This document shows, one piece after another, positions 1 through 64,000 of a stretch of DNA of 64,000 nt (position 1 is the stretch's first letter; each line of letters opens with the position of its first letter). Origin of the DNA: Candidatus Latescibacterota bacterium (GTDB lineage Bacteria; Latescibacterota; UBA2968); the NCBI GenBank assembly GCA_022823725.1, contig JAJEHL010000001.1, forward strand, positions 1 to 64,000. The letters run 5' to 3'. The notes under the pieces are model-generated. The model was not told where the DNA came from and did not search any database. It worked only from the letters and a program-made list of their open reading frames with translations. A program made the position numbers and the translations under genes.

Positions 1-64
1 ACAGATGACGACGCAATATCGACACCTTCTCCTCGGGGGTATAGTGCTTACGCTTCTTCGGCAT
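1..64 (-). CDS. Transposase N-terminus, cut by window edge
   Basis: The first 21 codons of a minus-strand gene are visible and read MPKKRKHYTPEEKVSILRRH before running off the window. A basic start followed by a TPEEK..ILRR helix is characteristic of the N-terminal helix-turn-helix of IS3/IS66-type transposase OrfA proteins, which bind the insertion-sequence ends. A strong ribosome site (AGGAGGAGTCC then ATG) precedes the start at 64. The family assignment rests on this short stretch only. Whether the element is complete cannot be judged here. Confidence 0.55.
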   Translation of the reverse strand, partial: MPKKRKHYTPEEKVSILRRHL

Positions 65-243
65 GGACTCCTCCTTTACATGAGCCCAATTTATAGCTTA
101 TCAAAGATCCGCAAAAGTCCAGTTTTATCTGAAGCATAACACCCTATAGGTCTTGCACCTAACACCTTTCTGCGGGTTGCCCACCCGATTCAATGGAAAT
201 GTATTATTTGTTATTTTTTACCGCAGGACGCAAGCTAATGGAG

Positions 244-1335
244 TTAATCTTCTGATCTCTGTCCCAGGGCCCGAAGAAAATCCGCATCATCTTTTACATC
301 TTCAAATTCAGGAAGATTGAGGAAGAATTTATAATATCCTCCTCGATTTAAAACATTGCGCTTTGTTGTTTGTTGAGCATATCTCAGGTGATACAAAGTC
401 TGACTTCGATCTTTTTTGGAAGCCCAGATACAGGCAGCAAAAAAGAAGTGTGTCCCACCGCTATCATCTTGTTCCATAGCTATTTTCAGAAGCCGTTTGG
501 CTTGTTTATACCTTTTCGCCCACATAAGACATGCACCCAAATCATGGGCTACCCAGGCAAGATCAGATGCGGATATTTTCTTTTTTGGAGTTATGACATT
601 TCTCTCAACGAGAGAGATTGTCTCCTCAGAAAGCTGGTCATATTGATCCCAAAAGTTCTGCTTGCGATAAACCTCAAGTTTTGTTGTAATTGCTCCAAGC
701 CAGAACTGTATGTAATGTTTCCACTCGAGGTCTTGGTTTATCTCGCCAAGTCGATTGGCTTCCGTCATAGCTTCAGGAAATTTCTCTGCCATTACCGCGG
801 TCTCAGATCCTGTACGTATAAATATGCAAAGATCCCGCCGGTCAATTTGGGTAGATTCCGTTCTTCTCAAAACATCGTAGTAGAGCTTAAACCAATCTTC
901 GCCCTGGTTTTCTACTACCCAGCATCTGGCTTGAGTACTATCATACAGGGTTTTCACCATGTGACCAGCGGTCAATTCCTCACGCGCCCATTTGTGAAAT
1001 GCTTTCTGTTCTCCAATTGCTTCGCTGTTCCTTCTCATCACTGCGAGCGTATCAACCAAATGCCAGTTTGACCAGAATCGCTCCTCTACATTGGGGGCAA
1101 CATCGATATATGTTCGATGAAGAGAAATGCGTTTCTCCAATCCGTCCTGTCCCAAATACCTGTAGATGTCGTCGGCTAAATGAACTAACTCTGGCGTCAA
1201 ACAGGAATCAATTTCAGTCTCAACTTCCAGACACATTTGGCGTAACGGAGAATCATCTGACGATAAGGGATTGGACTGCGAGTGTTCAAGAAATTCGCTG
1301 AGTCTGATACGCATTTCTTCAGTATCAAATGACAT
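244..1335 (-). CDS. TPR-like helical repeat protein, function unknown
   Basis: Encodes 363 residues with no signal peptide or membrane segment, so probably cytoplasmic. The sequence is almost wholly alpha-helical, with aromatic/Leu/Ala periodicity of TPR type. The last ~70 residues (GTHFFFAACIWASKKD ... LPEFEDVKDDADFL) resemble the capping unit often found at the end of TPR groups, with its 'region near d..f..l' ending. AGGAAA stands a few bases before the ATG and supports this start. It lies alone between a transposase fragment and a methyltransferase, all on the minus strand. TPR proteins usually act as protein-interaction scaffolds. No partner or specific role can be named. Confidence 0.6.
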   Translation of the reverse strand: MSFDTEEMRIRLSEFLEHSQSNPLSSDDSPLRQMCLEVETEIDSCLTPELVHLADDIYRYLGQDGLEKRISLHRTYIDVAPNVEERFWSNWHLVDTLAVMRRNSEAIGEQKAFHKWAREELTAGHMVKTLYDSTQARCWVVENQGEDWFKLYYDVLRRTESTQIDRRDLCIFIRTGSETAVMAEKFPEAMTEANRLGEINQDLEWKHYIQFWLGAITTKLEVYRKQNFWDQYDQLSEETISLVERNVITPKKKISASDLAWVAHDLGACLMWAKRYKQAKRLLKIAMEQDDSGGTHFFFAACIWASKKDRSQTLYHLRYAQQTTKRNVLNRGGYYKFFLNLPEFEDVKDDADFLRALGQRSED

Positions 1336-1487
1336 TGTTGTTTCCTTTCTGCACCGTATGATTCCATGCCTTCGGCTATGCCAGTGGTTTTCCCCAGACT
1401 ACTCTCGTCTGCAATTGGAAACTGAGAACTCCTTCATCATCAGCTTAGTAAAGCGCGATCCATTGGATGGTCCTCCATCACCCAAAG

Positions 1488-2225
1488 TTACTTTGAAAAC
1501 AGTATACAGGCATCCACTCTGCTTACGGAACCTTGCGGCTGACGGCTACACAAAATTTGCTGTGCTTTCATCTTAAATTCATCCGGGAGTTCATCCCAAC
1601 TTTTCTTATTGAGAAAACCTATTAGATCTTTAGCTTCTCCAGTGAGATTCCCCTCACAAAAGAAATCCGTGATTGGTATTGGTAGAGTGTGTGTAAAGCA
1701 CTCATGCTCAAATCCCCCTGAGGAAGCCCACTCTGAGAAATCCTCTCCCGCAATCAGATCCTGGGTATATTGACTCAGTTCTTTCCGTAGCTCATCATCC
1801 CTGGATGAGACGGATATAAATAACTTCCCACCAGGTCTCACCAGGTCCAAAGCCTTCTGAAGCAGGATGCGATCGTTTCCTATCCGATACCAGGAATGAA
1901 TGGAGATGACAAGATCATACTGATATTGAGATTCAAATGTTTGGAGAGTATCATAATGCCGTTCTATGATAAGGTGTTCGACATCATTCGCTTCAGCTTG
2001 GGCGTTAAAGATCCGGCTCGCGAATTCGGATAAATCTATATAGCCCAACTTGATTCCTAATTCTTTGGCTAATTGGATCTCCAATTTTCCTTCGCCACTT
2101 CCTATTGAGAGCAGTGAAGATACGCCTCCCAATAATCCGTGGTCTTTGAATATCTGATGGAAAATTACATCATTACGGATGAATTTTTCATATATCCTGT
2201 AATATATGGGCCAGAGCGACGACAT
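1488..2225 (-). CDS. Class I SAM-dependent methyltransferase
   Basis: Encodes 245 residues. Motif I (LLSIGSGEGKLEIQLA, near residues 38-53) is the glycine-rich SAM loop of the Rossmann-fold methyltransferases, followed by an acidic residue ending strand 2 (GYIDLSE). The segment DLVISIHSWYRI and the post-motif KALDLVRPGGKLFISVSS correspond to motifs II/III of small-molecule methyltransferases. The C-terminal third is lineage-specific and gives no substrate. The ATG is preceded by TAGGAAAA. It is separated from the downstream TPR-like gene by about 150 bases, and follows a relic permease tail upstream. Substrate unknown; a small-molecule acceptor is more likely than RNA or DNA because no nucleic-acid-binding extension is visible. 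Confidence 0.75.
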   Translation of the reverse strand: MSSLWPIYYRIYEKFIRNDVIFHQIFKDHGLLGGVSSLLSIGSGEGKLEIQLAKELGIKLGYIDLSEFASRIFNAQAEANDVEHLIIERHYDTLQTFESQYQYDLVISIHSWYRIGNDRILLQKALDLVRPGGKLFISVSSRDDELRKELSQYTQDLIAGEDFSEWASSGGFEHECFTHTLPIPITDFFCEGNLTGEAKDLIGFLNKKSWDELPDEFKMKAQQILCSRQPQGSVSRVDACILFSK

Positions 2226-2291
2226 AGTTTTCCTATACTCGAACGAACCCTTCGCGTTTTGAGAAGAGGCCAGTTTAATCCACGGCTCATG

Positions 2292-2399
2292 TCATTCGGA
2301 CTTCAATGCGTCAATGGGATTTAGATAAGCCGCTCGCAATGATTGATAGACGACGGTAATTAGAGCGATGGCAATTACAACACCGCTCCTTGCAACAAA
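2292..2399 (-). pseudogene. Relic C-terminus of a third FtsX/MacB permease
   Basis: Directly after the stop codon of the neighbouring permease, the same reading frame stays open for 35 codons and encodes a second permease tail. It contains the last membrane helix (VVIAIALITVVYQSLRAA) followed by YLNPIDALKSE and a stop. This matches the complete gene's own ending (ISLQAIRAARANPVDALRYE) and the other paralog's ending (HINPIEALKH). No start codon or other permease sequence accompanies it. I read it as the leftover of a tandem paralog lost by recombination or deletion. Confidence 0.8.
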
Positions 2400-4814
2400 T
2401 CACTCGTAACGCAGCGCGTCAACTGGATTGGCGCGTGCAGCGCGGATGGCCTGTAAGCTGATGGTGCAGAATGCGATCAAAAGCACCAGCAGACTTCCGA
2501 TGAGAAACACGCCTGGATCCAGATCAATTCGGTAGGCAAAGCGGTCCAGCCAGGACCGGGTGAAGAGATATGCGGCGGGCCATGCCAGCAGACTTGCGAT
2601 GACGATGAGCACTGCAAATTCCTTCAATAGAAGAATTAGAATATTGCCAGACGATGCCCCCAGAACTTTGCGAACGCCGATTTCTTTGGTGCGGACTTCT
2701 GTGGTATAGGCAATCAGACCCAAGAGACCCAGACAGGCGACAAAAATAGCCAGGCCCGAAAGATAGGTGAAGGCTTTCTGGGTACGTATCTCGCCGCGGT
2801 AGAAGTTATTTAAAAACTCATCGACAAAGAGGAATTTGAAGTCGTGAGCCGGTACAAAATCCTTCCAGACTGATGCGAGAAAATCCAGTGTTTTGGGCAG
2901 GTTGTCCATACGCACTTTCACGGTGACATAATCGTACTCTAATCGATGATATTGAAGCATCAAGGGTCGCACGGGATTGTGCAGACTGCTGTTGTGAAAG
3001 TCTTTGAAAATACCGATGACAGTGAAATCTCTACCCCAAACACGCAGGACGGTACCCGGTTTTGCGCCGCCCAGTGCCTGAGCGGCTGTTTCGTTCAGGA
3101 GTAAGTTTAATTGGTCCTTATCAGTTAAGGCCAGCGGCCTGCCTTCAAGGATGGAGATGTCATAGACCTCGGTAAATTTGTGATCCACTGGCAGGTAGTG
3201 GACATTCATGGAATCTGCGTGGTCCAGCCGTCTGACCAACGAGCGGTCCGTATTATTTTCATAACCAGGTGGAGACAGCGAAACAGTCGCGCCCAAAACG
3301 TCAGCACTTGTTTCAAAACGGTCTCGAATGCTTTCAAAGTGCTCGCGCAAGCGTCGATCTTCTTTAATCAGGGGCATTGTAATTAAGCCCTCTTTTGCAA
3401 ACCCGAGGTCGCGTGTGCGGATATAGTTTGTTTGCTGCCAGGCAATGAGCGTACCAATGACGAGGGCTACCGAAATGGCAAATTGGAAAGTTACCAGGCT
3501 TCGCCGAAGTTGGGATCGTCCGCCGATCTTCTGTCCTGATCCCTTTAGAACTTGCACAGCAGCAAAGGATGATAAGAACATCGCTGGGTAGGCACCGGCA
3601 GTTAGGCCGACAAAGAGCGCGAGCAATGTAGCACCGACGACGGACCAGGCATTTAGCTGTAAAGAAGAAATTAGCAGGTTGTTGACCGTAGGAAGGGCAA
3701 GCTCGACAATAGCGAGTGCCAAAATAGCCGATATCCCGGCAAGGAGAACAGTCTCTCCGAGAAACTGGGTGACAAGCTGGGCGCGTGTGGATCCCACGGC
3801 TTTGCGCACACCTACTTCCAGGGCGCGATTTGCTCCCCGTGCTGTGGAGAGGTTTACGAAGTTGACACATGCCAGCGCCAAAATGATTGCCCCGACAAGG
3901 CCAAAAGTATAGCAGCGGTTGATGTCCCCCTGCACAAGACCGTCCTGCTGGTCCAACACACCCATCTGCAATTGGAAATCGCGTCGGGCATACAAATGCT
4001 GACGACGCAAGGGCATAAGGTTGTAGGTGTCACGCGGATCTGCACCATTGCCCAGATGGCGGCGTGCAAAATCATCCAGCTTAGGACGCAGAGATGACGG
4101 GGAAACATCAGGCGCGAGCCGGACAAAGGTTTTTAGAACGAGAAGTCTTGTTGTGGGAGACCACTGCCTTCCCCACGGTGGACCTGCGGAGTTGGGGATT
4201 CCCTCATAGGTGATTAACAGGTCCAACACAAACTCACCTGATGTGGCAGCAGGCTGATCTCGGAGAATACCGCCGATGTAGAAGTCGCCTTCCACCCACT
4301 TGTAGTAAATCTTGAGCGTTTGACCAACAACGTCTGTGGTGCCAAAGAGCTTTTGTGCAAAACTTTCGGTGATATAGACGGATCCAGGTGTTAATTCGGG
4401 CGGCTGGCTTCCGTCAATTAATGGAAAGGTGAAAAAGCGCAGGAAATTGGGATTGGCCACAGTACCGCGCACATCAAAGCCGCGATCTTCAAGGCCAGCC
4501 CACATGGGCCGTGTGATGAAGTGGGTCATATCTTCAATTTCGGGCAATTCATCGACAAGTGTATAGCCAGCCCGATATTGCGTGCCGAATGGATAGTATG
4601 GAAGGCCGCCACCTGATGGGTGTACAAGTCGCATTACGCGATGAATGCGGTCTATGTCCCGATGATAGGCGTCATAGCTGAACTCGTGCTGCAAAAACAG
4701 ACCGACGAGGATACAAGCCGCCATCCCCACGGCAAGTCCAAGGATGTTGACGAGCGTGTAGAGGCGATGCCGAAAAAGATTGCGGAAAGATGTGCGGAGA
4801 TAACTCAAGATCAT
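2400..4814 (-). CDS. FtsX/MacB-type ABC transporter permease, ~800 aa
   Basis: Encodes 804 residues when started at MILSYLRTSFRNL. The open frame extends 39 codons further upstream, but that stretch overlaps the end of the preceding gene, whereas GGGGGGC stands just before this ATG. Architecture: N-terminal membrane helix (YTLVNILGLAVGMAACILVGLFL), a periplasmic MacB-core domain of ~230 residues, three helices around residues 330-470 (first FtsX domain), a second periplasmic domain, then three helices in the last ~130 residues with the conserved EIGVRKVLGAS loop. This duplicated FtsX layout occurs in macrolide- or lipoprotein-export type permeases that need a separate ATPase. None is encoded in this window. 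It forms a tandem with the similar gene upstream; the two stop/start sites are 29 bases apart. Confidence 0.85.
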   Translation of the reverse strand: MILSYLRTSFRNLFRHRLYTLVNILGLAVGMAACILVGLFLQHEFSYDAYHRDIDRIHRVMRLVHPSGGGLPYYPFGTQYRAGYTLVDELPEIEDMTHFITRPMWAGLEDRGFDVRGTVANPNFLRFFTFPLIDGSQPPELTPGSVYITESFAQKLFGTTDVVGQTLKIYYKWVEGDFYIGGILRDQPAATSGEFVLDLLITYEGIPNSAGPPWGRQWSPTTRLLVLKTFVRLAPDVSPSSLRPKLDDFARRHLGNGADPRDTYNLMPLRRQHLYARRDFQLQMGVLDQQDGLVQGDINRCYTFGLVGAIILALACVNFVNLSTARGANRALEVGVRKAVGSTRAQLVTQFLGETVLLAGISAILALAIVELALPTVNNLLISSLQLNAWSVVGATLLALFVGLTAGAYPAMFLSSFAAVQVLKGSGQKIGGRSQLRRSLVTFQFAISVALVIGTLIAWQQTNYIRTRDLGFAKEGLITMPLIKEDRRLREHFESIRDRFETSADVLGATVSLSPPGYENNTDRSLVRRLDHADSMNVHYLPVDHKFTEVYDISILEGRPLALTDKDQLNLLLNETAAQALGGAKPGTVLRVWGRDFTVIGIFKDFHNSSLHNPVRPLMLQYHRLEYDYVTVKVRMDNLPKTLDFLASVWKDFVPAHDFKFLFVDEFLNNFYRGEIRTQKAFTYLSGLAIFVACLGLLGLIAYTTEVRTKEIGVRKVLGASSGNILILLLKEFAVLIVIASLLAWPAAYLFTRSWLDRFAYRIDLDPGVFLIGSLLVLLIAFCTISLQAIRAARANPVDALRYE

Positions 4815-4843
4815 TTTGCCCCCCATCCTGAAGCGTTGGTTAT

Positions 4844-7279
4844 TTAATGTTTTAATGCCTCTATCGGATTGATATGAGCCGCTTTCAATACCTGGGGTAT
4901 CACGAAAAATATAGATATCGTAAACGCACATATTCCGCCTACTAAGAAAGGAAATATTGTCATGTCAATGCGATATGCGAATCCCTGTAGCCAGCTCGTG
5001 ATAGCCATATAAGAGATAGGTCCTGCCAACAGGTAGGCAATGAGAAAAAGCTTAAAAGACTCTGTAAGCATTAACACGATAATATTGGTTTCTGATGCAC
5101 CCAGCACCTTTCGAATGCCTACTTCCTTTCTCCTCTGTTCGGTCATAAATGAAACAAGGCCCAAAAGCCCCAAGCAAGCTATAAAGATAGACAGCATAGA
5201 GAACACACCAATAGCTTTGCTCAATTGGCGTTCATTTTCATATTGTAGCATTAAATCATCATCCAGGAAGGTATAGCTGAAGGGACGAGAAGGTAGAAAT
5301 TGTTCCCAGGTCTGCTTCATAAATGCTACTGTTTCGTCGAAGTATTCAGGTGAGACTCTCAGGTAGAGTATTTTAGCCACATAATTACTGGGACATAATA
5401 CCACAGGTTCAATAGATTCATACAAAGATTGCGTGTGATAATTTTTTACAACGCCTACAACGACGCCTGATTCCCGCCCTCTAAATCCGAATCTTTTACC
5501 TATCGGCTCTGTCCATCCCAGTGCCTTAATCGCTGCCTCATTGAGGATATATTCCTGTTCTCCTGTAAAAAAGTTACTTACGGCATTTTTTGAAAAATTT
5601 CGGCCAGCAATCAATTCAATGTCAAAAAACGGAATAAAGTCTTCATCAACCTCGTTTATTTGCATCCACCGCTCGTTTTGTTCACCCTGATAAGCATTGA
5701 AGGAATTAAGAGGCGCATCTATGCCGTGCTTAAAACGCGATATGGTGGCTCTGGTAATGTTCGGATGTTGTAAAAATGCTTGTTTTACAACATTATATCT
5801 TGTATTCAGGGAATCGCTCATTCCATCTGGTGATTTGCGATGTTCCCAGAAGATCGGCATTGCGATTACCTGGTCTTTGACGAAGCCAAGGTTCTTATTT
5901 TGAATATAGCGTACCTGTTCGAGCACAATAAATGTCACAACAATCAAGACGATTGAGATCCCAAATTGAAATATGATGAGGCCTTGCCGTAGTCCCTTAC
6001 CTCGAGATCCAGTATTAAGCCTTCCCCTCAGTGTTTCTATAGGTCGAAAGTGTGATAAATAAAACGCCGGATAGAATCCTCCTATAAGGCTGACCAATAG
6101 CGCCAGTCCCAGAAATTCCAGTATTAAACCGCTGTTGAAATTCAAGTAGAGATTGATTCCCGCATAGGTATTAAATATTGGAAGCGCGAGTTCTACGATG
6201 CTAATGCCAATGACCAAACTGATAACTGCCAGTAAGGATGATTCCCCTATAAACTGACATATCAAATTTCGCCGACTGGCACCAACGACTTTCCGAAGGC
6301 TAACTTCCCTGGCTCTGTTTGCAGACCGTGCTGTTGCCAAATTTGTGAAGTTGATACAGGCAATAAGCAAAATAAAAATAGCTGCAAAAAATACCGTGTT
6401 GACCTGTGTGATGTTACCCTGGGGTATCTTACCCTCCGATGCATACGTATGCCTGAGATCGTAATCCCGTTTGGAATAGAGATAAACTTCCTCTAAAGGT
6501 TGTAAAAAATACGCCATGTTTACGGCAATCTCTCGCCCCATATAGTGTTCAATAAATGCGGAAAATTTAGATTCGAGAGAGGCTGGAGAAATGTTCTTTT
6601 TTAATAGCACATAAATGGAAAATGCACGCCATCTGGCTCTGGGCCGCCATTCATGCCAGGTGGTAAATTCTGGGTGAACTGAGGATGAAAGAAAATCAAA
6701 TTGCAATGTGCTATGCGTTGAGACATCGCGCATGATGCCAGCAATCGTATAATCCCCCTCGACGTAACCTTCCCCTACATTGATCACTTTTCCAATTGGG
6801 TCTTTTTCGCCAAAAAACTTTTTTGCTGCTGATTCGGTTATCAAAACCGAGTTGGGTTGTAATAACGCTGTTTTATCTCCACGAATAAGAGGAAACGTGA
6901 AAATATCCAGAAATTTGGGATCGGTGAGGCAAAAGGCTTGATTAAAAATCTTATCCTCGTGTTGAATCCATTCACGACGTATCATAGTGCGAACGGCTGC
7001 TTCAACTTCGGGAAGGTCTCGAATTAGTGCAGGGCCTGCCGCGCCAGACAATCTCCAATCATATACGTTTTCCCCATTTTCAGACTTATAGGCTCGAATC
7101 ACACGATAAATGCGATCCCGATTCTCATGTTGGACATCATAGCTATATTGATCCTTAATAAATAGCATGATCAAGATTACAGAGGCGATACCTATTCCGA
7201 GTCCAATGATGTTTATAGCTGAATAAAACTTATACTTAAGCAAGTTTCGAACTGCTATGAGGATATAATTGCGAAACAT
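4844..7279 (-). CDS. FtsX/MacB-type ABC transporter permease, paralog
   Basis: Encodes 811 residues from MFRNYILIAVRNLLKYK. AAAGGAGAT lies seven bases before this ATG, so I prefer it to a start 11 codons upstream. Layout matches its downstream neighbour: helix 1 (AINIIGLGIGIASVILIML), periplasmic MacB-like domain, central three-helix FtsX domain with EVSLRKVVGAS, second periplasmic domain, and terminal FtsX domain with EVGIRKVLGAS, ending INPIEALKH. The two genes are clear paralogs yet diverged over most of their length. The start lies 22 bases after the stop of a methyltransferase gene, so a methyltransferase-permease-permease transcript is likely. Substrate unknown. Confidence 0.85.
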   Translation of the reverse strand: MFRNYILIAVRNLLKYKFYSAINIIGLGIGIASVILIMLFIKDQYSYDVQHENRDRIYRVIRAYKSENGENVYDWRLSGAAGPALIRDLPEVEAAVRTMIRREWIQHEDKIFNQAFCLTDPKFLDIFTFPLIRGDKTALLQPNSVLITESAAKKFFGEKDPIGKVINVGEGYVEGDYTIAGIMRDVSTHSTLQFDFLSSSVHPEFTTWHEWRPRARWRAFSIYVLLKKNISPASLESKFSAFIEHYMGREIAVNMAYFLQPLEEVYLYSKRDYDLRHTYASEGKIPQGNITQVNTVFFAAIFILLIACINFTNLATARSANRAREVSLRKVVGASRRNLICQFIGESSLLAVISLVIGISIVELALPIFNTYAGINLYLNFNSGLILEFLGLALLVSLIGGFYPAFYLSHFRPIETLRGRLNTGSRGKGLRQGLIIFQFGISIVLIVVTFIVLEQVRYIQNKNLGFVKDQVIAMPIFWEHRKSPDGMSDSLNTRYNVVKQAFLQHPNITRATISRFKHGIDAPLNSFNAYQGEQNERWMQINEVDEDFIPFFDIELIAGRNFSKNAVSNFFTGEQEYILNEAAIKALGWTEPIGKRFGFRGRESGVVVGVVKNYHTQSLYESIEPVVLCPSNYVAKILYLRVSPEYFDETVAFMKQTWEQFLPSRPFSYTFLDDDLMLQYENERQLSKAIGVFSMLSIFIACLGLLGLVSFMTEQRRKEVGIRKVLGASETNIIVLMLTESFKLFLIAYLLAGPISYMAITSWLQGFAYRIDMTIFPFLVGGICAFTISIFFVIPQVLKAAHINPIEALKH

Positions 7280-7301
7280 TGTAATATCTCCTTTGGAGAA
7301 C

Positions 7302-7931
7302 TCAATCTGCATTCGTACCCGAAGCTATGAATATCCCGATGCTGGCGAACTCGCCGCCACAACTCGACTGCGTTTCGCAACATGTACCGATGCTGTCAAT
7401 AGATATTTCTCTTAGTCCCGCGCTCTGAAACCATTCCACAATATCTGCTCTTTTGAAACCCATCCAGCGGTCGTGGTGTTCTTCTCGCAAGAAGTCAAAT
7501 TCGTGTTCATCAAGATCGGTAATCACCAGTTTTCCCTCGGGCTTCAGGATTCTGACCATTTCTTCGATTGCTTTGGGCGGGGATTCGACATGGTGGAGAT
7601 ACATGTTGGCAAAAGCATAGTCAACCATTGCATCGGAAATGGGCAAGTTTTGGGCTTGTCCAACGCGATAGTCAATGGTCTCAACGTCCGCAAATTTTTT
7701 CTTCATTTCTTTCAGGATTGCTTCTGACTGATCAACTGCAATGACCTGAAGCCCTGCCCGTATCAGACCTTCAGAGATAAAGCCTGTACCCGCGCCAATA
7801 TCAGCGGCAATTTTGCCTTTTTGTACAGCAGCGGTAGAAAGTGCTGTCACTCTGACTTCATCGGAGAAGAAATTTTCGCGCATGTCGTCCCAGTCTTGGG
7901 CAACGCGATCAAAATAGTCCTTACTGCTCAT
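7302..7931 (-). CDS. SAM-dependent methyltransferase with Cys-rich tail
   Basis: Encodes 209 residues of the Methyltransf_11 kind. The SAM loop is AADIGAGTGFISEGL (residues ~42-56), the strand-2 acid is in IAVDQSE, and motif IV region reads FANMYLHHVESP. The C-terminus carries GTCCETQSSCGGEFASIGIFIASG. A Cys-pair tail of this type is known in methyltransferases linked to ArsR-type regulators and metal or metalloid chemistry. That link is suggestive only, as no ArsR or ars gene is nearby. GGAACAAACACC precedes the ATG. It is followed 22 bases later by the permease pair, so it may act on a compound those permeases handle. Confidence 0.75.
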   Translation of the reverse strand: MSSKDYFDRVAQDWDDMRENFFSDEVRVTALSTAAVQKGKIAADIGAGTGFISEGLIRAGLQVIAVDQSEAILKEMKKKFADVETIDYRVGQAQNLPISDAMVDYAFANMYLHHVESPPKAIEEMVRILKPEGKLVITDLDEHEFDFLREEHHDRWMGFKRADIVEWFQSAGLREISIDSIGTCCETQSSCGGEFASIGIFIASGTNAD

Positions 7932-7961
7932 TGGTGTTTGTTCCTTTCTACAAAAGGGTGA

Positions 7962-8768
7962 TCAGGAATACCTGAATAGATGGGTTTGCCATCTCGACAA
8001 GGGGCTTTGTTGCGTTTGATTGAACAGCTTCAAAGAGGCCCGAGCGTCCAGGCTTTCAGATGGCTGCAATGGGTTGCAGAAGGTGTATTCGAGTCCGCCT
8101 CTGTCTTCTTCAAGCGCGTATGATTCCAAACAGTGCATCAGGTCTGGTCGCGCAAGATCAAATGGGACACAATCCGTGGTCGCCAGGATACCTTCGTGAT
8201 GGAATCCCGGGACGTCGTTCTCTAAATTGGTAATCCGCGATATGCCGTACTGATAGGAGATGCTGAGGAACACATAACCCCCGCTGACCAGGTATTCTCT
8301 GGCACCGCGCAGGACGATTCTCCTGTACTCGAATCCGTCATCGTTCTCGCTGGATGGCGGGTTGGCCAATATAAAATTCACTTTTTCCTTCAGGCTTTCC
8401 AGTTCACGGCGGTCTGTGTCGGAAAATGGGTCGAAGGAGTCGGAGCGCATGAATTTGGTCTTGGCTTCGACCTTGTTTAACCTCGCGTTCTTGATGGCTG
8501 TTGCCACATTGTCTTCAATGATGTCGAATCCAATTATGCGGTTCACTTCGGGAATCCGACTGGCAGCGATGGAGAGACATCCGCCGCCACATCCCCAATC
8601 GATTCCTATGCCGTGAAGCAGGTGTTTGTGTACACCTATTGCCTCGATTGAGATATAAGTGGCTGGGGTAATAGGCGTCGTTTCGGGAGGATGTTGAAGT
8701 GTGATTGCTCCAAGTCCATACGTCGCGTCGTCTCCCAAAGTGGTCTGGTGTATTGATGTGTATTCCAT
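7962..8768 (-). CDS. MTS-type methyltransferase with NPPS motif
   Basis: Encodes 268 residues from MEYTSIHQT; AAGGAG lies six bases before that ATG, which decides the start over an in-frame one 17 codons upstream. The SAM loop is GIDWGCGGGCLSIAA and the strand-2 acid is in IIGFDIIEDN. The catalytic loop reads FILANPPSSEND: an (N/D)PP(Y/F/S) motif as in enzymes that methylate planar nitrogens in rRNA bases or release-factor glutamine (RlmG/RsmC/PrmC group). Ser in place of Tyr after NPP is seen in the MTS ('small') subgroup. The next gene downstream begins 30 bases later. Substrate cannot be read from sequence. Confidence 0.7.
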   Translation of the reverse strand: MEYTSIHQTTLGDDATYGLGAITLQHPPETTPITPATYISIEAIGVHKHLLHGIGIDWGCGGGCLSIAASRIPEVNRIIGFDIIEDNVATAIKNARLNKVEAKTKFMRSDSFDPFSDTDRRELESLKEKVNFILANPPSSENDDGFEYRRIVLRGAREYLVSGGYVFLSISYQYGISRITNLENDVPGFHHEGILATTDCVPFDLARPDLMHCLESYALEEDRGGLEYTFCNPLQPSESLDARASLKLFNQTQQSPLSRWQTHLFRYS

Positions 8769-8891
8769 CAGGGCTCCTTCCTGCGAAGTAAGTACTATGT
8801 ACATTACGTTATGAAGCAAAAATTATGCCAGAAAATTCAAATATTGATATAACAATAGGTTACGAAAATTGTCTGAAATTAGGGTCTTATA

Positions 8892-8934
8892 AAGTGTCCG
8901 GTTTTGATACAGTGGTGTCCGAAAATGAACACTT
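8892..8934. promoter_or_regulatory. Repeat-containing region upstream of the R-M pair
   Basis: Between the divergent methyltransferase and the restriction-modification genes there is an AAGTGT ... ACACTT inverted pair spanning these bases, with two direct GTGTCCG copies inside. Such symmetrical sites upstream of R-M genes often bind a controller, but no controller protein is encoded here. They could also be remains of an insertion-sequence end. A possible -35 (TTGACC at 8986) is followed by only a weak -10. Confidence 0.3.
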
Positions 8935-9033
8935 GGGCGAGGAGAAATGCTTGAGATGCTTCTGACACTTTTCGTTTGCTTGGACTTGACCTTTTATCTG
9001 TCTATGGCTAACTTGTAAATTGGGAGAAAAAAC

Positions 9034-9717
9034 ATGCCTAAAAAATTGCTTGACCTATTCTGTGGTGCTGGCGGTGCTGCAATGGGCTATCACCAGGCTG
9101 GATTCGTCGTTGTGGGAGTGGATATTAATCCTCAACCTAATTACCCATTCGAGTTCATACAAGCAGATGCGCTTGAACTTGAGCCTGAATTTCTTGAGGG
9201 CTTCGACGCCATTCACGCCTCGCCTCCTTGCCAAGCGTACTCAGTGCTTGCCAAGCGGAATGGCAACGCCCATGAGTGGCCTGATCTGGTGGGGGCAGTA
9301 CGTGACATACTTACCAGCACGGGTAAGCCCTGGGTGATCGAGAATGTGGAAGGCTCCCCGCTTATAAATCCTATCTTACTATGCGGGACCATGTTCGACA
9401 AACTAAGGGTGATCCGTCACCGCTTGTTTGAGGCTAACTTTGATATTACACCGCCTCCGCACATTCCTCACAAAGCACATCCCCGCGTTCACACCCTGGA
9501 TAAACGTAAAGCTCACTATGGCAAGACCGATGAGTGGCGAGATTTTGTGCAGGTAACAGGTGGCGGAAATTGTACTATTGCAGCAGCCCGTGATGCTATG
9601 GGAATTGATTGGATGAAGAAAGCCGAGATTAACGAAGCGATACCACCAGCCTATGCACAGTTCATCGGTAATGCGCTTATGGAGCGTCTCGCTGCATTGG
9701 AGACATTACAACAATGA
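9034..9717 (+). CDS. C5-cytosine DNA methyltransferase (short, phage-like)
   Basis: Encodes 227 residues with the ordered motifs of cytosine-5 DNA methyltransferases. Motif I is DLFCGAGGAAMGYH near residue 7, motif II GVDINPQP, motif IV ASPPCQAYS with catalytic Cys, motif VI ENVEGSP, motif VIII QVTGGGNC, and motif X PPAYAQFIGNAL at the end. At 227 residues it is shorter than typical bacterial enzymes (300-450), so the target-recognition region is minimal, as in phage-type members. GGGAGAA precedes the ATG. Its stop overlaps the start of the HNH nuclease gene by four bases (ATGA), which indicates translational coupling. It would protect host DNA from that nuclease, or act as a stand-alone phage-type enzyme. 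Confidence 0.85.
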   Translation: MPKKLLDLFCGAGGAAMGYHQAGFVVVGVDINPQPNYPFEFIQADALELEPEFLEGFDAIHASPPCQAYSVLAKRNGNAHEWPDLVGAVRDILTSTGKPWVIENVEGSPLINPILLCGTMFDKLRVIRHRLFEANFDITPPPHIPHKAHPRVHTLDKRKAHYGKTDEWRDFVQVTGGGNCTIAAARDAMGIDWMKKAEINEAIPPAYAQFIGNALMERLAALETLQQ

Positions 9718-10286
9718 AGTCACGCAGGATCAGCTCAACGGAGCGCATCCGTCAATTTCTCCGTGATCGAGTCGGTGAGGTTGTCACGAGTCAGGAAATA
9801 CAAGAGGCCGCTGGAAATGTAACAGAGTGGGCTAGGCGCCTACGCGAACTACGCAGTGAAGAAGGCTGGAATATCAGCAGCCATAATGACCGTGTCGATC
9901 TCAGGCCGGGGGAGTACGTACTTGAGGATGAGCCGCCCAATAGGTCGAACTATTCTTTTGCAAAACCGATTTCTAATCGTCTGCGGGCGGAAGTATTAGA
10001 ACGCAATGGATATACATGCCAAATGTGTGGAATAGGTGCAGGTGAAATGGACGACGAGTTAGGACGCAAGACACGTCTGCATGTTGGGCACATTGTAGAT
10101 CGGAGCCACGGTGGTCAAGATACACTATCGAATCTGCGCGCCTTGTGCAGTAGGTGCAATCAGGGAGCCAAAAATGTTGCCCAAGAACCACCGAGTCATA
10201 CGTGGTTGATGTCCCAAATACGCCGTGCGACCATTGAAGACCAGCGAAAAGCATTGGAATGGCTTGAACGAAAATTCCATCGCTGA
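9714..10286 (+). CDS. HNH endonuclease with N-terminal winged helix
   Basis: Encodes 190 residues. Residues ~1-65 form a winged-helix-like DNA-binding module (IRQFLRDRVGEVVTSQEI ... RRLRELRSEEG). Residues ~95-160 are an HNH nuclease fold: a CQMCG zinc knuckle, the catalytic LHVGHIVDRSHGG (His at the metal site), the Asn in LSNLRALC, and the second knuckle CSRCNQG. The start codon overlaps the methyltransferase stop by four bases. Together the two genes look like a compact type II restriction-modification operon, with the HNH protein as restriction enzyme. A mobile homing role is less likely given the coupling. Cleavage site unknown. Confidence 0.82.
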   Translation: MKSRRISSTERIRQFLRDRVGEVVTSQEIQEAAGNVTEWARRLRELRSEEGWNISSHNDRVDLRPGEYVLEDEPPNRSNYSFAKPISNRLRAEVLERNGYTCQMCGIGAGEMDDELGRKTRLHVGHIVDRSHGGQDTLSNLRALCSRCNQGAKNVAQEPPSHTWLMSQIRRATIEDQRKALEWLERKFHR

Positions 10287-10314
10287 TTGTCTATTCTTCC
10301 TCTCCTGAAATAAA

Positions 10315-12297
10315 TTACCACCCGTGAATCCCGTGCCCTTGATCTGGAAACCAGATCACATCTACGAGAAATGCGATTCCTATCGCAAATACAAATCCCA
10401 CGATTAACCCATAGCAACACGGGAGCACCCGCCGGTAGAGCAAGATCCCACCGAATTTCAAAACCAGCAATTTGGCTAGCCATACTATGAAAATGTCCAG
10501 AATATAAATGCGCATATACCAGCTATACATCACCATCAATCCCATGGGGTGGATGGGCCACCAGGGGATCCGCGCCTGAAGTACGGCAAATATTAGCGCA
10601 CCCAGGGTGCCCAACAAATACACGCCTGTTTTTTCCAGGTCTGGAACAGATCGATCTGTGTCGCCAACTGCTCCGGCGATGATATTGTACCGTTCTCGTG
10701 CCGAACCTTCCAATGCCCAGGAATGGAAACTGGCACCGCCCCAGGTATAACACAGCCAGACCGTATAAGAAGCACCAATGATCACGCCGAGGAGCACGCC
10801 GATCCAGATCAATCGGTTTGTCTTTGTGGATCTCGCCATTGTCCGTTCTATATTGGGCAGTGCTGTTGGTACGCGCCAGCCTGCCAGCAAACGGTGATTC
10901 ACCATATGCGTGCTTACCAGCGTGGGTGTGGACATATTGCGCGTGCCCACAAACATATCGCCCAGTATGGTTGTTCCACCTGCCCAAAAGGGAAATAAAT
11001 AGGCGAAACCAGTGGCGGCCACGAGTTTCATTGATACAAAAAGGCCGATCCAGAATGCTGCCATCCACAAGATCAGTGTTGACGGGCTATTGCCCGACTG
11101 ATAAAGCCAGAATGCCATATAGATCAACCCACCCGCAAGCACCAGCAAAGTGCTACGCGGAGACAGGATCATTGTTTCGGAGGCTTCTCCTGCAACGGGA
11201 CTGCGAACCTGTCTCCAGACGCGTTTCAGATGCCCGCGTGCTGCCCATATCGCCCAGAGAGCCAGTCCCAGCATTGCCCCGTTGGAAAAAAGGTTCACGA
11301 TGACGCCCGCATCGGCTTCTTGCCCGCTCATGCCCACTGTGAACCCCACGCGATTCATGGCGTATTGTGCCCCCAGCCCTACGAGATAAACCGACCAGAT
11401 GCTGAACAGGATGTTCAGGTCGCACAGAAAAGTAAATCCCATCAGGGTGGGCAGGATGCGGTAGGAGAAGGCAAAGGGCGGCAAATACCGGGATAGGGGC
11501 GCGCCTCTGCGCCCGGTTCGCCCGAACATGGGGTCAAAAATTGCAATGCGGGGAAAATCGGGGATGAAGTACTCTGCGATGTTCCACAGGAGGGGAAATG
11601 CTGCGATAAAAAATCCCGCCCAAAATGCCTTGTTTTGCATAAAGGCGGGCCAACCCGGTTTTTGATCAAATCCTTCGGTGAGTTCCAGGGATACTTCGGC
11701 GAGGGGATAGACCAGGCGCTCGTGTTGCGCCCATTGCTTTTGGAATAATGCGGTTAATCCCAGGCCAATGGCTGTGATTGCCAGTGCGATGGATCCCGCC
11801 CAGAAAATTGGTCCCAACCACGCGCCCCAGGGTACGCCAGACCATAGTCCCTGATAGAAGCCATCGACCACACCCGGAGTGTTTAACGGCAGCATCCAAT
11901 TGGGCAAGTCGTCAAAGTACAGTTCTTCCCATCGGTTCTCTGGCGATGCAAAATAACGCGGTGCGGCCATCATGCCGGCCCACTGCGTTGCCCAGTTAAA
12001 GCCGGCAAATAAGCCACCGACCCACAAGAGACAAAATAGCACCCGCATCTCTGTTGCGGATAATGATAACCGGGGCCAATAACGCTTCAATACGGAATTG
12101 CCCAGGAGCCAGAATACAAAGGGCAATAATACGGTCATTGGCAGATTGGACATTGCCAGGAGACCGGATCGCGTGCTCAGTTCCACATAGGTTGACATTG
12201 CACACGCAAAGACCAGCGTACCTACCATCGCCAGTACGGCTGTTTTGCGTACCCGGCTTTCTGTATCTGGCGTTTCAATGCTTTGTAATTGGGCCAT
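10315..12297 (-). CDS. DUF6785-type polytopic membrane protein
   Basis: Encodes 660 residues with roughly 12-14 hydrophobic helices and large aromatic loops (NWATQWAGMMAAPRYF, GAWLGPIFWAGSIAL). The composition and W/G-rich loops match the DUF6784/DUF6785 integral membrane family, common in Poribacteria-, Latescibacteria- and Planctomycete-like genomes and distantly similar to oligopeptide-transporter-type carriers. No biochemical role is established for the family. It lies 15 bases downstream of the glycosidase-like gene, so a role in handling the sugar or peptide produced there is a reasonable inference. The start at 12297 has no strong ribosome site. Confidence 0.7.
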   Translation of the reverse strand: MAQLQSIETPDTESRVRKTAVLAMVGTLVFACAMSTYVELSTRSGLLAMSNLPMTVLLPFVFWLLGNSVLKRYWPRLSLSATEMRVLFCLLWVGGLFAGFNWATQWAGMMAAPRYFASPENRWEELYFDDLPNWMLPLNTPGVVDGFYQGLWSGVPWGAWLGPIFWAGSIALAITAIGLGLTALFQKQWAQHERLVYPLAEVSLELTEGFDQKPGWPAFMQNKAFWAGFFIAAFPLLWNIAEYFIPDFPRIAIFDPMFGRTGRRGAPLSRYLPPFAFSYRILPTLMGFTFLCDLNILFSIWSVYLVGLGAQYAMNRVGFTVGMSGQEADAGVIVNLFSNGAMLGLALWAIWAARGHLKRVWRQVRSPVAGEASETMILSPRSTLLVLAGGLIYMAFWLYQSGNSPSTLILWMAAFWIGLFVSMKLVAATGFAYLFPFWAGGTTILGDMFVGTRNMSTPTLVSTHMVNHRLLAGWRVPTALPNIERTMARSTKTNRLIWIGVLLGVIIGASYTVWLCYTWGGASFHSWALEGSARERYNIIAGAVGDTDRSVPDLEKTGVYLLGTLGALIFAVLQARIPWWPIHPMGLMVMYSWYMRIYILDIFIVWLAKLLVLKFGGILLYRRVLPCCYGLIVGFVFAIGIAFLVDVIWFPDQGHGIHGW

Positions 12298-12312
12298 GAA
12301 TTAATAAGGGAT

Positions 12313-13695
12313 CTACCAGTCCCCGCGCTGGTATTTGTCCCAGGTTTCAAAGAGTGTCTGTTTCAATGCGCGAAGTTCTCCGGCTGTGCCTGGGTGCGGG
12401 GTGTGTGTATAGACAGCCTGGTTGATGTCTGTGACTGCCTGGATCAGATTTTCGCGCGGGTTCCCCTGCAGGTCGTAATAGCCATTCTGGTTGTTCTTTG
12501 CGAGTGTGTCGCCGCCCTGATCGTACATACAGGCGCAATATGTGACGCCCAGAACCTGCGGGTCTTTGTAATGTCTCATCAGGCTTGCCCGGTATATTTC
12601 TCCGCGCGCGTCGTGAGATGATACACCAGCGTGACGCTTGCCTTTTTCCCCGGGGTAGTGGAATCCGAAGTAGTCATCTGACATGAGGATGGGCAATCCT
12701 GCGGTATCGGCCAATTCGTTGACTGAAATTGTGCGGTTAACATGCTGGGGTGCGATCATGTCGATGTAGGGCGCCGCTGCTTTCCACGATTCTCCGGTCA
12801 AAGCCCATTCTTTGATAAAGGAGCCAAAGATGAGATGGTTGCTGTCCCACCGTCGAATGGCGGTATGGGCAATTTTGTAGAGTGTGACACACATGTGGGA
12901 GAGGATGGCTTCGAAGTCATTCAATTGCCGTGGGTTCAGTGTTTTTTGTATTGCCGGATAATTGCGATTCTCGAATGCCTGGTCATAGGCGAGTACTTCG
13001 GTTTGTTTCAAATCGGCAATCTGGCTCAAAGAAATGCCGTATATCCGGTTGAATTTTTGAACGTCGTCGTTATACCGTTGTGCGAGCAGGTCGATGATGG
13101 CATTTCGTCCAGGGCTGTCTGGTGGAAGAGACAGATGGTGGTTTACCCAGTGTTCCGAATGGTTAAATGCGCCGAAGCCGTAATAATAGCCCATTACAAG
13201 TGGGTCATCTGCAGCGGTTGGACAAGCCGCTTTGGCTCTGGATTCTATTAGTTGTTCAAACTCTGGATCAAAAATATCTGGGAGAGTTTCTCCTTCGACA
13301 AATTCCCAGGGATGCTTCAGCAAGATTACGCCTACTGCAAAGGGGAAATTCTCTTCCCGAAATATTGTCTCTGATTCTGCGATATCGACAAATCCATTCA
13401 GGTTGCGTTCCGGGCTTGTGGCACCGCCCAGGGCGCAGTTAAAGCCCATTGCACGGGCATTGGCAAGCGAGCCGCGTACCCATGCTTCCCGGTCGCTCCC
13501 GTAAACATTTTCGCAGGCTACATTGCTTTCCCCCGATAACAGATGGCTGAGCGCTACGGGAAAAAAGACGTTGCCCTGCGGCGTTATAAACCAGTTTCGA
13601 CCATTGATTTCTTCCAGATGGAAAAAGCCGGTTTTTTCACCCTGAATACCCGTCCATCCACCGTATTCGTCCAGTTCAAAATTTGTTGTGTTCAT
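12313..13695 (-). CDS. Glycosidase-like (GH-A TIM barrel) protein
   Basis: Encodes 460 residues with no signal peptide. The N-terminus GGWTGIQGEKTGFFHLEEINGRNWFITPQGNVFFPVALSH resembles the opening of agarase-like GH50 and related clan GH-A enzymes, where a substrate-framing strand (W..TP.G..FF..) leads into the barrel. The rest is compatible with a (beta/alpha)8 fold (MGFNCALGG, MGYYYGFGA, LIFGSF, MIAPQHV, PILMSDDYFGF). The usual catalytic NE and E residues after strands 4 and 7 are not obvious: strand 4 reads MGYYYGFGAF and strand 7 PILMSDDYFG. It sits upstream of the DUF6785 gene and downstream of the TonB/PorV set. Agarase-like activity is a weak guess. Confidence 0.5.
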   Translation of the reverse strand: MNTTNFELDEYGGWTGIQGEKTGFFHLEEINGRNWFITPQGNVFFPVALSHLLSGESNVACENVYGSDREAWVRGSLANARAMGFNCALGGATSPERNLNGFVDIAESETIFREENFPFAVGVILLKHPWEFVEGETLPDIFDPEFEQLIESRAKAACPTAADDPLVMGYYYGFGAFNHSEHWVNHHLSLPPDSPGRNAIIDLLAQRYNDDVQKFNRIYGISLSQIADLKQTEVLAYDQAFENRNYPAIQKTLNPRQLNDFEAILSHMCVTLYKIAHTAIRRWDSNHLIFGSFIKEWALTGESWKAAAPYIDMIAPQHVNRTISVNELADTAGLPILMSDDYFGFHYPGEKGKRHAGVSSHDARGEIYRASLMRHYKDPQVLGVTYCACMYDQGGDTLAKNNQNGYYDLQGNPRENLIQAVTDINQAVYTHTPHPGTAGELRALKQTLFETWDKYQRGDW

Positions 13696-13724
13696 CGTTC
13701 TCTCGAAATTTTTGAATAAAAAAT

Positions 13725-13760
13725 AGGCGCCGACGGATAAGTGTACTCCGTCAGGCGCCT
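13725..13760 (-). terminator. Rho-independent terminator after the PorV gene
   Basis: AGGCGCCGACGGA pairs with TCCGTCAGGCGCCT around a short loop, with one bulged base. Read on the minus strand, the hairpin is followed by a T-rich run (ATTTTTTATT), as expected for termination of the TonB-receptor to PorV transcript. Confidence 0.85.
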
Positions 13761-13785
13761 GTGTACGACGGATTCAAACGCGGTC

Positions 13786-14859
13786 TTACTGTCCAAAGTC
13801 AAATCCGACCGTCACGACATGTACTGAACCCAGACGACCAAATTCGATATAGGCGTAATCCACGCTGATCCCGTATTGATCGCGCTTCAGATTGACGCCA
13901 CCGCCAGCGGTGAGGCCCTCTTCGTCGTAGTTGAAGCGGTACCCGCCGCGAAGATAGGCCAGGTTTCGCAATCCGTATTCGGCGCCTACATGCATTTTTT
14001 CGTCGCCGTCATTGGGGTGCGTAAACTCAGTTGCCACCGTGAGGAGATGGGGTTGATCCTCTGACTGTTCGACCAGATCAAAAGCCGCACCGAGTTTGAA
14101 TACCATGGGCATTCGCACTTGCGATGGCGGGATTTGGATCTGTTCGTCGTACTGGGTGAACTCGGTATCGGGACCGAAATTCTGCCCGAGCATGGCTATC
14201 CGCAGGCTTTTGATGCCGGTGTGATAGTACGTGCCGATATCAATGGCCCAGTTGCCGGTGGTGGCGTCGTCTAAGGTTTCTTGAAAATATTTCACGGTGC
14301 CGCCCACCTGCAAGCGGTCTGTGATGCGCCGACCGTAGTTGAAGCCCACGGCGAGGTCGCCGCCCGAAAACGTGCCCAGGCCTTCTATAACGGGCTGGGT
14401 GCGGCCCAGGGTTTCGCCGTCGGGACCAAATAGTTCCTGGTTTTCCGTGCGTACCATATCCCCGTAATCGAGGGTACTGATGCTGATACCCAAAACACCC
14501 CACTGGTCAAAATTTTTGACCACAGCGCCGGAATAATAGGTGATGTCGGCAACCCAGTTCATGTTGCTGCCCGAAAGGCTGATATTTGTTATGTCTGAGA
14601 TTGTAGCTGGATTGGTCAATGCGGCGTTGGCATCCGCCTTGCTCAATACCGTTGCAATACCTCCCAGACTCGCCATGCGCGCCGAGGAGGGCAATTTGGC
14701 AAATTGCCAGCCCGACCGTCCCACGCGGCTATAGGGCAGGGGCGCAACACCCGATCCCACTTCTGCTTCGAATCGCCGCTGCGCGAATCCCTCACTTGCA
14801 AATCCCAGCACGAGCAAAAGGATCGGGATTATTGTCCATCTAAATGTACAACGTTTCAT
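13786..14859 (-). CDS. PorV/PorQ-family outer membrane beta-barrel protein
   Basis: Encodes 357 residues with a signal peptide ending near GFA|QRR. The mature start has the family hallmark QFAKLPSSARMASLGGIATVLSKADANAALTNPA (broken here for length), found in PorV/PorQ-like proteins of Bacteroidetes and other FCB phyla. About fourteen amphipathic strands follow, and the chain ends in aromatic VTVGFDFGQ as in Bam-inserted barrels. PorV shuttles type IX secretion cargo to the outer surface. The neighbouring upstream gene encodes a protein with a sorting-type C-terminus, which fits that role. GGAGG precedes the ATG. It is the last gene before a strong terminator. Confidence 0.85.
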   Translation of the reverse strand: MKRCTFRWTIIPILLLVLGFASEGFAQRRFEAEVGSGVAPLPYSRVGRSGWQFAKLPSSARMASLGGIATVLSKADANAALTNPATISDITNISLSGSNMNWVADITYYSGAVVKNFDQWGVLGISISTLDYGDMVRTENQELFGPDGETLGRTQPVIEGLGTFSGGDLAVGFNYGRRITDRLQVGGTVKYFQETLDDATTGNWAIDIGTYYHTGIKSLRIAMLGQNFGPDTEFTQYDEQIQIPPSQVRMPMVFKLGAAFDLVEQSEDQPHLLTVATEFTHPNDGDEKMHVGAEYGLRNLAYLRGGYRFNYDEEGLTAGGGVNLKRDQYGISVDYAYIEFGRLGSVHVVTVGFDFGQ

Positions 14860-14871
14860 TATAGCCTCCGC

Positions 14872-16941
14872 TTATCGAATGATCATGAATTTCCCAACGT
14901 GAGACTGGCCTTCTTGTCCCGCTACGTGAGAGGTTACGTGATAGATGTAAAGTCCGGCTGCCGGGCTTTCGGAAAAGTCTGTTTGAAGATAATTGCCATC
15001 GGCCTGGCTGCCCCAGGTGGTCTCTCCAAAACCGTCGTGTTCAATAATTTTTATCAAATCGCCCGCGAGCGTGTAAATCCGGATCGTGCATTTGGCTGGG
15101 ATATTTACAAAAGCGAGACGATTGTTCTGAGATGCATCCAGCAATCCACTTCGCTGGCGGAAGGGATTGGGTACCACGCGGATCTGGGTCATATCATCCG
15201 AAGGTGCCTTGGGAGCTTCCGTAGCGAAAAACGTATAGGCTGTTATACCGCTTTCCAGGCCGTGGGTATCGTAGGAGGTCACCGCAAAGCGGAAGGGGAT
15301 ACCGGGATCGGTCTCGATTTGAAAAGCGATCTTATCGCCCTGCTTATAAGCTGCGGCTTCTGAAGCGGAAATATCCTCAAGCAGTTCCCAGGGGCCAGTG
15401 ATGTGAATTTCTGATCGGTAAACCCGATATCCGGCAAAGTCATTTTCACCTGTGCCCGGGTCCTGGTAATTGTCCGGCACGGCCTGCCAGGTCAAGGTGA
15501 AACCCTGTGTCCCGGTACTGGCGTCGGCAAATGGTTCAGCCTCCAGCTTGGGGTATCCGTCTTCGACAAATGGTTGGGTTCCCGCAAGAGGGGGTGGATA
15601 CTGATCGGCGGGTAGCTTGTAGTTATTGGCAATCAGTTCCAGAGCAGAATCCCAGTTTTGCTTCAACGCAGCAATACCTTCTGCCTGGTATCGTTGTGCA
15701 GCTTCTAATCCGCCGCGTTGCGACACATTGCGGTCCATCTCGCCAAAACAATAGAGGATGATCAGTTCAATTTCATCGCCGGGCTGAAAAGTGTAGGGGC
15801 CAATATAGGAATACAGCATGGGGGATCGTTCAAAGAGATTGCCATCCACCGATCCGTCTTTGGGACGGGATGGGTCGTTCCAGAGGTCAATCCAACTTGC
15901 GCGCTCCTGATCGTGTGAAAATGCCAGCAAATCCTGTTCCCAGCTTTGCCCGGCCCACAGACGCCCGGATTCGCGCGCTGGTACGCGATCGTCGCTCATC
16001 CTTCCTGCGAAGTTGCCCGTCCGCGTGCCAGACTCGGCCGCGGCGAGGATATTGTAATGGGGTTCGTCAGGTTGACCGTTGTAAGTCAGATTTAGAATGC
16101 CCCACGCCCGGGCTTCTGGTTCGTAAAGCCTGCGATCCAGAGATCCCGCCTCGGTGATATTGCCGGGGTCGCCAGCATCGCCTGTCACGTCTCCAGGTGG
16201 CTCGAATATGCTAAACGAAATGGGCGCGCTTTCCGTGGTGGGCCACTGCACATCGTCGTAAAAAATGAAAATTTCCCGTTCCGGATCCCAGTCGAATTGC
16301 ATGTCGTTCTTGAACTTGAAGGCGTTGTTCACGAGTTGACCGTTGTTGTACTGCACCTGAGCGGGAAAACACATGTAGAAATCTTCAAAGGGTACGTCAT
16401 CCACATGTTTGATCTTGATCTTGTGGATGACAAAATCGTCGTATTTGGGCACACTCCACACCATTGTCTTGGTGGTGATCTGCATTGCTCCCATTGGATC
16501 GGCCGGGCTGGCTGGATTCATTTTGAACGTCTGAAAGACCCCCTCGCCCCATTGCTCGGCCTCGTCGGTGCCGCCTGGTCCCACAAAATTGTAATTGTAA
16601 TTGTTGACCATAGGCGTTACGGCACCGCCAAAAGACACAATGCTCCGTTCAGTTAAGTTGATCTTGACCCGCCGCCCCTGATTGTTGACCCAGATCCAGG
16701 GCGCAATCATGTCCATATGATCCGGTGCTTGATAATAGCCGGGATATGAAACGACATTGGGAATCGCCGTTTCTGCGTAATTCGCCGCGGTACTCGTGCC
16801 CCACCACAATCTTCCGGCGGTAAACTCGATTGGGTTGTTGCCCACTAGTTGGCTTTCGGGCACCTGAGCATTTACAACCTCCGATAACATCAGCACGAGG
16901 CACATCACCCAGAGTGGGAGAAGCCTGCGTATTGCATTCAT
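14872..16941 (-). CDS. Secreted protein with C-terminal sorting (FlgD/T9SS-like) domain
   Basis: Encodes 689 residues with a signal peptide cleaved near VNA|QVPES. The main body is beta-rich and of no recognised enzymatic family. Around residues 480-590 is a fibronectin-type segment (GFTLTWQAVPDN ... FAGYRVYRSE). The last ~95 residues (RVVPNPFRQRSG, KCTIRIYTLAGDLIKIIEH, GLYIYHVTSH, VGKFMIIR) form the FlgD-like/type IX sorting domain that FCB bacteria use for surface export. It lies between the TonB receptor and PorV genes with 12 bases to the latter. Probable role: surface or extracellular partner of the receptor. AAAGGAGTTTCTG precedes the ATG. Confidence 0.75.
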   Translation of the reverse strand: MNAIRRLLPLWVMCLVLMLSEVVNAQVPESQLVGNNPIEFTAGRLWWGTSTAANYAETAIPNVVSYPGYYQAPDHMDMIAPWIWVNNQGRRVKINLTERSIVSFGGAVTPMVNNYNYNFVGPGGTDEAEQWGEGVFQTFKMNPASPADPMGAMQITTKTMVWSVPKYDDFVIHKIKIKHVDDVPFEDFYMCFPAQVQYNNGQLVNNAFKFKNDMQFDWDPEREIFIFYDDVQWPTTESAPISFSIFEPPGDVTGDAGDPGNITEAGSLDRRLYEPEARAWGILNLTYNGQPDEPHYNILAAAESGTRTGNFAGRMSDDRVPARESGRLWAGQSWEQDLLAFSHDQERASWIDLWNDPSRPKDGSVDGNLFERSPMLYSYIGPYTFQPGDEIELIILYCFGEMDRNVSQRGGLEAAQRYQAEGIAALKQNWDSALELIANNYKLPADQYPPPLAGTQPFVEDGYPKLEAEPFADASTGTQGFTLTWQAVPDNYQDPGTGENDFAGYRVYRSEIHITGPWELLEDISASEAAAYKQGDKIAFQIETDPGIPFRFAVTSYDTHGLESGITAYTFFATEAPKAPSDDMTQIRVVPNPFRQRSGLLDASQNNRLAFVNIPAKCTIRIYTLAGDLIKIIEHDGFGETTWGSQADGNYLQTDFSESPAAGLYIYHVTSHVAGQEGQSHVGKFMIIR

Positions 16942-16977
16942 CAGAAACTCCTTTGTTGTTTGAGAAGGGAATTACAG

Positions 16978-17010
16978 GCCGGGTATCGTTCCTTCTTCTC
17001 GATACCCGGC
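16978..17010 (-). other. Hairpin between TonB-receptor and secreted-protein genes
   Basis: GCCGGGTATCG and CGATACCCGGC form a perfect 11-bp stem with an 11-base loop. There is no T-run after it on the minus strand, so it is not a classical terminator. In this position it could stabilise the upstream mRNA end and let the receptor and its neighbours be made in different amounts. Confidence 0.6.
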
Positions 17011-17017
17011 TATTTGG

Positions 17018-20000
17018 CTAATAATCAATCGACAGCGAGAAGAACAACTCTCTCGGGTTCAGGTCCGGGCGGTAAATCGTCCACTGATTCGGCTCTACCC
17101 ATTCGGCTGAAGCGCCATCTGGCGTCTGATAGGAGGCTTTTATCACGGGCATCTCACCCTTTTCAATGTAGTTGAACAAATCTTGTCCGCCGAACAGTTT
17201 CAGGATTTTGTTGTTGAAGACATTGTGTATGTCTATTGCGAACTCGCCCTTCATTCCACCCACCAGTTCGAAACGCTTGGAGAGACGCGCATTGGTGCGG
17301 TGATAGGGTTCCCACGATCTGTTCAGTGGCTCGGTGCTCGTATCGCCGGGCGGATGGTAGGTGTATCGCTGCGCCGAAGCGTAGGTGTAGTGCATATTCA
17401 AGAACCAGTTTCCCATCACCGGGCCGTAGTTGCGGGGCGTGCTGAGCAATGCATTGAACTTTAAGGTATTGTGCGGGTTCCACAGTTCCAGATTGTTCTC
17501 GCCGGATCCGTGATAACTATCTCGCCCGAGTTGCTTGATCGAACCGTCTGGTTGCTGAATGGGAATATAGAGGCTTACGGGACCATAAGCGCCCGTGCTG
17601 GAATAGGACAGGTCGTACTTGATCTGGAATTGTGCATGGGGCCAGCGTTTGGTGCTCAATTCAAATTCCAGGCCGCGGGCATCGAGGCGCGCACCTTGCA
17701 TAGACCACGCGCCGCGGTTGGTAAACCCACTCTGAGGCGTTTGCTTCTGTGGGTTGTTGGGATCCATAAACAAATTGAGCTGAAGTGTTGCACTGTTGCC
17801 GGTTTCTTCCTCACGTCCCTGTCGAAAGCCTCGCCTTGTCAGATCCTTGGCATCTTTGTAGTACATGGTTACGTCCAACCCGAGTATGCCGGCAATGTCC
17901 TGATCAAATCCAACCTCATACTGGATCATCTTTTCGAATCCGATTTCCGGATTGCCGCCTGTGCCCCACCAGTGGATATAGTTGTAATCCTCGTTGGGGT
18001 TTGCATCGTAATTGGGTGGCAGTTGAACGCTCGGATCAGAAGGTGCCCCTCGGTTCCAGATCGCTTTATTTCCGGCGATTTTTACCCAGGGAGGTCGCTG
18101 GTTGAAATGCCCGTACATAAAGTGCAGCACAGTGCTGGCTGTAATCGGGTGTGCGATTCCCACGCGGGGTGACAGCGCGACCTGAAGGGGTGTATCTACG
18201 GCATGGGGACCGTCCGGATCAAAGGACAGAATCCCACCCGCGATATTTCCATCGGTGATGCTCGACAGCGCGTAGGGATCCCACAGGGTGTAATTTACCT
18301 TCCGGTTGGCGTTGAACATGTCCAGGCGCAAGCCCAGATTTACAATCATGCCTTCGGCTTCAATTTGATCCTGTACATAAGCAGTGAAATCCCACGGACT
18401 ATAATCCCGGTTTGGCACTTTGTTGAATGGTTGTGACGCCGATCCAAACTGCCCACCGATCCAGGTATCGATATACTGCGGCTCGTAAGAAAAGCCCGTT
18501 TTGACCAGATTGTGTTCATTGACCTGGCTGGTCAGATCGAACCGGAATGTCGTGCGATAGGTATTGGCGAACATCTTGGAGTTATCTCTCGGCCATTGCC
18601 ACTGCCGTCCGCCAGTGCTGACCGGGCTGCTGGGGAACCACGTCGGTTCCAAAAACGCCGGAGTTCGATCCAGTTGATCCTGGAATAAGACGGGATTCGA
18701 CGCCAGGTTCTCGTAATGCGCGTCGTAATCCATTCGGTAGTGCTGAATGCGGAAATCCATAAATGTGCGCGGGCTGAAGACGTGCGTCAGTTTTAACATT
18801 GCCGCATTCGTCCGGATATACTGCGGAGGAGGTACGCGCGAGTTATTGCCAGTGATTACGGAGTTGCCATTCGAATTCCATTTTTCAGTCTGGTAGGGCG
18901 TTCGGATCCCACCCGACGGAAGATTCCCCATTGAACCGCCCATATCGTCGGACGACATATAAGTCAATCTGGGCTGTCCGCTGTTATCGGTACCCTGATG
19001 GTTGAACGATGCCGTGATTTTGGTGTTCTGGGTCAGGTTGTAATTCAATTTGGCGAGCGCGCTCCATTCGGGACTGTATTTGAAAACGCTCGGCCATCTG
19101 GTTACACCTCGCAAATACTTGCCGCTTAACAACAGATCCATATTGGAGGAGATGGGGCCGAAAGCAGCGCCTTCCCACTCCCACTGGTCCAGATCTGCGT
19201 AATTGCCCATGTTTTCCGGTGGCGTTGTGAATTCCTGGTATTTCTGCCAGTTGAACTCAGCGTCAGGCGGGCTGCCCTGCTCTGTCCAGTAGTTATTCCA
19301 GGAGGCTCCCATGTCGTTGTTGTCGAAATACGCTTTAGTGATTACCTGGTTTTCGACATTTTCTTCGCTGTAAATATTGCGTCCCCAGTGGTACTTCCCG
19401 CGCGGGCGCATGCGCGTTTTGGCAGTCGTGTGCCAGCGGTCTCGTGCAGATCGCGTTACGATGTTGATGATTCCATCGTTGGCCTGGCCGTATTCCGCGT
19501 TATATCCACCCGTGAGTATTTCCATTTCTTGGATGGCCGCGGTATTGGTCACGACAAAGCTGGACTGGGTATTGCCGTCCCGCACATCCACACCATCTAT
19601 AATATAGGCGGCGGTGAAGCCGTATCCTCCGCGGATACTTCCCCGAACCCCCACTCCAGATTGGGTTTCCACGGCTTCTTCCACGGAATTGGCCCAACTC
19701 AATTCCAGGTCCATCGTCGTTAGTGCCTGCTTGCTCCCCGTGAGGTCGAGTTCTACGGGGGGGCGTTCGGCCATGACCAGTATCTCGGCTGCTTCGAGGG
19801 TTTCTTCGGTTAGTTCAAAATTGAGTTTTGTGGTCTGGTCGATTTTTACGCGGACATCGGTCTGTGTGACTTTCGCATATCCCACCATTGATGCCTGTAC
19901 TTCCAGCATACCGGGTGGGACATTGAGGATAAAATAGTTGCCCTCGGTGTCTGTGGTTGCGCCCAGACGGGTGCCAAGCACGACGACGTTTGCGCCGGGC

Positions 20001-20116
20001 AACACTTCTCCCGATTTGGCGTCTTTTATTACGCCAGCAACTTTCCCCGTGGTGCCTGCAAAGGCTTGAGATACCAGGCAAAGGGAAATGATAAACAGCA
20101 AACACATTCGCTTCAT
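17018..20116 (-). CDS. TonB-dependent receptor with carboxypeptidase-like N-domain
   Basis: Encodes 1032 residues. Signal peptide ends near AFA|GTTG. Residues ~25-110 are a carboxypeptidase-regulatory-like beta-sandwich (GVIKDAKSGEVLPGANVVV, GNYFILNVPPG) typical of SusC-like receptors. Then comes the plug domain (YIIDGVDVRDGN, MEILTGGYNAEYGQANDGIINIVT) and a 22-strand barrel ending in ELFFSLSIDY. AAAGGAG stands seven bases before the ATG. It heads a minus-strand run with a sorting-domain protein and PorV. The family imports large ligands (glycans, siderophores, cobalamin) through the outer membrane. A glycan is suggested by the SusC-like architecture and the nearby glycosidase-like gene. Confidence 0.88.
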   Translation of the reverse strand: MKRMCLLFIISLCLVSQAFAGTTGKVAGVIKDAKSGEVLPGANVVVLGTRLGATTDTEGNYFILNVPPGMLEVQASMVGYAKVTQTDVRVKIDQTTKLNFELTEETLEAAEILVMAERPPVELDLTGSKQALTTMDLELSWANSVEEAVETQSGVGVRGSIRGGYGFTAAYIIDGVDVRDGNTQSSFVVTNTAAIQEMEILTGGYNAEYGQANDGIINIVTRSARDRWHTTAKTRMRPRGKYHWGRNIYSEENVENQVITKAYFDNNDMGASWNNYWTEQGSPPDAEFNWQKYQEFTTPPENMGNYADLDQWEWEGAAFGPISSNMDLLLSGKYLRGVTRWPSVFKYSPEWSALAKLNYNLTQNTKITASFNHQGTDNSGQPRLTYMSSDDMGGSMGNLPSGGIRTPYQTEKWNSNGNSVITGNNSRVPPPQYIRTNAAMLKLTHVFSPRTFMDFRIQHYRMDYDAHYENLASNPVLFQDQLDRTPAFLEPTWFPSSPVSTGGRQWQWPRDNSKMFANTYRTTFRFDLTSQVNEHNLVKTGFSYEPQYIDTWIGGQFGSASQPFNKVPNRDYSPWDFTAYVQDQIEAEGMIVNLGLRLDMFNANRKVNYTLWDPYALSSITDGNIAGGILSFDPDGPHAVDTPLQVALSPRVGIAHPITASTVLHFMYGHFNQRPPWVKIAGNKAIWNRGAPSDPSVQLPPNYDANPNEDYNYIHWWGTGGNPEIGFEKMIQYEVGFDQDIAGILGLDVTMYYKDAKDLTRRGFRQGREEETGNSATLQLNLFMDPNNPQKQTPQSGFTNRGAWSMQGARLDARGLEFELSTKRWPHAQFQIKYDLSYSSTGAYGPVSLYIPIQQPDGSIKQLGRDSYHGSGENNLELWNPHNTLKFNALLSTPRNYGPVMGNWFLNMHYTYASAQRYTYHPPGDTSTEPLNRSWEPYHRTNARLSKRFELVGGMKGEFAIDIHNVFNNKILKLFGGQDLFNYIEKGEMPVIKASYQTPDGASAEWVEPNQWTIYRPDLNPRELFFSLSIDY

Positions 20117-20225
20117 GTGTCAACTCCTTTGTTTGGGGTTTTGACGAGGATAATCCCGTCAAACGACTCGGTTTCCTTCTTCAAAAATTACGAACTCTCG
20201 GCATTCAAAGGACCTCCTTTCAAGA

Positions 20226-21005
20226 TTATACATCCCACCGCCATGTATTGCGACAGGCAAGCCGTGGATAATCATTCACGTTCTTGCTTCCCGCGTGTAC
20301 AAAAAAGTTCTGGTAAAACAGAATGTCTCCACGCTTCGCCACGACTTCCACACCTTCGCCAATATCCACCTTATGCATATCCGAATTCACGTCCCACAGA
20401 TAGGGATACTTCTCCGGATTGCTCTCTGCAAGACCCCGCATCTTTTTATGTGAACCCGGCCATCCAAACGTGCAACCCCCATGCGATTCTGTGTCACTCA
20501 AATACAAAATTGAATGCACCAGGGTTGGAATGGGAAACGTCGGGCGATTGTACTTTACCGGATCGGATCCACCATCCAGGTGAGGTTTTAAGTGGCTCCA
20601 TTCATCTTCTGTCGGAAACGCGTTCTGCGTCATGATATCCTTCGGCGCGTGGATCTCCTCGCGATCTACACCAGTCAATTCAGAAACTGCGATCAAGATA
20701 TCATCCGTATAACACGCTAAAATATCCGGTGCGCCCAATCTTCGATTTTCCGGCAATGCGCGATGCCGTTGATTCATCGCATGCGCTGACACACGGTTCC
20801 AGGTTTTGGGATCGTCACGGTCCATTTCTAAAGCCGCCCACATCGCGTCTTCACCCTTGCAAGCTACATCCTCAGGAATCAAACCCGACGCCAGCAAATA
20901 CCCTTCTTCGCGAAACTGCTTCTTCTGCTCATCTGTTATTAAGCCCAGCAAGGGGTCACTCCCGTATAGTGCGAAATCAATCGGCATTGGGCTTTGCTGT
21001 CTCAT
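20226..21005 (-). CDS. Phytanoyl-CoA dioxygenase (PhyH)-like oxygenase
   Basis: Encodes 259 residues of the Fe(II)/2-oxoglutarate double-stranded beta-helix family. The iron-binding HxD is in KPHLDGGSD, the distal His in FFVHAGSKN, and the 2-oxoglutarate-anchoring Arg lies in PRLACRNTW. HSILYLSDTESHGGCTF supplies the usual strand preceding the second metal ligand. No signal peptide is present, so it is cytoplasmic. Despite the name, bacterial members hydroxylate many small molecules; the substrate is unknown. No clear ribosome site precedes the chosen ATG. A second PhyH gene on the same strand lies upstream, beyond a MITE-like repeat. Confidence 0.8.
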   Translation of the reverse strand: MRQQSPMPIDFALYGSDPLLGLITDEQKKQFREEGYLLASGLIPEDVACKGEDAMWAALEMDRDDPKTWNRVSAHAMNQRHRALPENRRLGAPDILACYTDDILIAVSELTGVDREEIHAPKDIMTQNAFPTEDEWSHLKPHLDGGSDPVKYNRPTFPIPTLVHSILYLSDTESHGGCTFGWPGSHKKMRGLAESNPEKYPYLWDVNSDMHKVDIGEGVEVVAKRGDILFYQNFFVHAGSKNVNDYPRLACRNTWRWDV

Positions 21006-21107
21006 TCAGAATAGATCGCCCCAAAGTGCCGGCCCAAAAGCACCACATCCACATAAAAAGAAAATTATATTTTGATAATCGCACTAATTAAAACCAAATT
21101 ATAACGC

Positions 21108-21251
21108 CATGTGTGACTTCAAAGTCGCCACAGAGTAATACCGATAAATAGATATAAGAAAGTCAAAACCACTGGATTGCGGCTAACCCCCTGCCGCAAT
21201 GACAGCTCTAAAACCCTTGTTTAGCTGAATACTATAATAAAGTTACACATG
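21108..21251. mobile_element. MITE-like element with embedded palindromic repeat
   Basis: Ends are imperfect inverted repeats (CATGTGTGACTT ... AAGTTACACATG). The interior matches, in inverted orientation, about 110 bases of the element at 28336-28507, including AAATAGA(T/C)ATAAGAAAGTCAAAA and the palindrome at 21171-21203. No coding capacity. This is probably a decayed non-autonomous element; no target duplication can be recognised at this copy. Confidence 0.65.
21171..21203 (-). repeat. Palindromic intergenic repeat, copy 1
   Basis: Minus-strand copy of the family GTCATTGCGGCA-loop-TAGCCGCAATCCAGT. The arms TGCGGC and GCCGCA pair around AGGGGGTTA. It lies in the gap between two PhyH genes. 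Confidence 0.85.
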
Positions 21252-21263
21252 ACGTACTTGCCT

Positions 21264-22070
21264 TTATAAATTGTCCGTTCTCAATATCCAGTCCAACGGG
21301 GTCCAGTCGCGTTGTGGAGAACCCGTTTTTGGGACGTATTGATATTCGGGGTCTGCTTTCAGCCATCCGTGTAGCCCAACGCGTACGTGGTCGCCCCGGT
21401 TGGCGGAAGCGGCGTGTACCATGAGATAATGGCATATTGCCACGTCGCCCGCCCGTGCGACGACCGGTATTGGATCATTGAGCTGGATGTCCGGTGCGCC
21501 CGTGCTGCCGGTTGTGCGCCATTTTTCTCCGAGGTCGATGTTGTTGGTATAAGCCCACGAAAATACCTGTCGCGGGCTGCCAGGCCATACGGTGAATGCG
21601 CCGTCGTGTGCATCCGTGTCTGTGAGATAGGCCATGACGAGGAGGAGAAAATGGGTGGGGTAGGCCGTGAGGCCATTGCCCTGGCGCGTGCCATCGATAT
21701 GCGCGCCACCCGGTTCAAATTGTTTGGGTCCCGGTTGCGGGAATCGCAATATGGGGCTTAATCCCGGCTCATTGGTGATGGCTGGTCCGGCCAGTTCTCG
21801 CACGATAGATTTTAGTTTAGGAGAGATACATACGGTCCGATCAATTGCAATGCCTTCCTGAGTTACATGCATGCCATTTTTGTTTTTGGGCCATGTTTTT
21901 GACTCATCTGGTACAATGCCGGTTTTATTTTTTAATTCTTTTAGTCCCGCACGTACGCGGTCCGGATCGACGAGACCCGGGACGATGACAAATCCATCAT
22001 TGACAAATTGTGCGACCTGCGCTTGCGTGAGATGCGCTGTGCCTTCTGGCTCAAGAATAGATTGCGACAT
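21264..22070 (-). CDS. Phytanoyl-CoA dioxygenase (PhyH)-like oxygenase
   Basis: Encodes 268 residues from MSQSILEPEG. An upstream TTG would add 22 residues without homology, and it lies in the promoter/operator region of the divergent toxin gene, so I prefer this ATG. Fold signatures are the iron motif in GAHIDGTRQG, the distal His in YLMVHAASANRGDHVRVG, and the following Arg as 2-oxoglutarate anchor. The N-terminal helix (LTQAQVAQFVNDGFVIVPGLVD) is the family's typical opening. Cytoplasmic. It is divergent from the PIN/RHH pair, with about 87 bases between start codons. Substrate unknown. Confidence 0.8.
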   Translation of the reverse strand: MSQSILEPEGTAHLTQAQVAQFVNDGFVIVPGLVDPDRVRAGLKELKNKTGIVPDESKTWPKNKNGMHVTQEGIAIDRTVCISPKLKSIVRELAGPAITNEPGLSPILRFPQPGPKQFEPGGAHIDGTRQGNGLTAYPTHFLLLVMAYLTDTDAHDGAFTVWPGSPRQVFSWAYTNNIDLGEKWRTTGSTGAPDIQLNDPIPVVARAGDVAICHYLMVHAASANRGDHVRVGLHGWLKADPEYQYVPKTGSPQRDWTPLDWILRTDNL

Positions 22071-22122
22071 GAAAATATCCGGAGTTTTTAAAAGTTGTAA
22101 AGATGTTTCAGAATATATGGGC

Positions 22123-22160
22123 TTGCATGACACCAAATAAGATGCTATAATAGTGTCATG
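22123..22160 (+). promoter_or_regulatory. Promoter and operator of PIN/RHH pair; leaderless start
   Basis: TTGCAT (22123-22128) and TATAAT (22146-22151) are separated by exactly 17 bases. A perfect 8-bp inverted repeat, CATGACAC (22126-22133) and GTGTCATG (22153-22160), brackets the -10 box, and its second half contains the toxin ATG (22158). The -10 lies six bases before the ATG, so transcription should begin at or next to the start codon and give a leaderless mRNA. The symmetrical site is well placed for an RHH antitoxin to repress the operon. Confidence 0.7.
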
Positions 22161-22589
22161 AGTGAATTTCCTTGCGTAATTGATACCAATGTTCTTTTTG
22201 AAGGTTTAACTCAAAAAGGTGGAGCCGCCGGATTGTTGATCGATGCCTGGCTGGGCAGAACGCTGGAAGTATGTATCTCAAATGCCCTTGCCTACGAATA
22301 TGCGGAAGTATTATCCCGACAACTGTCACCACACCGATGGCAACAAATGAGACCAGTTTTAGAAACGCTTCTGGATCGGGCCAGATTTGTTACGATTTAC
22401 TATTCCTGGCGTCCCATTTCACCAGATCCTGGAGATGATCACGTAATTGACTGTGCCATGAATGCTGGTGCAGTCGTGATTACATCCAATCTGAGAGATT
22501 TTCAATCTGCCAGTATCGCTTTGGGTCTTCGGGTCCTCACGCCTGTTGAGGCTATCTTACACCTGTTAGAAGGAGAAGAAGAGATATGA
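22158..22589 (+). CDS. PIN-domain toxin (putative ribonuclease)
   Basis: Encodes 143 residues with PIN-domain acidic residues in order: CVIDTNVLFE (D at ~9), YEYAEVL (E), SPDPGDDHVIDCAMNAG (D), and VITSNLRDF (Asn/Asp). These cluster around Mg and cut RNA. The pattern fits the 'toxin component, PIN family' group (TIGR00305/COG1569) more than classical VapC. The downstream antitoxin start overlaps the stop by four bases (ATGA). Toxin-first order is less usual for VapBC but common in this group. There is no ribosome site, as expected from the leaderless promoter. Confidence 0.82.
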   Translation: MSEFPCVIDTNVLFEGLTQKGGAAGLLIDAWLGRTLEVCISNALAYEYAEVLSRQLSPHRWQQMRPVLETLLDRARFVTIYYSWRPISPDPGDDHVIDCAMNAGAVVITSNLRDFQSASIALGLRVLTPVEAILHLLEGEEEI

Positions 22590-22903
22590 GCCGCTTGACA
22601 TTACGCCTGCCGGATTCTCTTCACAGACAATTGTCCGATCAGGCAAAACAAGAAGGTATTTCACTCAATCAATATATTGTTTATGCATTGACTCGTGAAG
22701 CAACTGTCGCCTACACTGTTCGACCCGTATCTGACACCGATTCGCAAAAGGCTGCGTATGCCGCAATGCTTGAAAAATTGGGTCGCGCATCTTTTGACGA
22801 GATTCGTGCAGTACTGGATGAGCGAGAGAGCGTTGAGCCGGAAGATGGTCTCAGCGCAGATGTGGTTGCCCGCTTAAAACAAAAACTCTCATCATCTAAA
22901 TAA
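22586..22903 (+). CDS. Ribbon-helix-helix antitoxin (HicB-like)
   Basis: Encodes 105 residues. The first ~45 (SRLTLRLPDSLHRQLSDQA, EGISLNQYIVYALTRE) form a ribbon-helix-helix DNA-binding domain with the strand-helix-GISLNQYI pattern of HicB-like antitoxins. The remainder is charged and helical, as expected for a toxin-binding tail (ARLKQKLSSSK at the end). The start overlaps the toxin stop by four bases. It likely binds the CATGACAC/GTGTCATG operator and masks the PIN active site. Confidence 0.8.
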   Translation: MSRLTLRLPDSLHRQLSDQAKQEGISLNQYIVYALTREATVAYTVRPVSDTDSQKAAYAAMLEKLGRASFDEIRAVLDERESVEPEDGLSADVVARLKQKLSSSK

Positions 22904-22906
22904 GTA

Positions 22907-23626
22907 TTACAATCCCGCGGGCAAGAGAATGAGTTCGGGTATTCGCGCACGGGCGGGCGTGGTCGCTACATACAGGCATGCATCGGCTACGTCTTCGGGT
23001 TTTAATGCTTTGGCCATGACTTCTGGAGGTGTGGGTACAGGGCGCTGCAAGACGATGGGCGTGTCGCACAATCCGGGGAAGATTACTGTGGTGCGAATGC
23101 CGTTTTCTTGCTCTTCCTGGAATGTCCCGTGCGCTAGGCCAGACATGCCGTGTTTGGATGCTTGATAAGATACGCCGGAGACATCGGGCGATTGCACGCA
23201 TCCAGAAGATAGATAGATGATCAGGCCCGATTGCTGTTTTCGCATGACGGGCAATACCGCTTTTGTGCAGTTGAATGCGCCGGTCAGATTTGTGCCGATC
23301 ATCATTTCCCACGTTTCGTGGGTTAATACTTCAAGGCTGCGGTCCGGGATGTTCGTTCCCGTGGCGTACACGAGAATATCAATTTGTCCGAATTCATCCA
23401 GTGTTGTCTGAATTAAATGGTTCACCTGTTCTACATCTCGCGCGTCTGTGGGACATGAGATTGCGCGGTTTCCTATTTCTGATGAAAGGTTGTCTAATTT
23501 GTCTTTGCTTCGCGCTGCCAGTACCACGCTGGCGCCTGCCTGAGCATAAGATCGCGCGGTCGCTTTTCCCATTCCCGAACTGCTTCCCACAATTATAGCG
23601 ACTTTGTTTTCCAGCGCAAGATGCAT
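22907..23626 (-). CDS. Short-chain dehydrogenase/reductase
   Basis: Encodes 239 residues. The cofactor-binding loop is GSSSGMG (residues ~14-20), preceded by VAIIV. The NAG equivalent reads YATGTN, the catalytic Ser is in LSSGCV, and the YQASKHG triad (Tyr and Lys) is intact. The basic residue in AARSKDK after strand 2 suggests NADP. This is the classical SDR family; substrate unknown, a secondary alcohol or ketone. GAAGGAGAATTT precedes the ATG. It is convergent with the toxin-antitoxin pair, ending three bases after the antitoxin stop. Confidence 0.85.
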   Translation of the reverse strand: MHLALENKVAIIVGSSSGMGKATARSYAQAGASVVLAARSKDKLDNLSSEIGNRAISCPTDARDVEQVNHLIQTTLDEFGQIDILVYATGTNIPDRSLEVLTHETWEMMIGTNLTGAFNCTKAVLPVMRKQQSGLIIYLSSGCVQSPDVSGVSYQASKHGMSGLAHGTFQEEQENGIRTTVIFPGLCDTPIVLQRPVPTPPEVMAKALKPEDVADACLYVATTPARARIPELILLPAGL

Positions 23627-23793
23627 AAATTCTCCTTCGGAATGGACTCACTCAAATACAGTTATATAAAATAATAAGGTCTATAAATACGCGCAAGAGT
23701 GAATGAAGAGGTGGTTGCATGCACATGCTCAGAACCGTATCTTTTACCGATAGTGGGAGATTATGTAAATACTGAAAAACCGAAAGGACAAAG

Positions 23794-25146
23794 ATGAGCG
23801 ATTTGTTGATCGAAAAATATATGGCAAAGACGCCAAGATCACGCGCGTTATACCAGCGGGCGCGGGAGACTTTTCCCAGTGGGGTGACGCACGATACGCG
23901 CTATTTGATGCCCTATCCGCTTTCTGTTGCTCGGGCACAGGGCGGGCGCAAGTGGGATGTGGATGGGTGTGAGTATGTCGATTATTTTGGGGGGCACGGT
24001 GCGCTGATTTTGGGGCACAATCATCCAGAGGTGACAGAGGCGGTGCGGGAGCAGTTGAGCAGGGGGACTCATTACGGGGCGTCGCACGAGTTGGAATTGG
24101 AGTGGGCAGAGCAGATTATTCGGATGGTGCCGTGTGCCGATAAGGTGCGTTTTACGTCGTCGGGTACAGAGGCGAGTCTGTTGGGGTTGCGCGTTGCGCG
24201 GGCTTTTCAGAATAAGTCTAAGATTTTGCGTTTTACGACGAATTTTCACGGTTGGCACGATCAGGTGGCTTTTGGCGCTTCGACCAGTTTTGATGGTACG
24301 CCTCCGAGCGGTATTACGGAGGACCATGTCGAGAATGCCGTGTTGTGCGAGCCGAATAATATCGATCAGGTTACACGGGCGCTCGATAGCCGGGATGATA
24401 TTGCTGCGGTTATTTTGGAGCCGACGGGCGCGAGTTTTGGGCGGGTTCCCACGCAGGGCGAGTTTTTGCGCCAGCTTCGCGCGGTTACACGTGAGTACGG
24501 GGTTTTGCTCATTTTTGATGAGGTGATTACGGGTTTTCGCGTGGCACCTGGGGGTGCGCAGGAGTATTACGGGGTGACGCCGGATTTGGCTCTTTTCGCG
24601 AAGATTGTTGCGGGTGGGTTTCCCGGTGGCGCAATTGCGGGTCGCGCGGATTTGCTCGATGTGATGACTTATCGCGACGATGCTTCGTGGAATGATAGAT
24701 ACCGCGTGCCGCACCAGGGGACGTTTAATTCCAATCCGGTTTCAGCGCGTGCGGGGTTGACGACGCTTAAAATTGTTGCGGAGGATGAGATTACTGAGCG
24801 CGCCAATCAAAATGGCGAGGTGTTGAGAAACGCGCTCAATGATGTGATTCAGAGACGCGGGTTGAATTGGCTTGTGTACGGCGAGTTTTCGGGGTTTCAC
24901 TTTTTGCCGTTGTCCGGGGATCAGACGTACACATGTTCGGATATTTACGATGGCACAGTGCCTCATTCGGTTCTCAAGGGCGGGATTTCGATGAAGCAGA
25001 TTCATCAGCTTCGCTGCGGTCTGATTGCAGAGGGGGTCGATGTGATGCCCTGGCCCGGTGGTGTGATTTCTGCTGTTCACAGCGATGCGGATATCGATCA
25101 GACGGCTCAGGCGTTTGATCGGGTTCTTGAGGCGTTTAAGGCTTGA
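23794..25146 (+). CDS. Class III aminotransferase (GSA-aminomutase-like)
   Basis: Encodes 450 residues of the PLP fold-type I class III family. Signatures are YVDYFGGHGALILGHNHP near residue 55, the PLP-phosphate loop RFTSSGTEASLLGLRVARA, the aspartate-binding FDEVITGFR near residue 240 and the KIVAGGFPGGAI region holding the Schiff-base Lys. Length and motifs resemble glutamate-1-semialdehyde 2,1-aminomutases and related omega-aminotransferases. An isolated hemL is unlikely here because no haem gene is nearby. AAAGGA precedes the ATG. It is followed by a repeat-rich 200-base gap. Confidence 0.8.
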   Translation: MSDLLIEKYMAKTPRSRALYQRARETFPSGVTHDTRYLMPYPLSVARAQGGRKWDVDGCEYVDYFGGHGALILGHNHPEVTEAVREQLSRGTHYGASHELELEWAEQIIRMVPCADKVRFTSSGTEASLLGLRVARAFQNKSKILRFTTNFHGWHDQVAFGASTSFDGTPPSGITEDHVENAVLCEPNNIDQVTRALDSRDDIAAVILEPTGASFGRVPTQGEFLRQLRAVTREYGVLLIFDEVITGFRVAPGGAQEYYGVTPDLALFAKIVAGGFPGGAIAGRADLLDVMTYRDDASWNDRYRVPHQGTFNSNPVSARAGLTTLKIVAEDEITERANQNGEVLRNALNDVIQRRGLNWLVYGEFSGFHFLPLSGDQTYTCSDIYDGTVPHSVLKGGISMKQIHQLRCGLIAEGVDVMPWPGGVISAVHSDADIDQTAQAFDRVLEAFKA

Positions 25147-25167
25147 ATATTCCGGTGATTAAGGTGT

Positions 25168-25302
25168 TGTAGGGGACGGTCCCCTGCTTAATTCCTACAG
25201 AGCCTGCCCCGTAGTGTTTTTATACGGGGGGCAGGCCCCGTGCCCCGTATAGGCATGTGCCGTAATGATTCTATACGGCAGTCATTACGGGGCAGGCTCC
25301 CG
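25168..25302. repeat. Cluster of nested intergenic palindromes
   Basis: The stretch between the aminotransferase and DUF1080 genes holds several overlapping inverted repeats: GGGGAC-G-GTCCCC, GCCTGCCCCGTA with TACGGGGGGCAGGC, and TGCCGTAATGATTC with CAGTCATTACGGG. The first 12 bases (TGTAGGGGACGG) recur at 52195-52206. No open frame of note. The cluster looks like stacked insertions of small repeat elements. Confidence 0.6.
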
Positions 25303-25305
25303 TAT

Positions 25306-25338
25306 GTCATCGCGGCAGGGTTTTAGCCGCGATCCAGT
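25306..25338 (+). repeat. Palindromic intergenic repeat, copy 2
   Basis: GTCATCGCGGCAGGGTTTTAGCCGCGATCCAGT: the family consensus with a compensatory pair of changes (CGCGGC/GCCGCG in place of TGCGGC/GCCGCA) that keeps the stem intact. Confidence 0.85.
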
Positions 25339-25345
25339 GTTTTTT

Positions 25346-25915
25346 TTACAGTACCAATATGCGTACATTGCGAAAGTCAATGGGGCTGCGGTGGTTTTGA
25401 AGGCCGATGTATCCGGTTTTTAAGCGGTCTTTGAGGTCCGGGTGTTTGCTTGTGTCACAGGATATGACTTCGCGTCCGTTGATGATGACGTTTACCATTG
25501 TTCCCTGGCAGGATAATTCAATTGAGTTCCATTCCCCTGCGGGGTGAGACGGATCAACGCTGGGTGCGACTGCGTCGTAGATGGCACCGTTTGATTTGTT
25601 GTTGAGTGGGTCGTGCGGTACGTCGTAAATTTGTATTTCCATTCCCTGATAGGCGGGGCGCCCTTCTTCGCTCGTCCGCAGGAAGATTCCGCTGTTTCCT
25701 CCCGCGCTGTTTCGATAGTCCAGGCGCAATACAAAGTCTGTGTACATGGCTTTGGGGCGGATCCATCCCCTGCCTTCGCCATTGCATACCATCAGTCCGT
25801 TTTGGACTTCCCAACCTTCTTCCGGTCCGATAATTTTCCAGTCGTTCAGGTCTTTGCCGTTGAATAAGGGCGCAAATCCCTCCGCTTGTTCTTCTGGGGA
25901 CAGGTGTGTTGCCAT
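25346..25915 (-). CDS. DUF1080 (3-keto-disaccharide hydrolase-like) protein
   Basis: Encodes 189 residues with no signal peptide. It has a concanavalin-like beta-sandwich of the DUF1080 family: GFAPLFNGKDLNDWKIIG at the start, MVCNGEGRGWIRPKAMYTDFVLRLDYRN, GNSGIFLRTSEEG and MEIQIYD with the conserved acidic residues, ending GYIGLQNH. Members act on 3-keto-glucosides or bind sugars. AAGGAGG precedes the ATG. Position between an aminotransferase and an M14 peptidase does not specify a pathway. Gfo/Idh oxidoreductases elsewhere in the window are the usual partners for keto-sugar chemistry. Confidence 0.82.
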   Translation of the reverse strand: MATHLSPEEQAEGFAPLFNGKDLNDWKIIGPEEGWEVQNGLMVCNGEGRGWIRPKAMYTDFVLRLDYRNSAGGNSGIFLRTSEEGRPAYQGMEIQIYDVPHDPLNNKSNGAIYDAVAPSVDPSHPAGEWNSIELSCQGTMVNVIINGREVISCDTSKHPDLKDRLKTGYIGLQNHRSPIDFRNVRILVL

Positions 25916-25966
25916 TGGATTTTCCTCCTTATTGGTCTGTCAAAAAAAATTGTTGATCTTTTTATA

Positions 25967-26089
25967 GACTGGATTGCGGCTAAGCATGCCCCTGCATGCC
26001 TTAAGCAGGGGACCCTGCCGCAATGACGACCGCCGTTCGTCACGCCTGCATGTTTTAAGCAGGCGTCCAGTGGTTTTAGGCAAGAAACT
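25967..26089 (-). repeat. Composite intergenic repeat containing palindrome copy 3
   Basis: Begins with GACTGGATTGCGGCT and ends with GGCGTCCAGTGGTTTTAGGCAAGAAAC. It contains the palindrome arms plus a second palindrome family (CCTGC ... TTAAGCAGG). The inverse complement of 57331-57487 has the same order and the same GGCAAGAAAC end, so both are copies of one element of ~125-155 bases. Outer arms ACTGGA/TCCAGT are complementary. It fills most of the ~200-base gap. Confidence 0.75.
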
Positions 26090-26117
26090 TATTTGACATG
26101 CCATATATGATTGATTC

Positions 26118-27305
26118 CTAAGCTTCACCCGTTTCTCGCCATTTGATGAGGGCGTGGGCGATGGTTTCTACCATTTCTTTGACGTCGGCGTTGTGCGAGT
26201 CTATGCTGTCGGGGATGGCTTGCAAAAAGGTGCGGATTGTGCCAGCTTGTTCACAGATGTGTTTGTCGCCATAGACGTTGTGTTCGGGTTGTCGCGGGTC
26301 GATGAGTACTTGTCGATTTTTTAGCGGTTTGACGTGGTAGTTTTCGAAGATTGCCTGTTCGAGGATTTCCGCTTTTTTTTCAAGATGGTGCGGCATGGAT
26401 GCTTTGTCGTGCATGCCAATGCTTCGCGTAAAATCTGGTCGCGTGAAGTGGGCGTGGACTTCTATGGATGCATCTGGTTTTTTGTCGAGGAAATACTGCC
26501 ACAGCGCCCCGGTTTCTCTGGGTGCGCTTTTGCCTTCTACGAGGTGGTTGATTCCAAATTTTGGGACTTCGCCCAGGGCGTTGGTTACGCTGCGTCCTTC
26601 GCAAACGCCGTCGGGATTTGTGATGGGCATGAGGCAGAATTGTACGTGGTCTAATAATCGCTGTGTGCGTGCGGTTGGGATGGTTAATCCGTGGGCGACG
26701 TGCAAGATGCCCCATGATACGGGTTCGCACGATTGCATTGTGGCATCGACGAGTAGCGTCAGGTCGCGCGGTTGGGTTTCCAATACGCAGATTGGTCGTC
26801 CCTGGGCAGAGTGTCCGATTTCCCGGTAGGTCCAGATGTCGTATTGTTCGGATAGTTGCCGCGCTTTTTCGCAGATGTCGGATGGGTTTTCATAAGGGGC
26901 GGATGCGATGCGGATGGTTTCTCCGGGTTGCAGGAGAACGGATATGTCGATGTGTTCTGCCGGGTGAAAGTCCGTGTCTTTATAAGGTACCCACGCCCAT
27001 CCGGTGTTTTCTCGCCAGATCCACCAGGGTGGGTACATGTAGCTCGCGCCTTTTTTGCTGAGTAGGAATCGCAATGTTGCCCATTTTGCGCGGTTGCCGA
27101 GGTGACGTACGCGCACATGTGCCATGTATTCTTTGGGTACGCCTGCGCCATCGAATAGTTCGTCTAACAGGTCCTGGAACCATTGCGGAATTTCTTCTGG
27201 TTTGTATCCGATTTCGATTATGCCGGATTCTATTATTCGCATCTCTCCGGCACTGCTACACGGAAAGTCGTCGTCGATGATGATGTCGTTGTTTTCGAGT
27301 TTCAC
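26118..27305 (-). CDS. M14-type zinc carboxypeptidase-like protein
   Basis: Encodes 395 residues from a GTG directly abutting the upstream stop. The first ~150 residues are a beta-rich domain; the M14 fold follows from YREIGHSAQGRPICVLE. Peptidase M14 signatures are FCLMPITNPDGVCEG and VHAHFT, the second supplying the distal zinc His. The first zinc motif, normally HxxE, reads MQSCEPVSWG, so Gln stands where His is expected. No signal peptide. It is followed at the 3' side by repeat elements and preceded, with no gap, by a PhyH gene. It may cleave or deacylate a small amide. Activity is uncertain because of the ligand change. Confidence 0.7.
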   Translation of the reverse strand: MKLENNDIIIDDDFPCSSAGEMRIIESGIIEIGYKPEEIPQWFQDLLDELFDGAGVPKEYMAHVRVRHLGNRAKWATLRFLLSKKGASYMYPPWWIWRENTGWAWVPYKDTDFHPAEHIDISVLLQPGETIRIASAPYENPSDICEKARQLSEQYDIWTYREIGHSAQGRPICVLETQPRDLTLLVDATMQSCEPVSWGILHVAHGLTIPTARTQRLLDHVQFCLMPITNPDGVCEGRSVTNALGEVPKFGINHLVEGKSAPRETGALWQYFLDKKPDASIEVHAHFTRPDFTRSIGMHDKASMPHHLEKKAEILEQAIFENYHVKPLKNRQVLIDPRQPEHNVYGDKHICEQAGTIRTFLQAIPDSIDSHNADVKEMVETIAHALIKWRETGEA

Positions 27306-28292
27306 TCAACACACCATTCCGCGTTTGGCGCGAATGCCATGGGCAGGTGGGTCGTCGCCAATCCAGCGTTCGTCAACGGGGTCCGATGCGAGTTGATATC
27401 GCGTGTCGGATGAGATGCGGTACTGTTTGGAGTGGTTGTCGGAGCTTGAGTGCAGGGTGTACATCGAAAATACCAGCAGGTCTCCCATTTCGTATTCCGA
27501 TACCAGCCAGCGTCCGCCCAGTTCTTTGCGGGTGGCTATCGCATTAGAGGAATAAGACCCTGTCGAGTTCCATTTTACAGAAGCCCGCTCTTGAGTGGTC
27601 AGGTTCCGCCCTTCGGCGCGTGCGCGTTCTACAATTTCCTGGGCATCGTCTTTGTTTTCACAGTATAGATCGACGTCTGTTGAGCCATATCCCGATTTTA
27701 GATCGTGCAATTTGTGTGAGTTTTCGAGTAGCATCAATCCGCCCATGTACGAGGGTACATCGCCATAAGGTATCCAGGCGGTGTAGAGGTTTTTTGTGCC
27801 GCGGCCCATATAGACGATGTCGCAGTGGGGATTGGTGGCGGTGCGCAGTCCGGGCTGTTTGACTCGAAACCAGGTGTAGTCAAAGTAGCGCGCAGGTCCG
27901 CCGAAAAAGAAGTCAAAAAACGACATGATCGGGCCTTCGTGGATTACTTTGTCCAGGGGGGGGTTGTTGCGCGCGAGCAAGGGCATAAAAGATCCTGTTG
28001 CGCGTCCGTCGATTTTCTGTTTTGAGGCTGCAATGCCGTCGATTGCCGGGTAACGTTCGTCTAAAACGCCTGCGCCCATGAGTCGGTTCATGACTTCCTG
28101 ACGAGCGGCTAAGACCTCGTCTTTGTTCAAATAATTTTTGAGAAATATATAGCCGTTGTCTGTCATTCGGCGGTGGAGTTCGTCGCGATCATCTATCGCG
28201 TCATTGGATGCGCGTAAGCCGCCAAAGTCGTCCGACGAGTGGCCCAGGGGTTCGCCCTGATACGTGAGTTTTAATGCTTTTTCTGTTTTCAT
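27306..28292 (-). CDS. Phytanoyl-CoA dioxygenase (PhyH)-like oxygenase, long form
   Basis: Encodes 328 residues from MKTEKALKL. GGAGG stands six bases before this ATG, and an open extension 15 codons upstream runs into a mobile-repeat end. Iron motif HCD in ATNPHCDIVYM, distal His in MYTLHSSSDN and Arg in QYRISSDTRYQ define the double-stranded beta-helix. It is longer than the ~260-290-residue relatives here through extra loops around residues 200-250. The stop is immediately followed by the peptidase start, so the two are co-translated. Substrate unknown. Confidence 0.8.
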   Translation of the reverse strand: MKTEKALKLTYQGEPLGHSSDDFGGLRASNDAIDDRDELHRRMTDNGYIFLKNYLNKDEVLAARQEVMNRLMGAGVLDERYPAIDGIAASKQKIDGRATGSFMPLLARNNPPLDKVIHEGPIMSFFDFFFGGPARYFDYTWFRVKQPGLRTATNPHCDIVYMGRGTKNLYTAWIPYGDVPSYMGGLMLLENSHKLHDLKSGYGSTDVDLYCENKDDAQEIVERARAEGRNLTTQERASVKWNSTGSYSSNAIATRKELGGRWLVSEYEMGDLLVFSMYTLHSSSDNHSKQYRISSDTRYQLASDPVDERWIGDDPPAHGIRAKRGMVC

Positions 28293-28320
28293 GGATGCCT
28301 CCAAGAATGTTTTGGTGTGT

Positions 28321-28521
28321 ATTTTGTAATACGTCATGTGTGACTTTAGAATAATGATGACAAAAACAAGCTATCAGTGGTCAGCAGTTAGCAAAATAAG
28401 GATTTTAGAGCCGTCATTGCGGCAGGGGGTTAGCCGCAATCCAGTGTTTTTGACTTTCTTATGTCTATTTGTCGGCATTATTCTGTGGCGATTTTAAAGT
28501 CACACATCGCATTTTGTAATA
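28321..28521. mobile_element. MITE-like element with 13-bp TIRs and flanking direct repeats
   Basis: Perfect 13-bp terminal inverted repeats ATGTGTGACTTTA (28336-28348) and TAAAGTCACACAT (28495-28507) bound a non-coding interior that carries palindrome copy 4. The 11-bp sequence ATTTTGTAATA occurs directly repeated just outside (28321-28331 and 28511-28521), three to four bases from the TIRs, and looks like a target-site duplication. Homologous to 21108-21251 in opposite orientation. Confidence 0.75.
28413..28445 (+). repeat. Palindromic intergenic repeat, copy 4
   Basis: GTCATTGCGGCAGGGGGTTAGCCGCAATCCAGT, the exact reverse complement of copy 1, lying inside the MITE-like element. Confidence 0.88.
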
Positions 28522-28659
28522 TAAAAAAATAATTTGAATAAGCAACGCTGTGTGTTAGGGGGATAATGGGATAGATTCTGTTTTGGGTTTGTGATATATT
28601 GTTTTTCGCAAGAGGATTATGTCTCCCTTTCCCGTTAAGACAATTTTTCAGGAGTTTTT

Positions 28660-29394
28660 ATGTTTCTCACTAATATGACTTCTCCCGATGTCGATGCTTT
28701 GTCGCGGGATCTGGTGGTTGTTATACCCGTGGCGTCGCTTGAGCAACACAGTCTGCATTTGCCCGTGTTTACCGATTCGATGATTCTTCAGGAGGTGGTC
28801 AATCGCATTGAGAAGCGGTTGTCTGAGGATGTGTTGATACTTCCCGTTATGTGGCTGGGGTATTCGCAACATCATATGAAGTATCCCGGTACGGTTTCTG
28901 CGTCGTCCGAGACACATCTGGCGATTATGAACGATATGCTCGTTTGTATGATTGAACACGGTTTTTCGCGATTTCTTTTGATTAATAGTCACGGGGGTAA
29001 TGAAGCCAATATTTCGGTTTTGCGGCAGCGCGTTATGGAGAGGTATGAAGATGTCGATCTTTATACGACGACGCCTTATGCCGGATCGACGGATAAAAAA
29101 ATAAATGAGGTTTTGACGCTGGGGTCAAAGGGGTCCGGGCATGCCGGCGAGTGTGAGACCGCTATGATTATGGCGATATATCCCGATCTGGTGAAAACAG
29201 ATGCGTTACACGAGGATGGTCAGCGCCGCCGGGAGAGTATTCCGGGTTTGCGTCTTTACAAGCGGTTTGATCAGAATACCGAGCATGGGGGGTTGGGAGA
29301 TCCGCGTCCTGCTACGGCAGAGATGGGAGAGCAGATTTTTCAAGTTGCCGAAGATTTTCTGGTTGAAGCTATACGGGAAATTTATCGGGATTAA
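28660..29394 (+). CDS. Creatininase-family amidohydrolase
   Basis: Encodes 244 residues. The family's binuclear metal site is visible: PVASLEQHSLHLPVFTD (Glu and His), LINSHGGNEAN near residue 108, and GSGHAGECETAMIM (His, Glu) near 165. Members hydrolyse creatinine, mycofactocin-type peptides or the formamide of deazaflavin precursors. No mycofactocin or F420 gene lies nearby, so the substrate is open. TTTCAGGAGTTTTT precedes the ATG. The gene ends before a bidirectional terminator. Confidence 0.85.
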   Translation: MFLTNMTSPDVDALSRDLVVVIPVASLEQHSLHLPVFTDSMILQEVVNRIEKRLSEDVLILPVMWLGYSQHHMKYPGTVSASSETHLAIMNDMLVCMIEHGFSRFLLINSHGGNEANISVLRQRVMERYEDVDLYTTTPYAGSTDKKINEVLTLGSKGSGHAGECETAMIMAIYPDLVKTDALHEDGQRRRESIPGLRLYKRFDQNTEHGGLGDPRPATAEMGEQIFQVAEDFLVEAIREIYRD

Positions 29395-29413
29395 AAAAAG
29401 AGTTATAAAATAA

Positions 29414-29441
29414 AAAGCCCGCACAGAACCGTGCGGGCTTT
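29414..29441. terminator. Bidirectional terminator, creatininase-like / ssb
   Basis: AGCCCGCAC (29416-29424) pairs with GTGCGGGCT (29431-29439) around AGAACC. An A-run on the left and a short T-run on the right make it usable for both convergent genes. Confidence 0.88.
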
Positions 29442-29457
29442 GTCGTTTGTATTGCGC

Positions 29458-29940
29458 CTAAAATGGCAGGTCGTCGTCTGCGGCATAAGGAGGTGGGTCT
29501 GGAGCGGTCGTGTCGTCCGATGCAGAATCTGTTGACTGCGGTTTTGACTGCCCTCCGCCCTGAGGCGTGCCACCGCCATAGCTGCCATCCATACCGTCCA
29601 TTTCGCCGCGGGTATCGAGCATTTGCATATCGCGGGCAACCACTTCGGTGGTATATCGCTTTAGCCCATCTTGCCCTTCCCAACTGCGCGTTTGCAATTT
29701 GCCTTCGATATAGACTTTGCTGCCTTTGCGCAAATACTGGTTGCAGATTTCAGCCAAACGGCCCCACACGACAATGCGATGCCATTCGGTGCGTTCTTGT
29801 CTTTCGCCACTGCTGTCGGTCCAACTTTCGTTGGTGGCGATGCTGAAGTTCGATACGGCTGTGCCTCCTGGCGTGTATCGAAGCTCGGGATCGGCGCCAG
29901 AATTGCCGATCAAGATAACTTTGTTGACTCCTCGTGCCAT
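29458..29940 (-). CDS. ssb: Single-stranded DNA-binding protein
   Basis: Encodes 160 residues. The OB fold is at residues ~1-110, with [45 protein letters not shown] and [16 protein letters not shown] Gly/Gln/Ser-rich linker follows and the chain ends in the acidic tip DDDLPF that recruits replication and repair enzymes. Length fits bacterial SSB (~150-180). AAGGAGG precedes the ATG. The gene is alone on the minus strand and shares the terminator with the creatininase-like gene. A housekeeping copy is likely; rpsF and rpsR, common neighbours, are absent. Confidence 0.95.
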
Positions 29941-30108
29941 ACGTGGCCTCCTTGGGATTGGGTGTACGTTTCAGGGATCATGGCACGACCCTGTAAAGAT
30001 TTAGTACGAATATACTTTTGCATGTGGGATTTGTCAAGGTGACATTGGTTAAAATAATGGCGAGGGATGTTGCGATATCCTATATTGGATACATTCAAAG
30101 GAGGTGTT

Positions 30109-31056
30109 ATGGAATATCGCATATTGGGACGCACGGGTCTGAAGGTTTCGATTATGGGGATTGGCGGTGGTGGGCCTACGCAAATGGGTCAAAAGACGGG
30201 TGTCGATCAGGCGGGTGTGAATCGTTTGGTGCAGCGCGCGCTGGATCTCGGTATAAATTTTTTCGATACGGCTGCTGCGTATGGCGAGAGTGAGACGATT
30301 CTCGGGAACGCGCTTAAGGGTGTGCCGCGCGATGATTATATTTTGGCGACTAAATTTCACGCCCATCATCACCGCAGTAATGAGCTTGCGAGTCCAGCGG
30401 ATGTCGTTGATTCTGTCGAGCGCAGTTTGAAGCGGTTGCAGGTGGATTATGTCGATGTGATGCAGTGGCACGGTGTTCGTCCATACCATTATTCTGAGGC
30501 TATTGAGCAGTTGTGGCCCACGGTGGAGCGGTTGAAAGATCAGGGGAAGTTCGGGTTTATGGGGGTGAGTGAGACGTATGCCGAAGACCACGAGCACGAG
30601 ATGTTTTCTATGGCTTTGGCGGATGATTTGTTCGATACGGCGATGGTGGGTTACAATTTGTTGAGTCCAACGCCCGAGCACGAGGTTTTGCCTATGTGTC
30701 AGGAGCGGGATGTGGGTGTGATTTGTATGGTTGCTGTTCGGCGGTCACTGGCTCGGCCCGATGTGCTCGAGGAGCGCATTGCGTATGCGAAGGATAAGGG
30801 GTTGATTGCGCGAGATGCACTGGCAGATGAGGATCCGTTGGGATGGCTGATCAAGGGCGATGTTACGTCATTGCCTGCGGCGGGCTATAAGTATGTGAAC
30901 GCACATCCCGCGATGGGTGTGGTGCTGTCGGGTACGGCAAATATCGACCATTTGGAGGAGAATGTGAAGGCGATTCTCGGCCCGCCTTTGCCAGATGAAG
31001 ATATGGCGCGGTTGCGGTCTATTTTTGGCGATGTGTGGGAGCCGTTGGGGAATTGA
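30109..31056 (+). CDS. Aldo/keto reductase
   Basis: Encodes 315 residues from MEYRILGRTGLKV, chosen because AAAGGAGG precedes this ATG; an in-frame ATG 14 codons earlier lacks homology. It is a TIM-barrel oxidoreductase with NFFDTAAAYGESETILG (catalytic Asp and Tyr), TKFHAHHH (strand with Lys), and YVDVMQWHGV (His of the tetrad). The C-terminus HPAMGVVLSGTANIDHLEENV is the NADPH-binding end. Group closest to the L-glyceraldehyde-3-phosphate/YhdN-type reductases. It is followed after 10 bases by an MFS gene, so it is probably the first gene of a transport-oxidation operon. Confidence 0.85.
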   Translation: MEYRILGRTGLKVSIMGIGGGGPTQMGQKTGVDQAGVNRLVQRALDLGINFFDTAAAYGESETILGNALKGVPRDDYILATKFHAHHHRSNELASPADVVDSVERSLKRLQVDYVDVMQWHGVRPYHYSEAIEQLWPTVERLKDQGKFGFMGVSETYAEDHEHEMFSMALADDLFDTAMVGYNLLSPTPEHEVLPMCQERDVGVICMVAVRRSLARPDVLEERIAYAKDKGLIARDALADEDPLGWLIKGDVTSLPAAGYKYVNAHPAMGVVLSGTANIDHLEENVKAILGPPLPDEDMARLRSIFGDVWEPLGN

Positions 31057-31066
31057 AGGAGGTTTT

Positions 31067-32257
31067 TTGAATAATCCAATTTCTGAGTGGAATCGAGATT
31101 TTCGGTTGCTCGCGCTTGCGGTTGCTTCGCAGGGGATTTTTTTTGGCGTGCAGTTGACGCTTTACAACAATTTTGTTGTTGATCGCCTGAATATCGACGC
31201 ACACGAATTGGGATATGTGGAAGCCCTGCGCGAGGTGTCGGGGTTTATGAATGCGTTTTTTGTCGCGCTGATGGTGCGGTTCGCACCTCCTGTTGTCGCT
31301 GCGATTTCGCTGATGGTTATGGGCGCGGGCATTATGGCGTATGCCCAGGTTGATTCGGTTTTTGTGCTGGCGGTGTATTCGTTTGTGTGGGGTGTGGGGT
31401 TTCACTGCTGGATCCCGATGGAGCAGTCGATGGCGTTGCTTTTTTCGCCAGAGGGTAAGAAGGGGAAGTGGTTGGGGCAGTTGCGCAGTGTGAATAGCGT
31501 GGCGTGGTTGTTGTCTATTCTGATTTGTAAGTTGGCTTACGATTTTGTCGGGTACAATGGTTTGTTTATTATGGCGGGTGCCGCTACTGTGGGGGGTGGT
31601 TTTGCCATTTTGTTTGCGTCTCGGAAGCGGCCAGCCCACGAGCGGAGTTTTGTGTTTAGGCGGCGGTATGGTTTGTATTACGCGCTGAATTTTTTGCAGG
31701 GTATGCGGAAGCAGATGTTTATTACGTTTGCGATTTTTGCTCTGGTGAAGATTCACGGGATGCCCGTGCATACGACGATGATTCTGGTGCTGATGAATCA
31801 GACGCTGATTACGCTGACTGCGCCGACGATGGGCAAGTTGGTGGATCAATACGGCGAGCGGAAGATGCTGTCGCTCAGTTATATCGGGTTGACTTTTGTG
31901 TTTCTCGGATACGCGGTGGTGACGCACCGCCCCACGCTGTACGCTTTGTATTGTGTTGATAATATTATCTTTTTTGGCGGGATTGCGCTGACGACGTATT
32001 TGCACAAGATTGCGCCCGAGTCAGATCTCAAGCCGTCGCTTGCGATGGGTGTGACGATGAATCACGTGGCTTCTGTCGCGGCACCGCTTTTGGGCGGTTT
32101 TGCATGGCACTATTTTGGCTATCAGGTGATTTTCTTTAGTGGTGCTGTTCTGGCTCTGATTTCGCTGATTGTGAGTCAGTGGGTCGATCCCGAGGGGCAG
32201 CTTGAGCGGGAGCGGGAGGAGGTGCCGGATCAAGTGGTGCCCCAACCTGTTTCATGA
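31067..32257 (+). CDS. MFS transporter
   Basis: Encodes 396 residues starting at a TTG: AGGAGG lies four bases before this codon, while an ATG upstream would overlap the preceding gene and has no homology. Twelve hydrophobic helices in two six-helix halves, with the MFS signature-like GKLVDQYGERKMLSLS between helices 8 and 9. The loop between helices 6 and 7 is short and basic (SRKRPAHERSFVFRRR). Family: drug- or sugar-type facilitator; the substrate is not readable. It lies between an aldo/keto reductase and a flavin monooxygenase, 12 bases from the latter start. Confidence 0.82.
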   Translation: MNNPISEWNRDFRLLALAVASQGIFFGVQLTLYNNFVVDRLNIDAHELGYVEALREVSGFMNAFFVALMVRFAPPVVAAISLMVMGAGIMAYAQVDSVFVLAVYSFVWGVGFHCWIPMEQSMALLFSPEGKKGKWLGQLRSVNSVAWLLSILICKLAYDFVGYNGLFIMAGAATVGGGFAILFASRKRPAHERSFVFRRRYGLYYALNFLQGMRKQMFITFAIFALVKIHGMPVHTTMILVLMNQTLITLTAPTMGKLVDQYGERKMLSLSYIGLTFVFLGYAVVTHRPTLYALYCVDNIIFFGGIALTTYLHKIAPESDLKPSLAMGVTMNHVASVAAPLLGGFAWHYFGYQVIFFSGAVLALISLIVSQWVDPEGQLEREREEVPDQVVPQPVS

Positions 32258-32269
32258 GTGGAGTGGGAG

Positions 32270-34204
32270 ATGGCTGGTAAGGCGTTTGATACATGGGAAC
32301 CGATGGTTGAAGGTGACGAGGCGATCAGGGCGGCGTTGGAGGATGCGAATATTCCGGCGCTGATGGTTTCTCTGGTGCATTTGACCGGGGATATGGACAT
32401 TGTTCGGGGGGAGATTCGCCCGAGGGCGAGGAATCTGGCGGATCCGCAGGCGGGTGTGAAGGAGGAGCAGCAGGCAGTTGTTCGAGAGATTGCTTTTGAG
32501 GTGTTGAAGGCGTATCGGGATCGCGGTTGTACTCTGCCACCTGCACCGGACCGGGCGCGGGTTTGGGAGATGATGAATTTTATGATTGGGGAGGAGATTC
32601 CCGAAGATTACGGGGCGTTCTTGGAGGGGGAGTTGTCTTTGAATGGCGAGGATCCGTTTGTGCCTTCGGGGATGGATGATTTGCCCGAGGATAAGAAGCG
32701 GGCGTTTAGGGTTTTGATTATTGGGGCGGGGATGTCCGGGCTGCTGGCGGCGCATCGGCTTCAGGAGGCGGGGATTTCGTTTACGGTGGTGGAGAAGAAT
32801 GCCGATGTGGGGGGGACATGGCTGGAGAATACGTATCCCGGATGCCGTGTTGATAGTCCGAATCACTCGTATTCCTATTCTTTTTTGCCCAGGAATTGGC
32901 CGCAGTATTTTTCCACGCAGCAGGTGCTTCTCGATTATTTCAAGCAATTTGCCGCGGATTTTCGCCTGCGCGAGCATGTCCGGTTTCAGACAGAGGTTGT
33001 GTGGGGTCGTTTTGATGAGGCGCGCAAGGTCTGGGAAGTTGAGGTGCGGGATAAAGAGGGGGTGCGGCAGACGATTGAGGTGAATGCCATTATCAGCGCT
33101 GTGGGACAGCTCAACCGTCCAAAGTTGCCGGATATTGTGGGGCGCGAGTGCTATCGGGGAGTTGCATTTCATTCTGCGCGATGGCCGCGGGAATGCGATT
33201 TGACGGATAAGCGCGTTGGGGTGATTGGTACGGGTGCGAGTGCATTTCAGTTTGTGCCAGAGATTGCAAAACAGGCGCGCGAGGTTTTTGTGTTTCAGCG
33301 CACGCCGCCCTGGATTCAGCCCAATCCGCATTATCACGCAGATGTGCCAGAAGGACAACACTATCTTTTGAATCATGTGCCGTTTTACGCCAAGTGGTTT
33401 CGGCTGTTTATGTTCTGGCGTTCGGCAGAGGGAATGCTCGGTGCGGCGAAAAAGGATCCGGCATGGCCGCATCAGGAACGCGCGGTGAGCAAGGCGAATG
33501 ACAAGGTGCGCCAGCGGATTATAGAATATCTTGAGTCTGTGTTAGGCGATGATCCGGAGTTGATGCAGAAGTGTATTCCGGATTTTCCACCGGCAGGCAA
33601 GCGCATGTTGTGGGATAATGGCCTGTGGTTGCGTACTTTGAAGCGGGAGAATGTGCATCTTATTACGGATCCGATTGCGCGTATTACGGAGTCCGGTTTG
33701 GCGACGCGGTCTGGCGATGGCTACGATTTTGATGTGCTGATTTACGGTACGGGGTTTCAGCCGAGTCGGATGTTGTGGCCGATGACGTTTGAGGGGGTTG
33801 GGCGCAGGGATTTACAGGCGCATTGGGATGGCGATCCGCGGGCGTATAAGGGCGTTTCTATTCCGGGATTTCCCAACTTTTTTTGCATGTATGGACCCAA
33901 TACGAATATTGTTGTGAATGGGAGTATTATCTTTTTTTCCGAGTGCGAGATGAGGTATATCCTGGGGTGTGTCAAGCTGTTGATTGAGACGGGATGCGCT
34001 GCGATGGATTGTAAACAGGATGTTCACGATCGGTATAATGAGCGCGTTGATGCGGGTAATCTGGAGATGGCATGGGGCGCGCCAAATGTTCGGAGTTGGT
34101 ATAAGAATGAGGCGGGGCGGGTGACGCAGAATTGGCCGTTTTCAATGCACGAGTTCTGGAAGGAAACGCGGGCGCCTGATTCTGAGGATTACGTGTTTTT
34201 TTAA
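32270..34204 (+). CDS. Baeyer-Villiger-type flavin monooxygenase (HAPMO-like)
   Basis: Encodes 644 residues from the ATG at 32270 (GGAGTGGGAG precedes it). About 140 N-terminal residues form an extension. The FAD Rossmann motif is LIIGAGMSGLLAAHRL near residue 148, the NADPH Rossmann motif GVIGTGASAFQFVP near residue 318, and between them lies YRGVAFHSARWP, matching the Baeyer-Villiger fingerprint [FY]xGxxxHxxxW. GTGFQPS is the downstream FMO motif. The N-terminal extension plus total length match 4-hydroxyacetophenone monooxygenase-like enzymes, which convert aryl or alkyl ketones to esters. In an operon after an aldo/keto reductase and transporter. Ketone oxidation is the likely role. Confidence 0.85.
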   Translation: MAGKAFDTWEPMVEGDEAIRAALEDANIPALMVSLVHLTGDMDIVRGEIRPRARNLADPQAGVKEEQQAVVREIAFEVLKAYRDRGCTLPPAPDRARVWEMMNFMIGEEIPEDYGAFLEGELSLNGEDPFVPSGMDDLPEDKKRAFRVLIIGAGMSGLLAAHRLQEAGISFTVVEKNADVGGTWLENTYPGCRVDSPNHSYSYSFLPRNWPQYFSTQQVLLDYFKQFAADFRLREHVRFQTEVVWGRFDEARKVWEVEVRDKEGVRQTIEVNAIISAVGQLNRPKLPDIVGRECYRGVAFHSARWPRECDLTDKRVGVIGTGASAFQFVPEIAKQAREVFVFQRTPPWIQPNPHYHADVPEGQHYLLNHVPFYAKWFRLFMFWRSAEGMLGAAKKDPAWPHQERAVSKANDKVRQRIIEYLESVLGDDPELMQKCIPDFPPAGKRMLWDNGLWLRTLKRENVHLITDPIARITESGLATRSGDGYDFDVLIYGTGFQPSRMLWPMTFEGVGRRDLQAHWDGDPRAYKGVSIPGFPNFFCMYGPNTNIVVNGSIIFFSECEMRYILGCVKLLIETGCAAMDCKQDVHDRYNERVDAGNLEMAWGAPNVRSWYKNEAGRVTQNWPFSMHEFWKETRAPDSEDYVFF

Positions 34205-34210
34205 TTTTTT

Positions 34211-36637
34211 ATGTTCTCAAACTATTTCACCATCGCATGCCGCAATCTGTGGTCGCACAAGCGCGATACGCTGATCAATTTGCTCAGTCTTATTGTGGGG
34301 CTGTCGTGTTGTGTGATGGCGATTGTGATTATTTTTTGCGAGATGAGCTATGACCGGTTTCATCCGGATGTGCATCGCATTTATCGGGTTTTGCGGGAGC
34401 GGGTGAGCAATGAGCAGACGCAGGTGCGGTGGCTGACTTCGGGGGCGCTTGCTCGCACGATTGAAGCGGAGATGCCCGAAGTTGAGTTGGCGTCCAAAAA
34501 TCGCATTTATCCGGTTGTGGTGCGCTTTGAGGATCGAGAGCTTACGCTGGCGCAGGGGCAGGTTGACGACCGGTTTTTTGAGTTGTTTCACTTTCCTTTT
34601 GCTATTGGCGATGCCGATGTGCTTAAACAGCCGTATCGGGTTGCGATTACGCAATCAGCGGCAGAGCGGTTGTTCGGCAAGGTCGATCCCATAGGCCAGG
34701 TTCTTACGATTCGCGAGCGGTATTACGGCGGCGATTATACGGTTGCCGCTGTTTTGCAAACGCCTCCGAGGTTTTCGTCCATTCAGTTTGATTTGTTGCA
34801 TTTTACCAATGGGCGGACACAGGAGGCTATTTTTGATTGGACGCTGTGGCAGGGGCGGGTGCAACAGGCGGGTATTGAGACTTTTGTGCGTTTGCGCGAT
34901 GGGGTAGATGCGGGTGAATTCGAAGCAAAAATGTCGGGTGTTATTGAACGGCACATGGGCGCAGATGTGCGCCGGATTCTTTCGTTTCGATTGCAGCCTT
35001 TTGAGCGGTTGCATTTGTATGGGGTTCAGGATTACAATTTGGCTTCGGGTGGCAATGTTCAGACGCTTTATCTTTTTGCGATTATTGCGGTGCTGGTTCT
35101 GGCGATTGCGGCGATTAATTTTGTCAATCTGGCTACGGCGCGTTCAATGTATCGCGCGCGCGAGGTGGGGATGCGGAAGGTGGTTGGCGCGCGGCGCGGT
35201 CAGTTGATTCAGCAGTTTTTGTGCGAGACGGTTTTGCTGGCGTTGATTGCTGTGGTTATCGCTGTGCCTCTTGCGCGCATCGCGTTGTCGGAATTTAGTG
35301 CGCGGACGGGCACGCATTACGCTCTGGATGCGTCTATGTTGTTTGGACTTTTGCCGGGTCTTTTCGCGCTTGCCGTGTTTGTGGGTTTGATGGCGGGGGT
35401 ATATCCCGCGTTTTATTTTTCGGGGTTTCGGCCGGCTGATGTGCTCAAGGGCGCGGCGCGTTTGCAGGGTGCGCGGCTTCGGCAGGTTCTGGTTGTGGCG
35501 CAATTTGCGATTGCTATTTTGCTTATGATTGTTACGGATGTTATTTATCGGCAACTGGATTATATTCAGCACAAGGATCTCGGTTTTGATAAGGAACATC
35601 TCGTTTTGTTGCCGATTTTTAAGCTGGATCGTCGGCTCAGGACCAATGATGATCCCTGGCTTGTGGTACGGTATAATACTGTAAAGCAAGCGTTTTTGGA
35701 ACATCCCAATATTGTTTCGGCGTCTGCTTTTCGTTTTTTGCCCGGGCAAGATGGCGGTGGTTTTGTGCGGATTGTTAAGCCGGAAGGTCAGGACCATACC
35801 GAGTGGCGGATGCCGGTGCAGGAGGCAGATGAAGATTTTTTTGCTACTTTCGGTGTGTCTATTATAGCTGGTCGCACGTTTTCGCCCGGGATTGAGCGCG
35901 ATCGTACGCATGGGTATATTCTCAATGAGACCGCTGTGCGCGCGCTTGGTTGGGCAGTGGCGGATGCCGTGGGGCGGCGTTTTGGTCGGGCGCGTTCAGA
36001 GGAGGATGCTAAGGGAACTGTGATTGGCGTGATTGCAGATTTTCACTACGCCTCTCTTCGACAACCGATTGGGCCTGCGGTTTTTGCTTATCGGCAGTGG
36101 TTTTACGATTATCTGGCGTTGCGAGTGCGCGATTTTTTAGCGGTTCGACCTTTTCTGGAGGAGACCTGGGATTCATTTATGGCAGCCGATAAGCCTTTTG
36201 AGTTTACGTTTCTCGACGATGAACTCGATGCGATTTATCGGGCGGAGAGGGATTTGGGGCAGGCTGTTACCGCTTTTGCCGGGTTGGTGTGTTTGCTGGC
36301 GTGTTTGGGTTTGTTCGGTTTGGCGGCTTTTACAGCTGAACGCCGCAGGCGCGAGATTGGCATTCGCAAGGTGCTGGGTGCGTCTGTTTCAAGTGTTGTT
36401 TTGCTGGTGTCTAAGGCGTTTTTGAAGCTGGTGCTTGTCGCCAATCTTATCGCCTGGCCTGTTGCTTTTTATTTTACAAATACCTATTTACAAAATTTTG
36501 CGTATCACACATCTCTGAGTTTATGGTCGTTTGTGTTGTCGGGTTTGCTCGCACTTTTGATTGCGCTTTTGACCGTTGGTACACAGGCGTTCAGGGTTGC
36601 ACATACTAATCCCGTGGAAGTACTGAGGCATGAATAA
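34211..36637 (+). CDS. FtsX/MacB-type ABC transporter permease
   Basis: Encodes 808 residues, same layout as the two permeases at 2.4-7.3 kb: opening FSNYFTIACRNLWSHKRDT, first helix LINLLSLIVGLSCCVMAI, MacB-like periplasmic domain, central FtsX domain with EVGMRKVVGAR, second periplasmic domain, and final FtsX domain with EIGIRKVLGAS, ending TNPVEVLRHE. It starts six bases after the monooxygenase stop and has no evident ribosome site, suggesting translational coupling. No ATPase gene accompanies it. Role: export or envelope stress-type transport; substrate unknown. Confidence 0.85.
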   Translation: MFSNYFTIACRNLWSHKRDTLINLLSLIVGLSCCVMAIVIIFCEMSYDRFHPDVHRIYRVLRERVSNEQTQVRWLTSGALARTIEAEMPEVELASKNRIYPVVVRFEDRELTLAQGQVDDRFFELFHFPFAIGDADVLKQPYRVAITQSAAERLFGKVDPIGQVLTIRERYYGGDYTVAAVLQTPPRFSSIQFDLLHFTNGRTQEAIFDWTLWQGRVQQAGIETFVRLRDGVDAGEFEAKMSGVIERHMGADVRRILSFRLQPFERLHLYGVQDYNLASGGNVQTLYLFAIIAVLVLAIAAINFVNLATARSMYRAREVGMRKVVGARRGQLIQQFLCETVLLALIAVVIAVPLARIALSEFSARTGTHYALDASMLFGLLPGLFALAVFVGLMAGVYPAFYFSGFRPADVLKGAARLQGARLRQVLVVAQFAIAILLMIVTDVIYRQLDYIQHKDLGFDKEHLVLLPIFKLDRRLRTNDDPWLVVRYNTVKQAFLEHPNIVSASAFRFLPGQDGGGFVRIVKPEGQDHTEWRMPVQEADEDFFATFGVSIIAGRTFSPGIERDRTHGYILNETAVRALGWAVADAVGRRFGRARSEEDAKGTVIGVIADFHYASLRQPIGPAVFAYRQWFYDYLALRVRDFLAVRPFLEETWDSFMAADKPFEFTFLDDELDAIYRAERDLGQAVTAFAGLVCLLACLGLFGLAAFTAERRRREIGIRKVLGASVSSVVLLVSKAFLKLVLVANLIAWPVAFYFTNTYLQNFAYHTSLSLWSFVLSGLLALLIALLTVGTQAFRVAHTNPVEVLRHE

Positions 36638-36650
36638 TGGAGGTCCTCCC

Positions 36651-37070
36651 ATGTTTTTTACCCTTCTTCTCATCACTCTCGTAGTCGCCGCTCTGGTATC
36701 TTTTATCGCTGTGCGGGCGTTTAGCAGCGCGATTACCAGTATTCTGCACCGGCTTATTGACGATGCGATAGCAGGCGCGTGGGTGCGCTATATGAAGTTT
36801 GCGATTTTTGTGGTGGGTATTTCTGGCGGTGTGCGTGTCCGCTCGTTGGAGCGCTATATTTTGCCGCAGGAGTCTTTCGATTCCACTGGTGAATCCCGCG
36901 ATATGCCTCCCTTTGAACTGACGACCGAACGCTGGGTGCTCGAGATATATCGCACGATTATCGAGTCTCTGCAATCCATTGCGTGGATGTTGCTCGTCTT
37001 TTTTATTGTGTCACTGGGTATGTACATTGTTGTGCGTATTTTTGAAATGCGCCGAGGGACGAACGAGTGA
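36651..37070 (+). CDS. Small two-helix membrane protein, unknown function
   Basis: Encodes 139 residues from MFFTLLLITL, selected because GGAGGTCCTCCC stands before this ATG. One membrane helix is at the N-terminus (FFTLLLITLVVAALVSFIAV) and another near the C-terminus (SIAWMLLVFFIVSLGMYIVV), with a soluble ~65-residue section between. No family recognised. It follows the permease by 13 bases and may be its small partner. Confidence 0.6.
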   Translation: MFFTLLLITLVVAALVSFIAVRAFSSAITSILHRLIDDAIAGAWVRYMKFAIFVVGISGGVRVRSLERYILPQESFDSTGESRDMPPFELTTERWVLEIYRTIIESLQSIAWMLLVFFIVSLGMYIVVRIFEMRRGTNE

Positions 37071-37141
37071 TGGGTAGAGAGGGGCGATAAAGCGGTGGAC
37101 ATCGGATTGCAGCGAATTATATTGGCGCAAAGGGGTCTGGT

Positions 37142-37687
37142 ATGGAGAAAATAGAGAAAAAAGTAATACCGGGCTGGACCGGGAGATGCTATGAGGATTT
37201 CGAGGTGGGCGAAGTTTATCGAAGCCGGTTCGGGCGGACGGTGACGGCGGCTGACAACCAGTTGTTCACGCACCTGACCCTGAATACCAATCCGCTTCAT
37301 TTTGACGAGGAGTACGCCCGCCGGACACGGTGGGGAAAGATCCTGGTGAACAGCACGTTTACGCTCGCGCTGGTCGTGGGAATGAGTGTCCCGGATGTGA
37401 GCGAGAAGGCGATGGCGAACCTGGGTTGGAGCGAGGTCCGGCTTCCGCATCCGGTATTTGTGGGAGATACGCTTTATTGCGAGACGGAGGTGCTCGCCAG
37501 GCGGGCGTCGAAGTCGTTCCCGGAAGCGGGTATTGTGAAGGTGCGTACGCGGGGCGTGAATCAGGATGGCCGCGTCGTCATAGATCTGACGCGCAGCGTG
37601 ATGGTCTATAAGAGGGCGCATGCGCCGTCGGGGGATGCCTTTCCCGAAATTCACGAGGAGAAAGACGGGTCAACTACCCAACGCTGA
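37142..37687 (+). CDS. MaoC-family enoyl-CoA hydratase, 3' end altered by IS
   Basis: Encodes 181 residues of hot-dog-fold MaoC type. The catalytic stretch TAADNQLFTHLTLNTNPLHFDEEYA has the D/N-x-H pattern (Asp and His). It hydrates or dehydrates an unsaturated acyl-CoA, plausibly mesaconyl- or itaconyl-CoA given the lyase and CoA-transferase genes that follow. The last residues after EEKDG (STTQR) are encoded by the right end of the inserted IS element. Without it the frame would read GAC GGG TGA and stop at once, two bases into the former junction. The enzyme core is therefore untouched. Upstream, AAAGGGG precedes the ATG. Confidence 0.82.
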   Translation: MEKIEKKVIPGWTGRCYEDFEVGEVYRSRFGRTVTAADNQLFTHLTLNTNPLHFDEEYARRTRWGKILVNSTFTLALVVGMSVPDVSEKAMANLGWSEVRLPHPVFVGDTLYCETEVLARRASKSFPEAGIVKVRTRGVNQDGRVVIDLTRSVMVYKRAHAPSGDAFPEIHEEKDGSTTQR

Positions 37688-37850
37688 AGCAGTTGGGCTT
37701 GTCGCTCGGGCATAAATGCACTCGGCAACTTTAGGCTTGTTGACACAAAGCCTTTGCTCGGATATTCCGAGCAGCGTTGCGGTCAGCATGGTCTTTATGA
37801 CCACACACTTTGCACAGGAAGGATGCCTGGGTTTGTCTATTGGATTTCTC
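37669..37850 (-). ncRNA. Predicted omega (re)RNA from tnpB 3' end
   Basis: In this family the guide RNA is made from the tnpB strand across the 3' end of the gene and the right end of the element, and its guide is the adjacent flank. Here the guide would be CCGTCTTTCTCCTCGTGAAT (minus strand, 37668 downward), which lies within maoC. The 5' limit is a guess from family size; the right-end hairpin and boundary are seen directly. Confidence 0.5.
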
Positions 37851-38822
37851 ACAATGTCCACACTCGGCACATGTTTGGCTGGTATATTTGGGGTCAACAG
37901 GTTCTATGCGGATACCAGCACGCTTTGCCTTATATTCGATAAAGGTGCGCAGTTGGAAGAAAGACCACCCAGACATTTTAGCACGCTGAGGCTTGCGAAA
38001 CCGTTTCTGGCTCTTGCGGATGCCTTCGAGGTCTTCAAGAGCAATCGCTTTGCCAGTGTCTTTAGCCTTCTCAACAATGCGTTTGGAGATGATGTGGTTG
38101 GTATTTCTACGAAACCTGCTCTCTCTGCCGGAGAGTAGGGAGAGTTTTCTGCGAACATTCTTGGGTCTCTTGCCTTGCTTGACACGGGCAGACGCTTTCT
38201 GTTGGAGCGACTTTTTCAGATCGTGCATTTTCTGCCGGACATTTTCAACCGTGTCGCCAGAAAATGTTTCACCATCGTCTGTAACAGCAAGGTTGGTGGT
38301 GCCGAGATCAACGCCAATGAAGTCTGTCGTCGGTATCGGCGTGCCATCGGGTACATCGACAGAGACAAGCAGAAACCACTTGCCGTCTTTGCGGAGCACA
38401 AGGTCTGCCTGTCCTTTGGCATAGCCAAACTGCTCACGCTGATAGTTGCCCATCAACATTGGCACAAGAACACGCCCCTCAAGCGTCAGCAAAGAAACAC
38501 GGTCTATGCCCTTAAAGCTATACAGGCGTTGATCATAGGGTATGCTTGCATGCTTACGGAACGATGGTTGCACTGACTTATCGCGCTTATACGCCTCTAC
38601 AACTTGAGCAATACAGCGAATAGCCATTTGTGCAGAGAGACCAAACAAGTGGCGTAAGTCTGAGTAGTATAGCTTTTGTAGTGCAAACTTATTCGCCAGC
38701 TTGCGCTCATAAGCCTTCGGAGCAAGCCAATTGGCAGCTTCGTTGAACCGCTCAATAGTGGCTTTTAGCTTCTGTGCTATAGCAACATCTGGCAACAGTT
38801 GTATTTGAAGTGTCAGTTTCAT
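37731..38822 (-). CDS. tnpB: TnpB RNA-guided nuclease
   Basis: Encodes 363 residues from MKLTLQIQ (the open frame runs 12 codons further, but this is the family start). The RuvC-like site is complete: FIGVDLGTTNLAV (first Asp), IALEDLEGIR (Glu), and HADRNAARNI (last Asp). The zinc finger has C-x2-C pairs CAECG and CKVCG. The N-terminal WED/REC-like part is typical, and there is no frameshift, so the protein is probably active. TnpB cuts DNA next to its TAM under omega-RNA guidance and favours retention of the element. Neighbouring CoA-ester genes are unrelated to it. Confidence 0.92.
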   Translation of the reverse strand: MKLTLQIQLLPDVAIAQKLKATIERFNEAANWLAPKAYERKLANKFALQKLYYSDLRHLFGLSAQMAIRCIAQVVEAYKRDKSVQPSFRKHASIPYDQRLYSFKGIDRVSLLTLEGRVLVPMLMGNYQREQFGYAKGQADLVLRKDGKWFLLVSVDVPDGTPIPTTDFIGVDLGTTNLAVTDDGETFSGDTVENVRQKMHDLKKSLQQKASARVKQGKRPKNVRRKLSLLSGRESRFRRNTNHIISKRIVEKAKDTGKAIALEDLEGIRKSQKRFRKPQRAKMSGWSFFQLRTFIEYKAKRAGIRIEPVDPKYTSQTCAECGHCEKSNRQTQASFLCKVCGHKDHADRNAARNIRAKALCQQA

Positions 38823-38950
38823 ATTGAAAAATATAGTCAATATGCTTTCGGTTATCAAGGTGGTTTTTCAGCCTTGTTATACGCTAAAGCTATAACGGGA
38901 GAGCCCTTACACTCCCACAGCTAAAGGCTGTGGGCTTCACGGGCTGTTAG

Positions 38951-39826
38951 GTGAAGTCGATGCGGTCCTGGCTTTTTGTGCCGGGGCACCAGCAGCGGAT
39001 GATCGACAAGGCTCTGGGCCTGCCGGCGGATGTGCTGATATTCGATCTGGAGGACGGCGTCCCGGAGGCTGAGAAGGATGTTGCGCGTAGGCGTGTCGCT
39101 GCCGCGCTGGGCGGCGTGCGTGGCGGCCCGGCGCGATTTGTCAGGGTTCACGAAGCCGGGGCTTCCGAATTGGAGGCCGATCTGCAGGCGATTGCGCGTG
39201 CGGGGCTGCAGGGACTCGTGTTGCCCAAAGTGCAGGGGCCGGAGGATGTGCTTCGGGTGTGCCGGTGGCTGGACCAGCATGAGACCAGAGCGGGTATTCC
39301 ATCCGGAAGCGTCGGGCTTCTGGCAATCATTGAGAGCGCCCGGGGCCTGGTTCAGGCACCTGCGATCGCATCCGTTACGCCCAGGCTGGTGGGGCTTATG
39401 TTTGGCGCAGAGGATTTTGCGCTGGATATGGGCCTCTTTTCGCATCCGGGACAGGGATTGGTCAATTATGCCCGATCGGCGCTGGCGGTGGCTGCGGCAA
39501 GCGGACAAATCCGGGCTATAGACAAGGTATTTACGGACATCAGCGATCCTGACGGACTGGTTGTGGAGGCGCAGCGGGCCAGGGATCTGGGGTTTGCCGG
39601 AAAAGCCGTGATTCATCCGGGTCAGGTTGGGGTGGTGAATGAAATTTTCAGTCCTACGGAGGTTGAAGAGAGGTGGGCACGGCGAATTGTTGAGGCTTTT
39701 GAACGGCGGGCGGACGAAGGCCCGGCGACTGTGGATGGTCGGATGGTAGATAGGCCGATTCTGGAACAGGCCCGGCGGATCCTGGAGCGTCTCGAGGAAG
39801 AGGGCAATGACCGGCAGGCCGATTGA
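38951..39826 (+). CDS. CitE/HpcH-type CoA-ester lyase
   Basis: Encodes 291 residues from a GTG (MKSMRSWLFVPGHQQ), or 288 from the ATG at 38960. Before the IS insertion GAGGAG at the end of maoC stood eight bases before this GTG, which supports it; that site is now ~1.3 kb away. Family features: SWLFVPG, the metal Asp/Glu in IFDLEDGVPEAEK, RFVRVHE, AIIESARG, and FGAEDFALDMG. These enzymes cleave malyl-, beta-methylmalyl- or citramalyl-CoA to acetyl- or propionyl-CoA plus glyoxylate or pyruvate. Flanked by MaoC and CaiB/BaiF genes, it probably cleaves a product of the hydratase. Confidence 0.85.
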   Translation: MKSMRSWLFVPGHQQRMIDKALGLPADVLIFDLEDGVPEAEKDVARRRVAAALGGVRGGPARFVRVHEAGASELEADLQAIARAGLQGLVLPKVQGPEDVLRVCRWLDQHETRAGIPSGSVGLLAIIESARGLVQAPAIASVTPRLVGLMFGAEDFALDMGLFSHPGQGLVNYARSALAVAAASGQIRAIDKVFTDISDPDGLVVEAQRARDLGFAGKAVIHPGQVGVVNEIFSPTEVEERWARRIVEAFERRADEGPATVDGRMVDRPILEQARRILERLEEEGNDRQAD

Positions 39827-39842
39827 AGAGGAAGAGGGTTAC

Positions 39843-41048
39843 ATGCACGATCAACACCAACATCCGCCTCTGAATGGAATAAGGATTGTCTCGGTGGAGC
39901 AGTTCGGGGCGGGGCCGTGGGCAACGATGATGCTGGGGGACCTTGGGGCGGAAATTATCAAAGTCGAGAATCCCGAGACGGGTGGCGATGTCGCGCGTTA
40001 TGTGCCACCCTATACCGCTGAACAGGATAGCGTGTATTTCCAGAGTTTTAACCGGAACAAGAAGAGTATGACGCTGAATTTGCAGCATCCAGGAGGGCGG
40101 GAGGTGTTGCATCGGCTGGTGGGGATTTCGGATGGGGTGTTCAACAATTTGCGCGGAGACCTTCCGGCCCGGCTGGGTCTGGACTATCCGGCGCTGAGCG
40201 CGGTCAAGGCTTCGATTGTATGTTGCTCGCTTTCTGCGTTCGGACGGCAGGGGTCCCGAGCGGGCGAGCCGGGATACGATTATTTGATGCAGGGATATGC
40301 CGGATGGATGAGTCTTACGGGCGAGCCTGACGGTCCGCCGACAAAAACGGGACTTTCCCTCGTGGATCTCAGTGCGGGCGCAATGGCGTCCCTGGGCATG
40401 GTCAGCGCGATCTTCCGCGCCAGACAGACGGGTCTGGGGTGCGATGTAGATGTGAATCTGTTCGATACGGCGCTGGCGAATCTGGGATATGTGGCGGCGT
40501 GGTTCCTGACCAGAGGGTATCAGGCGCATCGGACGCCCGATTCTTCTCATCCGTCACAGATTCCGTCGCAGGTGGTGCCGACTAAGGACGGATGGCTCGT
40601 GATCATGTGCGCCAAGGAGAAGTTTTTTCAAAATCTGGTACGTATTCTGGGGGTGCCGGAACTGGCGGAAGATTCCCGGTTCTGCTCTTTTGCGGATCGC
40701 CTGGAGAATCGAGATGTTCTGGTTCCGATTCTGAAGGCTCTTTTCCGGAAGAAGACAACCGCCGATTGGCTGGCGTTGCTCAAGGGCGAGGTGCCCTGCG
40801 CGCCCGTGAATACGCTTGAGCAGGCTTTTGCCGACCCGCATGTGGCCGAGAATGAGATGATACTGGCGTTGCCGCATCCGGAGTTCGGAGCCGTCCGGGT
40901 GGTGGCGAGTCCCATAGAGGTCGGCGGCGAGTCGGTTGAACCCCGGCGCGGGCCATCACTGGGAGAACACAACGAGTCGATTCTGGGCGAGTATCTCGGA
41001 TATTCAATACCAGAGATTGAGAAACTCCGAAGCGACGGTGTCATCTGA
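39843..41048 (+). CDS. CaiB/BaiF-type (class III) CoA-transferase
   Basis: Encodes 401 residues from MHDQHQHPPLNGIRIVS. GAGG sits five bases before this ATG; another ATG at 39807, overlapping the lyase end by 20 bases, is the alternative. Family features: LGDLGAEIIKVENPETGGD, NRNKKSMTLNLQHPGGREV, the catalytic Asp region in EPGYDYLMQGYAG and SLVDLSAGAMA. It moves CoA between carboxylates. With the MaoC hydratase and CitE-like lyase it fits a route that activates mesaconate, itaconate or citramalate and cleaves it to central metabolites. Co-transcription with the lyase gene is likely. Confidence 0.85.
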   Translation: MHDQHQHPPLNGIRIVSVEQFGAGPWATMMLGDLGAEIIKVENPETGGDVARYVPPYTAEQDSVYFQSFNRNKKSMTLNLQHPGGREVLHRLVGISDGVFNNLRGDLPARLGLDYPALSAVKASIVCCSLSAFGRQGSRAGEPGYDYLMQGYAGWMSLTGEPDGPPTKTGLSLVDLSAGAMASLGMVSAIFRARQTGLGCDVDVNLFDTALANLGYVAAWFLTRGYQAHRTPDSSHPSQIPSQVVPTKDGWLVIMCAKEKFFQNLVRILGVPELAEDSRFCSFADRLENRDVLVPILKALFRKKTTADWLALLKGEVPCAPVNTLEQAFADPHVAENEMILALPHPEFGAVRVVASPIEVGGESVEPRRGPSLGEHNESILGEYLGYSIPEIEKLRSDGVI

Positions 41049-41191
41049 ATGATCGCATTCTGCGAGCGAAAAAAGAAAATACTTGCTCTTTGGCAGATCA
41101 CTTTCTACATTTATATACAAGTTATTCATAAATAATAACATAATCTAATAGTTTCCCTCTCCCTTGCGAAAGAGTAATCAAGGAGACATTT

Positions 41192-41731
41192 ATGGGTTAC
41201 TCTGCATTTGCTGTAGCGAATTACTTTTTAGACCTTGCCAAAAAGGATGGTGTTGAAATAACACCATTGATGATACAAAAACTGGTGTATATTGCTCACG
41301 GCTATTATCTCGCTTTTACTGCGAGAGATAACCCACCTAATGGCAGACCATTAGTTAATGATGAATTCGCGGAGGCTTGGCAATATGGTCCAGTATTTCC
41401 ATCACTTTACCATCATTTCAAGCACTTTGGAAGGGATCCAATAACAGTGTTTGCAGAAGACATTGAGTTTTTATACGATGATGGTAGTAGAAAACTCGAC
41501 ACAAAAGTTACAACTCCTAAGATAGATCAGGACGATGAGTTCTCCTGTGCTTTATTAAATAAAATTTGGGAGGTTTACGGAGAATATACAGGGTTACAGC
41601 TTTCTGATATAACACATAGAGAAGGAACACCCTGGGCCAAAACATGGAAAAGAAGAGAAGGATTTAGAAATGCACATATACCGAATAAGGCCATAAGAGA
41701 GTACTACCTAAATAGAATAGGAGGCCAATAG
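41192..41731 (+). CDS. Panacea-domain (DUF4065) protein, antitoxin-like
   Basis: Encodes 179 residues. The Panacea/SocA-like domain is plain: SAFAVANYFLDLAKKDG, ITPLMIQKLVYIAHGYYLA, EAWQYGPVFPSLYHHFK near residue 70, and a helical tail with EYTGLQLSDITHREGTPW, a hallmark of the family. Panacea proteins are antitoxins or proteolytic adaptors (SocA, PanA). The region is markedly more AT-rich than its neighbours. AAGGAG precedes the ATG; the next gene starts on the base after this stop. Confidence 0.85.
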   Translation: MGYSAFAVANYFLDLAKKDGVEITPLMIQKLVYIAHGYYLAFTARDNPPNGRPLVNDEFAEAWQYGPVFPSLYHHFKHFGRDPITVFAEDIEFLYDDGSRKLDTKVTTPKIDQDDEFSCALLNKIWEVYGEYTGLQLSDITHREGTPWAKTWKRREGFRNAHIPNKAIREYYLNRIGGQ

Positions 41732-42049
41732 ATGGGAGAACTCTCAAAATTAGATATTCGACCAGAACAATCAAGTGAAACGATTCAAACTCGTACTGAA
41801 GATGCGGTCTTTGCCACTATTAAGGAATTACAGAAAGAATCTCAAGAGCTCAATCAAGAAAGTGCATCTGTCAACCGCGATAACCAGATTCAACAATCTA
41901 AGACCTCTTCTATGACTTCGTATGCACTCTCGGTCGCCGGACTTATAGGCGGATTGATGGCTGGTAGTTCTTTTGGAACGTTAGGGATTGTCATTGGAAG
42001 TATTATCGGCGGTTCGTGCGGATACTGGGTGGAAAGTAGAGATCAATGA
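41732..42049 (+). CDS. Small protein with glycine-zipper membrane tail (possible toxin)
   Basis: Encodes 105 residues. The first ~65 are polar and Gln/Glu-rich, likely helical. The last ~40 (SVAGLIGGLMAGSSFGTLGIVIGSIIGGSCGYW) form a glycine-rich hairpin of the kind that inserts in membranes. No known family name can be given. It abuts the Panacea gene (TAG then ATG, with AGGAGG upstream) and overlaps the next gene by four bases, so all three are co-expressed. Membrane-active toxins are known partners of Panacea antitoxins. Confidence 0.6.
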   Translation: MGELSKLDIRPEQSSETIQTRTEDAVFATIKELQKESQELNQESASVNRDNQIQQSKTSSMTSYALSVAGLIGGLMAGSSFGTLGIVIGSIIGGSCGYWVESRDQ

Positions 42050-42339
42050 CAATAAATAGAGGTCTGATTCTCGGTATAGTGCTTCTTCTGATTTACTGTG
42101 TAGTCTGTGCCTTTCGTAGAGAAGTTCCTGATCTTCCAAAACTTGTTTCTGTTGTTGCAATCGGTGTTGGGATTGATACCGGACTATTTCTCGGATATAG
42201 TGTGCTTTTTTTTGAGGATATAGCGTTTGGAGAATTCAGTGACCATAGATTTGCGATTCTTGTAGGCGGTATTGCCATCATCTATGTATCTATAGTCGGT
42301 CTATTCAGATGTTTTAGCCGCTCGGAGACGAAAAATTAG
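42046..42339 (+). CDS. Small three-helix membrane protein in Panacea operon
   Basis: Encodes 97 residues with three hydrophobic segments: LILGIVLLLIYCVVCAF, VVAIGVGIDTGLFLGYSVLFF and FAILVGGIAIIYVSIVGLF. No family is recognised. Its start overlaps the previous stop by four bases (ATGA). It is the last gene before a strong terminator. It may be the toxin itself, a partner of the glycine-zipper protein, or an immunity component. Confidence 0.55.
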   Translation: MTINRGLILGIVLLLIYCVVCAFRREVPDLPKLVSVVAIGVGIDTGLFLGYSVLFFEDIAFGEFSDHRFAILVGGIAIIYVSIVGLFRCFSRSETKN

Positions 42340-42372
42340 GTGAGGTCGTTCAAAACCACCAGTATTGTGATT

Positions 42373-42402
42373 GGGACGTGCTATGAACACGTCCCTTTTT
42401 TT
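42373..42402 (+). terminator. Rho-independent terminator of Panacea operon
   Basis: GGGACGTG and CACGTCCC form a perfect 8-bp stem around CTATGAA, followed directly by seven T residues. It marks the end of the three-gene transcript. Confidence 0.9.
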
Positions 42403-42482
42403 GCCTATTCCCCACGTTATACAATTCCGCCGGCCTTGTCAATGCACCGATTTTCGGCACTATCCTGCATAATTCCCCTTTT

Positions 42483-43844
42483 TTAAGGCAACTTCGTTCG
42501 CAATGCGATTTTTTCTTCGGGCGTTTCCGCGCCTTTTAATACTTCCAGATACGCTTTGTGCAGTCGCTGTGCTTCGGCCATGTTTTGTTGGTTATATATG
42601 TTGTTCTTTTGTGCGAGGTCTGTTCGCAGGTCGTATAGTTCCGCAGGCCAGTTGGGGCCGCGATAGTGCAAGGTCCAATTGCCGTCTGTGATGCTGGAAC
42701 ACACGCTGCGATCTTCGCGCACGGGCAGGGTTGCCGATGTGACGGCGACTCTCCGGCGGTCTTCTGCTTTTTCGCCTTTTAAGATAGGGGCGACTGATAT
42801 CCCGTGCAGGCCATCGGGTTTTTTTATGCCTGCCAGGTCGAGTATTGTGGGCATGAAATCAACGGGTTGTGTCAAGAATTTTGTGCGTTTTCCCGCTGCG
42901 TTGCTGCCGGGTACATATCCCATGAAGGCCGTGTGGGATACTTCTTCGTAATAGGGCCAGTCGCCATCAGGCCCCTGCCCGCTTTTGCCAATGCGTCCGT
43001 GGTCTCCGATATAATGTCCGTGGTCGGACATAAAAATTACTGCTGTATCTTCCCAGAGGCCCAGATTTTCTACTTTTTCTAACAAATGGCCGACCCATGT
43101 GTCCATGAGTGTGACTTCACCTGCGTATAGTGCCCGCGTGTGTTTGATTTCTTCTGCGCTCAGGTAATCGCAGTAGTCGTAGATGGGATGGTCGATGACT
43201 TCACCTGTGTATCCGGGGTTGTACATATTGACGTAGTGCGCGGGGGGATCCCACGGTTCGTGGGGGTCAAAGGTGTCGATGTACAGGAAGAATTTTTCGT
43301 GGGTGTGGTTTGCTTCCAGCCAGTCTGCGGCGCGTTGCATGGTGCGGGCGACAAAGGTGTCGCGTTCTGTTTCCCAGTGTGCTGCGCGCCAGCGATAGTG
43401 GTATTGTTGCATGCGCTCAGGCGTGCGAATTTTTTCGGGGACTGATTCGAAGGGGACGGGTATATCGTCTGTGATTGAGCGGTCGCCTTCTTGTCCGCGA
43501 ATCCACTCCCAGCCCAAAAATCCGCGGTCAAACTGATGTCCGTCTCTTACCAGGTGCGGTGTATCGCACAAGAGCATGGTGACATATCCCGCATCTGTGA
43601 GGAGTTCGGCCAAGATGACTTCATCTTCGGGGAGTGGCGTCCAGCCGCGAAAGGGAAAGGTGAGCCTGCCGGTCATCATGTCTGTGCGCGTGGGTATTGT
43701 TGGGAATGATGCCTGATACGCGCGGTCAAATAACATGCACCGTTTGGAAAATGCGTCTATATGTGGCGTGCGGATCCAGGTGTTTCCATGACAGCCCAGG
43801 TGGTCGTAGCGCAAGGTGTCGGACATTACGACGATGATGTTCAT
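42483..43844 (-). CDS. Sulfatase-family hydrolase with Thr at the catalytic site
   Basis: Encodes 453 residues of the alkaline-phosphatase/sulfatase superfamily. Metal-binding residues are seen in VVMSDTLRYDHLG (Asp9, Asp14), and MSDHGHYIGDHGRIGKSG. The position that is Cys or Ser in the formylglycine motif (C/S)xPxR is Thr49 in TIPTRTDMMTG, so conversion to formylglycine is not possible. Thr nucleophiles occur in phosphodiesterases and phosphonate hydrolases of the superfamily. No signal peptide is present. It is convergent with the Panacea operon. A phosphoester or sulfoester hydrolase acting directly through Thr is my best reading. Confidence 0.8.
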   Translation of the reverse strand: MNIIVVMSDTLRYDHLGCHGNTWIRTPHIDAFSKRCMLFDRAYQASFPTIPTRTDMMTGRLTFPFRGWTPLPEDEVILAELLTDAGYVTMLLCDTPHLVRDGHQFDRGFLGWEWIRGQEGDRSITDDIPVPFESVPEKIRTPERMQQYHYRWRAAHWETERDTFVARTMQRAADWLEANHTHEKFFLYIDTFDPHEPWDPPAHYVNMYNPGYTGEVIDHPIYDYCDYLSAEEIKHTRALYAGEVTLMDTWVGHLLEKVENLGLWEDTAVIFMSDHGHYIGDHGRIGKSGQGPDGDWPYYEEVSHTAFMGYVPGSNAAGKRTKFLTQPVDFMPTILDLAGIKKPDGLHGISVAPILKGEKAEDRRRVAVTSATLPVREDRSVCSSITDGNWTLHYRGPNWPAELYDLRTDLAQKNNIYNQQNMAEAQRLHKAYLEVLKGAETPEEKIALRTKLP

Positions 43845-44038
43845 GTGTGACCCTCCAAAAAAGGTTTCTGAATGCTGAAGATTGAACCCGTTTAAAATAA
43901 TCCCTTTTTCAAAATCTGCAACACGAACACCAGACGGTTCAAAATGGGGTTGTGGTTTGCGGCGGAATATAACGCTTGTCGGTGGTTGACAGCTTATAAA
44001 TTTCTGTCTATTTTGAAAAAAAGGGAGTGTATAGGGTC

Positions 44039-45064
44039 ATGGCAATCGTAAACTTGTTTAAATCACTTGCTCCGAACGCAATATATCACGGCGATTCGCA
44101 GGAGCTTTTGGAAAGAATTGAACGAGAATCCATTGCGCTCAGTATCTGGTCTCCTCCGTATTATGTCGGGAAAGAATACGAGAAGGATTTATCATTTGAA
44201 GATTGGAAAAATCTTCTGCAAAAGGTGATCAAACGTCATTTTCCCATTGTAAAACCCGGTGGATTTTTAGTGATCAATATTGCCGATATATTGTGTTTTA
44301 AGGATGAAACGATGCCCAAAATTATGGCGGAAAATATTTCTCGTCGGAAAATTAATCTTACAAAAGAAGACATACTTAAGGTTGTACAACAGCATCCCGA
44401 TTGGAACAGGTACAAACTTGCAGAACACTTTGGATGCAGCGAGCAAACAATAGATCGGCGGCTGAATGGTAACAATATTAGAGGTGGGAAATATCAATCT
44501 CAAACAAGAGTTTATCTCGTTGGGAGCCTAATAGAAGAAGCAGCTACAGATGCAGGTTTTTATTTGTATGACCGGCGTATATGGGTAAAAGACGCCGCCT
44601 GGGAGAATTCAAGATGGCATACCATATCATACCGTTCTGTAGATGAGTCAGAATATATTTATATTTTTTGGAAGCCGGGTATAACGAAGGTTGATCGATC
44701 AAGGCTTACAAAACAAGAATGGGTAAATTGGGGTTCCAGAGGCGTATGGGAAATTCCCTCTGTACGCAGCAATTCAGATCATGATTCTAAGTTTCCAGTT
44801 GAGTTGCCGCGCAGAGCAATTAAGCTATTTACCGAACCTGATGAAATTGTGCTTGATTGTTTTATAGGAAGCGGGACGACTGCTTTGGCAGCATTGAGTG
44901 AGGGAAGAAGATATATTGGTATTGACAAGGAAAAGAGGTCGGTGGAGATTGCAACAGAAGCTGTAAAATCATTCAATTCGTACGAAAAAGAGCCTGAGCA
45001 GATGGATCTTCTGATACGAGAATTGGAAGCAGGATATGAGATAAATGAAAGACGTCAGGTGTGA
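44039..45064 (+). CDS. Beta-class DNA methyltransferase with internal HTH
   Basis: Encodes 341 residues from MAIVNLFKSL. Motif IV (SIWSPPYYVGKEY) near residue 38 precedes the SAM motif I (VLDCFIGSGTTALAAL) near residue 282, the permuted beta order of N4-cytosine / N6-adenine methyltransferases. Between them, around residues 110-145, sits a helix-turn-helix-like insertion: LKVVQQHPDWNRYKLAEH, FGCSEQTIDRRLNG. It probably serves as target-recognition or an additional DNA-binding element. No restriction enzyme is evident beside it, so it may be an orphan or part of an uncharacterised system with the DUF4926 gene 60 bases downstream. AT-rich relative to flanks. Confidence 0.82.
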   Translation: MAIVNLFKSLAPNAIYHGDSQELLERIERESIALSIWSPPYYVGKEYEKDLSFEDWKNLLQKVIKRHFPIVKPGGFLVINIADILCFKDETMPKIMAENISRRKINLTKEDILKVVQQHPDWNRYKLAEHFGCSEQTIDRRLNGNNIRGGKYQSQTRVYLVGSLIEEAATDAGFYLYDRRIWVKDAAWENSRWHTISYRSVDESEYIYIFWKPGITKVDRSRLTKQEWVNWGSRGVWEIPSVRSNSDHDSKFPVELPRRAIKLFTEPDEIVLDCFIGSGTTALAALSEGRRYIGIDKEKRSVEIATEAVKSFNSYEKEPEQMDLLIRELEAGYEINERRQV

Positions 45065-45124
45065 CGTCAAAAGTGGGAGAACTCAAGGGTGTAATCTACA
45101 ACTGACTATTGACCACGAAGTGAT

Positions 45125-45346
45125 ATGGATAAAGACATCAAACTTTTAGATGTGGTTGCATTGACAGAAGATATTGACGAGTATGGCCTCTGGCAGGGGC
45201 AGGTTGGCACAATTGTTGAGGTGCTTTCGGGTGGTCAAGCGTTTGAAGTCGAATTTTGTGATCGCGAAGGTCGTACCTATGAATCAGTTGGTTTACGTCC
45301 CAACCAGTTTATCGTCTTACACTACGCGCCGATCACAAATGTTTGA
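45125..45346 (+). CDS. DUF4926 domain protein
   Basis: Encodes 73 residues that make up one DUF4926 domain: DVVALTEDIDEYGLWQGQVGTIVEVL, QAFEVEFCD, GLRPNQFIVLH. The fold is a small SH3-like barrel. Function unknown; such proteins are often found beside restriction or toxin loci. It lies downstream of the DNA methyltransferase and before a terminator, so probably on the same transcript. Confidence 0.75.
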   Translation: MDKDIKLLDVVALTEDIDEYGLWQGQVGTIVEVLSGGQAFEVEFCDREGRTYESVGLRPNQFIVLHYAPITNV

Positions 45347-45372
45347 GATGTTGTGAGTAAAAAGTTGATAAG

Positions 45373-45402
45373 AAAGCCCCGGATTTCTCCAGGGCTTTTT
45401 TT
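45373..45402 (+). terminator. Rho-independent terminator after DUF4926 gene
   Basis: AAGCCC(C)GG and CC(A)GGGCTT arms close a short loop around GATTTCT, followed by a run of T residues. Confidence 0.8.
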
Positions 45403-45487
45403 ATAGCGCAATAACCAATTTGACCTCTGTAGGAGTGATGTTTTTCAGGGTGAATATTTATGGTCACATGTATTTTAGGAGGAGATG

Positions 45488-46372
45488 ATGGATTCTATTT
45501 ATGGGATTGTGCCGCCAGTGGTGACGCCGTTTCGGGAGGATGACGCACTTGATGAGGGGGCGTTTCGGGCGGAAGTTCAGTATATGATTGAGACGGCGAA
45601 GGTGCATGGGTTGGCGGTGACGGGGAGTACGGGTGAGGGGCATACGCTCGGGGATGATGAGGTGAGGCAATTGACGCAATGGGCAGTGGAGGAAGCCGAT
45701 GGGCGCGTGCCAGTGATTACGGGGATTATTACGGACAGTACGAAGTCGGCAATTGAGCGGGGTAAGGCTGTGGCCGATTTGGGTCCGGTGGCGTTGCAGG
45801 TGACGCCGGTGCATTATTTGTTTCGGCCAGATGATGATGCGATGGTCAGGCACTTTGAGGCGTTGTGTGAGGGGACGGGGTTGCCGATGATGATTTACAA
45901 TGTGGTGCCGTGGACGTATTTGTCGCCGGAGTTGTTGGCGCGGATTATTGACGAGGTGGAGGGTGTGGTGGGGGTGAAGCAGAGTGCAGGAGATATGAAG
46001 TTGCTGGCTGATTTGTTGTTGATGGCCGGAGATCGTGCGCGGATTATGACTGCGGTGGATGCGTTGTTGTATCCGTCATTTGTTTTGGGGGCACACGGTG
46101 CGATTGCGGCGATTTTGACGGCGGTGCCCGAGTTGTGTGTGGCGGTGTGGGATGCGTGTCGGGCGGGTGATCATAAAAAGGCGCTGGATTTACACGAAAA
46201 GTTGCTGCCGATTTGGAATGCGATTTTTGATGATAATTTGCCTGCAAATACCAAGTATGCGATGAAGTTGCAGGGGCGCAATGGGGGTGTGCCGCGCCCG
46301 CCAATGCCACCTCCATCTGCCGAGCAGGAGGGGCAGGTTCAGGCGGCATTGGAGAATGCAGGCGTGATTTAA
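45488..46372 (+). CDS. DapA-family (dihydrodipicolinate synthase-like) aldolase
   Basis: Encodes 294 residues from the second of two adjacent ATGs; AGGAGG is five bases from it but only two from the first (45485). Family features: VPPVVTPFREDDALDEGAF, the substrate loop VTGSTGEGHTLGDDE, the catalytic Tyr in MIYNVVPWT, and the Schiff-base Lys in VVGVKQSAGDMK. The fold cleaves or forms carbon bonds with pyruvate (dapA, nanA, keto-deoxy-sugar aldolases). No lysine genes are nearby, so a catabolic keto-acid lyase is more likely. Its stop shares TTAA with the stop of the convergent sigma-fusion gene. Confidence 0.85.
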   Translation: MDSIYGIVPPVVTPFREDDALDEGAFRAEVQYMIETAKVHGLAVTGSTGEGHTLGDDEVRQLTQWAVEEADGRVPVITGIITDSTKSAIERGKAVADLGPVALQVTPVHYLFRPDDDAMVRHFEALCEGTGLPMMIYNVVPWTYLSPELLARIIDEVEGVVGVKQSAGDMKLLADLLLMAGDRARIMTAVDALLYPSFVLGAHGAIAAILTAVPELCVAVWDACRAGDHKKALDLHEKLLPIWNAIFDDNLPANTKYAMKLQGRNGGVPRPPMPPPSAEQEGQVQAALENAGVI

Positions 46373-47769
46373 TCCTTTGACTTGAGCCTGATTGGCATTA
46401 GCAGTGCCAGCCATTCCTCATTCAAGGGCGTGCGTAAGATGATCGCTTTTCCCTGTTCTCTAAATTCCATTGTGATTTCATCGCTGTCTTCAAAGTCCAG
46501 CGCATGCAGGATCTGTTTTAGATACGCGAAGTTTACGGCAAAGCGGTGTACAACGGGTCGTTCTTCAGACCCGTTCAACCTGAGTGTGTCTTCTGATGGT
46601 GTTTCAAATTTGGCATTGAGGGGGATCTGAAATATCCAATCTGCAACGCCTCCTGGGGAGATGTCATCTTTCGCGTCGAGGAGATATTGGAATTTGCCAT
46701 TGTCTTCGCGGGCATATCCCGTATCTCGGGATGTGAGAAAGGTTATGGTCTGGGTTAGTGGCGAGAGATGCAGATCTACCCGAGGGCGATATTGCCACAT
46801 GTCTGACTCTGGGTGCCGCGCTTCCATGAAATCTTGTAGTAGGTTCAGGGCGTGTGATAGAAGAGTTGAGGAGATGGAGACGCGCATGCTGGGGGCTTCT
46901 TGCGGGATGACCTGTTCGTATTTGACATAAGGGCCTTCGATCAAGGGCACTTGAAGGGTTGTGCCATTGCTCTGGAGTTCTGCGGTTTCTTCCGCGATTT
47001 TTAATGTGGCTTGTTTGGGTAGTAGAATGTCTGACCAGGGTCCGATGACAATGGGTGCGGCCAATTCCGAGAGGCTTTTTAAGGTGCGAATGATCATGAT
47101 GTGCCCATTGGTCGCAGTCGCGCGACCACCTGTGTCGAGGCATACGCCCTGCAAGATCGGGCGTTTTTTATCGTCGCTTACAAAACCGATTACTTTTTTG
47201 AGCGCGTCCATGTCCGCGCGGTCCAGTTCAGTTGTTTGCATTTGGGTATCCGACATTTTGTGTAACTCTCCTTTCAATTTGAGACGCGCACGCCTCAGAC
47301 GTCCGCGCACGGTTTCTACTGTGAGGTTCAGGAGGTCGGCTGTTTCCGCGTACGAATACCCTTTGAAATAGTGATGGGCGATTACCTGGCGATGTTCAGC
47401 CGATAGGATGTGAAGCGCAGCTCGTACAACATGTTTGATCTCTTCTTCCTCTTGTGTTGCAGGTTCTGGATAAAATGTTTCTTCCAGTCGCAATTGTACG
47501 GCTCGACGGCGATGATGGGAGTTGACGGCGTTGCGTATGATGCTGTGTAACCAGGGTCTAAATCGGTTGGGTTTGCGTAGCTGATGCAGATTTTCGTACA
47601 CTTTGACAAATACGATTTGAGCTATGTCTTCCACGTCATCGACCAGTCGCACAGATCGGGCAATTTGGGCATACACGTATCGCGAATAGCGTTGCACCAG
47701 AATTGCGAATGCTTTGCGGTCTCCGTCCAGAATTTGAGCGATGAGTGCGCTGTCTTCAATTTGTTCCAC
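46369..47769 (-). CDS. ECF sigma factor fused to DNA polymerase beta-clamp domains
   Basis: Encodes 466 residues in one uninterrupted frame, started at GTG because GTGGAG precedes it. Residues ~10-85 are sigma region 2 (DDVEDIAQIVFVKVYENL, PWLHSIIRNAVNSHHRRR). Residues ~115-170 are sigma region 4 (LSAEHRQVIAHHYFKGYSYAETADLL, VETVRGRLRRARLKLK). From ~185 the sequence follows the middle domain of DnaN: DALKKVIGFVSDDKKRPILQGV, ATATNGHIMII like ATDGHRLAV, and LIEGPYVKYEQVIP like LVDGRFPDYRRVLP. From ~325 it follows the last DnaN domain, with FAVNFAYLKQILHALD and ending ALLMPIRL. The first clamp domain is absent. No anti-sigma gene is adjacent. Possibly a DNA-bound or clamp-tethered regulator. Confidence 0.85.
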   Translation of the reverse strand: MEQIEDSALIAQILDGDRKAFAILVQRYSRYVYAQIARSVRLVDDVEDIAQIVFVKVYENLHQLRKPNRFRPWLHSIIRNAVNSHHRRRAVQLRLEETFYPEPATQEEEEIKHVVRAALHILSAEHRQVIAHHYFKGYSYAETADLLNLTVETVRGRLRRARLKLKGELHKMSDTQMQTTELDRADMDALKKVIGFVSDDKKRPILQGVCLDTGGRATATNGHIMIIRTLKSLSELAAPIVIGPWSDILLPKQATLKIAEETAELQSNGTTLQVPLIEGPYVKYEQVIPQEAPSMRVSISSTLLSHALNLLQDFMEARHPESDMWQYRPRVDLHLSPLTQTITFLTSRDTGYAREDNGKFQYLLDAKDDISPGGVADWIFQIPLNAKFETPSEDTLRLNGSEERPVVHRFAVNFAYLKQILHALDFEDSDEITMEFREQGKAIILRTPLNEEWLALLMPIRLKSKD

Positions 47770-47851
47770 GAATACTCCACAAGAAATCAATCCACGCGTG
47801 TTTTAATAAAAGACGAGGCTGCATCCCGAAAGTGTCGCACAAAAATAAAAA

Positions 47852-47876
47852 AAGCCCCGGAACAATCCGAGGCTTT
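47852..47876 (-). terminator. Rho-independent terminator after PhyH gene
   Basis: On the minus strand AAAGCCTCGG and CCGGGGCTTT arms flank ATTGTT, then a run of T residues follows. It ends the DUF433-PhyH transcript. Confidence 0.85.
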
Positions 47877-47891
47877 TGATTTTACGGGCTG

Positions 47892-48710
47892 TTAAGCATT
47901 GGGACACTTAAAGTCCAGGCCATCCATGATGACTTTTATCTGGTCGGAGGGTTTGAAATAATCTGTCGCCGTATAGTTTTTGCCCAGGTCGCCCATTAAC
48001 CGGCGGCGGCGCGGTGTCATGCGGGATAGCACTTCTTCGGGGCACTTTTCGTAATCATAGGGCCTGCACCACATTTGTCCATACCGGAAGGTGATGCTGC
48101 GCCGCACGACATCTGTGTGATTTGGCGCGACTGCGTGCCACAGGGTATTGGGGAAGATCGCACAATCTCCCGCTTCGGCAATGAGTTGTATCGCGCCGGA
48201 CGGTGTTTCATTGCGCGACCCTTTGGGCATTGGGCGGCGATGGCTGCCGGGCACCAGACAGAAGTTTGCACAATTTTCGTGTGGAATATCGGTGAGGAAG
48301 AACTGAATTTTGAAGTTTAATGGCAGACTGTCTGGCGTGACCCGAGTTTGTGCCAGTGAGCGTCCGGCATCGGTGTGCCAGCCGATCAAGTTATCGGTTT
48401 TATCATTTGGATAGCGAACGTAAATTTGCGATCCCATGATCTGGAGATACGGTCCCATCAGGTCGAGAATGATGCCAAATAAGTTGGGGTGGTCCATCAA
48501 CCCGTCGATCCGACCCGTTCGGAAGAGCGTTTGGATGATGGTATAGACGCCTTTTTCGCGCACCTCGGGATATTTGGCTTCGTACTCCGCGATGACTTCA
48601 TTGGCAGCGTCGAGATAACCCGCTGCTTCGTCTTTGGGGATTACATTTTTGAGGTGTAAATACCCCTGTTCCTGCCACTGTTGCCGCATAGATTTGCTCA
48701 AGTGATTCAT
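47892..48710 (-). CDS. Phytanoyl-CoA dioxygenase (PhyH)-like oxygenase
   Basis: Encodes 272 residues. N-terminal helix LSKSMRQQWQEQGYLHLKNVIP is typical. The iron site is GWHTDAGRS (HxD) and LWHAVAPNHTD (distal His), with Arg in VVRRSITFRYG to hold 2-oxoglutarate. SHRRPMPKGS carries the usual PGSHR strand. The start codon overlaps the stop of the tandem DUF433 gene by four bases, so the two proteins are coupled. Substrate unknown. Confidence 0.8.
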   Translation of the reverse strand: MNHLSKSMRQQWQEQGYLHLKNVIPKDEAAGYLDAANEVIAEYEAKYPEVREKGVYTIIQTLFRTGRIDGLMDHPNLFGIILDLMGPYLQIMGSQIYVRYPNDKTDNLIGWHTDAGRSLAQTRVTPDSLPLNFKIQFFLTDIPHENCANFCLVPGSHRRPMPKGSRNETPSGAIQLIAEAGDCAIFPNTLWHAVAPNHTDVVRRSITFRYGQMWCRPYDYEKCPEEVLSRMTPRRRRLMGDLGKNYTATDYFKPSDQIKVIMDGLDFKCPNA

Positions 48711-49186
48711 GTCAAAGCTCCTGTTTTTGGATGGATTTCTTGCTCCAAGACTTCTTGGGCCATTTTCAGAATTGCTACCAACTGCTCCTGGTTCGCTGAT
48801 GGAAATTCGTAAAAAAAATCTTTCAGGCTATATGCGTTAGACAGACAATCGAACAGATTTTTAATCGGCAGTCGGGTTCCCACAAATACAGGAGTTCCGC
48901 TCACGATTTCGGGATCGCTGTGAAAAACGCTGTTCGGGGCATTATAGGCTTCCTGCTCCAGAGTCTCTCTGACCATTTTAAGCACAGCATACGTCTGCTC
49001 TCGGAATACCGTTGGAAAATCGTAATGAAAATCCTTCAGATTGTAGCCCCTGGCCAGGTAGTCAAACAAGTTTTTTACAGGCACGCGGGTTCTTTTGAAA
49101 ACGGGCGTACCCCCCATGATTTCTTTATCGCAGTGAATCACGCTGTCCTCAATCGCAATGGACACGCTTTCGTTCGTTTGTGCCAT
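48707..49186 (-). CDS. Tandem DUF433 protein, antitoxin-like
   Basis: Encodes 159 residues from MAQTNESVS; GAGGAA lies just before this ATG, and the 25-codon open extension upstream shows no homology. Two DUF433 units follow each other: residues ~20-75 (VIHCDKEIMGGTPVFKRTRV, VKNLFDYLARGYNLKDFHYDFP) and ~95-150 (VFHSDPEIVSGTPVFVGTRL, IKNLFDCLSNAYSLKDFFYEFP). DUF433 units are helix-turn-helix-like and usually single, as antitoxins of VapBC-like or DUF5615 pairs. Here a PIN/DUF5615 toxin is missing and a PhyH gene takes the downstream slot. Confidence 0.75.
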   Translation of the reverse strand: MAQTNESVSIAIEDSVIHCDKEIMGGTPVFKRTRVPVKNLFDYLARGYNLKDFHYDFPTVFREQTYAVLKMVRETLEQEAYNAPNSVFHSDPEIVSGTPVFVGTRLPIKNLFDCLSNAYSLKDFFYEFPSANQEQLVAILKMAQEVLEQEIHPKTGALT

Positions 49187-49308
49187 GGTGATTCCTCGTG
49201 CTTTTGTGTGGTTGACGGACCGATTGGGTTTATATCTTAGTCCTTGCCCGATGTTGTACAATGCAATATTTTGCAGATGAGATCATCAAAAATTAAAAGG
49301 AGGCTTTT

Positions 49309-49629
49309 ATGCTGGTGTTGACAACCCCCAATATTGAGGGGAAAACAATTGATAGCTATCAGGGCATTGTGACTGGCGAAGCTATTTTGGGTGCCAATTT
49401 TTTTAAAGATATCTTTGCGAGTCTCCGCGATATTGTCGGCGGACGTTCAGCCGCGTATGAGTCGGAACTCCGCAGAGCAAAAGATCTCGCCATTGAGGAA
49501 ATGGTTGAACAGGCACGCGGTATGGGTGCCAATGCCGTCATTGGCGTGGATCTCGACTACGATACCGTTGGCGAGGGTAGTATGCTTATGGTCAGTGCCA
49601 GTGGTACGGCTGTTACTTATCGGGATTGA
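49309..49629 (+). CDS. YbjQ/UPF0145 family protein
   Basis: Encodes 106 residues. The N-terminus [34 protein letters not shown] and the core [20 protein letters not shown] are characteristic of YbjQ (putative heavy-metal-binding beta-alpha protein, likely pentameric). Function unproven. AGGAGG precedes the ATG. It stands alone between the DUF433 operon, divergently transcribed, and the repeat-bearing gap before the next PhyH gene. Confidence 0.85.
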
Positions 49630-49682
49630 GACGCGAACGAATCAGCGAATTTAATGAAACTGGTAATGTATACATGAAAGCC

Positions 49683-49714
49683 GTCATTGCGGCATGTTTT
49701 TAGCCGCAATCCAG
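49683..49714 (+). repeat. Palindromic intergenic repeat, copy 5
   Basis: GTCATTGCGGCATGTTTTTAGCCGCAATCCAG in the gap between YbjQ and PhyH genes. Confidence 0.85.
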
Positions 49715-49758
49715 AGGTTTTGAGTGGTAGGGCGGGGTTCGTCAGTTCGTCTATTCGT

Positions 49759-50628
49759 TCATTTTTTATAGTGTTCTTGGGAAAATTTCGATTCTTTTAT
49801 TACGGTTTGCGATTCATAAATGGATCCGCTTCGGAGTGCGCCCGGCCAGGGCATCCGCACGGGGACGGGTTCCACGCGCGGGATGTTGGTCGGCTTCCCG
49901 CGCACGATTGTTTCATTGAATAAATCCCAGTTGTTCAGGCCCGATAGAGGATACGCATCAATCGCGCAATATTGAAATAGGAGCAGTCGGCGGGGTTTGT
50001 CGGATGTATTGGATACTGATCCGTGTAGCATGCGCACATGATGGATTGTGATGCCGCCTGCTTTTACCATTACGGGTACGGCGCCTTTGTCGCTAAAGGT
50101 CGAGTCGGTTACGGCGCCGCAGAAATGGCCGTCGAGGTGATGGTCGTACACGGGTCCTTTGTGCGAGCCGGGGATGACGAGCAAGGGGCCATTTTCTTCT
50201 GTCATGTCGTCAAGCACTATGCCCACGGCGAGCAAATCGTCGTTGGTGTGCGGATAAAATGCCCAGTCCTGATGCCATTCTACCGGACTGCCGTAGCCGG
50301 GTTGTTTCATGTTGAGTTTGTTGCCATTGCACCTCAGGCCGTATCCGATCAATTGCGATACGATGCCCAAAATTTTCTCGTGATGCAGGGTCTTGCGATA
50401 TACTTCATGTAGCAAGATCGGACTTTTCAGGCGTCTCAATTTTGGATTTTCAGGTGTGTGCCCGGGTTCGAGGTCGAATACTTCGGTGTGTTCGGTGGCC
50501 TCTCGCGATTTTTCCACATATTCATCGGTTATCCGCCGCAGGTCATTGACTTCGTTTTCACTGAGCACGTTCTCCACACCGAGATATCCGTGTTCGTGAT
50601 AAAATGCAATTTGTTCCTGGGTGAGCAT
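49759..50628 (-). CDS. Phytanoyl-CoA dioxygenase (PhyH)-like oxygenase
   Basis: Encodes 289 residues. Iron motif in VEWHQDWAFYPHTNDD, distal His in MLHGSVSNTSDKPRRLLLF with the Arg, PGSHKGPVYDHH strand. It opens with LTQEQIAFYHEHGYLGVENVL. GAAGGAGCAAACC precedes the ATG. The sulfatase gene upstream on the same strand ends 15 bases before, so both are probably one transcript. WHQDW..YPHT is the signature of a common PhyH subgroup in Poribacteria-like genomes; substrate unknown. Confidence 0.82.
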   Translation of the reverse strand: MLTQEQIAFYHEHGYLGVENVLSENEVNDLRRITDEYVEKSREATEHTEVFDLEPGHTPENPKLRRLKSPILLHEVYRKTLHHEKILGIVSQLIGYGLRCNGNKLNMKQPGYGSPVEWHQDWAFYPHTNDDLLAVGIVLDDMTEENGPLLVIPGSHKGPVYDHHLDGHFCGAVTDSTFSDKGAVPVMVKAGGITIHHVRMLHGSVSNTSDKPRRLLLFQYCAIDAYPLSGLNNWDLFNETIVRGKPTNIPRVEPVPVRMPWPGALRSGSIYESQTVIKESKFSQEHYKK

Positions 50629-50643
50629 GGTTTGCTCCTTCTT

Positions 50644-52116
50644 TTATGGATGGCGGTATTTGTTTTCAAATTTTTCTCGCAGTAAGACCGCGCCTTCTGC
50701 ACGGTCGGTTTCTGCAAGGCGGTCGCAATAGTCTTCGAAAGCTCCCCAGGTGTGCATTGGTCCGCCTTCTTGCATGACTGTCCAGAGGGGGTCGTTATCG
50801 TAGGGCCGCGGCATGGTTTCCATCATGTGGTCGTGCCAGTTCATCAGCCGATATGCAGCTTCTCGGCATATATCGGGGTTTTTAGCCGCGACGTCGCGCA
50901 TTTCCCAGGGGTCGTCTGATAGGTTAAATAACAGTTCGCGTGGATAAAGCCGGTATCCGTCGTGATAGGTGCGGATGTAAATCCAGTCGTCAAAGCGGAC
51001 GGCCCGCTGACATACATGCGCGCACTGGCTCAAGATCAATTCGCTGCGCCCGGCATCTGCGCCTTCGGTGATGACAGGGGCATAACTGTCGCCATCCCAC
51101 AACGCCTGTTTTTGTCCGCCTAAAAGATCGGCTAATGTGGGCGCCAAATCAATATTGTAATGCAGGCCCTCGTCTGTGATTCCAGACTGCCCACCGGGCC
51201 ACTTTACGATCATCGGAATATGGCAGGTCGCCTGATCGGCTGTTCCGTGTTCGCCGTATATGCCGAGTTCGCCCATGTTTTCGCCGTGATCTGCGCTGAT
51301 GATGATCGCGGTGTCGTCCAGTACGCCTTTGTTTTCCAATAGTTCTACAATGATGGCGATTTGGTCATCTACGTACCGGATCGCGGTGTCGTACCCATCG
51401 ATCATCCGCCGCAGGTCGTCCATGTTGTCCAGGCGCCCGGGATGCCGGGGAAAGCGCGGATTGGGGCGGTCATTCCACATCATGATGTCTTGCGCGGTGT
51501 GGGGACCGACGAGTTTTTTGTGTTCTTCCAGTAATTCGGGGGTCAGCCAGTCCGGCAGAGGATCATCGGCAAAGGGTTCGCCGTATTCCGCTGGCGCGCG
51601 GTAGGGCGTGTGTACGTCCCAGTAGTTGATGTGTAAAAACCAGTTGTCGTCCTCGGCATTGTCCTGTAACCATTTTTTGACTACGGGTGTTACTTCTTCG
51701 GCTGATTCCATGCCGCCTTTGCCGGTGTTGTATATTTCGTTGAAGCCCGCGTAAAAATGCCACGCGGCATGCCGCTGTCCAAAGGGGCTGATCATGGATG
51801 TTTTTAAGCCCTGACGCTGTAAGAATCCGGCCAGGCCTTCGTTTGCGAGTCGATCTCGAAAACCGCGGTTTGGCCCATTATTACGCCGTTCTGCCGCTGT
51901 GCCGCCGTGCCCTACGACGCCCGAATGAATGCCGAATTGCCCGGAGTAAAATGCGGTGCGCGATGGCAAGCAGGGCGCGTCTGTTGTATAGACCTGGTTA
52001 AATCGAATGCCTTCGGCTGCAATTTTATCAATTGTAGGCGATGTGTTGCGGTGATATCCGTAACAGCCCAGGTGTGTGGGGTTTAAGGCGTCGAGATCGA
52101 GGTACAGGATGCGCAT
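50644..52116 (-). CDS. Sulfatase (formylglycine type)
   Basis: Encodes 490 residues from MRILYLDLDALNPTHLG; AAAGGAACATCT precedes this ATG. The sulfatase motif CLPSRTAFYSG (Cys49) is the formylglycine-bearing site. Metal ligands are seen in LDLDALN and ISADHGENMGELG. No signal peptide, so cytoplasmic, unlike many polysaccharide sulfatases. Formylglycine conversion requires a maturase or generating enzyme that is not in this window. It precedes the PhyH gene by 15 bases. Confidence 0.85.
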   Translation of the reverse strand: MRILYLDLDALNPTHLGCYGYHRNTSPTIDKIAAEGIRFNQVYTTDAPCLPSRTAFYSGQFGIHSGVVGHGGTAAERRNNGPNRGFRDRLANEGLAGFLQRQGLKTSMISPFGQRHAAWHFYAGFNEIYNTGKGGMESAEEVTPVVKKWLQDNAEDDNWFLHINYWDVHTPYRAPAEYGEPFADDPLPDWLTPELLEEHKKLVGPHTAQDIMMWNDRPNPRFPRHPGRLDNMDDLRRMIDGYDTAIRYVDDQIAIIVELLENKGVLDDTAIIISADHGENMGELGIYGEHGTADQATCHIPMIVKWPGGQSGITDEGLHYNIDLAPTLADLLGGQKQALWDGDSYAPVITEGADAGRSELILSQCAHVCQRAVRFDDWIYIRTYHDGYRLYPRELLFNLSDDPWEMRDVAAKNPDICREAAYRLMNWHDHMMETMPRPYDNDPLWTVMQEGGPMHTWGAFEDYCDRLAETDRAEGAVLLREKFENKYRHP

Positions 52117-52194
52117 AGATGTTCCTTTCCTTTTTTGTTCGTTCAAGGGGTAATTTACTTTTAAATTCGTTTCTTAGCAAGTTTATCGGTGGTC

Positions 52195-52221
52195 TGTAGG
52201 GGACGGCCTCTGTGCCGTCCC
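52195..52221. repeat. Intergenic hairpin sharing TGTAGGGGACGG
   Basis: GGGACGGC and GCCGTCCC pair around CTCTGT, giving a GC-rich hairpin. The first 12 bases match the start of the palindrome cluster at 25168. No T-run on either side, so it is more a repeat than a terminator. Confidence 0.5.
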
Positions 52222-52314
52222 GGACGACCGCAAAACGGATTAACTTGACGAATTGGCCCGTTGACATTATTCTGCATCGCACAAATAGTTGTGATTATAG
52301 CGAGGAGGCCGCAG

Positions 52315-53118
52315 ATGCCAGAGCCAACAATTTCTCTTTCAGAGGAACAGATCCATTCATTTCACGAAGATGGGTTCCTCGTTCTCAATGCGATTACGAC
52401 GCAAGAGGAGGTGGCGCAGCTTCGGGAGATTTACGATCGACTTTTTTTTGAACGCACGGGGTGGGATCAGGGGAGTCAGTTTGATCTGGCGGGTACCGAT
52501 GAGGATGATCAACCGCGTCTTCCGCAATTGCTCGGTCCCAGCCGTTTTGCGCCCGAGTTGAAGGATACGCTCTATTTGGCAAATGCGCGGGCGATTGCGC
52601 AGCAATTGCTCGGTTCTGATATGCTCGATAGGAATGGCGAGCATATGATTTACAAACCGCCGCGTATTGGTGCGGCAACGCCATGGCATCAAGATCAGGC
52701 GTATCACGATCCTGCTATGACGTACAAGGGTATAAATTTTTGGATGCCGCTGGACGATGCGACGGTTGAGTCGGGCTGTTTGCAGTTTATTCCCGGTAGC
52801 CACAAGCTCGATGTTTTGCCGCATCACAGTATTAACCGGGATCCGCGCATTCACGGTCTTGAGGTCGATAATCCCGAACAGTATGCCGAACGGGCGGTTC
52901 CCTGTCCTGTTGCGGCTGGTGGGGCTTCGCTTCACGCGTGTTATATGCTGCATTACGCAGAGCCAAATCGCACAGATGTTCCGCGGAGAGCTTATACGCT
53001 TACGTTCAGGACGCCACCCCAGAATCGCGATAAGCCCGTTGACGCGTACTGGCAAAAAAACAAACAGACGGCGCGGCAAACAAGGGCAGATGCTTATCAA
53101 ACAAGGGGTTCTATGTAG
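52315..53118 (+). CDS. Phytanoyl-CoA dioxygenase (PhyH)-like oxygenase
   Basis: Encodes 267 residues from MPEPTISLSEEQ; AGGAGG stands six bases before this ATG, and the 18-codon extension upstream is not conserved-looking. Iron motif in TPWHQDQAYHD, distal His in CYMLHYAEPNRTDVPRRAYTL with Arg. FIPGSHKLDVLPHH carries the strand between. The next gene on the same strand is an epimerase 20 bases downstream. A pairing of oxygenase and NAD-dependent sugar/alcohol-modifying enzyme may indicate a shared substrate. Confidence 0.82.
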   Translation: MPEPTISLSEEQIHSFHEDGFLVLNAITTQEEVAQLREIYDRLFFERTGWDQGSQFDLAGTDEDDQPRLPQLLGPSRFAPELKDTLYLANARAIAQQLLGSDMLDRNGEHMIYKPPRIGAATPWHQDQAYHDPAMTYKGINFWMPLDDATVESGCLQFIPGSHKLDVLPHHSINRDPRIHGLEVDNPEQYAERAVPCPVAAGGASLHACYMLHYAEPNRTDVPRRAYTLTFRTPPQNRDKPVDAYWQKNKQTARQTRADAYQTRGSM

Positions 53119-53138
53119 TAAATCAAAAAGGAGTTTTT

Positions 53139-54146
53139 ATGAAAGTTCTCGTTACAGGCGCTGCTGGACAGGTGGGTTGCCGACTGGTGCGCCAGTTGCT
53201 CGACCAGAATTGTGAAGTCCGTGGGACGATTCTTCCCGATGATCCCACGCGCAGCCGTCTCGACGGTGTCGATATTGAGTTGCGCGAGGGAGATTTGACG
53301 GATTTATCTTATGTCAAAGATGCCGTCGAGGGTGTCGATGCGGTTATTCACACCGCCAATCTCGTCGGTCCGCATTTTGAACTCAATAATCAGATCAATC
53401 TCCAGGTTACACGCGCGTGTGAGGGTGTTGCCGACCGGCTCGAACGCTATGTTTATACCAGTTCTTCGGGGGTGTTTCCCAATAATGGCGAAAATGTTCC
53501 GTGTGCGTATCACCCGGTGGATGAATTGCATCCCAAACGGCCGGATGGCGAGTATTCTATGTCCAAGTATTTTGGTGAGGTGATGGCAGAACGCGCTAAT
53601 CGAGAGACGGGTTTGCGCTATTCGATTGTGCGCCCGAGTCACGTTTTGTCCGGGACTAAAATTTTGAATCAGTTCAGCGTTGCGCGCGTGGTCAATTTGT
53701 TGAAGAAAAGCCAGGAGAAGCCCGGTACCGAACTCTATATGGCAGATGGTACGGAACTGTGGCACGATATTGAAGCAAAGGCGGCGTCTCCGCAGCAACC
53801 GTGTAGTATTACGGATGAGGATGGACGTCCCTGGCTTTATCAACCGCAGGATGCCCGCGATATTGCCCATTGTCTGGTTTGTGCGCTGAATTCTGGCGCG
53901 GCGCTGGGCGAGTCGTTTAATGCAGGTGCGCCAGAGCCATTTCCTTTTACCGAAGGGGCGCGGTTGATTGGAGAGAAAAGAGGGGTTGATCCGCTTGAGG
54001 TCAGGGTTCCGCTACAGTACATGTATGATCACGCGATTGGCAAAGCTAAGAGTCTGATTGATTATCGTCCGCAAGGCGATTTGAATACGATGGTCGAGTC
54101 GGCTTTTGCGTGTGAGGAAGGCGCGACGGATTATACCTGGGATTAA
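53139..54146 (+). CDS. NAD-dependent epimerase/dehydratase
   Basis: Encodes 335 residues of extended SDR type. The NAD loop is VTGAAGQVGCRLV at residues ~5-17. The catalytic Ser region is YVYTSSSGVFP, and YSMSKYFGE gives the Tyr-xxx-Lys pair. C-terminal part resembles sugar-nucleotide or steroid-type members. AAAAGGAG precedes the ATG. Its stop shares TTAA with the convergent Gfo/Idh gene stop. Confidence 0.85.
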   Translation: MKVLVTGAAGQVGCRLVRQLLDQNCEVRGTILPDDPTRSRLDGVDIELREGDLTDLSYVKDAVEGVDAVIHTANLVGPHFELNNQINLQVTRACEGVADRLERYVYTSSSGVFPNNGENVPCAYHPVDELHPKRPDGEYSMSKYFGEVMAERANRETGLRYSIVRPSHVLSGTKILNQFSVARVVNLLKKSQEKPGTELYMADGTELWHDIEAKAASPQQPCSITDEDGRPWLYQPQDARDIAHCLVCALNSGAALGESFNAGAPEPFPFTEGARLIGEKRGVDPLEVRVPLQYMYDHAIGKAKSLIDYRPQGDLNTMVESAFACEEGATDYTWD

Positions 54147-55165
54147 AGGCGCGTCCCCAAGGTGTGAATCAGATTATCTGCTGGTTCGAAGGGTAGTTCT
54201 ACGGGCTGATGTTCCAATGCGCTTGTGTAGATTCCCAGGATGATGTTGAAGTCGCGCAAGGCGAGGTCGAGGTTCAGTGGATGGACCTTTGCGTCGTCTT
54301 CAATCCATTGTAGCATGGCGTCTGTCATGGCGGCTTGTCCGAGTATGTCTTCGTCCGGGTATTCGTGTGTGCCCCGCTCAATGTGACCGTCGATTCCTAT
54401 TTCCCACGACCACATGGTCCAGTGTACATATCCCCGCGTGCCATAGGCGGCGATCCGTTTGTGGACATTGGTGCGGTCTTCATTTGTTACGCGCGGGGCA
54501 AAGGGTCCCGATATGAGTTGGGCGCGCAGGCCGTCGGCGTATTCTATTGCGCCGATGCACTGGTCGGGCGCGAAGTGTTTTTTGGGCGTGTCTTCCAGGC
54601 CGTCCGTGCCAGAGGCTTGTCCCATTACTTTTATGGGGATGCCGTCTGGATGAAAGGCGGCAATGGATTGCAGTGCGTGGGTGCCCTGATACGCCAGGTT
54701 CATGCCGCAGCTCGCTTCGATAAATCGGATGTCGCCGATTTTTCCTTCCTGTACGATGTTTTGCAGATGCTGTCTGCGCGGGTGAAAGTGTAGCTGGTGA
54801 TTTACCGCGATTTTGGTCCTGGCGGTTGCTGCAAAGTTTTTGATGGCGCGCCAGTCTTCTCCCTGAATTGCTATGGGTTTTTCCACGAGGACAGCGGGTA
54901 TTCCAGCGTTTTCCGCGGCTTCGAATACTTCCAGTCGCACACTGGGCGGGGTGTTTACGTGTACCAGGTCTGGCTGTTCTTTTTCAAACATTTCCCGATA
55001 GTCCAAATACCTTATATCGACGTCAAATGCATCGCCAAATGCGTGCAGGTTTTCTTCTGTTCGCGTGGAGATTGCGGCGAGTTTGCCGCGTGTTACGTGT
55101 TGATAAGCTTCCGCCAATCCCCGCGCTCGCCCGCCACTTACGCCGATTATTGCACATTTCAGCAT
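54143..55165 (-). CDS. Gfo/Idh/MocA family oxidoreductase
   Basis: Encodes 340 residues from MLKCAIIGVSGGRARG. The open frame extends 111 codons further, but that part is Arg/His-rich antisense of the dehydrogenase gene, and AGGAGGAAG precedes this ATG. NAD-binding Rossmann motif at the start, VLVEKPIAIQGED with the family's EKP Lys near residue 95, and HQLHFHP later. Members oxidise sugar or inositol-type hydroxyls. It follows the zinc dehydrogenase stop by 14 bases, so they are one operon. Confidence 0.85.
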   Translation of the reverse strand: MLKCAIIGVSGGRARGLAEAYQHVTRGKLAAISTRTEENLHAFGDAFDVDIRYLDYREMFEKEQPDLVHVNTPPSVRLEVFEAAENAGIPAVLVEKPIAIQGEDWRAIKNFAATARTKIAVNHQLHFHPRRQHLQNIVQEGKIGDIRFIEASCGMNLAYQGTHALQSIAAFHPDGIPIKVMGQASGTDGLEDTPKKHFAPDQCIGAIEYADGLRAQLISGPFAPRVTNEDRTNVHKRIAAYGTRGYVHWTMWSWEIGIDGHIERGTHEYPDEDILGQAAMTDAMLQWIEDDAKVHPLNLDLALRDFNIILGIYTSALEHQPVELPFEPADNLIHTLGTRL

Positions 55166-55179
55166 TGGGTTCTTCCTCC

Positions 55180-56199
55180 TCACTCCCACGGTTTCAATAC
55201 GACTTTTGCACACGCGCCTGTGGTTTGCAATTCCCAGGCTTTTTGGACTTCGTCCAGTGAAAATGTGTGTGAGATCATGCGATCCAATTTGTCTGTGTTT
55301 TCGCGGACGACTTGCATGAGTTTTGGTACGTCTTTTAAGTTGTAATGCCAGGATCCGACGAGTGTGATGCCTTTTCGGATCATGTCCTGGCTGATGCGCA
55401 AGGGGGTGTCTTCTCCGCATTCGCCGACGAATGCGACTTGTCCGCGCCGTCGTGCGGCGTCGATGCACAGGCGATGTGCGGATACGGCACCGGAGCAATC
55501 TACGGCGGCATCCACGCCAACGCCGTTGGTGAGGTCCATGATTTGTTGCAGGGCGTTTTCTTCGAGGGGATCGATTGTTTCGTCTGCGCCCAGTTCGATT
55601 GCTTTTTCGCGCCGATAGGGGTTGATATCGACGGCGATTACGCGCGCGCCGAGGTGTTTGCTATTGATGACGCCTCCAAGGCCCACGGGACCGAGGCCCG
55701 TGACCATGAATGTGTCGTAGGCGTTTACTTGCATGCGCTGTATGGCGCCGAATGTGGGTCCCAGGCCACAGCATGCCATGCCCCCGTGTTCGTAAGAGAC
55801 GTCGTCTGGGATTTTTGGCAGTAGCCAGTCGGGTTTTAACAGGTACTGTGCCATGGTGGCTCGGCCTTCGTTTCCGCCTGTGAATTCGACGAAGTTGGTG
55901 CTTTGCTGGCAGTGGATATAATCGCCGCTGATACACAGGGGACAGATGCCACACGGATATTGGGGCATGACGGCGACGCGGTCGCCGACTGATACGCGTC
56001 CGGGTTGGGCGATTTCAACGACTTCACCGGCTGCTTCGTGTCCCAGAGAGGTGGTTTTTCTGCCGCCTGTAAATCCTTTGTATTCTGTACACATCGGCGC
56101 AGCGTGAATTTTTACCAGTGCCCAGTTGTCTTTTGGCTTCGGATCTGGTAAGTCTATTACGCCGCCTTTGCGTTCACCAAATATTGCAGCTGCTTTCAT
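55180..56199 (-). CDS. Zinc-containing alcohol dehydrogenase (MDR family)
   Basis: Encodes 339 residues. Catalytic zinc Cys in APMCTEYKGF and the GHEAAGEVVEIA motif are present. Structural zinc: CGICPLCISGDYIHC (four Cys). The coenzyme loop GLGPVGLGG near residue 170 follows. It resembles threonine/sorbitol dehydrogenase-like members acting on polyols or sugar alcohols. No ribosome-site ambiguity. It is upstream of a Gfo/Idh oxidoreductase by 14 bases, a pair typical of polyol or inositol catabolism. Confidence 0.87.
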   Translation of the reverse strand: MKAAAIFGERKGGVIDLPDPKPKDNWALVKIHAAPMCTEYKGFTGGRKTTSLGHEAAGEVVEIAQPGRVSVGDRVAVMPQYPCGICPLCISGDYIHCQQSTNFVEFTGGNEGRATMAQYLLKPDWLLPKIPDDVSYEHGGMACCGLGPTFGAIQRMQVNAYDTFMVTGLGPVGLGGVINSKHLGARVIAVDINPYRREKAIELGADETIDPLEENALQQIMDLTNGVGVDAAVDCSGAVSAHRLCIDAARRRGQVAFVGECGEDTPLRISQDMIRKGITLVGSWHYNLKDVPKLMQVVRENTDKLDRMISHTFSLDEVQKAWELQTTGACAKVVLKPWE

Positions 56200-56298
56200 T
56201 TTTTACCTCCAGAATGGGGTTGACAGAGGTTGTGTATCGCTATTCATTCACATTCGATAGAACATTTCGAACAATAGAGTTCAATGGGAGAATATATC

Positions 56299-57312
56299 AT
56301 GGACAAAATCCGAGTTGCATTTATTGGCTGTGGTAATATGTCGTCGCAATTGCAGCGGTGCATACCGCTGGTGCCGGAGTTTGAATTTGTCGCTACCTGC
56401 GATCTCATTGAAGAGAAGGCGAGATCCAATGCGCGTAGATTCGGCGCGCTTCGCTATTATACCGATTACAATGAGATGTTCAAGCATGAAGATCTCCACG
56501 CGGTCGCTGTTGTGGGCAGGCCGGAGGATAAATTGCATCGAGATATTGGTATTGCGTGTCTTCAGCAGGGTTATCATATCTATACCGAGAAGCCGCCCGC
56601 GACCACTTCTGAGGGCGCAAAGATGCTGGTGGATGCCTCAGTTGCTGCCGGTAAAACAGGGATGGTCGGCACTATGTGGCGGCATGCCCCCGCGCATCAG
56701 ATTGCCAGGGAGTTGATGGACGAAGCGGATTTTGGCGACGTTTGTCAATACCATACGCGCTATATGGCGCCAGGTCCCCGGTTACAGGAGATGGGGTCGC
56801 CTTTTGCCTGGCCCTTTATGCTCGATCAGGTCATCCATCCTACTGATTGCATGCGTTTTTTCATGGGGCAGGTCAGCGAGGTCTTTGCGCTGGGTTCTGT
56901 TGCATCTGGCACGGTGTCGATATCAGTCAATTTGCGTTACGAAAACGGTGCCATCGGTACGATGACGCTCGGTACAGGTCCGGTTTTGGAGGCGATGATT
57001 TTTGTCAAGGGTACGAATAATCAGGCTATTCAGGTGTTTGAGACGCGCAAGTTGCGCCGTTACCGCGTTCCGACATGGCTCGATTCTGGCGGTGGCTATG
57101 CCGATACACCTACCGAAGAATGGGATCTCAATACCGCGTTTCACAGCGTTGGTCGTCCTGGCTACCTCGAAGAGATGCAGCATTGGGCGCAGTCGTTGCA
57201 AGCCGACGTACAGCCTCATGCAAGTCTTGAAGATGCCTATCAGAATATGCGCGTTTTGGAGGCGATTAGCCATAGTGTTGAAACGGGAGAGGTCGTTCAA
57301 ATTTCCGCATAA
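56299..57312 (+). CDS. Gfo/Idh/MocA family oxidoreductase
   Basis: Encodes 337 residues from MDKIRVAFIGCGNMSSQ; GGGAGA lies seven bases before this ATG, which favours it over one five codons upstream. NAD motif VAFIGCGNM, EKPPATTSEGA with the conserved Lys near residue 95, and a beta-rich C-terminal domain. Probably dehydrogenates a cyclitol or sugar. Start is about 100 bases from the divergent zinc dehydrogenase. Substrate unknown. Confidence 0.83.
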   Translation: MDKIRVAFIGCGNMSSQLQRCIPLVPEFEFVATCDLIEEKARSNARRFGALRYYTDYNEMFKHEDLHAVAVVGRPEDKLHRDIGIACLQQGYHIYTEKPPATTSEGAKMLVDASVAAGKTGMVGTMWRHAPAHQIARELMDEADFGDVCQYHTRYMAPGPRLQEMGSPFAWPFMLDQVIHPTDCMRFFMGQVSEVFALGSVASGTVSISVNLRYENGAIGTMTLGTGPVLEAMIFVKGTNNQAIQVFETRKLRRYRVPTWLDSGGGYADTPTEEWDLNTAFHSVGRPGYLEEMQHWAQSLQADVQPHASLEDAYQNMRVLEAISHSVETGEVVQISA

Positions 57313-57330
57313 TTAGTGGTCGTTCAAATC

Positions 57331-57487
57331 AGTTTCTTGCCTAAATCTACTGGACGCCTGCTTAAAACATGCAGAGCCTGCCCCTGCACACCTTAAGCAG
57401 GGGCGTGACGAACGACGGTTGTCATTGCGGCAGGGTTCCCTGCTTAAAGCATGCAGGGACAGGGCCGAGCCGCAATCCAGTCTATCA
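57331..57487 (+). repeat. Composite intergenic repeat containing palindrome copy 6
   Basis: Reverse-complement homolog of 25967-26089. It begins AGTTTCTTGCC and ends GCAATCCAGTC, with the palindrome core GTCATTGCGGCA...GCCGCAATCCAG at 57421-57480 and several CCTGC...GCAGG segments between. It fills most of the gap before the next oxidoreductase gene. Confidence 0.75.
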
Positions 57488-57542
57488 GAAAAAATGTTAG
57501 TGAATTTTTTTGAAGAACCAATTAGTGATAGAGGAATTTTTT

Positions 57543-58622
57543 ATGAATAAACCCATCCGCATGGCCGTGGTCGGTGTTGGGCGCATTGGCGTCTTTCACG
57601 CCCGGCATGTTCAGGAACTGGCCCGGGAAACGGGTGTGTGTGATCTCGTCGCTGTGTCCGATACTTATGGCGATACGGCCAGTCGCGTTGCAGCAGCGCT
57701 CCAGGCAGATCAGGCGACTGAGATTCACGCGTTTAACGATGTGTCTGATCTCGCGGCGTCGAATGCAATTGATGCCGCACTTGTTGCGTCGCGCACAGAA
57801 GATCACGAACGCGATGCGCGGGTGCTTATTGACGCGGGTTGTCGCGTGCTTTTGGAGAAGCCGCTGACCCATTCGCTCGCGTCTGCCGAGGCTTTTGTTG
57901 CCGATTTGAATCGGGATCCCAGACGGAAAAACGCGCTGATGCTGGCTTTTATGCGCCGGTTTGATGCCCCGTTGTTGAAGGCAAAAGCATTGTTGGAACA
58001 AAAGGCTATCGGCAATGTGTTCAAGATCGTTTCGGTTTTGGAAGATCCAATTCCACCGCCCGTCGGTTACAATAGCGCGGGCTTGCTTACCGATATGGCT
58101 GTTCACAATTGCGATGAGATTCTCTGGCTGCTCGGTGGGCCTTTGCCGGAATATGTCGCCGCGTTTGGGTCCAATCTTTACAATTGTACGATCAGTACTG
58201 TTGAAGAGGATTACGATGATGCGTTTTTGCAGATGTGGTTTCCCGGTCGCACAATCGGTCAGGTTATGGTCAGTCGCAATCACGTTGCAGGGTATCGCAA
58301 TGCGACCTGGATTTATGGCGATGATGGGGTGATTCACGTCGGTCATTTTCAGGAGGATCCGCGCAAGGTTGAGGTGGAGGCGTACGGTCGCGATGGCGTG
58401 ATACATAAAGAGTCTATCTCTTTGCGCGATTACGGTCCCGATGTGCCCGTGTTTATTACCCGTTTTGGCGAGTCGTATAAGAATGAACTCGATTATTTTA
58501 TTACGCAGTGTATCACTGATGCGCCGTTTAGCGTTACGCACGAAGACGGTCTAAATGCGATGCGCGTTGCCATTGCCGGGGGCGAGGCGATATGTGATAG
58601 GGAAGACACAACAAGGGTGTGA
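57543..58622 (+). CDS. Gfo/Idh/MocA oxidoreductase (inositol dehydrogenase-like)
   Basis: Encodes 359 residues from MNKPIRMAVVGVGRIGVFHARH; AGAGGAA lies before this ATG. NAD motif GVGRIGVFHARH and LLEKPLTHSLASAE carry the usual signatures; MLAFMRRFDAP and LTDMAVHNCDEI (Asp/His of the substrate site) resemble inositol 2-dehydrogenase (IolG) type. Reaction likely: NAD-linked oxidation of a cyclitol or sugar. It ends seven bases from the convergent PhyH gene end. Confidence 0.85.
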   Translation: MNKPIRMAVVGVGRIGVFHARHVQELARETGVCDLVAVSDTYGDTASRVAAALQADQATEIHAFNDVSDLAASNAIDAALVASRTEDHERDARVLIDAGCRVLLEKPLTHSLASAEAFVADLNRDPRRKNALMLAFMRRFDAPLLKAKALLEQKAIGNVFKIVSVLEDPIPPPVGYNSAGLLTDMAVHNCDEILWLLGGPLPEYVAAFGSNLYNCTISTVEEDYDDAFLQMWFPGRTIGQVMVSRNHVAGYRNATWIYGDDGVIHVGHFQEDPRKVEVEAYGRDGVIHKESISLRDYGPDVPVFITRFGESYKNELDYFITQCITDAPFSVTHEDGLNAMRVAIAGGEAICDREDTTRV

Positions 58623-58629
58623 CATACGT

Positions 58630-59490
58630 CTAACACGTCACGTCCTTGCCTTCGCTGCCATAGACCGCAAGGCGTTCTTCTGAGGAGATCGTCTCGATAG
58701 ATCCGGGGATATAATGCAGTTGCAGGGCGCGGCGACGTCGGTCTGTTCGATTCTCCGGGGAGCCGTGGTGCAGTCGTCCATGCCAGAGCAATACGCCGCC
58801 GGGTTGCAGGGCTACAGCGGTGATGTGGTTGCGGGCGACATCGGTGTCGCAGATTTGCCAGTCGCGTCTTTTGAAATGTACGACGGGACCTGCTCGATGG
58901 CTTTGGGGGATGACGTGCATGCAGCCATTTTCGGGATCCGCGGAGTCGAGGGCAACCCACGCGCTGACGATGCAGGTGTGCATGGGCAGGTCGAAGTAGG
59001 CGTGGTCCTGGTGCCAGGGTTTTTCGCGTCCAATGCCGGGCGGTTTTAACATGGCCTGGTTGGCGAATAGTTTTGGGGGTTCTCCCATGATGCGGGTTAA
59101 GATATCTATCAGTTGAGGGTCTTCGCCAAATGCGTCCAGACGCGGGTCGAATCCGACAAATCGGGTGAGTTTTCGCACGAGTAATTCGCGTGCGTGACCC
59201 GCTGAGCGTTTGACCTGTTTGGCGCGCCCGCGCTCGAATTGTACGCCCCGGAACTCGCGGTTTTGTCCCGCGATTAATTCTTTTACTGCTGCCATGCCGT
59301 CGTTGACCTGTGCGCTGGCATACGCGCCCTGTATTGGCAAAAACCCCTGTGCGTGAAATTGTGCGATGTGTTCGTCGCTGACGTTTTCAAAGCCGTCAAC
59401 GCATTCGGCAATGCGGGCGTAGTTGTAGAGTGCGGGGTCGTATTCGCCAGGCTCGTACGTGTCTTGCAGGATTTCTTTCTTTTCATCCAC
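58630..59490 (-). CDS. Phytanoyl-CoA dioxygenase (PhyH)-like oxygenase
   Basis: Encodes 286 residues. Iron motif in PWHQDHAYFDL, distal His in LLWHGRLHHGSPENRTDRRRR, Arg in the last cluster. IPQSHRAGPVVHF is the connecting strand. AAAGGAGG precedes its ATG by nine bases. Its start lies only 22 bases from the divergent start of the next PhyH gene, so the two share a minimal control region. Substrate unknown. Confidence 0.82.
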   Translation of the reverse strand: MDEKKEILQDTYEPGEYDPALYNYARIAECVDGFENVSDEHIAQFHAQGFLPIQGAYASAQVNDGMAAVKELIAGQNREFRGVQFERGRAKQVKRSAGHARELLVRKLTRFVGFDPRLDAFGEDPQLIDILTRIMGEPPKLFANQAMLKPPGIGREKPWHQDHAYFDLPMHTCIVSAWVALDSADPENGCMHVIPQSHRAGPVVHFKRRDWQICDTDVARNHITAVALQPGGVLLWHGRLHHGSPENRTDRRRRALQLHYIPGSIETISSEERLAVYGSEGKDVTC

Positions 59491-59512
59491 AACAACCTCC
59501 TTTGGAGATGTT
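59491..59512. promoter_or_regulatory. 22-base divergent spacer with back-to-back ribosome sites
   Basis: The whole space between two divergent start codons is CCACAACAACCTCCTTTGGAGA-like. On the minus strand it holds AAAGGAGG for one gene and on the plus strand TTTGGAG for the other, forming a short CCTCC-TTT-GGAG palindrome. There is no room for promoters, so they must lie in the opposite coding sequences. Confidence 0.7.
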
Positions 59513-60289
59513 ATGCTCGATCTCGAATTTATTGAACCGTCAGAAGTTGACCGCGCAGCCTCTGTTTTTCACCGCGATGGGCTTGCTGTTGTGACGGATG
59601 CGCTGACCGATGAGCAGTTCGCTTTTTTGAAGGAGGGCGCGCATCGCGTTGTTGCGGAACAGACGAGCGCGGTTCCACTGGAGAAGGCGAACAGGGGGTT
59701 TGCGCGGTATTCGTTTGGTTCGCAGATCCATCATCCCGAATGGGCGATGCTGGTCAATCTGCCTACTATTCTACCTATTATTGAAGCGATTTTCAATAGT
59801 AATCAGTTTGTGTGCAGTGGTGCTGGCGGCGATTATTCGCTGCCGGGTGCAAAAATTCAGCAGTTGCACCGCGATATGTCCGATGTGATCAATGATCCCG
59901 AGCAGCGGGTGACGATTATGGATGTTCCGGTGCCGTTTATTGTGGTCAATTTTCCGATGATTGATTTTAGTGTGGAGAATGGGGCTACGCGATTTATCCG
60001 CGGCACCCATCGCTCGCGCCAGCCGATTCCCAGTCTGGAGGATGAACCCGATTGGATGAAGCATTCGGTGGCTTGCGCGCCGAGCAAGTCGGCGATTTTT
60101 CGAGATGTGCGCTGCTGGCACGGGGGCACGGCTAATATGTCTCGGGATGTGCGTATTATGACGAGTGTGGGCTATTACGCGCCCTGGTTTCGCCGACCCG
60201 GACGAGATGGCGATATGCCCCGTGATATTTACGATTCTCTGTCTGAGCGCGGTAAAGTGCTGTGCCGGTCTATTGTGGCGTTGGATTAA
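59513..60289 (+). CDS. Phytanoyl-CoA dioxygenase (PhyH)-like oxygenase, short form
   Basis: Encodes 258 residues from MLDLEFIEPSEVDRA; TTTGGAG precedes this ATG by five bases, and the alternative ATG upstream lies inside the divergent gene. Iron motif in QQLHRDMSDVIND, second His in CWHGGTANMSRDVRI with Arg. Sequence is divergent from the neighbour across the 22-base spacer, so they are not a recent duplication. Substrate unknown. Confidence 0.78.
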   Translation: MLDLEFIEPSEVDRAASVFHRDGLAVVTDALTDEQFAFLKEGAHRVVAEQTSAVPLEKANRGFARYSFGSQIHHPEWAMLVNLPTILPIIEAIFNSNQFVCSGAGGDYSLPGAKIQQLHRDMSDVINDPEQRVTIMDVPVPFIVVNFPMIDFSVENGATRFIRGTHRSRQPIPSLEDEPDWMKHSVACAPSKSAIFRDVRCWHGGTANMSRDVRIMTSVGYYAPWFRRPGRDGDMPRDIYDSLSERGKVLCRSIVALD

Positions 60290-60356
60290 ATTGATCGACA
60301 AGCGGAATCGAGAAATGCATTAACTCTATCCATCAATCAGCCCCATCACCGAAGCC

Positions 60357-60388
60357 TTCATCGCGGCATGGTTAAAGCCGCGATCCAG
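60357..60388 (+). repeat. Palindromic intergenic repeat, copy 7
   Basis: TTCATCGCGGCATGGTTAAAGCCGCGATCCAG, the CGCGGC/GCCGCG variant of the family, between a PhyH and a Gfo/Idh gene. Confidence 0.85.
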
Positions 60389-60422
60389 AAGGTTTTGGCG
60401 AATTTTTTGAAAGATCACTAAT

Positions 60423-61451
60423 ATGAAACTGGTCGTTCTTTCCTATAGTCACCACGGTCGCGGTATGGCGCGTACGGCGCGCGAACTCGGTCACGATATT
60501 GTCGGTGTTATGGATGGCGATGCAGGTCCCCGGCAACAGTTGGCGGATGAGTTTCAATGCCGTGGGTTTGGATCGGCGGGTACGTGTCTCGATGCGTGTC
60601 AGCCAGATGCGGCGCTTGTTGCGGGGAAACACGTCGAGATGCCGTCTCATGTGCAGGCATGTGTGGATCGCCGCATTCCCTATCTTCTGGATAAGCCGTT
60701 TGCCGATTGTGCTGATCGCTTGCGTCCCGCTGCGGAGGCGTCGGAGAAGTACGGTGTGTTCAGTGCGCTGGTGTTGCCCAATCGCGCGAGCCGAATTGTT
60801 CGCGTGGTGGAAGATATGGTGGCAGATGGTAGTTTGGGCGATTTGGTGCTGTATAACAGCAGGTTGAATAACGGGCCTCCGTCCCGCTATGATCCGACGC
60901 CGTCAGCGTGGCACAATGATCCGGGTATTTCTGGGGGCGGCTGCTGGGCAGTTGAGGCGGCGCATGGGATTGATACGTTTTTGCAATTTGTTGGTGATCG
61001 GGAGGTTTCCGTTGTTGGCGCGGTTATGTCCAATGCGATGTATAGCCGGGGTGTGGAGGATAGCGGTGTTGGCGTGTTGCGGACGGATGACGGGATTACC
61101 GGGATTGTTGAGTCTGGTTATTCTTATCCGGCGGGTACGCGCAGTGGCGACCATTTTTTTCGATTTATTGGTACAAAGGCTTCGGTTTTTGAGCAGTACG
61201 GTCGCAATGGCGAGCCTTTGATTGAGGTTCACACGACTGGGGGCGTCCAGTTTAGCGAGGATATTTCGCACGGCGAGCGCATGCGGCGCGTGATGGGTAC
61301 GGCGCTTGATGCAATCTGTGAGGGCAATGCGTTTGAGCCGACGATTGTTGATGCGGTGCGTATTCTCGAGATTCAAGATGCGGTTTATGCCCACGCGCGA
61401 CAGGGCGTGATGACCCACGGGCCGCATCCGATGGGGGCGCAAGATCTGTAA
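60423..61451 (+). CDS. Gfo/Idh/MocA family oxidoreductase
   Basis: Encodes 342 residues. The N-terminal NAD-binding strand is degenerate compared with the paralogs: VVLSYSHHGRGMARTA replaces the usual GxGxxG loop. YLLDKPFADCADRL carries the family's KP Lys near residue 88, and CWAVEAAHGIDTFLQF is like the substrate helix. Possibly an altered cofactor mode. It ends 15 bases before an SDR gene on the same strand. Confidence 0.75.
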   Translation: MKLVVLSYSHHGRGMARTARELGHDIVGVMDGDAGPRQQLADEFQCRGFGSAGTCLDACQPDAALVAGKHVEMPSHVQACVDRRIPYLLDKPFADCADRLRPAAEASEKYGVFSALVLPNRASRIVRVVEDMVADGSLGDLVLYNSRLNNGPPSRYDPTPSAWHNDPGISGGGCWAVEAAHGIDTFLQFVGDREVSVVGAVMSNAMYSRGVEDSGVGVLRTDDGITGIVESGYSYPAGTRSGDHFFRFIGTKASVFEQYGRNGEPLIEVHTTGGVQFSEDISHGERMRRVMGTALDAICEGNAFEPTIVDAVRILEIQDAVYAHARQGVMTHGPHPMGAQDL

Positions 61452-61466
61452 AAAAAGGAGAGTACT

Positions 61467-62183
61467 ATGTCTAAAACGGCTGTTATTTCAGGGGTCGGCT
61501 CTGGTTTGGGTGCCGCACTGGTGAGGAAGTTTGCAAGCGAAGGCTATCAGGTGGGATTGCTGGCCCGGTCCTCTGATTATATCCAGGGTCTGGCTGAAGA
61601 ACTGCTGCAAGAAGGTGTGAAGGCTCTGGCCGTACCCACGGATATCACCGATCCCCAGCAGGTGATCCAGAGTTTTGCCCGGGTGCGCGAGGAACTGGGT
61701 CCGGTCGATGTCCTGATCAACCACGCCGGAAATGCCGCATGGAAAGACTTTCACGAACTAACTCCAGATGAGTTTGAACTATCCTGGCGGGTGTGTGCCT
61801 ATGGCTCCTTTCTGTGCGCCAAAGAAGTGGTCGACGATATGCTATCTGCGGGTGGCGGGGCCATCCTTTTCACCGGAGCCACCTCGTCCATTCGGGGCCG
61901 GGCAGGTGCCCTTGCTTTCAGCAGTGCCAAGTTTGCGGTGCGCGGCCTGGCCTGGGCGTTGGCCCGCGAGCTGTGGCCCGAAGGCATTCACGTTGCTCAC
62001 GTTATCATAGATGGAGTGCTGGATACCCCCTTATTGCGCGAGAGAGGGGATGTCGAGGAGAGCGAACCTCTCATAAATATCGACGCCGTGGCCGATGCCT
62101 ATTGGCGTCTGGTGCAACAGGACAAAGGTGCCTGGGGTTTCGAAATCGATTTGCGACCCCACAATGAGGGGTTCTTTGAGTGA
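61467..62183 (+). CDS. SDR-family protein with Phe for catalytic Tyr
   Basis: Encodes 238 residues. Cofactor loop GVGSGLG (residues ~9-15) is intact, as is NHAGN. The Tyr-xxx-Lys motif reads FSSAKFAVRGLA, with Phe in place of Tyr; Ser is in FTGATSS. The subgroup with FSSAKFALRGLA..MARE is known as a frequent SDR type of unknown chemistry. AAAAGGAG precedes the ATG. It may bind a cofactor or carry out a reaction not needing the Tyr proton. It is in the same transcript as the Gfo/Idh gene. Confidence 0.8.
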   Translation: MSKTAVISGVGSGLGAALVRKFASEGYQVGLLARSSDYIQGLAEELLQEGVKALAVPTDITDPQQVIQSFARVREELGPVDVLINHAGNAAWKDFHELTPDEFELSWRVCAYGSFLCAKEVVDDMLSAGGGAILFTGATSSIRGRAGALAFSSAKFAVRGLAWALARELWPEGIHVAHVIIDGVLDTPLLRERGDVEESEPLINIDAVADAYWRLVQQDKGAWGFEIDLRPHNEGFFE

Positions 62184-62298
62184 AGTCAACTGCGTGGATG
62201 TCGCAAGTTATGTCGCAAGATTGTCGCAAGTTCAGTTGGCATTTATCTACATTTGAATGCCCATTACGCCAGAGAAGTCAAGCACCACCACCTGACCT

Positions 62299-62330
62299 GT
62301 CATTGCGGCATGGTTTTAGCCGCAATCCAG
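62299..62330 (+). repeat. Palindromic intergenic repeat, copy 8
   Basis: GTCATTGCGGCATGGTTTTAGCCGCAATCCAG. The surrounding 270-base gap also has three GTCGCAAG(T/A) copies at 62208-62235 and otherwise shows nothing I can identify. Confidence 0.85.
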
Positions 62331-62453
62331 CGGAAATAAAAAAATAACTCAACCTTACGATCCAATTCCAGCCATCAACCGCAACCTTGCACATTATTGT
62401 AATGCGGGACGAAACTGTTCATTAGGTGGTAGGAATTAAACGGTTTCGACGCC

Positions 62454-63428
62454 TTACTTGATATGTTTGCCGCATACTGCTGTCAGTGGGCAGGAATTAC
62501 ACTGGGGTTTGGTGGGAAAACACCAATCCTTTCCGATTTTCCAGGCTGGCCAGTCCAGTTCGCCGGGGAATTTCGGATTCAGGCGTCTCGCAGCGGATAT
62601 CGCCTCTTCTTCCGCCTTAGAGTGAGTCAATCCTGTGCGTTGAAACACACGTTTAACATGTACATCAGCCTTGATGTCTATTTCATGTTCCTGCCCTTTA
62701 AACATCCCCCAGTCATCATGCAGTATGCGGACGACCATGGATGCGATACCCTGAGCAACGTCATAAATGTTTTGGAGCCTTTTTTTAACTTCGATGGGAG
62801 ATACATCCCGCCAAATCGCGGCTGCGTCGCCTCCAAACTGGTCGTTTACGAGAGAGGCGGCATCCTTTAGCGTTTTAGCCCCTCTCTCGGTGCCATAACG
62901 TGGCTTCCTGGGCAGACTCTCCAGGAGTGAGGATAACTCTTCCTCAGTCATTGATGCAAGTATAGCAGGATCCAGCTTGCCGCGAAGTTTGATGTGGTAA
63001 GGAATTTCCCAAGCCTGTTTCCAATCCATACCTCTATCAAAAGAAGCCCCTATCAGAAAGGCAAAAGGATTGGTATATACTTCATCGCCGATTTCTCTGG
63101 GCAATTCACTTCTATCATCCTTGTAGTGATGATTCTGGTAGTTTTTTAGTGCGACGACTACTGAATTGGATGTGTGATCTATTGTGGTTTCTCTATGAAT
63201 AAGGTCATCGACAAAATTCTCGCGTTCCGCTTCGGTCATCGTGTCCCAATTCAATCCCAGAGACGCACATAACTTTCGAAACTGTGCTTCAGCATAGGCC
63301 ATTCGTTCTGCCCGACTGGTTTCTGCCTGTTCTGCAAGCGCGAGCAATACTTCTCGCTTCTCTTCCGGTGGCATCTGCTGGACAAAATCAATGACCTGAT
63401 CGGTTGTTAATTCAACAGTTAAATTCAT
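62454..63428 (-). CDS. Endonuclease III-like Fe-S protein with antitoxin-like N-domain
   Basis: Encodes 324 residues. The first ~85 (LTVELTTDQVIDFVQQMPPEEKREVLLAL, NFVDDLIHRE) resemble small all-helical antitoxin-like proteins. A linker region follows. The C-terminal ~130 residues resemble the endonuclease III/HhH-GPD fold: DIKADVHVKRVFQRTGL holds the Asp and the 'D.HV.RV..R.GL' motif, and the end CFPTKPQCNSCPLTAVC is the C-x6-C-x2-C-x5-C [4Fe-4S] loop. The typical LPGVGxxTA hairpin with its catalytic Lys is degenerate (IYDVAQGIASMVVRIL). It could be a DNA glycosylase or a binding derivative. The next gene upstream ends 22 bases before. Confidence 0.7.
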   Translation of the reverse strand: MNLTVELTTDQVIDFVQQMPPEEKREVLLALAEQAETSRAERMAYAEAQFRKLCASLGLNWDTMTEAERENFVDDLIHRETTIDHTSNSVVVALKNYQNHHYKDDRSELPREIGDEVYTNPFAFLIGASFDRGMDWKQAWEIPYHIKLRGKLDPAILASMTEEELSSLLESLPRKPRYGTERGAKTLKDAASLVNDQFGGDAAAIWRDVSPIEVKKRLQNIYDVAQGIASMVVRILHDDWGMFKGQEHEIDIKADVHVKRVFQRTGLTHSKAEEEAISAARRLNPKFPGELDWPAWKIGKDWCFPTKPQCNSCPLTAVCGKHIK

Positions 63429-63449
63429 TTTAATCACTTCGGTTATGCT

Positions 63450-64000
63450 TCATGCAAGGGCTGTCTCGAATCCCACCAGATTGCGGGCCTCTCGGCTGAA
63501 CTCTACGGCGATGAGATGTATCGGCTCGCCGCGGTCACGGTATTTGTCGGCGTAGCGTTTCTGTTTCAGTTGCGCCATCGCGGTGCCTTCGGGTGCTAAT
63601 TCGACCACTTTGAACTCGAACAGATACACATTGCCGTTGAAGCGAACCGCCATGTCCAGACGGCCCTGGCTGCTGCTGTCTTCCACAACGATGTCCAATC
63701 CCACCGATGCGAAGTAGGAGTAGAACACGCTGGCGTAGTAGCCTTCGTAATTCGCTATGTCGTTTTTCGTATGCCACTGATAGGGAATGCTGGCGAAGAA
63801 CGCTTTGAACAGGTTTTCCAGGCCAGCGAAGTCATTGACCAGCAACAGGTCGTAGAGCCGGGCAATGTGCTCTGCCTGCTGCGTCGGGTTCCCGGTCAAG
63901 TGGTTCAGCAGACTTTCGTTCAAGCTCTGGCGCACTTCCTGATTTGGATAGCCCAGACGGTAGTAGATCCTGCTACCGCGCGGTTCGGTATGTCTAATGG
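63450..64000 (-). CDS. PD-(D/E)XK nuclease end of AAA-ATPase-like protein, cut by window edge
   Basis: The frame is open to the window edge (183 codons plus two bases), so the visible GTG inside is not necessarily the start. YRLGYPNQEVRQSLNESLLNHL, YYASVFYSYFASVG and the nuclease core GRLDMAVRFNGNVYLFEFKVVE (Asp, and Glu-x-Lys) place it at the C-terminus of the AAA-ATPase/DUF1703 family, whose ATPase part would lie beyond the edge. These proteins are widespread in anaerobe and FCB genomes and their role is unknown. It precedes the Fe-S glycosylase-like gene, so a nucleic-acid-related pair is plausible. Confidence 0.75.
   Translation of the reverse strand, partial: IRHTEPRGSRIYYRLGYPNQEVRQSLNESLLNHLTGNPTQQAEHIARLYDLLLVNDFAGLENLFKAFFASIPYQWHTKNDIANYEGYYASVFYSYFASVGLDIVVEDSSSQGRLDMAVRFNGNVYLFEFKVVELAPEGTAMAQLKQKRYADKYRDRGEPIHLIAVEFSREARNLVGFETALA

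Follow-up and report, generated by a model that had tools for sequence, protein, structure and literature searches.

The locus studied here is best read against a few systems that are already described. In IS608 of Helicobacter pylori, short DNA guides pair with the cleavage words at the ends of the element, and the crystal structure shows guide bases 1 and 2 paired with target bases 2 and 1 (PMC5934647). In ISDra2, the omega-RNA comes from the 3' end of tnpB and the right end of the element, its guide lying in the right flank (PMC8612924, PMC10097598). The TnpB of a Sulfolobus islandicus IS605 element loses its cutting activity when its TAM is replaced by the right-end word (PMC11043419), and a published study reports that TnpB can drive the spread of such elements in plasmids, in the manner of a gene drive (PMC11870625). 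As for the IS1341 elements, it is described as unclear whether they are autonomous or decayed (PMC9956272).

The window analyzed here is a stretch of 64,000 nucleotides from a Latescibacterota genome, and its minus strand carries a 1,282-bp element at 37669-38950, the features of which are collected in Table 1. The only gene between the two ends is tnpB, and no Y1 transposase gene (tnpA) was found within the element; as the absence of tnpA defines the IS1341 group, the element is classed as IS1341-type. We consider it a tnpB-only IS200/IS605 element with a probability of about 0.9; it is a fresh and clear example of a type of system that is already known. An in-frame TTG lies farther upstream of the tnpB ATG, at 38858. 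An Rfam match to HEARO was rejected, with a score of 20.6 bits against a cut-off of 83 and a location on the opposite strand.

Table 1. Features of the element and of its flanks (window coordinates).
Feature	Sequence or remark	Position	Strand	Basis
Whole element		37669..38950	-	Empty sites in relatives; ends fixed via other copies
tnpB	363 codons from ATG (37734-38822) plus stop (37731-37733)	37731..38822	-	
CL, presumed TAM	TCAC, in the flank, outside the element	38951..38954	-	Other copies
GL, 4-nt DNA guide	GAAG, foot of left hairpin	38935..38938	-	Covaries with CL
Left subterminal hairpin	CCCACAGC-CTTTA-GCTGTGGG	38914..38934	-	Fold
omega-RNA stem H1 (predicted)	Within tnpB	37755..37773	-	Fold, genus copies
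omega-RNA stem H2 (predicted)	Ends at the stop codon	37734..37752	-	Fold, genus copies
Pseudoknot 5' side (predicted)	GTCAAC, in H2 loop	37739..37744	-	Covaries with right end
omega-RNA stem H3 (predicted)	Differs among copies	37701..37729	-	Fold
GR, 4-nt DNA guide	CAAG, foot of right hairpin	37698..37701	-	Matches CR; relatives
Right subterminal hairpin	CCCAACTGCTTCAGCGTTGGG	37677..37697	-	Fold; conserved
Right end	GTTGAC, CR (TGAC) plus pseudoknot 3' side	37669..37674	-	Covariation
Presumed native guide	CCGTCTTTCTCCTCGTGAAT, in host flank	37649..37668	-	Analogy with ISDra2 (PMC8612924)

Excision of 37669-38950 joins GAGAAAGACGG to GTGAAGTCG, and the initial annotation had proposed both these exact ends and this empty site, to be checked on relatives without the insertion and on other copies of the element. 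Such relatives do exist: the window site is found without the element on 13 related contigs, namely in eight other genomes of the genus, on contig C190 of genome G005, and in four genomes from another family of the order (G015-G018, upstream flank identity 84-86%). The site is uninterrupted there, and the predicted join is identical letter for letter in seven (G001, G002, G004, G006, G007, G009, and G005 C190), with one or two substitutions in G003 and G010. One other species shares the insertion of the window, G005, whose contig C193 carries the element at 99% identity, so that occupied and empty states occur together in the same assembly; these probably stem from two populations, since the empty contig is 95% identical to the window flanks and the occupied one 97-99%.

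Taken alone, the window copy leaves its ends ambiguous by one base, because the element and the right flank both start with C. A leftward shift of both ends by a single base (37668-38949) yields the same join here, but copies at other sites exclude it: together with them, the copy at locus L032, where AAAATCAC abuts ACCCC, fixes the ends at 37669-38950, as proposed. Three further insertions of the family (L002, L032, and L058) lie at unrelated sites that are empty in five, nine, and seven genomes, respectively, and show no target duplication; all four insertions with empty sites lie 3' of a fixed short word. The left ends of the copies at L005 and L060, where a simple empty site is absent, were left unplaced.

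In the host, the insertion splits a GTGA overlap in which the stop codon of a MaoC-like dehydratase gene meets the GTG that starts a CitE-like lyase gene (window 37640-38960). The dehydratase gains five residues, and the lyase keeps its GTG but is separated from an upstream ribosome-binding-like GAGGAG. Elsewhere in the window, at 41192-42339 on the plus strand, lies a SocA/Panacea antitoxin-like gene (PF13274, 1.7e-16). Behind it, in head-to-tail order, come two small genes coding for 105 and 97 aa, of which the 105-aa one matches LeoB weakly; this is possibly a Panacea-type toxin-antitoxin locus.

The initial annotation had also read the left flank as a common TTCAC, of which alignment of the other copies retained four bases. 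Where homology or empty sites set the start of the element, the word to its left is TCAC throughout the window lineage (seven copies); the base preceding this word varies, being T in the window, L002, and L004, G in L031, C in L099, and A in L032, so the target is the tetranucleotide TCAC and the five-base version is excluded. In a sister lineage, the flank word read from the L058 empty site is TCAT, which also dismisses TTTTAC as a candidate for L003 and L058; L003 is grouped with TCAT by its flank, which matches that of L058. Other tnpB families of the genus have TTAC or TTAT at the equivalent position, next to a near-identical left end. By its place at the insertion sites, TCAC would be the TAM of this TnpB; no TCAC TAM was found in the papers searched. 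Among empty sites, the presumed TAM has been naturally lost in G010 (L015), where ATG replaces GTG at the window site and TCAC becomes TCAT, and in two genomes where the L032 site reads TTAC (L159 and L166). A 46-bp single-hairpin remnant with TTAC on its left was also seen at L100 2848-2893 (G000:C2, about 584847-584892) and at the same locus in L135 (G005:C83); it consists of a TTAC-type left end and the right end of another tnpB family, fused at their common hairpin.

Both ends follow the DNA-guide rule of IS608, GL GAAG going with TCAC and GR CAAG with TGAC. Across families, GL changes in step with the flank word: GAAG or GATG accompanies TCAC, AAAG accompanies TTAC, and AAAA accompanies TTAT. 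Two cases depart from this and would involve G:T pairs; the GAAG of L058 matches TCAT only through a G:T pair. On the right, AAAG goes with TTAC in relatives. Pairing of the guides with their cleavage words is supported here by covariation rather than by a structure. The subterminal hairpins from which the guides extend (z -3.4 on the left, -2.0 on the right) are kept in all copies.

The last 122 nt of the element fold far better than shuffled sequences (z -4.6), and the 3' end of tnpB is predicted to fold as an ISDra2-like omega-RNA with its guide in the flank. All copies of the genus have the same series of structures: H1 inside tnpB, then H2, an H3 that varies, and finally the right hairpin. 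The six bases that close the element are the complement of the H2 loop (loop first, GTCAAC:GTTGAC in the window), and the two sides change together in relatives (GTCAAT:ATTGAC, GTCAAA:TTTGAC, GTCATG:CATGAC, GTAAGC:GCTTAC, GTAAGT:ACTTAC, and GTAATC:GATTAC). Among 14 distinct combinations, pairing holds at 96% of positions, vs. 77% after shuffling, and none of 20,000 shuffles reached 96%; combinations were made unique for this test, relatedness remains in the shuffles, and the pseudoknot and guide sites were placed by eye from hairpin positions. At the level of sequence, the predicted pseudoknot is thus backed by compensatory changes. As the H2 loop pairs with the right end, the right-end cleavage word would be read twice, once as DNA and once as RNA.

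The protein itself is recognized as a guided TnpB by NCBIfam (205 bits, cut-off 100) and contains OrfB_IS605 and Cas12f1-like TNB domains according to Pfam; its named near relatives come from Latescibacterota MAGs. The tnpB reading frame is intact. So are the RuvC residues and the zinc finger, as noted from the start: D172, E263, and D347 of RuvC and the zinc cysteines 318, 321, 337, and 340 are invariant in 18 relatives. All nine full-length tnpB copies compared are open, with dN/dS values of 0.06-0.18, and TnpB is under purifying selection.

The natural guide had been placed in the right flank, and its target bears this out, the exact position following from analogy with ISDra2. The target with its TCAC, TCACCCGTCTTTCTCCTC, occurs without mismatch at the empty site in seven genomes, one of them G005 (on C190), and a search of the element's own genome did not find it; there, the occupied right junction reads TGACCCGTCTTTCTCCTC, with one mismatch. 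Empty site and occupied right end thus differ by one base, TCAC vs. TGAC. If it works like ISDra2 (PMC8612924), TnpB would cleave the empty site beside TCAC and must distinguish TCAC from TGAC, sparing its own locus. We give even odds to a further idea, namely that the right-end word is doubly locked, by GR (DNA, read by the transposase) and by the H2 loop (omega-RNA, read by TnpB), while having to differ from the TAM by one base or more to avoid self-cutting; under such constraints, a change of word would require coordinated changes, and the right ends TGAC and TTAC and the left flanks TCAC, TCAT, and TTAC would record such switches in the family and its relatives.

With no tnpA in cis and a single Y1 transposase match elsewhere in the genome, which belongs to a different element, of tnpA-tnpB type, with 2 of 21 positions changed in the right hairpin, mobilization in trans appears the likeliest. 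In the proposed cycle, both end hairpins would be bound by a Y1 transposase acting in trans, which would cut after CL (TCAC) and CR (TGAC), each recognized via its 4-nt DNA guide, GL or GR; the element would then move as single-stranded DNA, leaving a seamless empty site in which TCAC adjoins the right flank. Carrying an omega-RNA that consists of its own 3' end and the right flank, TnpB would cut this empty site next to the TCAC, and repair off an occupied copy would put the element back, the occupied locus being spared because its right junction is TGAC, not TCAC. No Y1 match was found in G005 or in the single-contig G007; for an element lacking a transposase of its own, this makes present mobility uncertain. 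In G006 (L092, contig C124), an apparent IS3-like insertion has landed in the tnpB gene of a tnpA-tnpB element.

One has to consider that the element could be a decayed IS605, its tnpA lost, its copies immobile relics, and its TnpB kept by chance. The missing tnpA and the fragments present in G007 and G009 would fit, but the genus genomes hold several intact copies each, all open and under purifying selection, and clean insertions at differing sites in closely related species imply that movement postdates the loss of tnpA from the family; we therefore find decay improbable. Still less credible, to the point of being very improbable, is a TnpB that the host has adopted for regulation or as a Cas12f-like defense nuclease, outside any mobile cycle. 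Matches to Cas12f are indeed strong in sequence and fold: the AlphaFold model (pLDDT 85.5, pTM 0.52) resembles Cas12f 8dzj (E 1.7e-21) and ISFba1 TnpB 8iaz (E 2.3e-15), its domain arrangement being poorly fixed and the TM-scores only 0.4-0.5. Against adoption stand the numerous copies, which occupy different sites, have complete ends, and are matched by empty sites in sister species, the guide that is in every copy the insertion flank itself, and, with regard to a regulator or defense role, the RuvC residues that are present; end hairpins and multi-copy insertion likewise favor a TnpB over a CRISPR effector.

A mobile tnpB-only element thus remains the preferred reading, and its family, with four insertion sites proven through empty sites and TnpBs about 90% identical yet differing in native flank word (TCAC, TCAT), is a useful natural test case in which TAM change, self-sparing, and IS1341-type mobilization in trans become directly testable. 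With IS608, it shares hairpin ends, a 4-nt word kept at the left flank, the lack of target duplication, and the same rule of GL/GR pairing with CL/CR; IS608 differs in carrying tnpA and in its words TTAC/TCAA with guides AAAG/GAAT, instead of TCAC/TGAC with GAAG/CAAG (PMC5934647). ISDra2 shares the origin of the omega-RNA, the guide in the right flank, the RuvC and zinc finger, and a pseudoknot that ties an early loop to the final bases of the element (PMC8612924, PMC10097598), which the cryo-EM structure shows at the equivalent place (PMC10097598); it differs by the presence of tnpA, a five-base TAM (TTGAT), and a TnpB of 408 residues vs. 363 (PMC8612924, PMC10097598). The IS1341 group has the same lone tnpB between hairpin ends, 1.25-1.39 kb long with a TnpB of about 362 residues or more, and differs in bacterial phylum and sequence, the insertions of the window family being proven separate by empty sites (PMC9956272). 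Finally, the S. islandicus IS605 TnpB has a right-end word that resembles the TAM without equaling it, TTCAC vs. TTTAA, whereas the two words of the window element are one base apart (PMC11043419).
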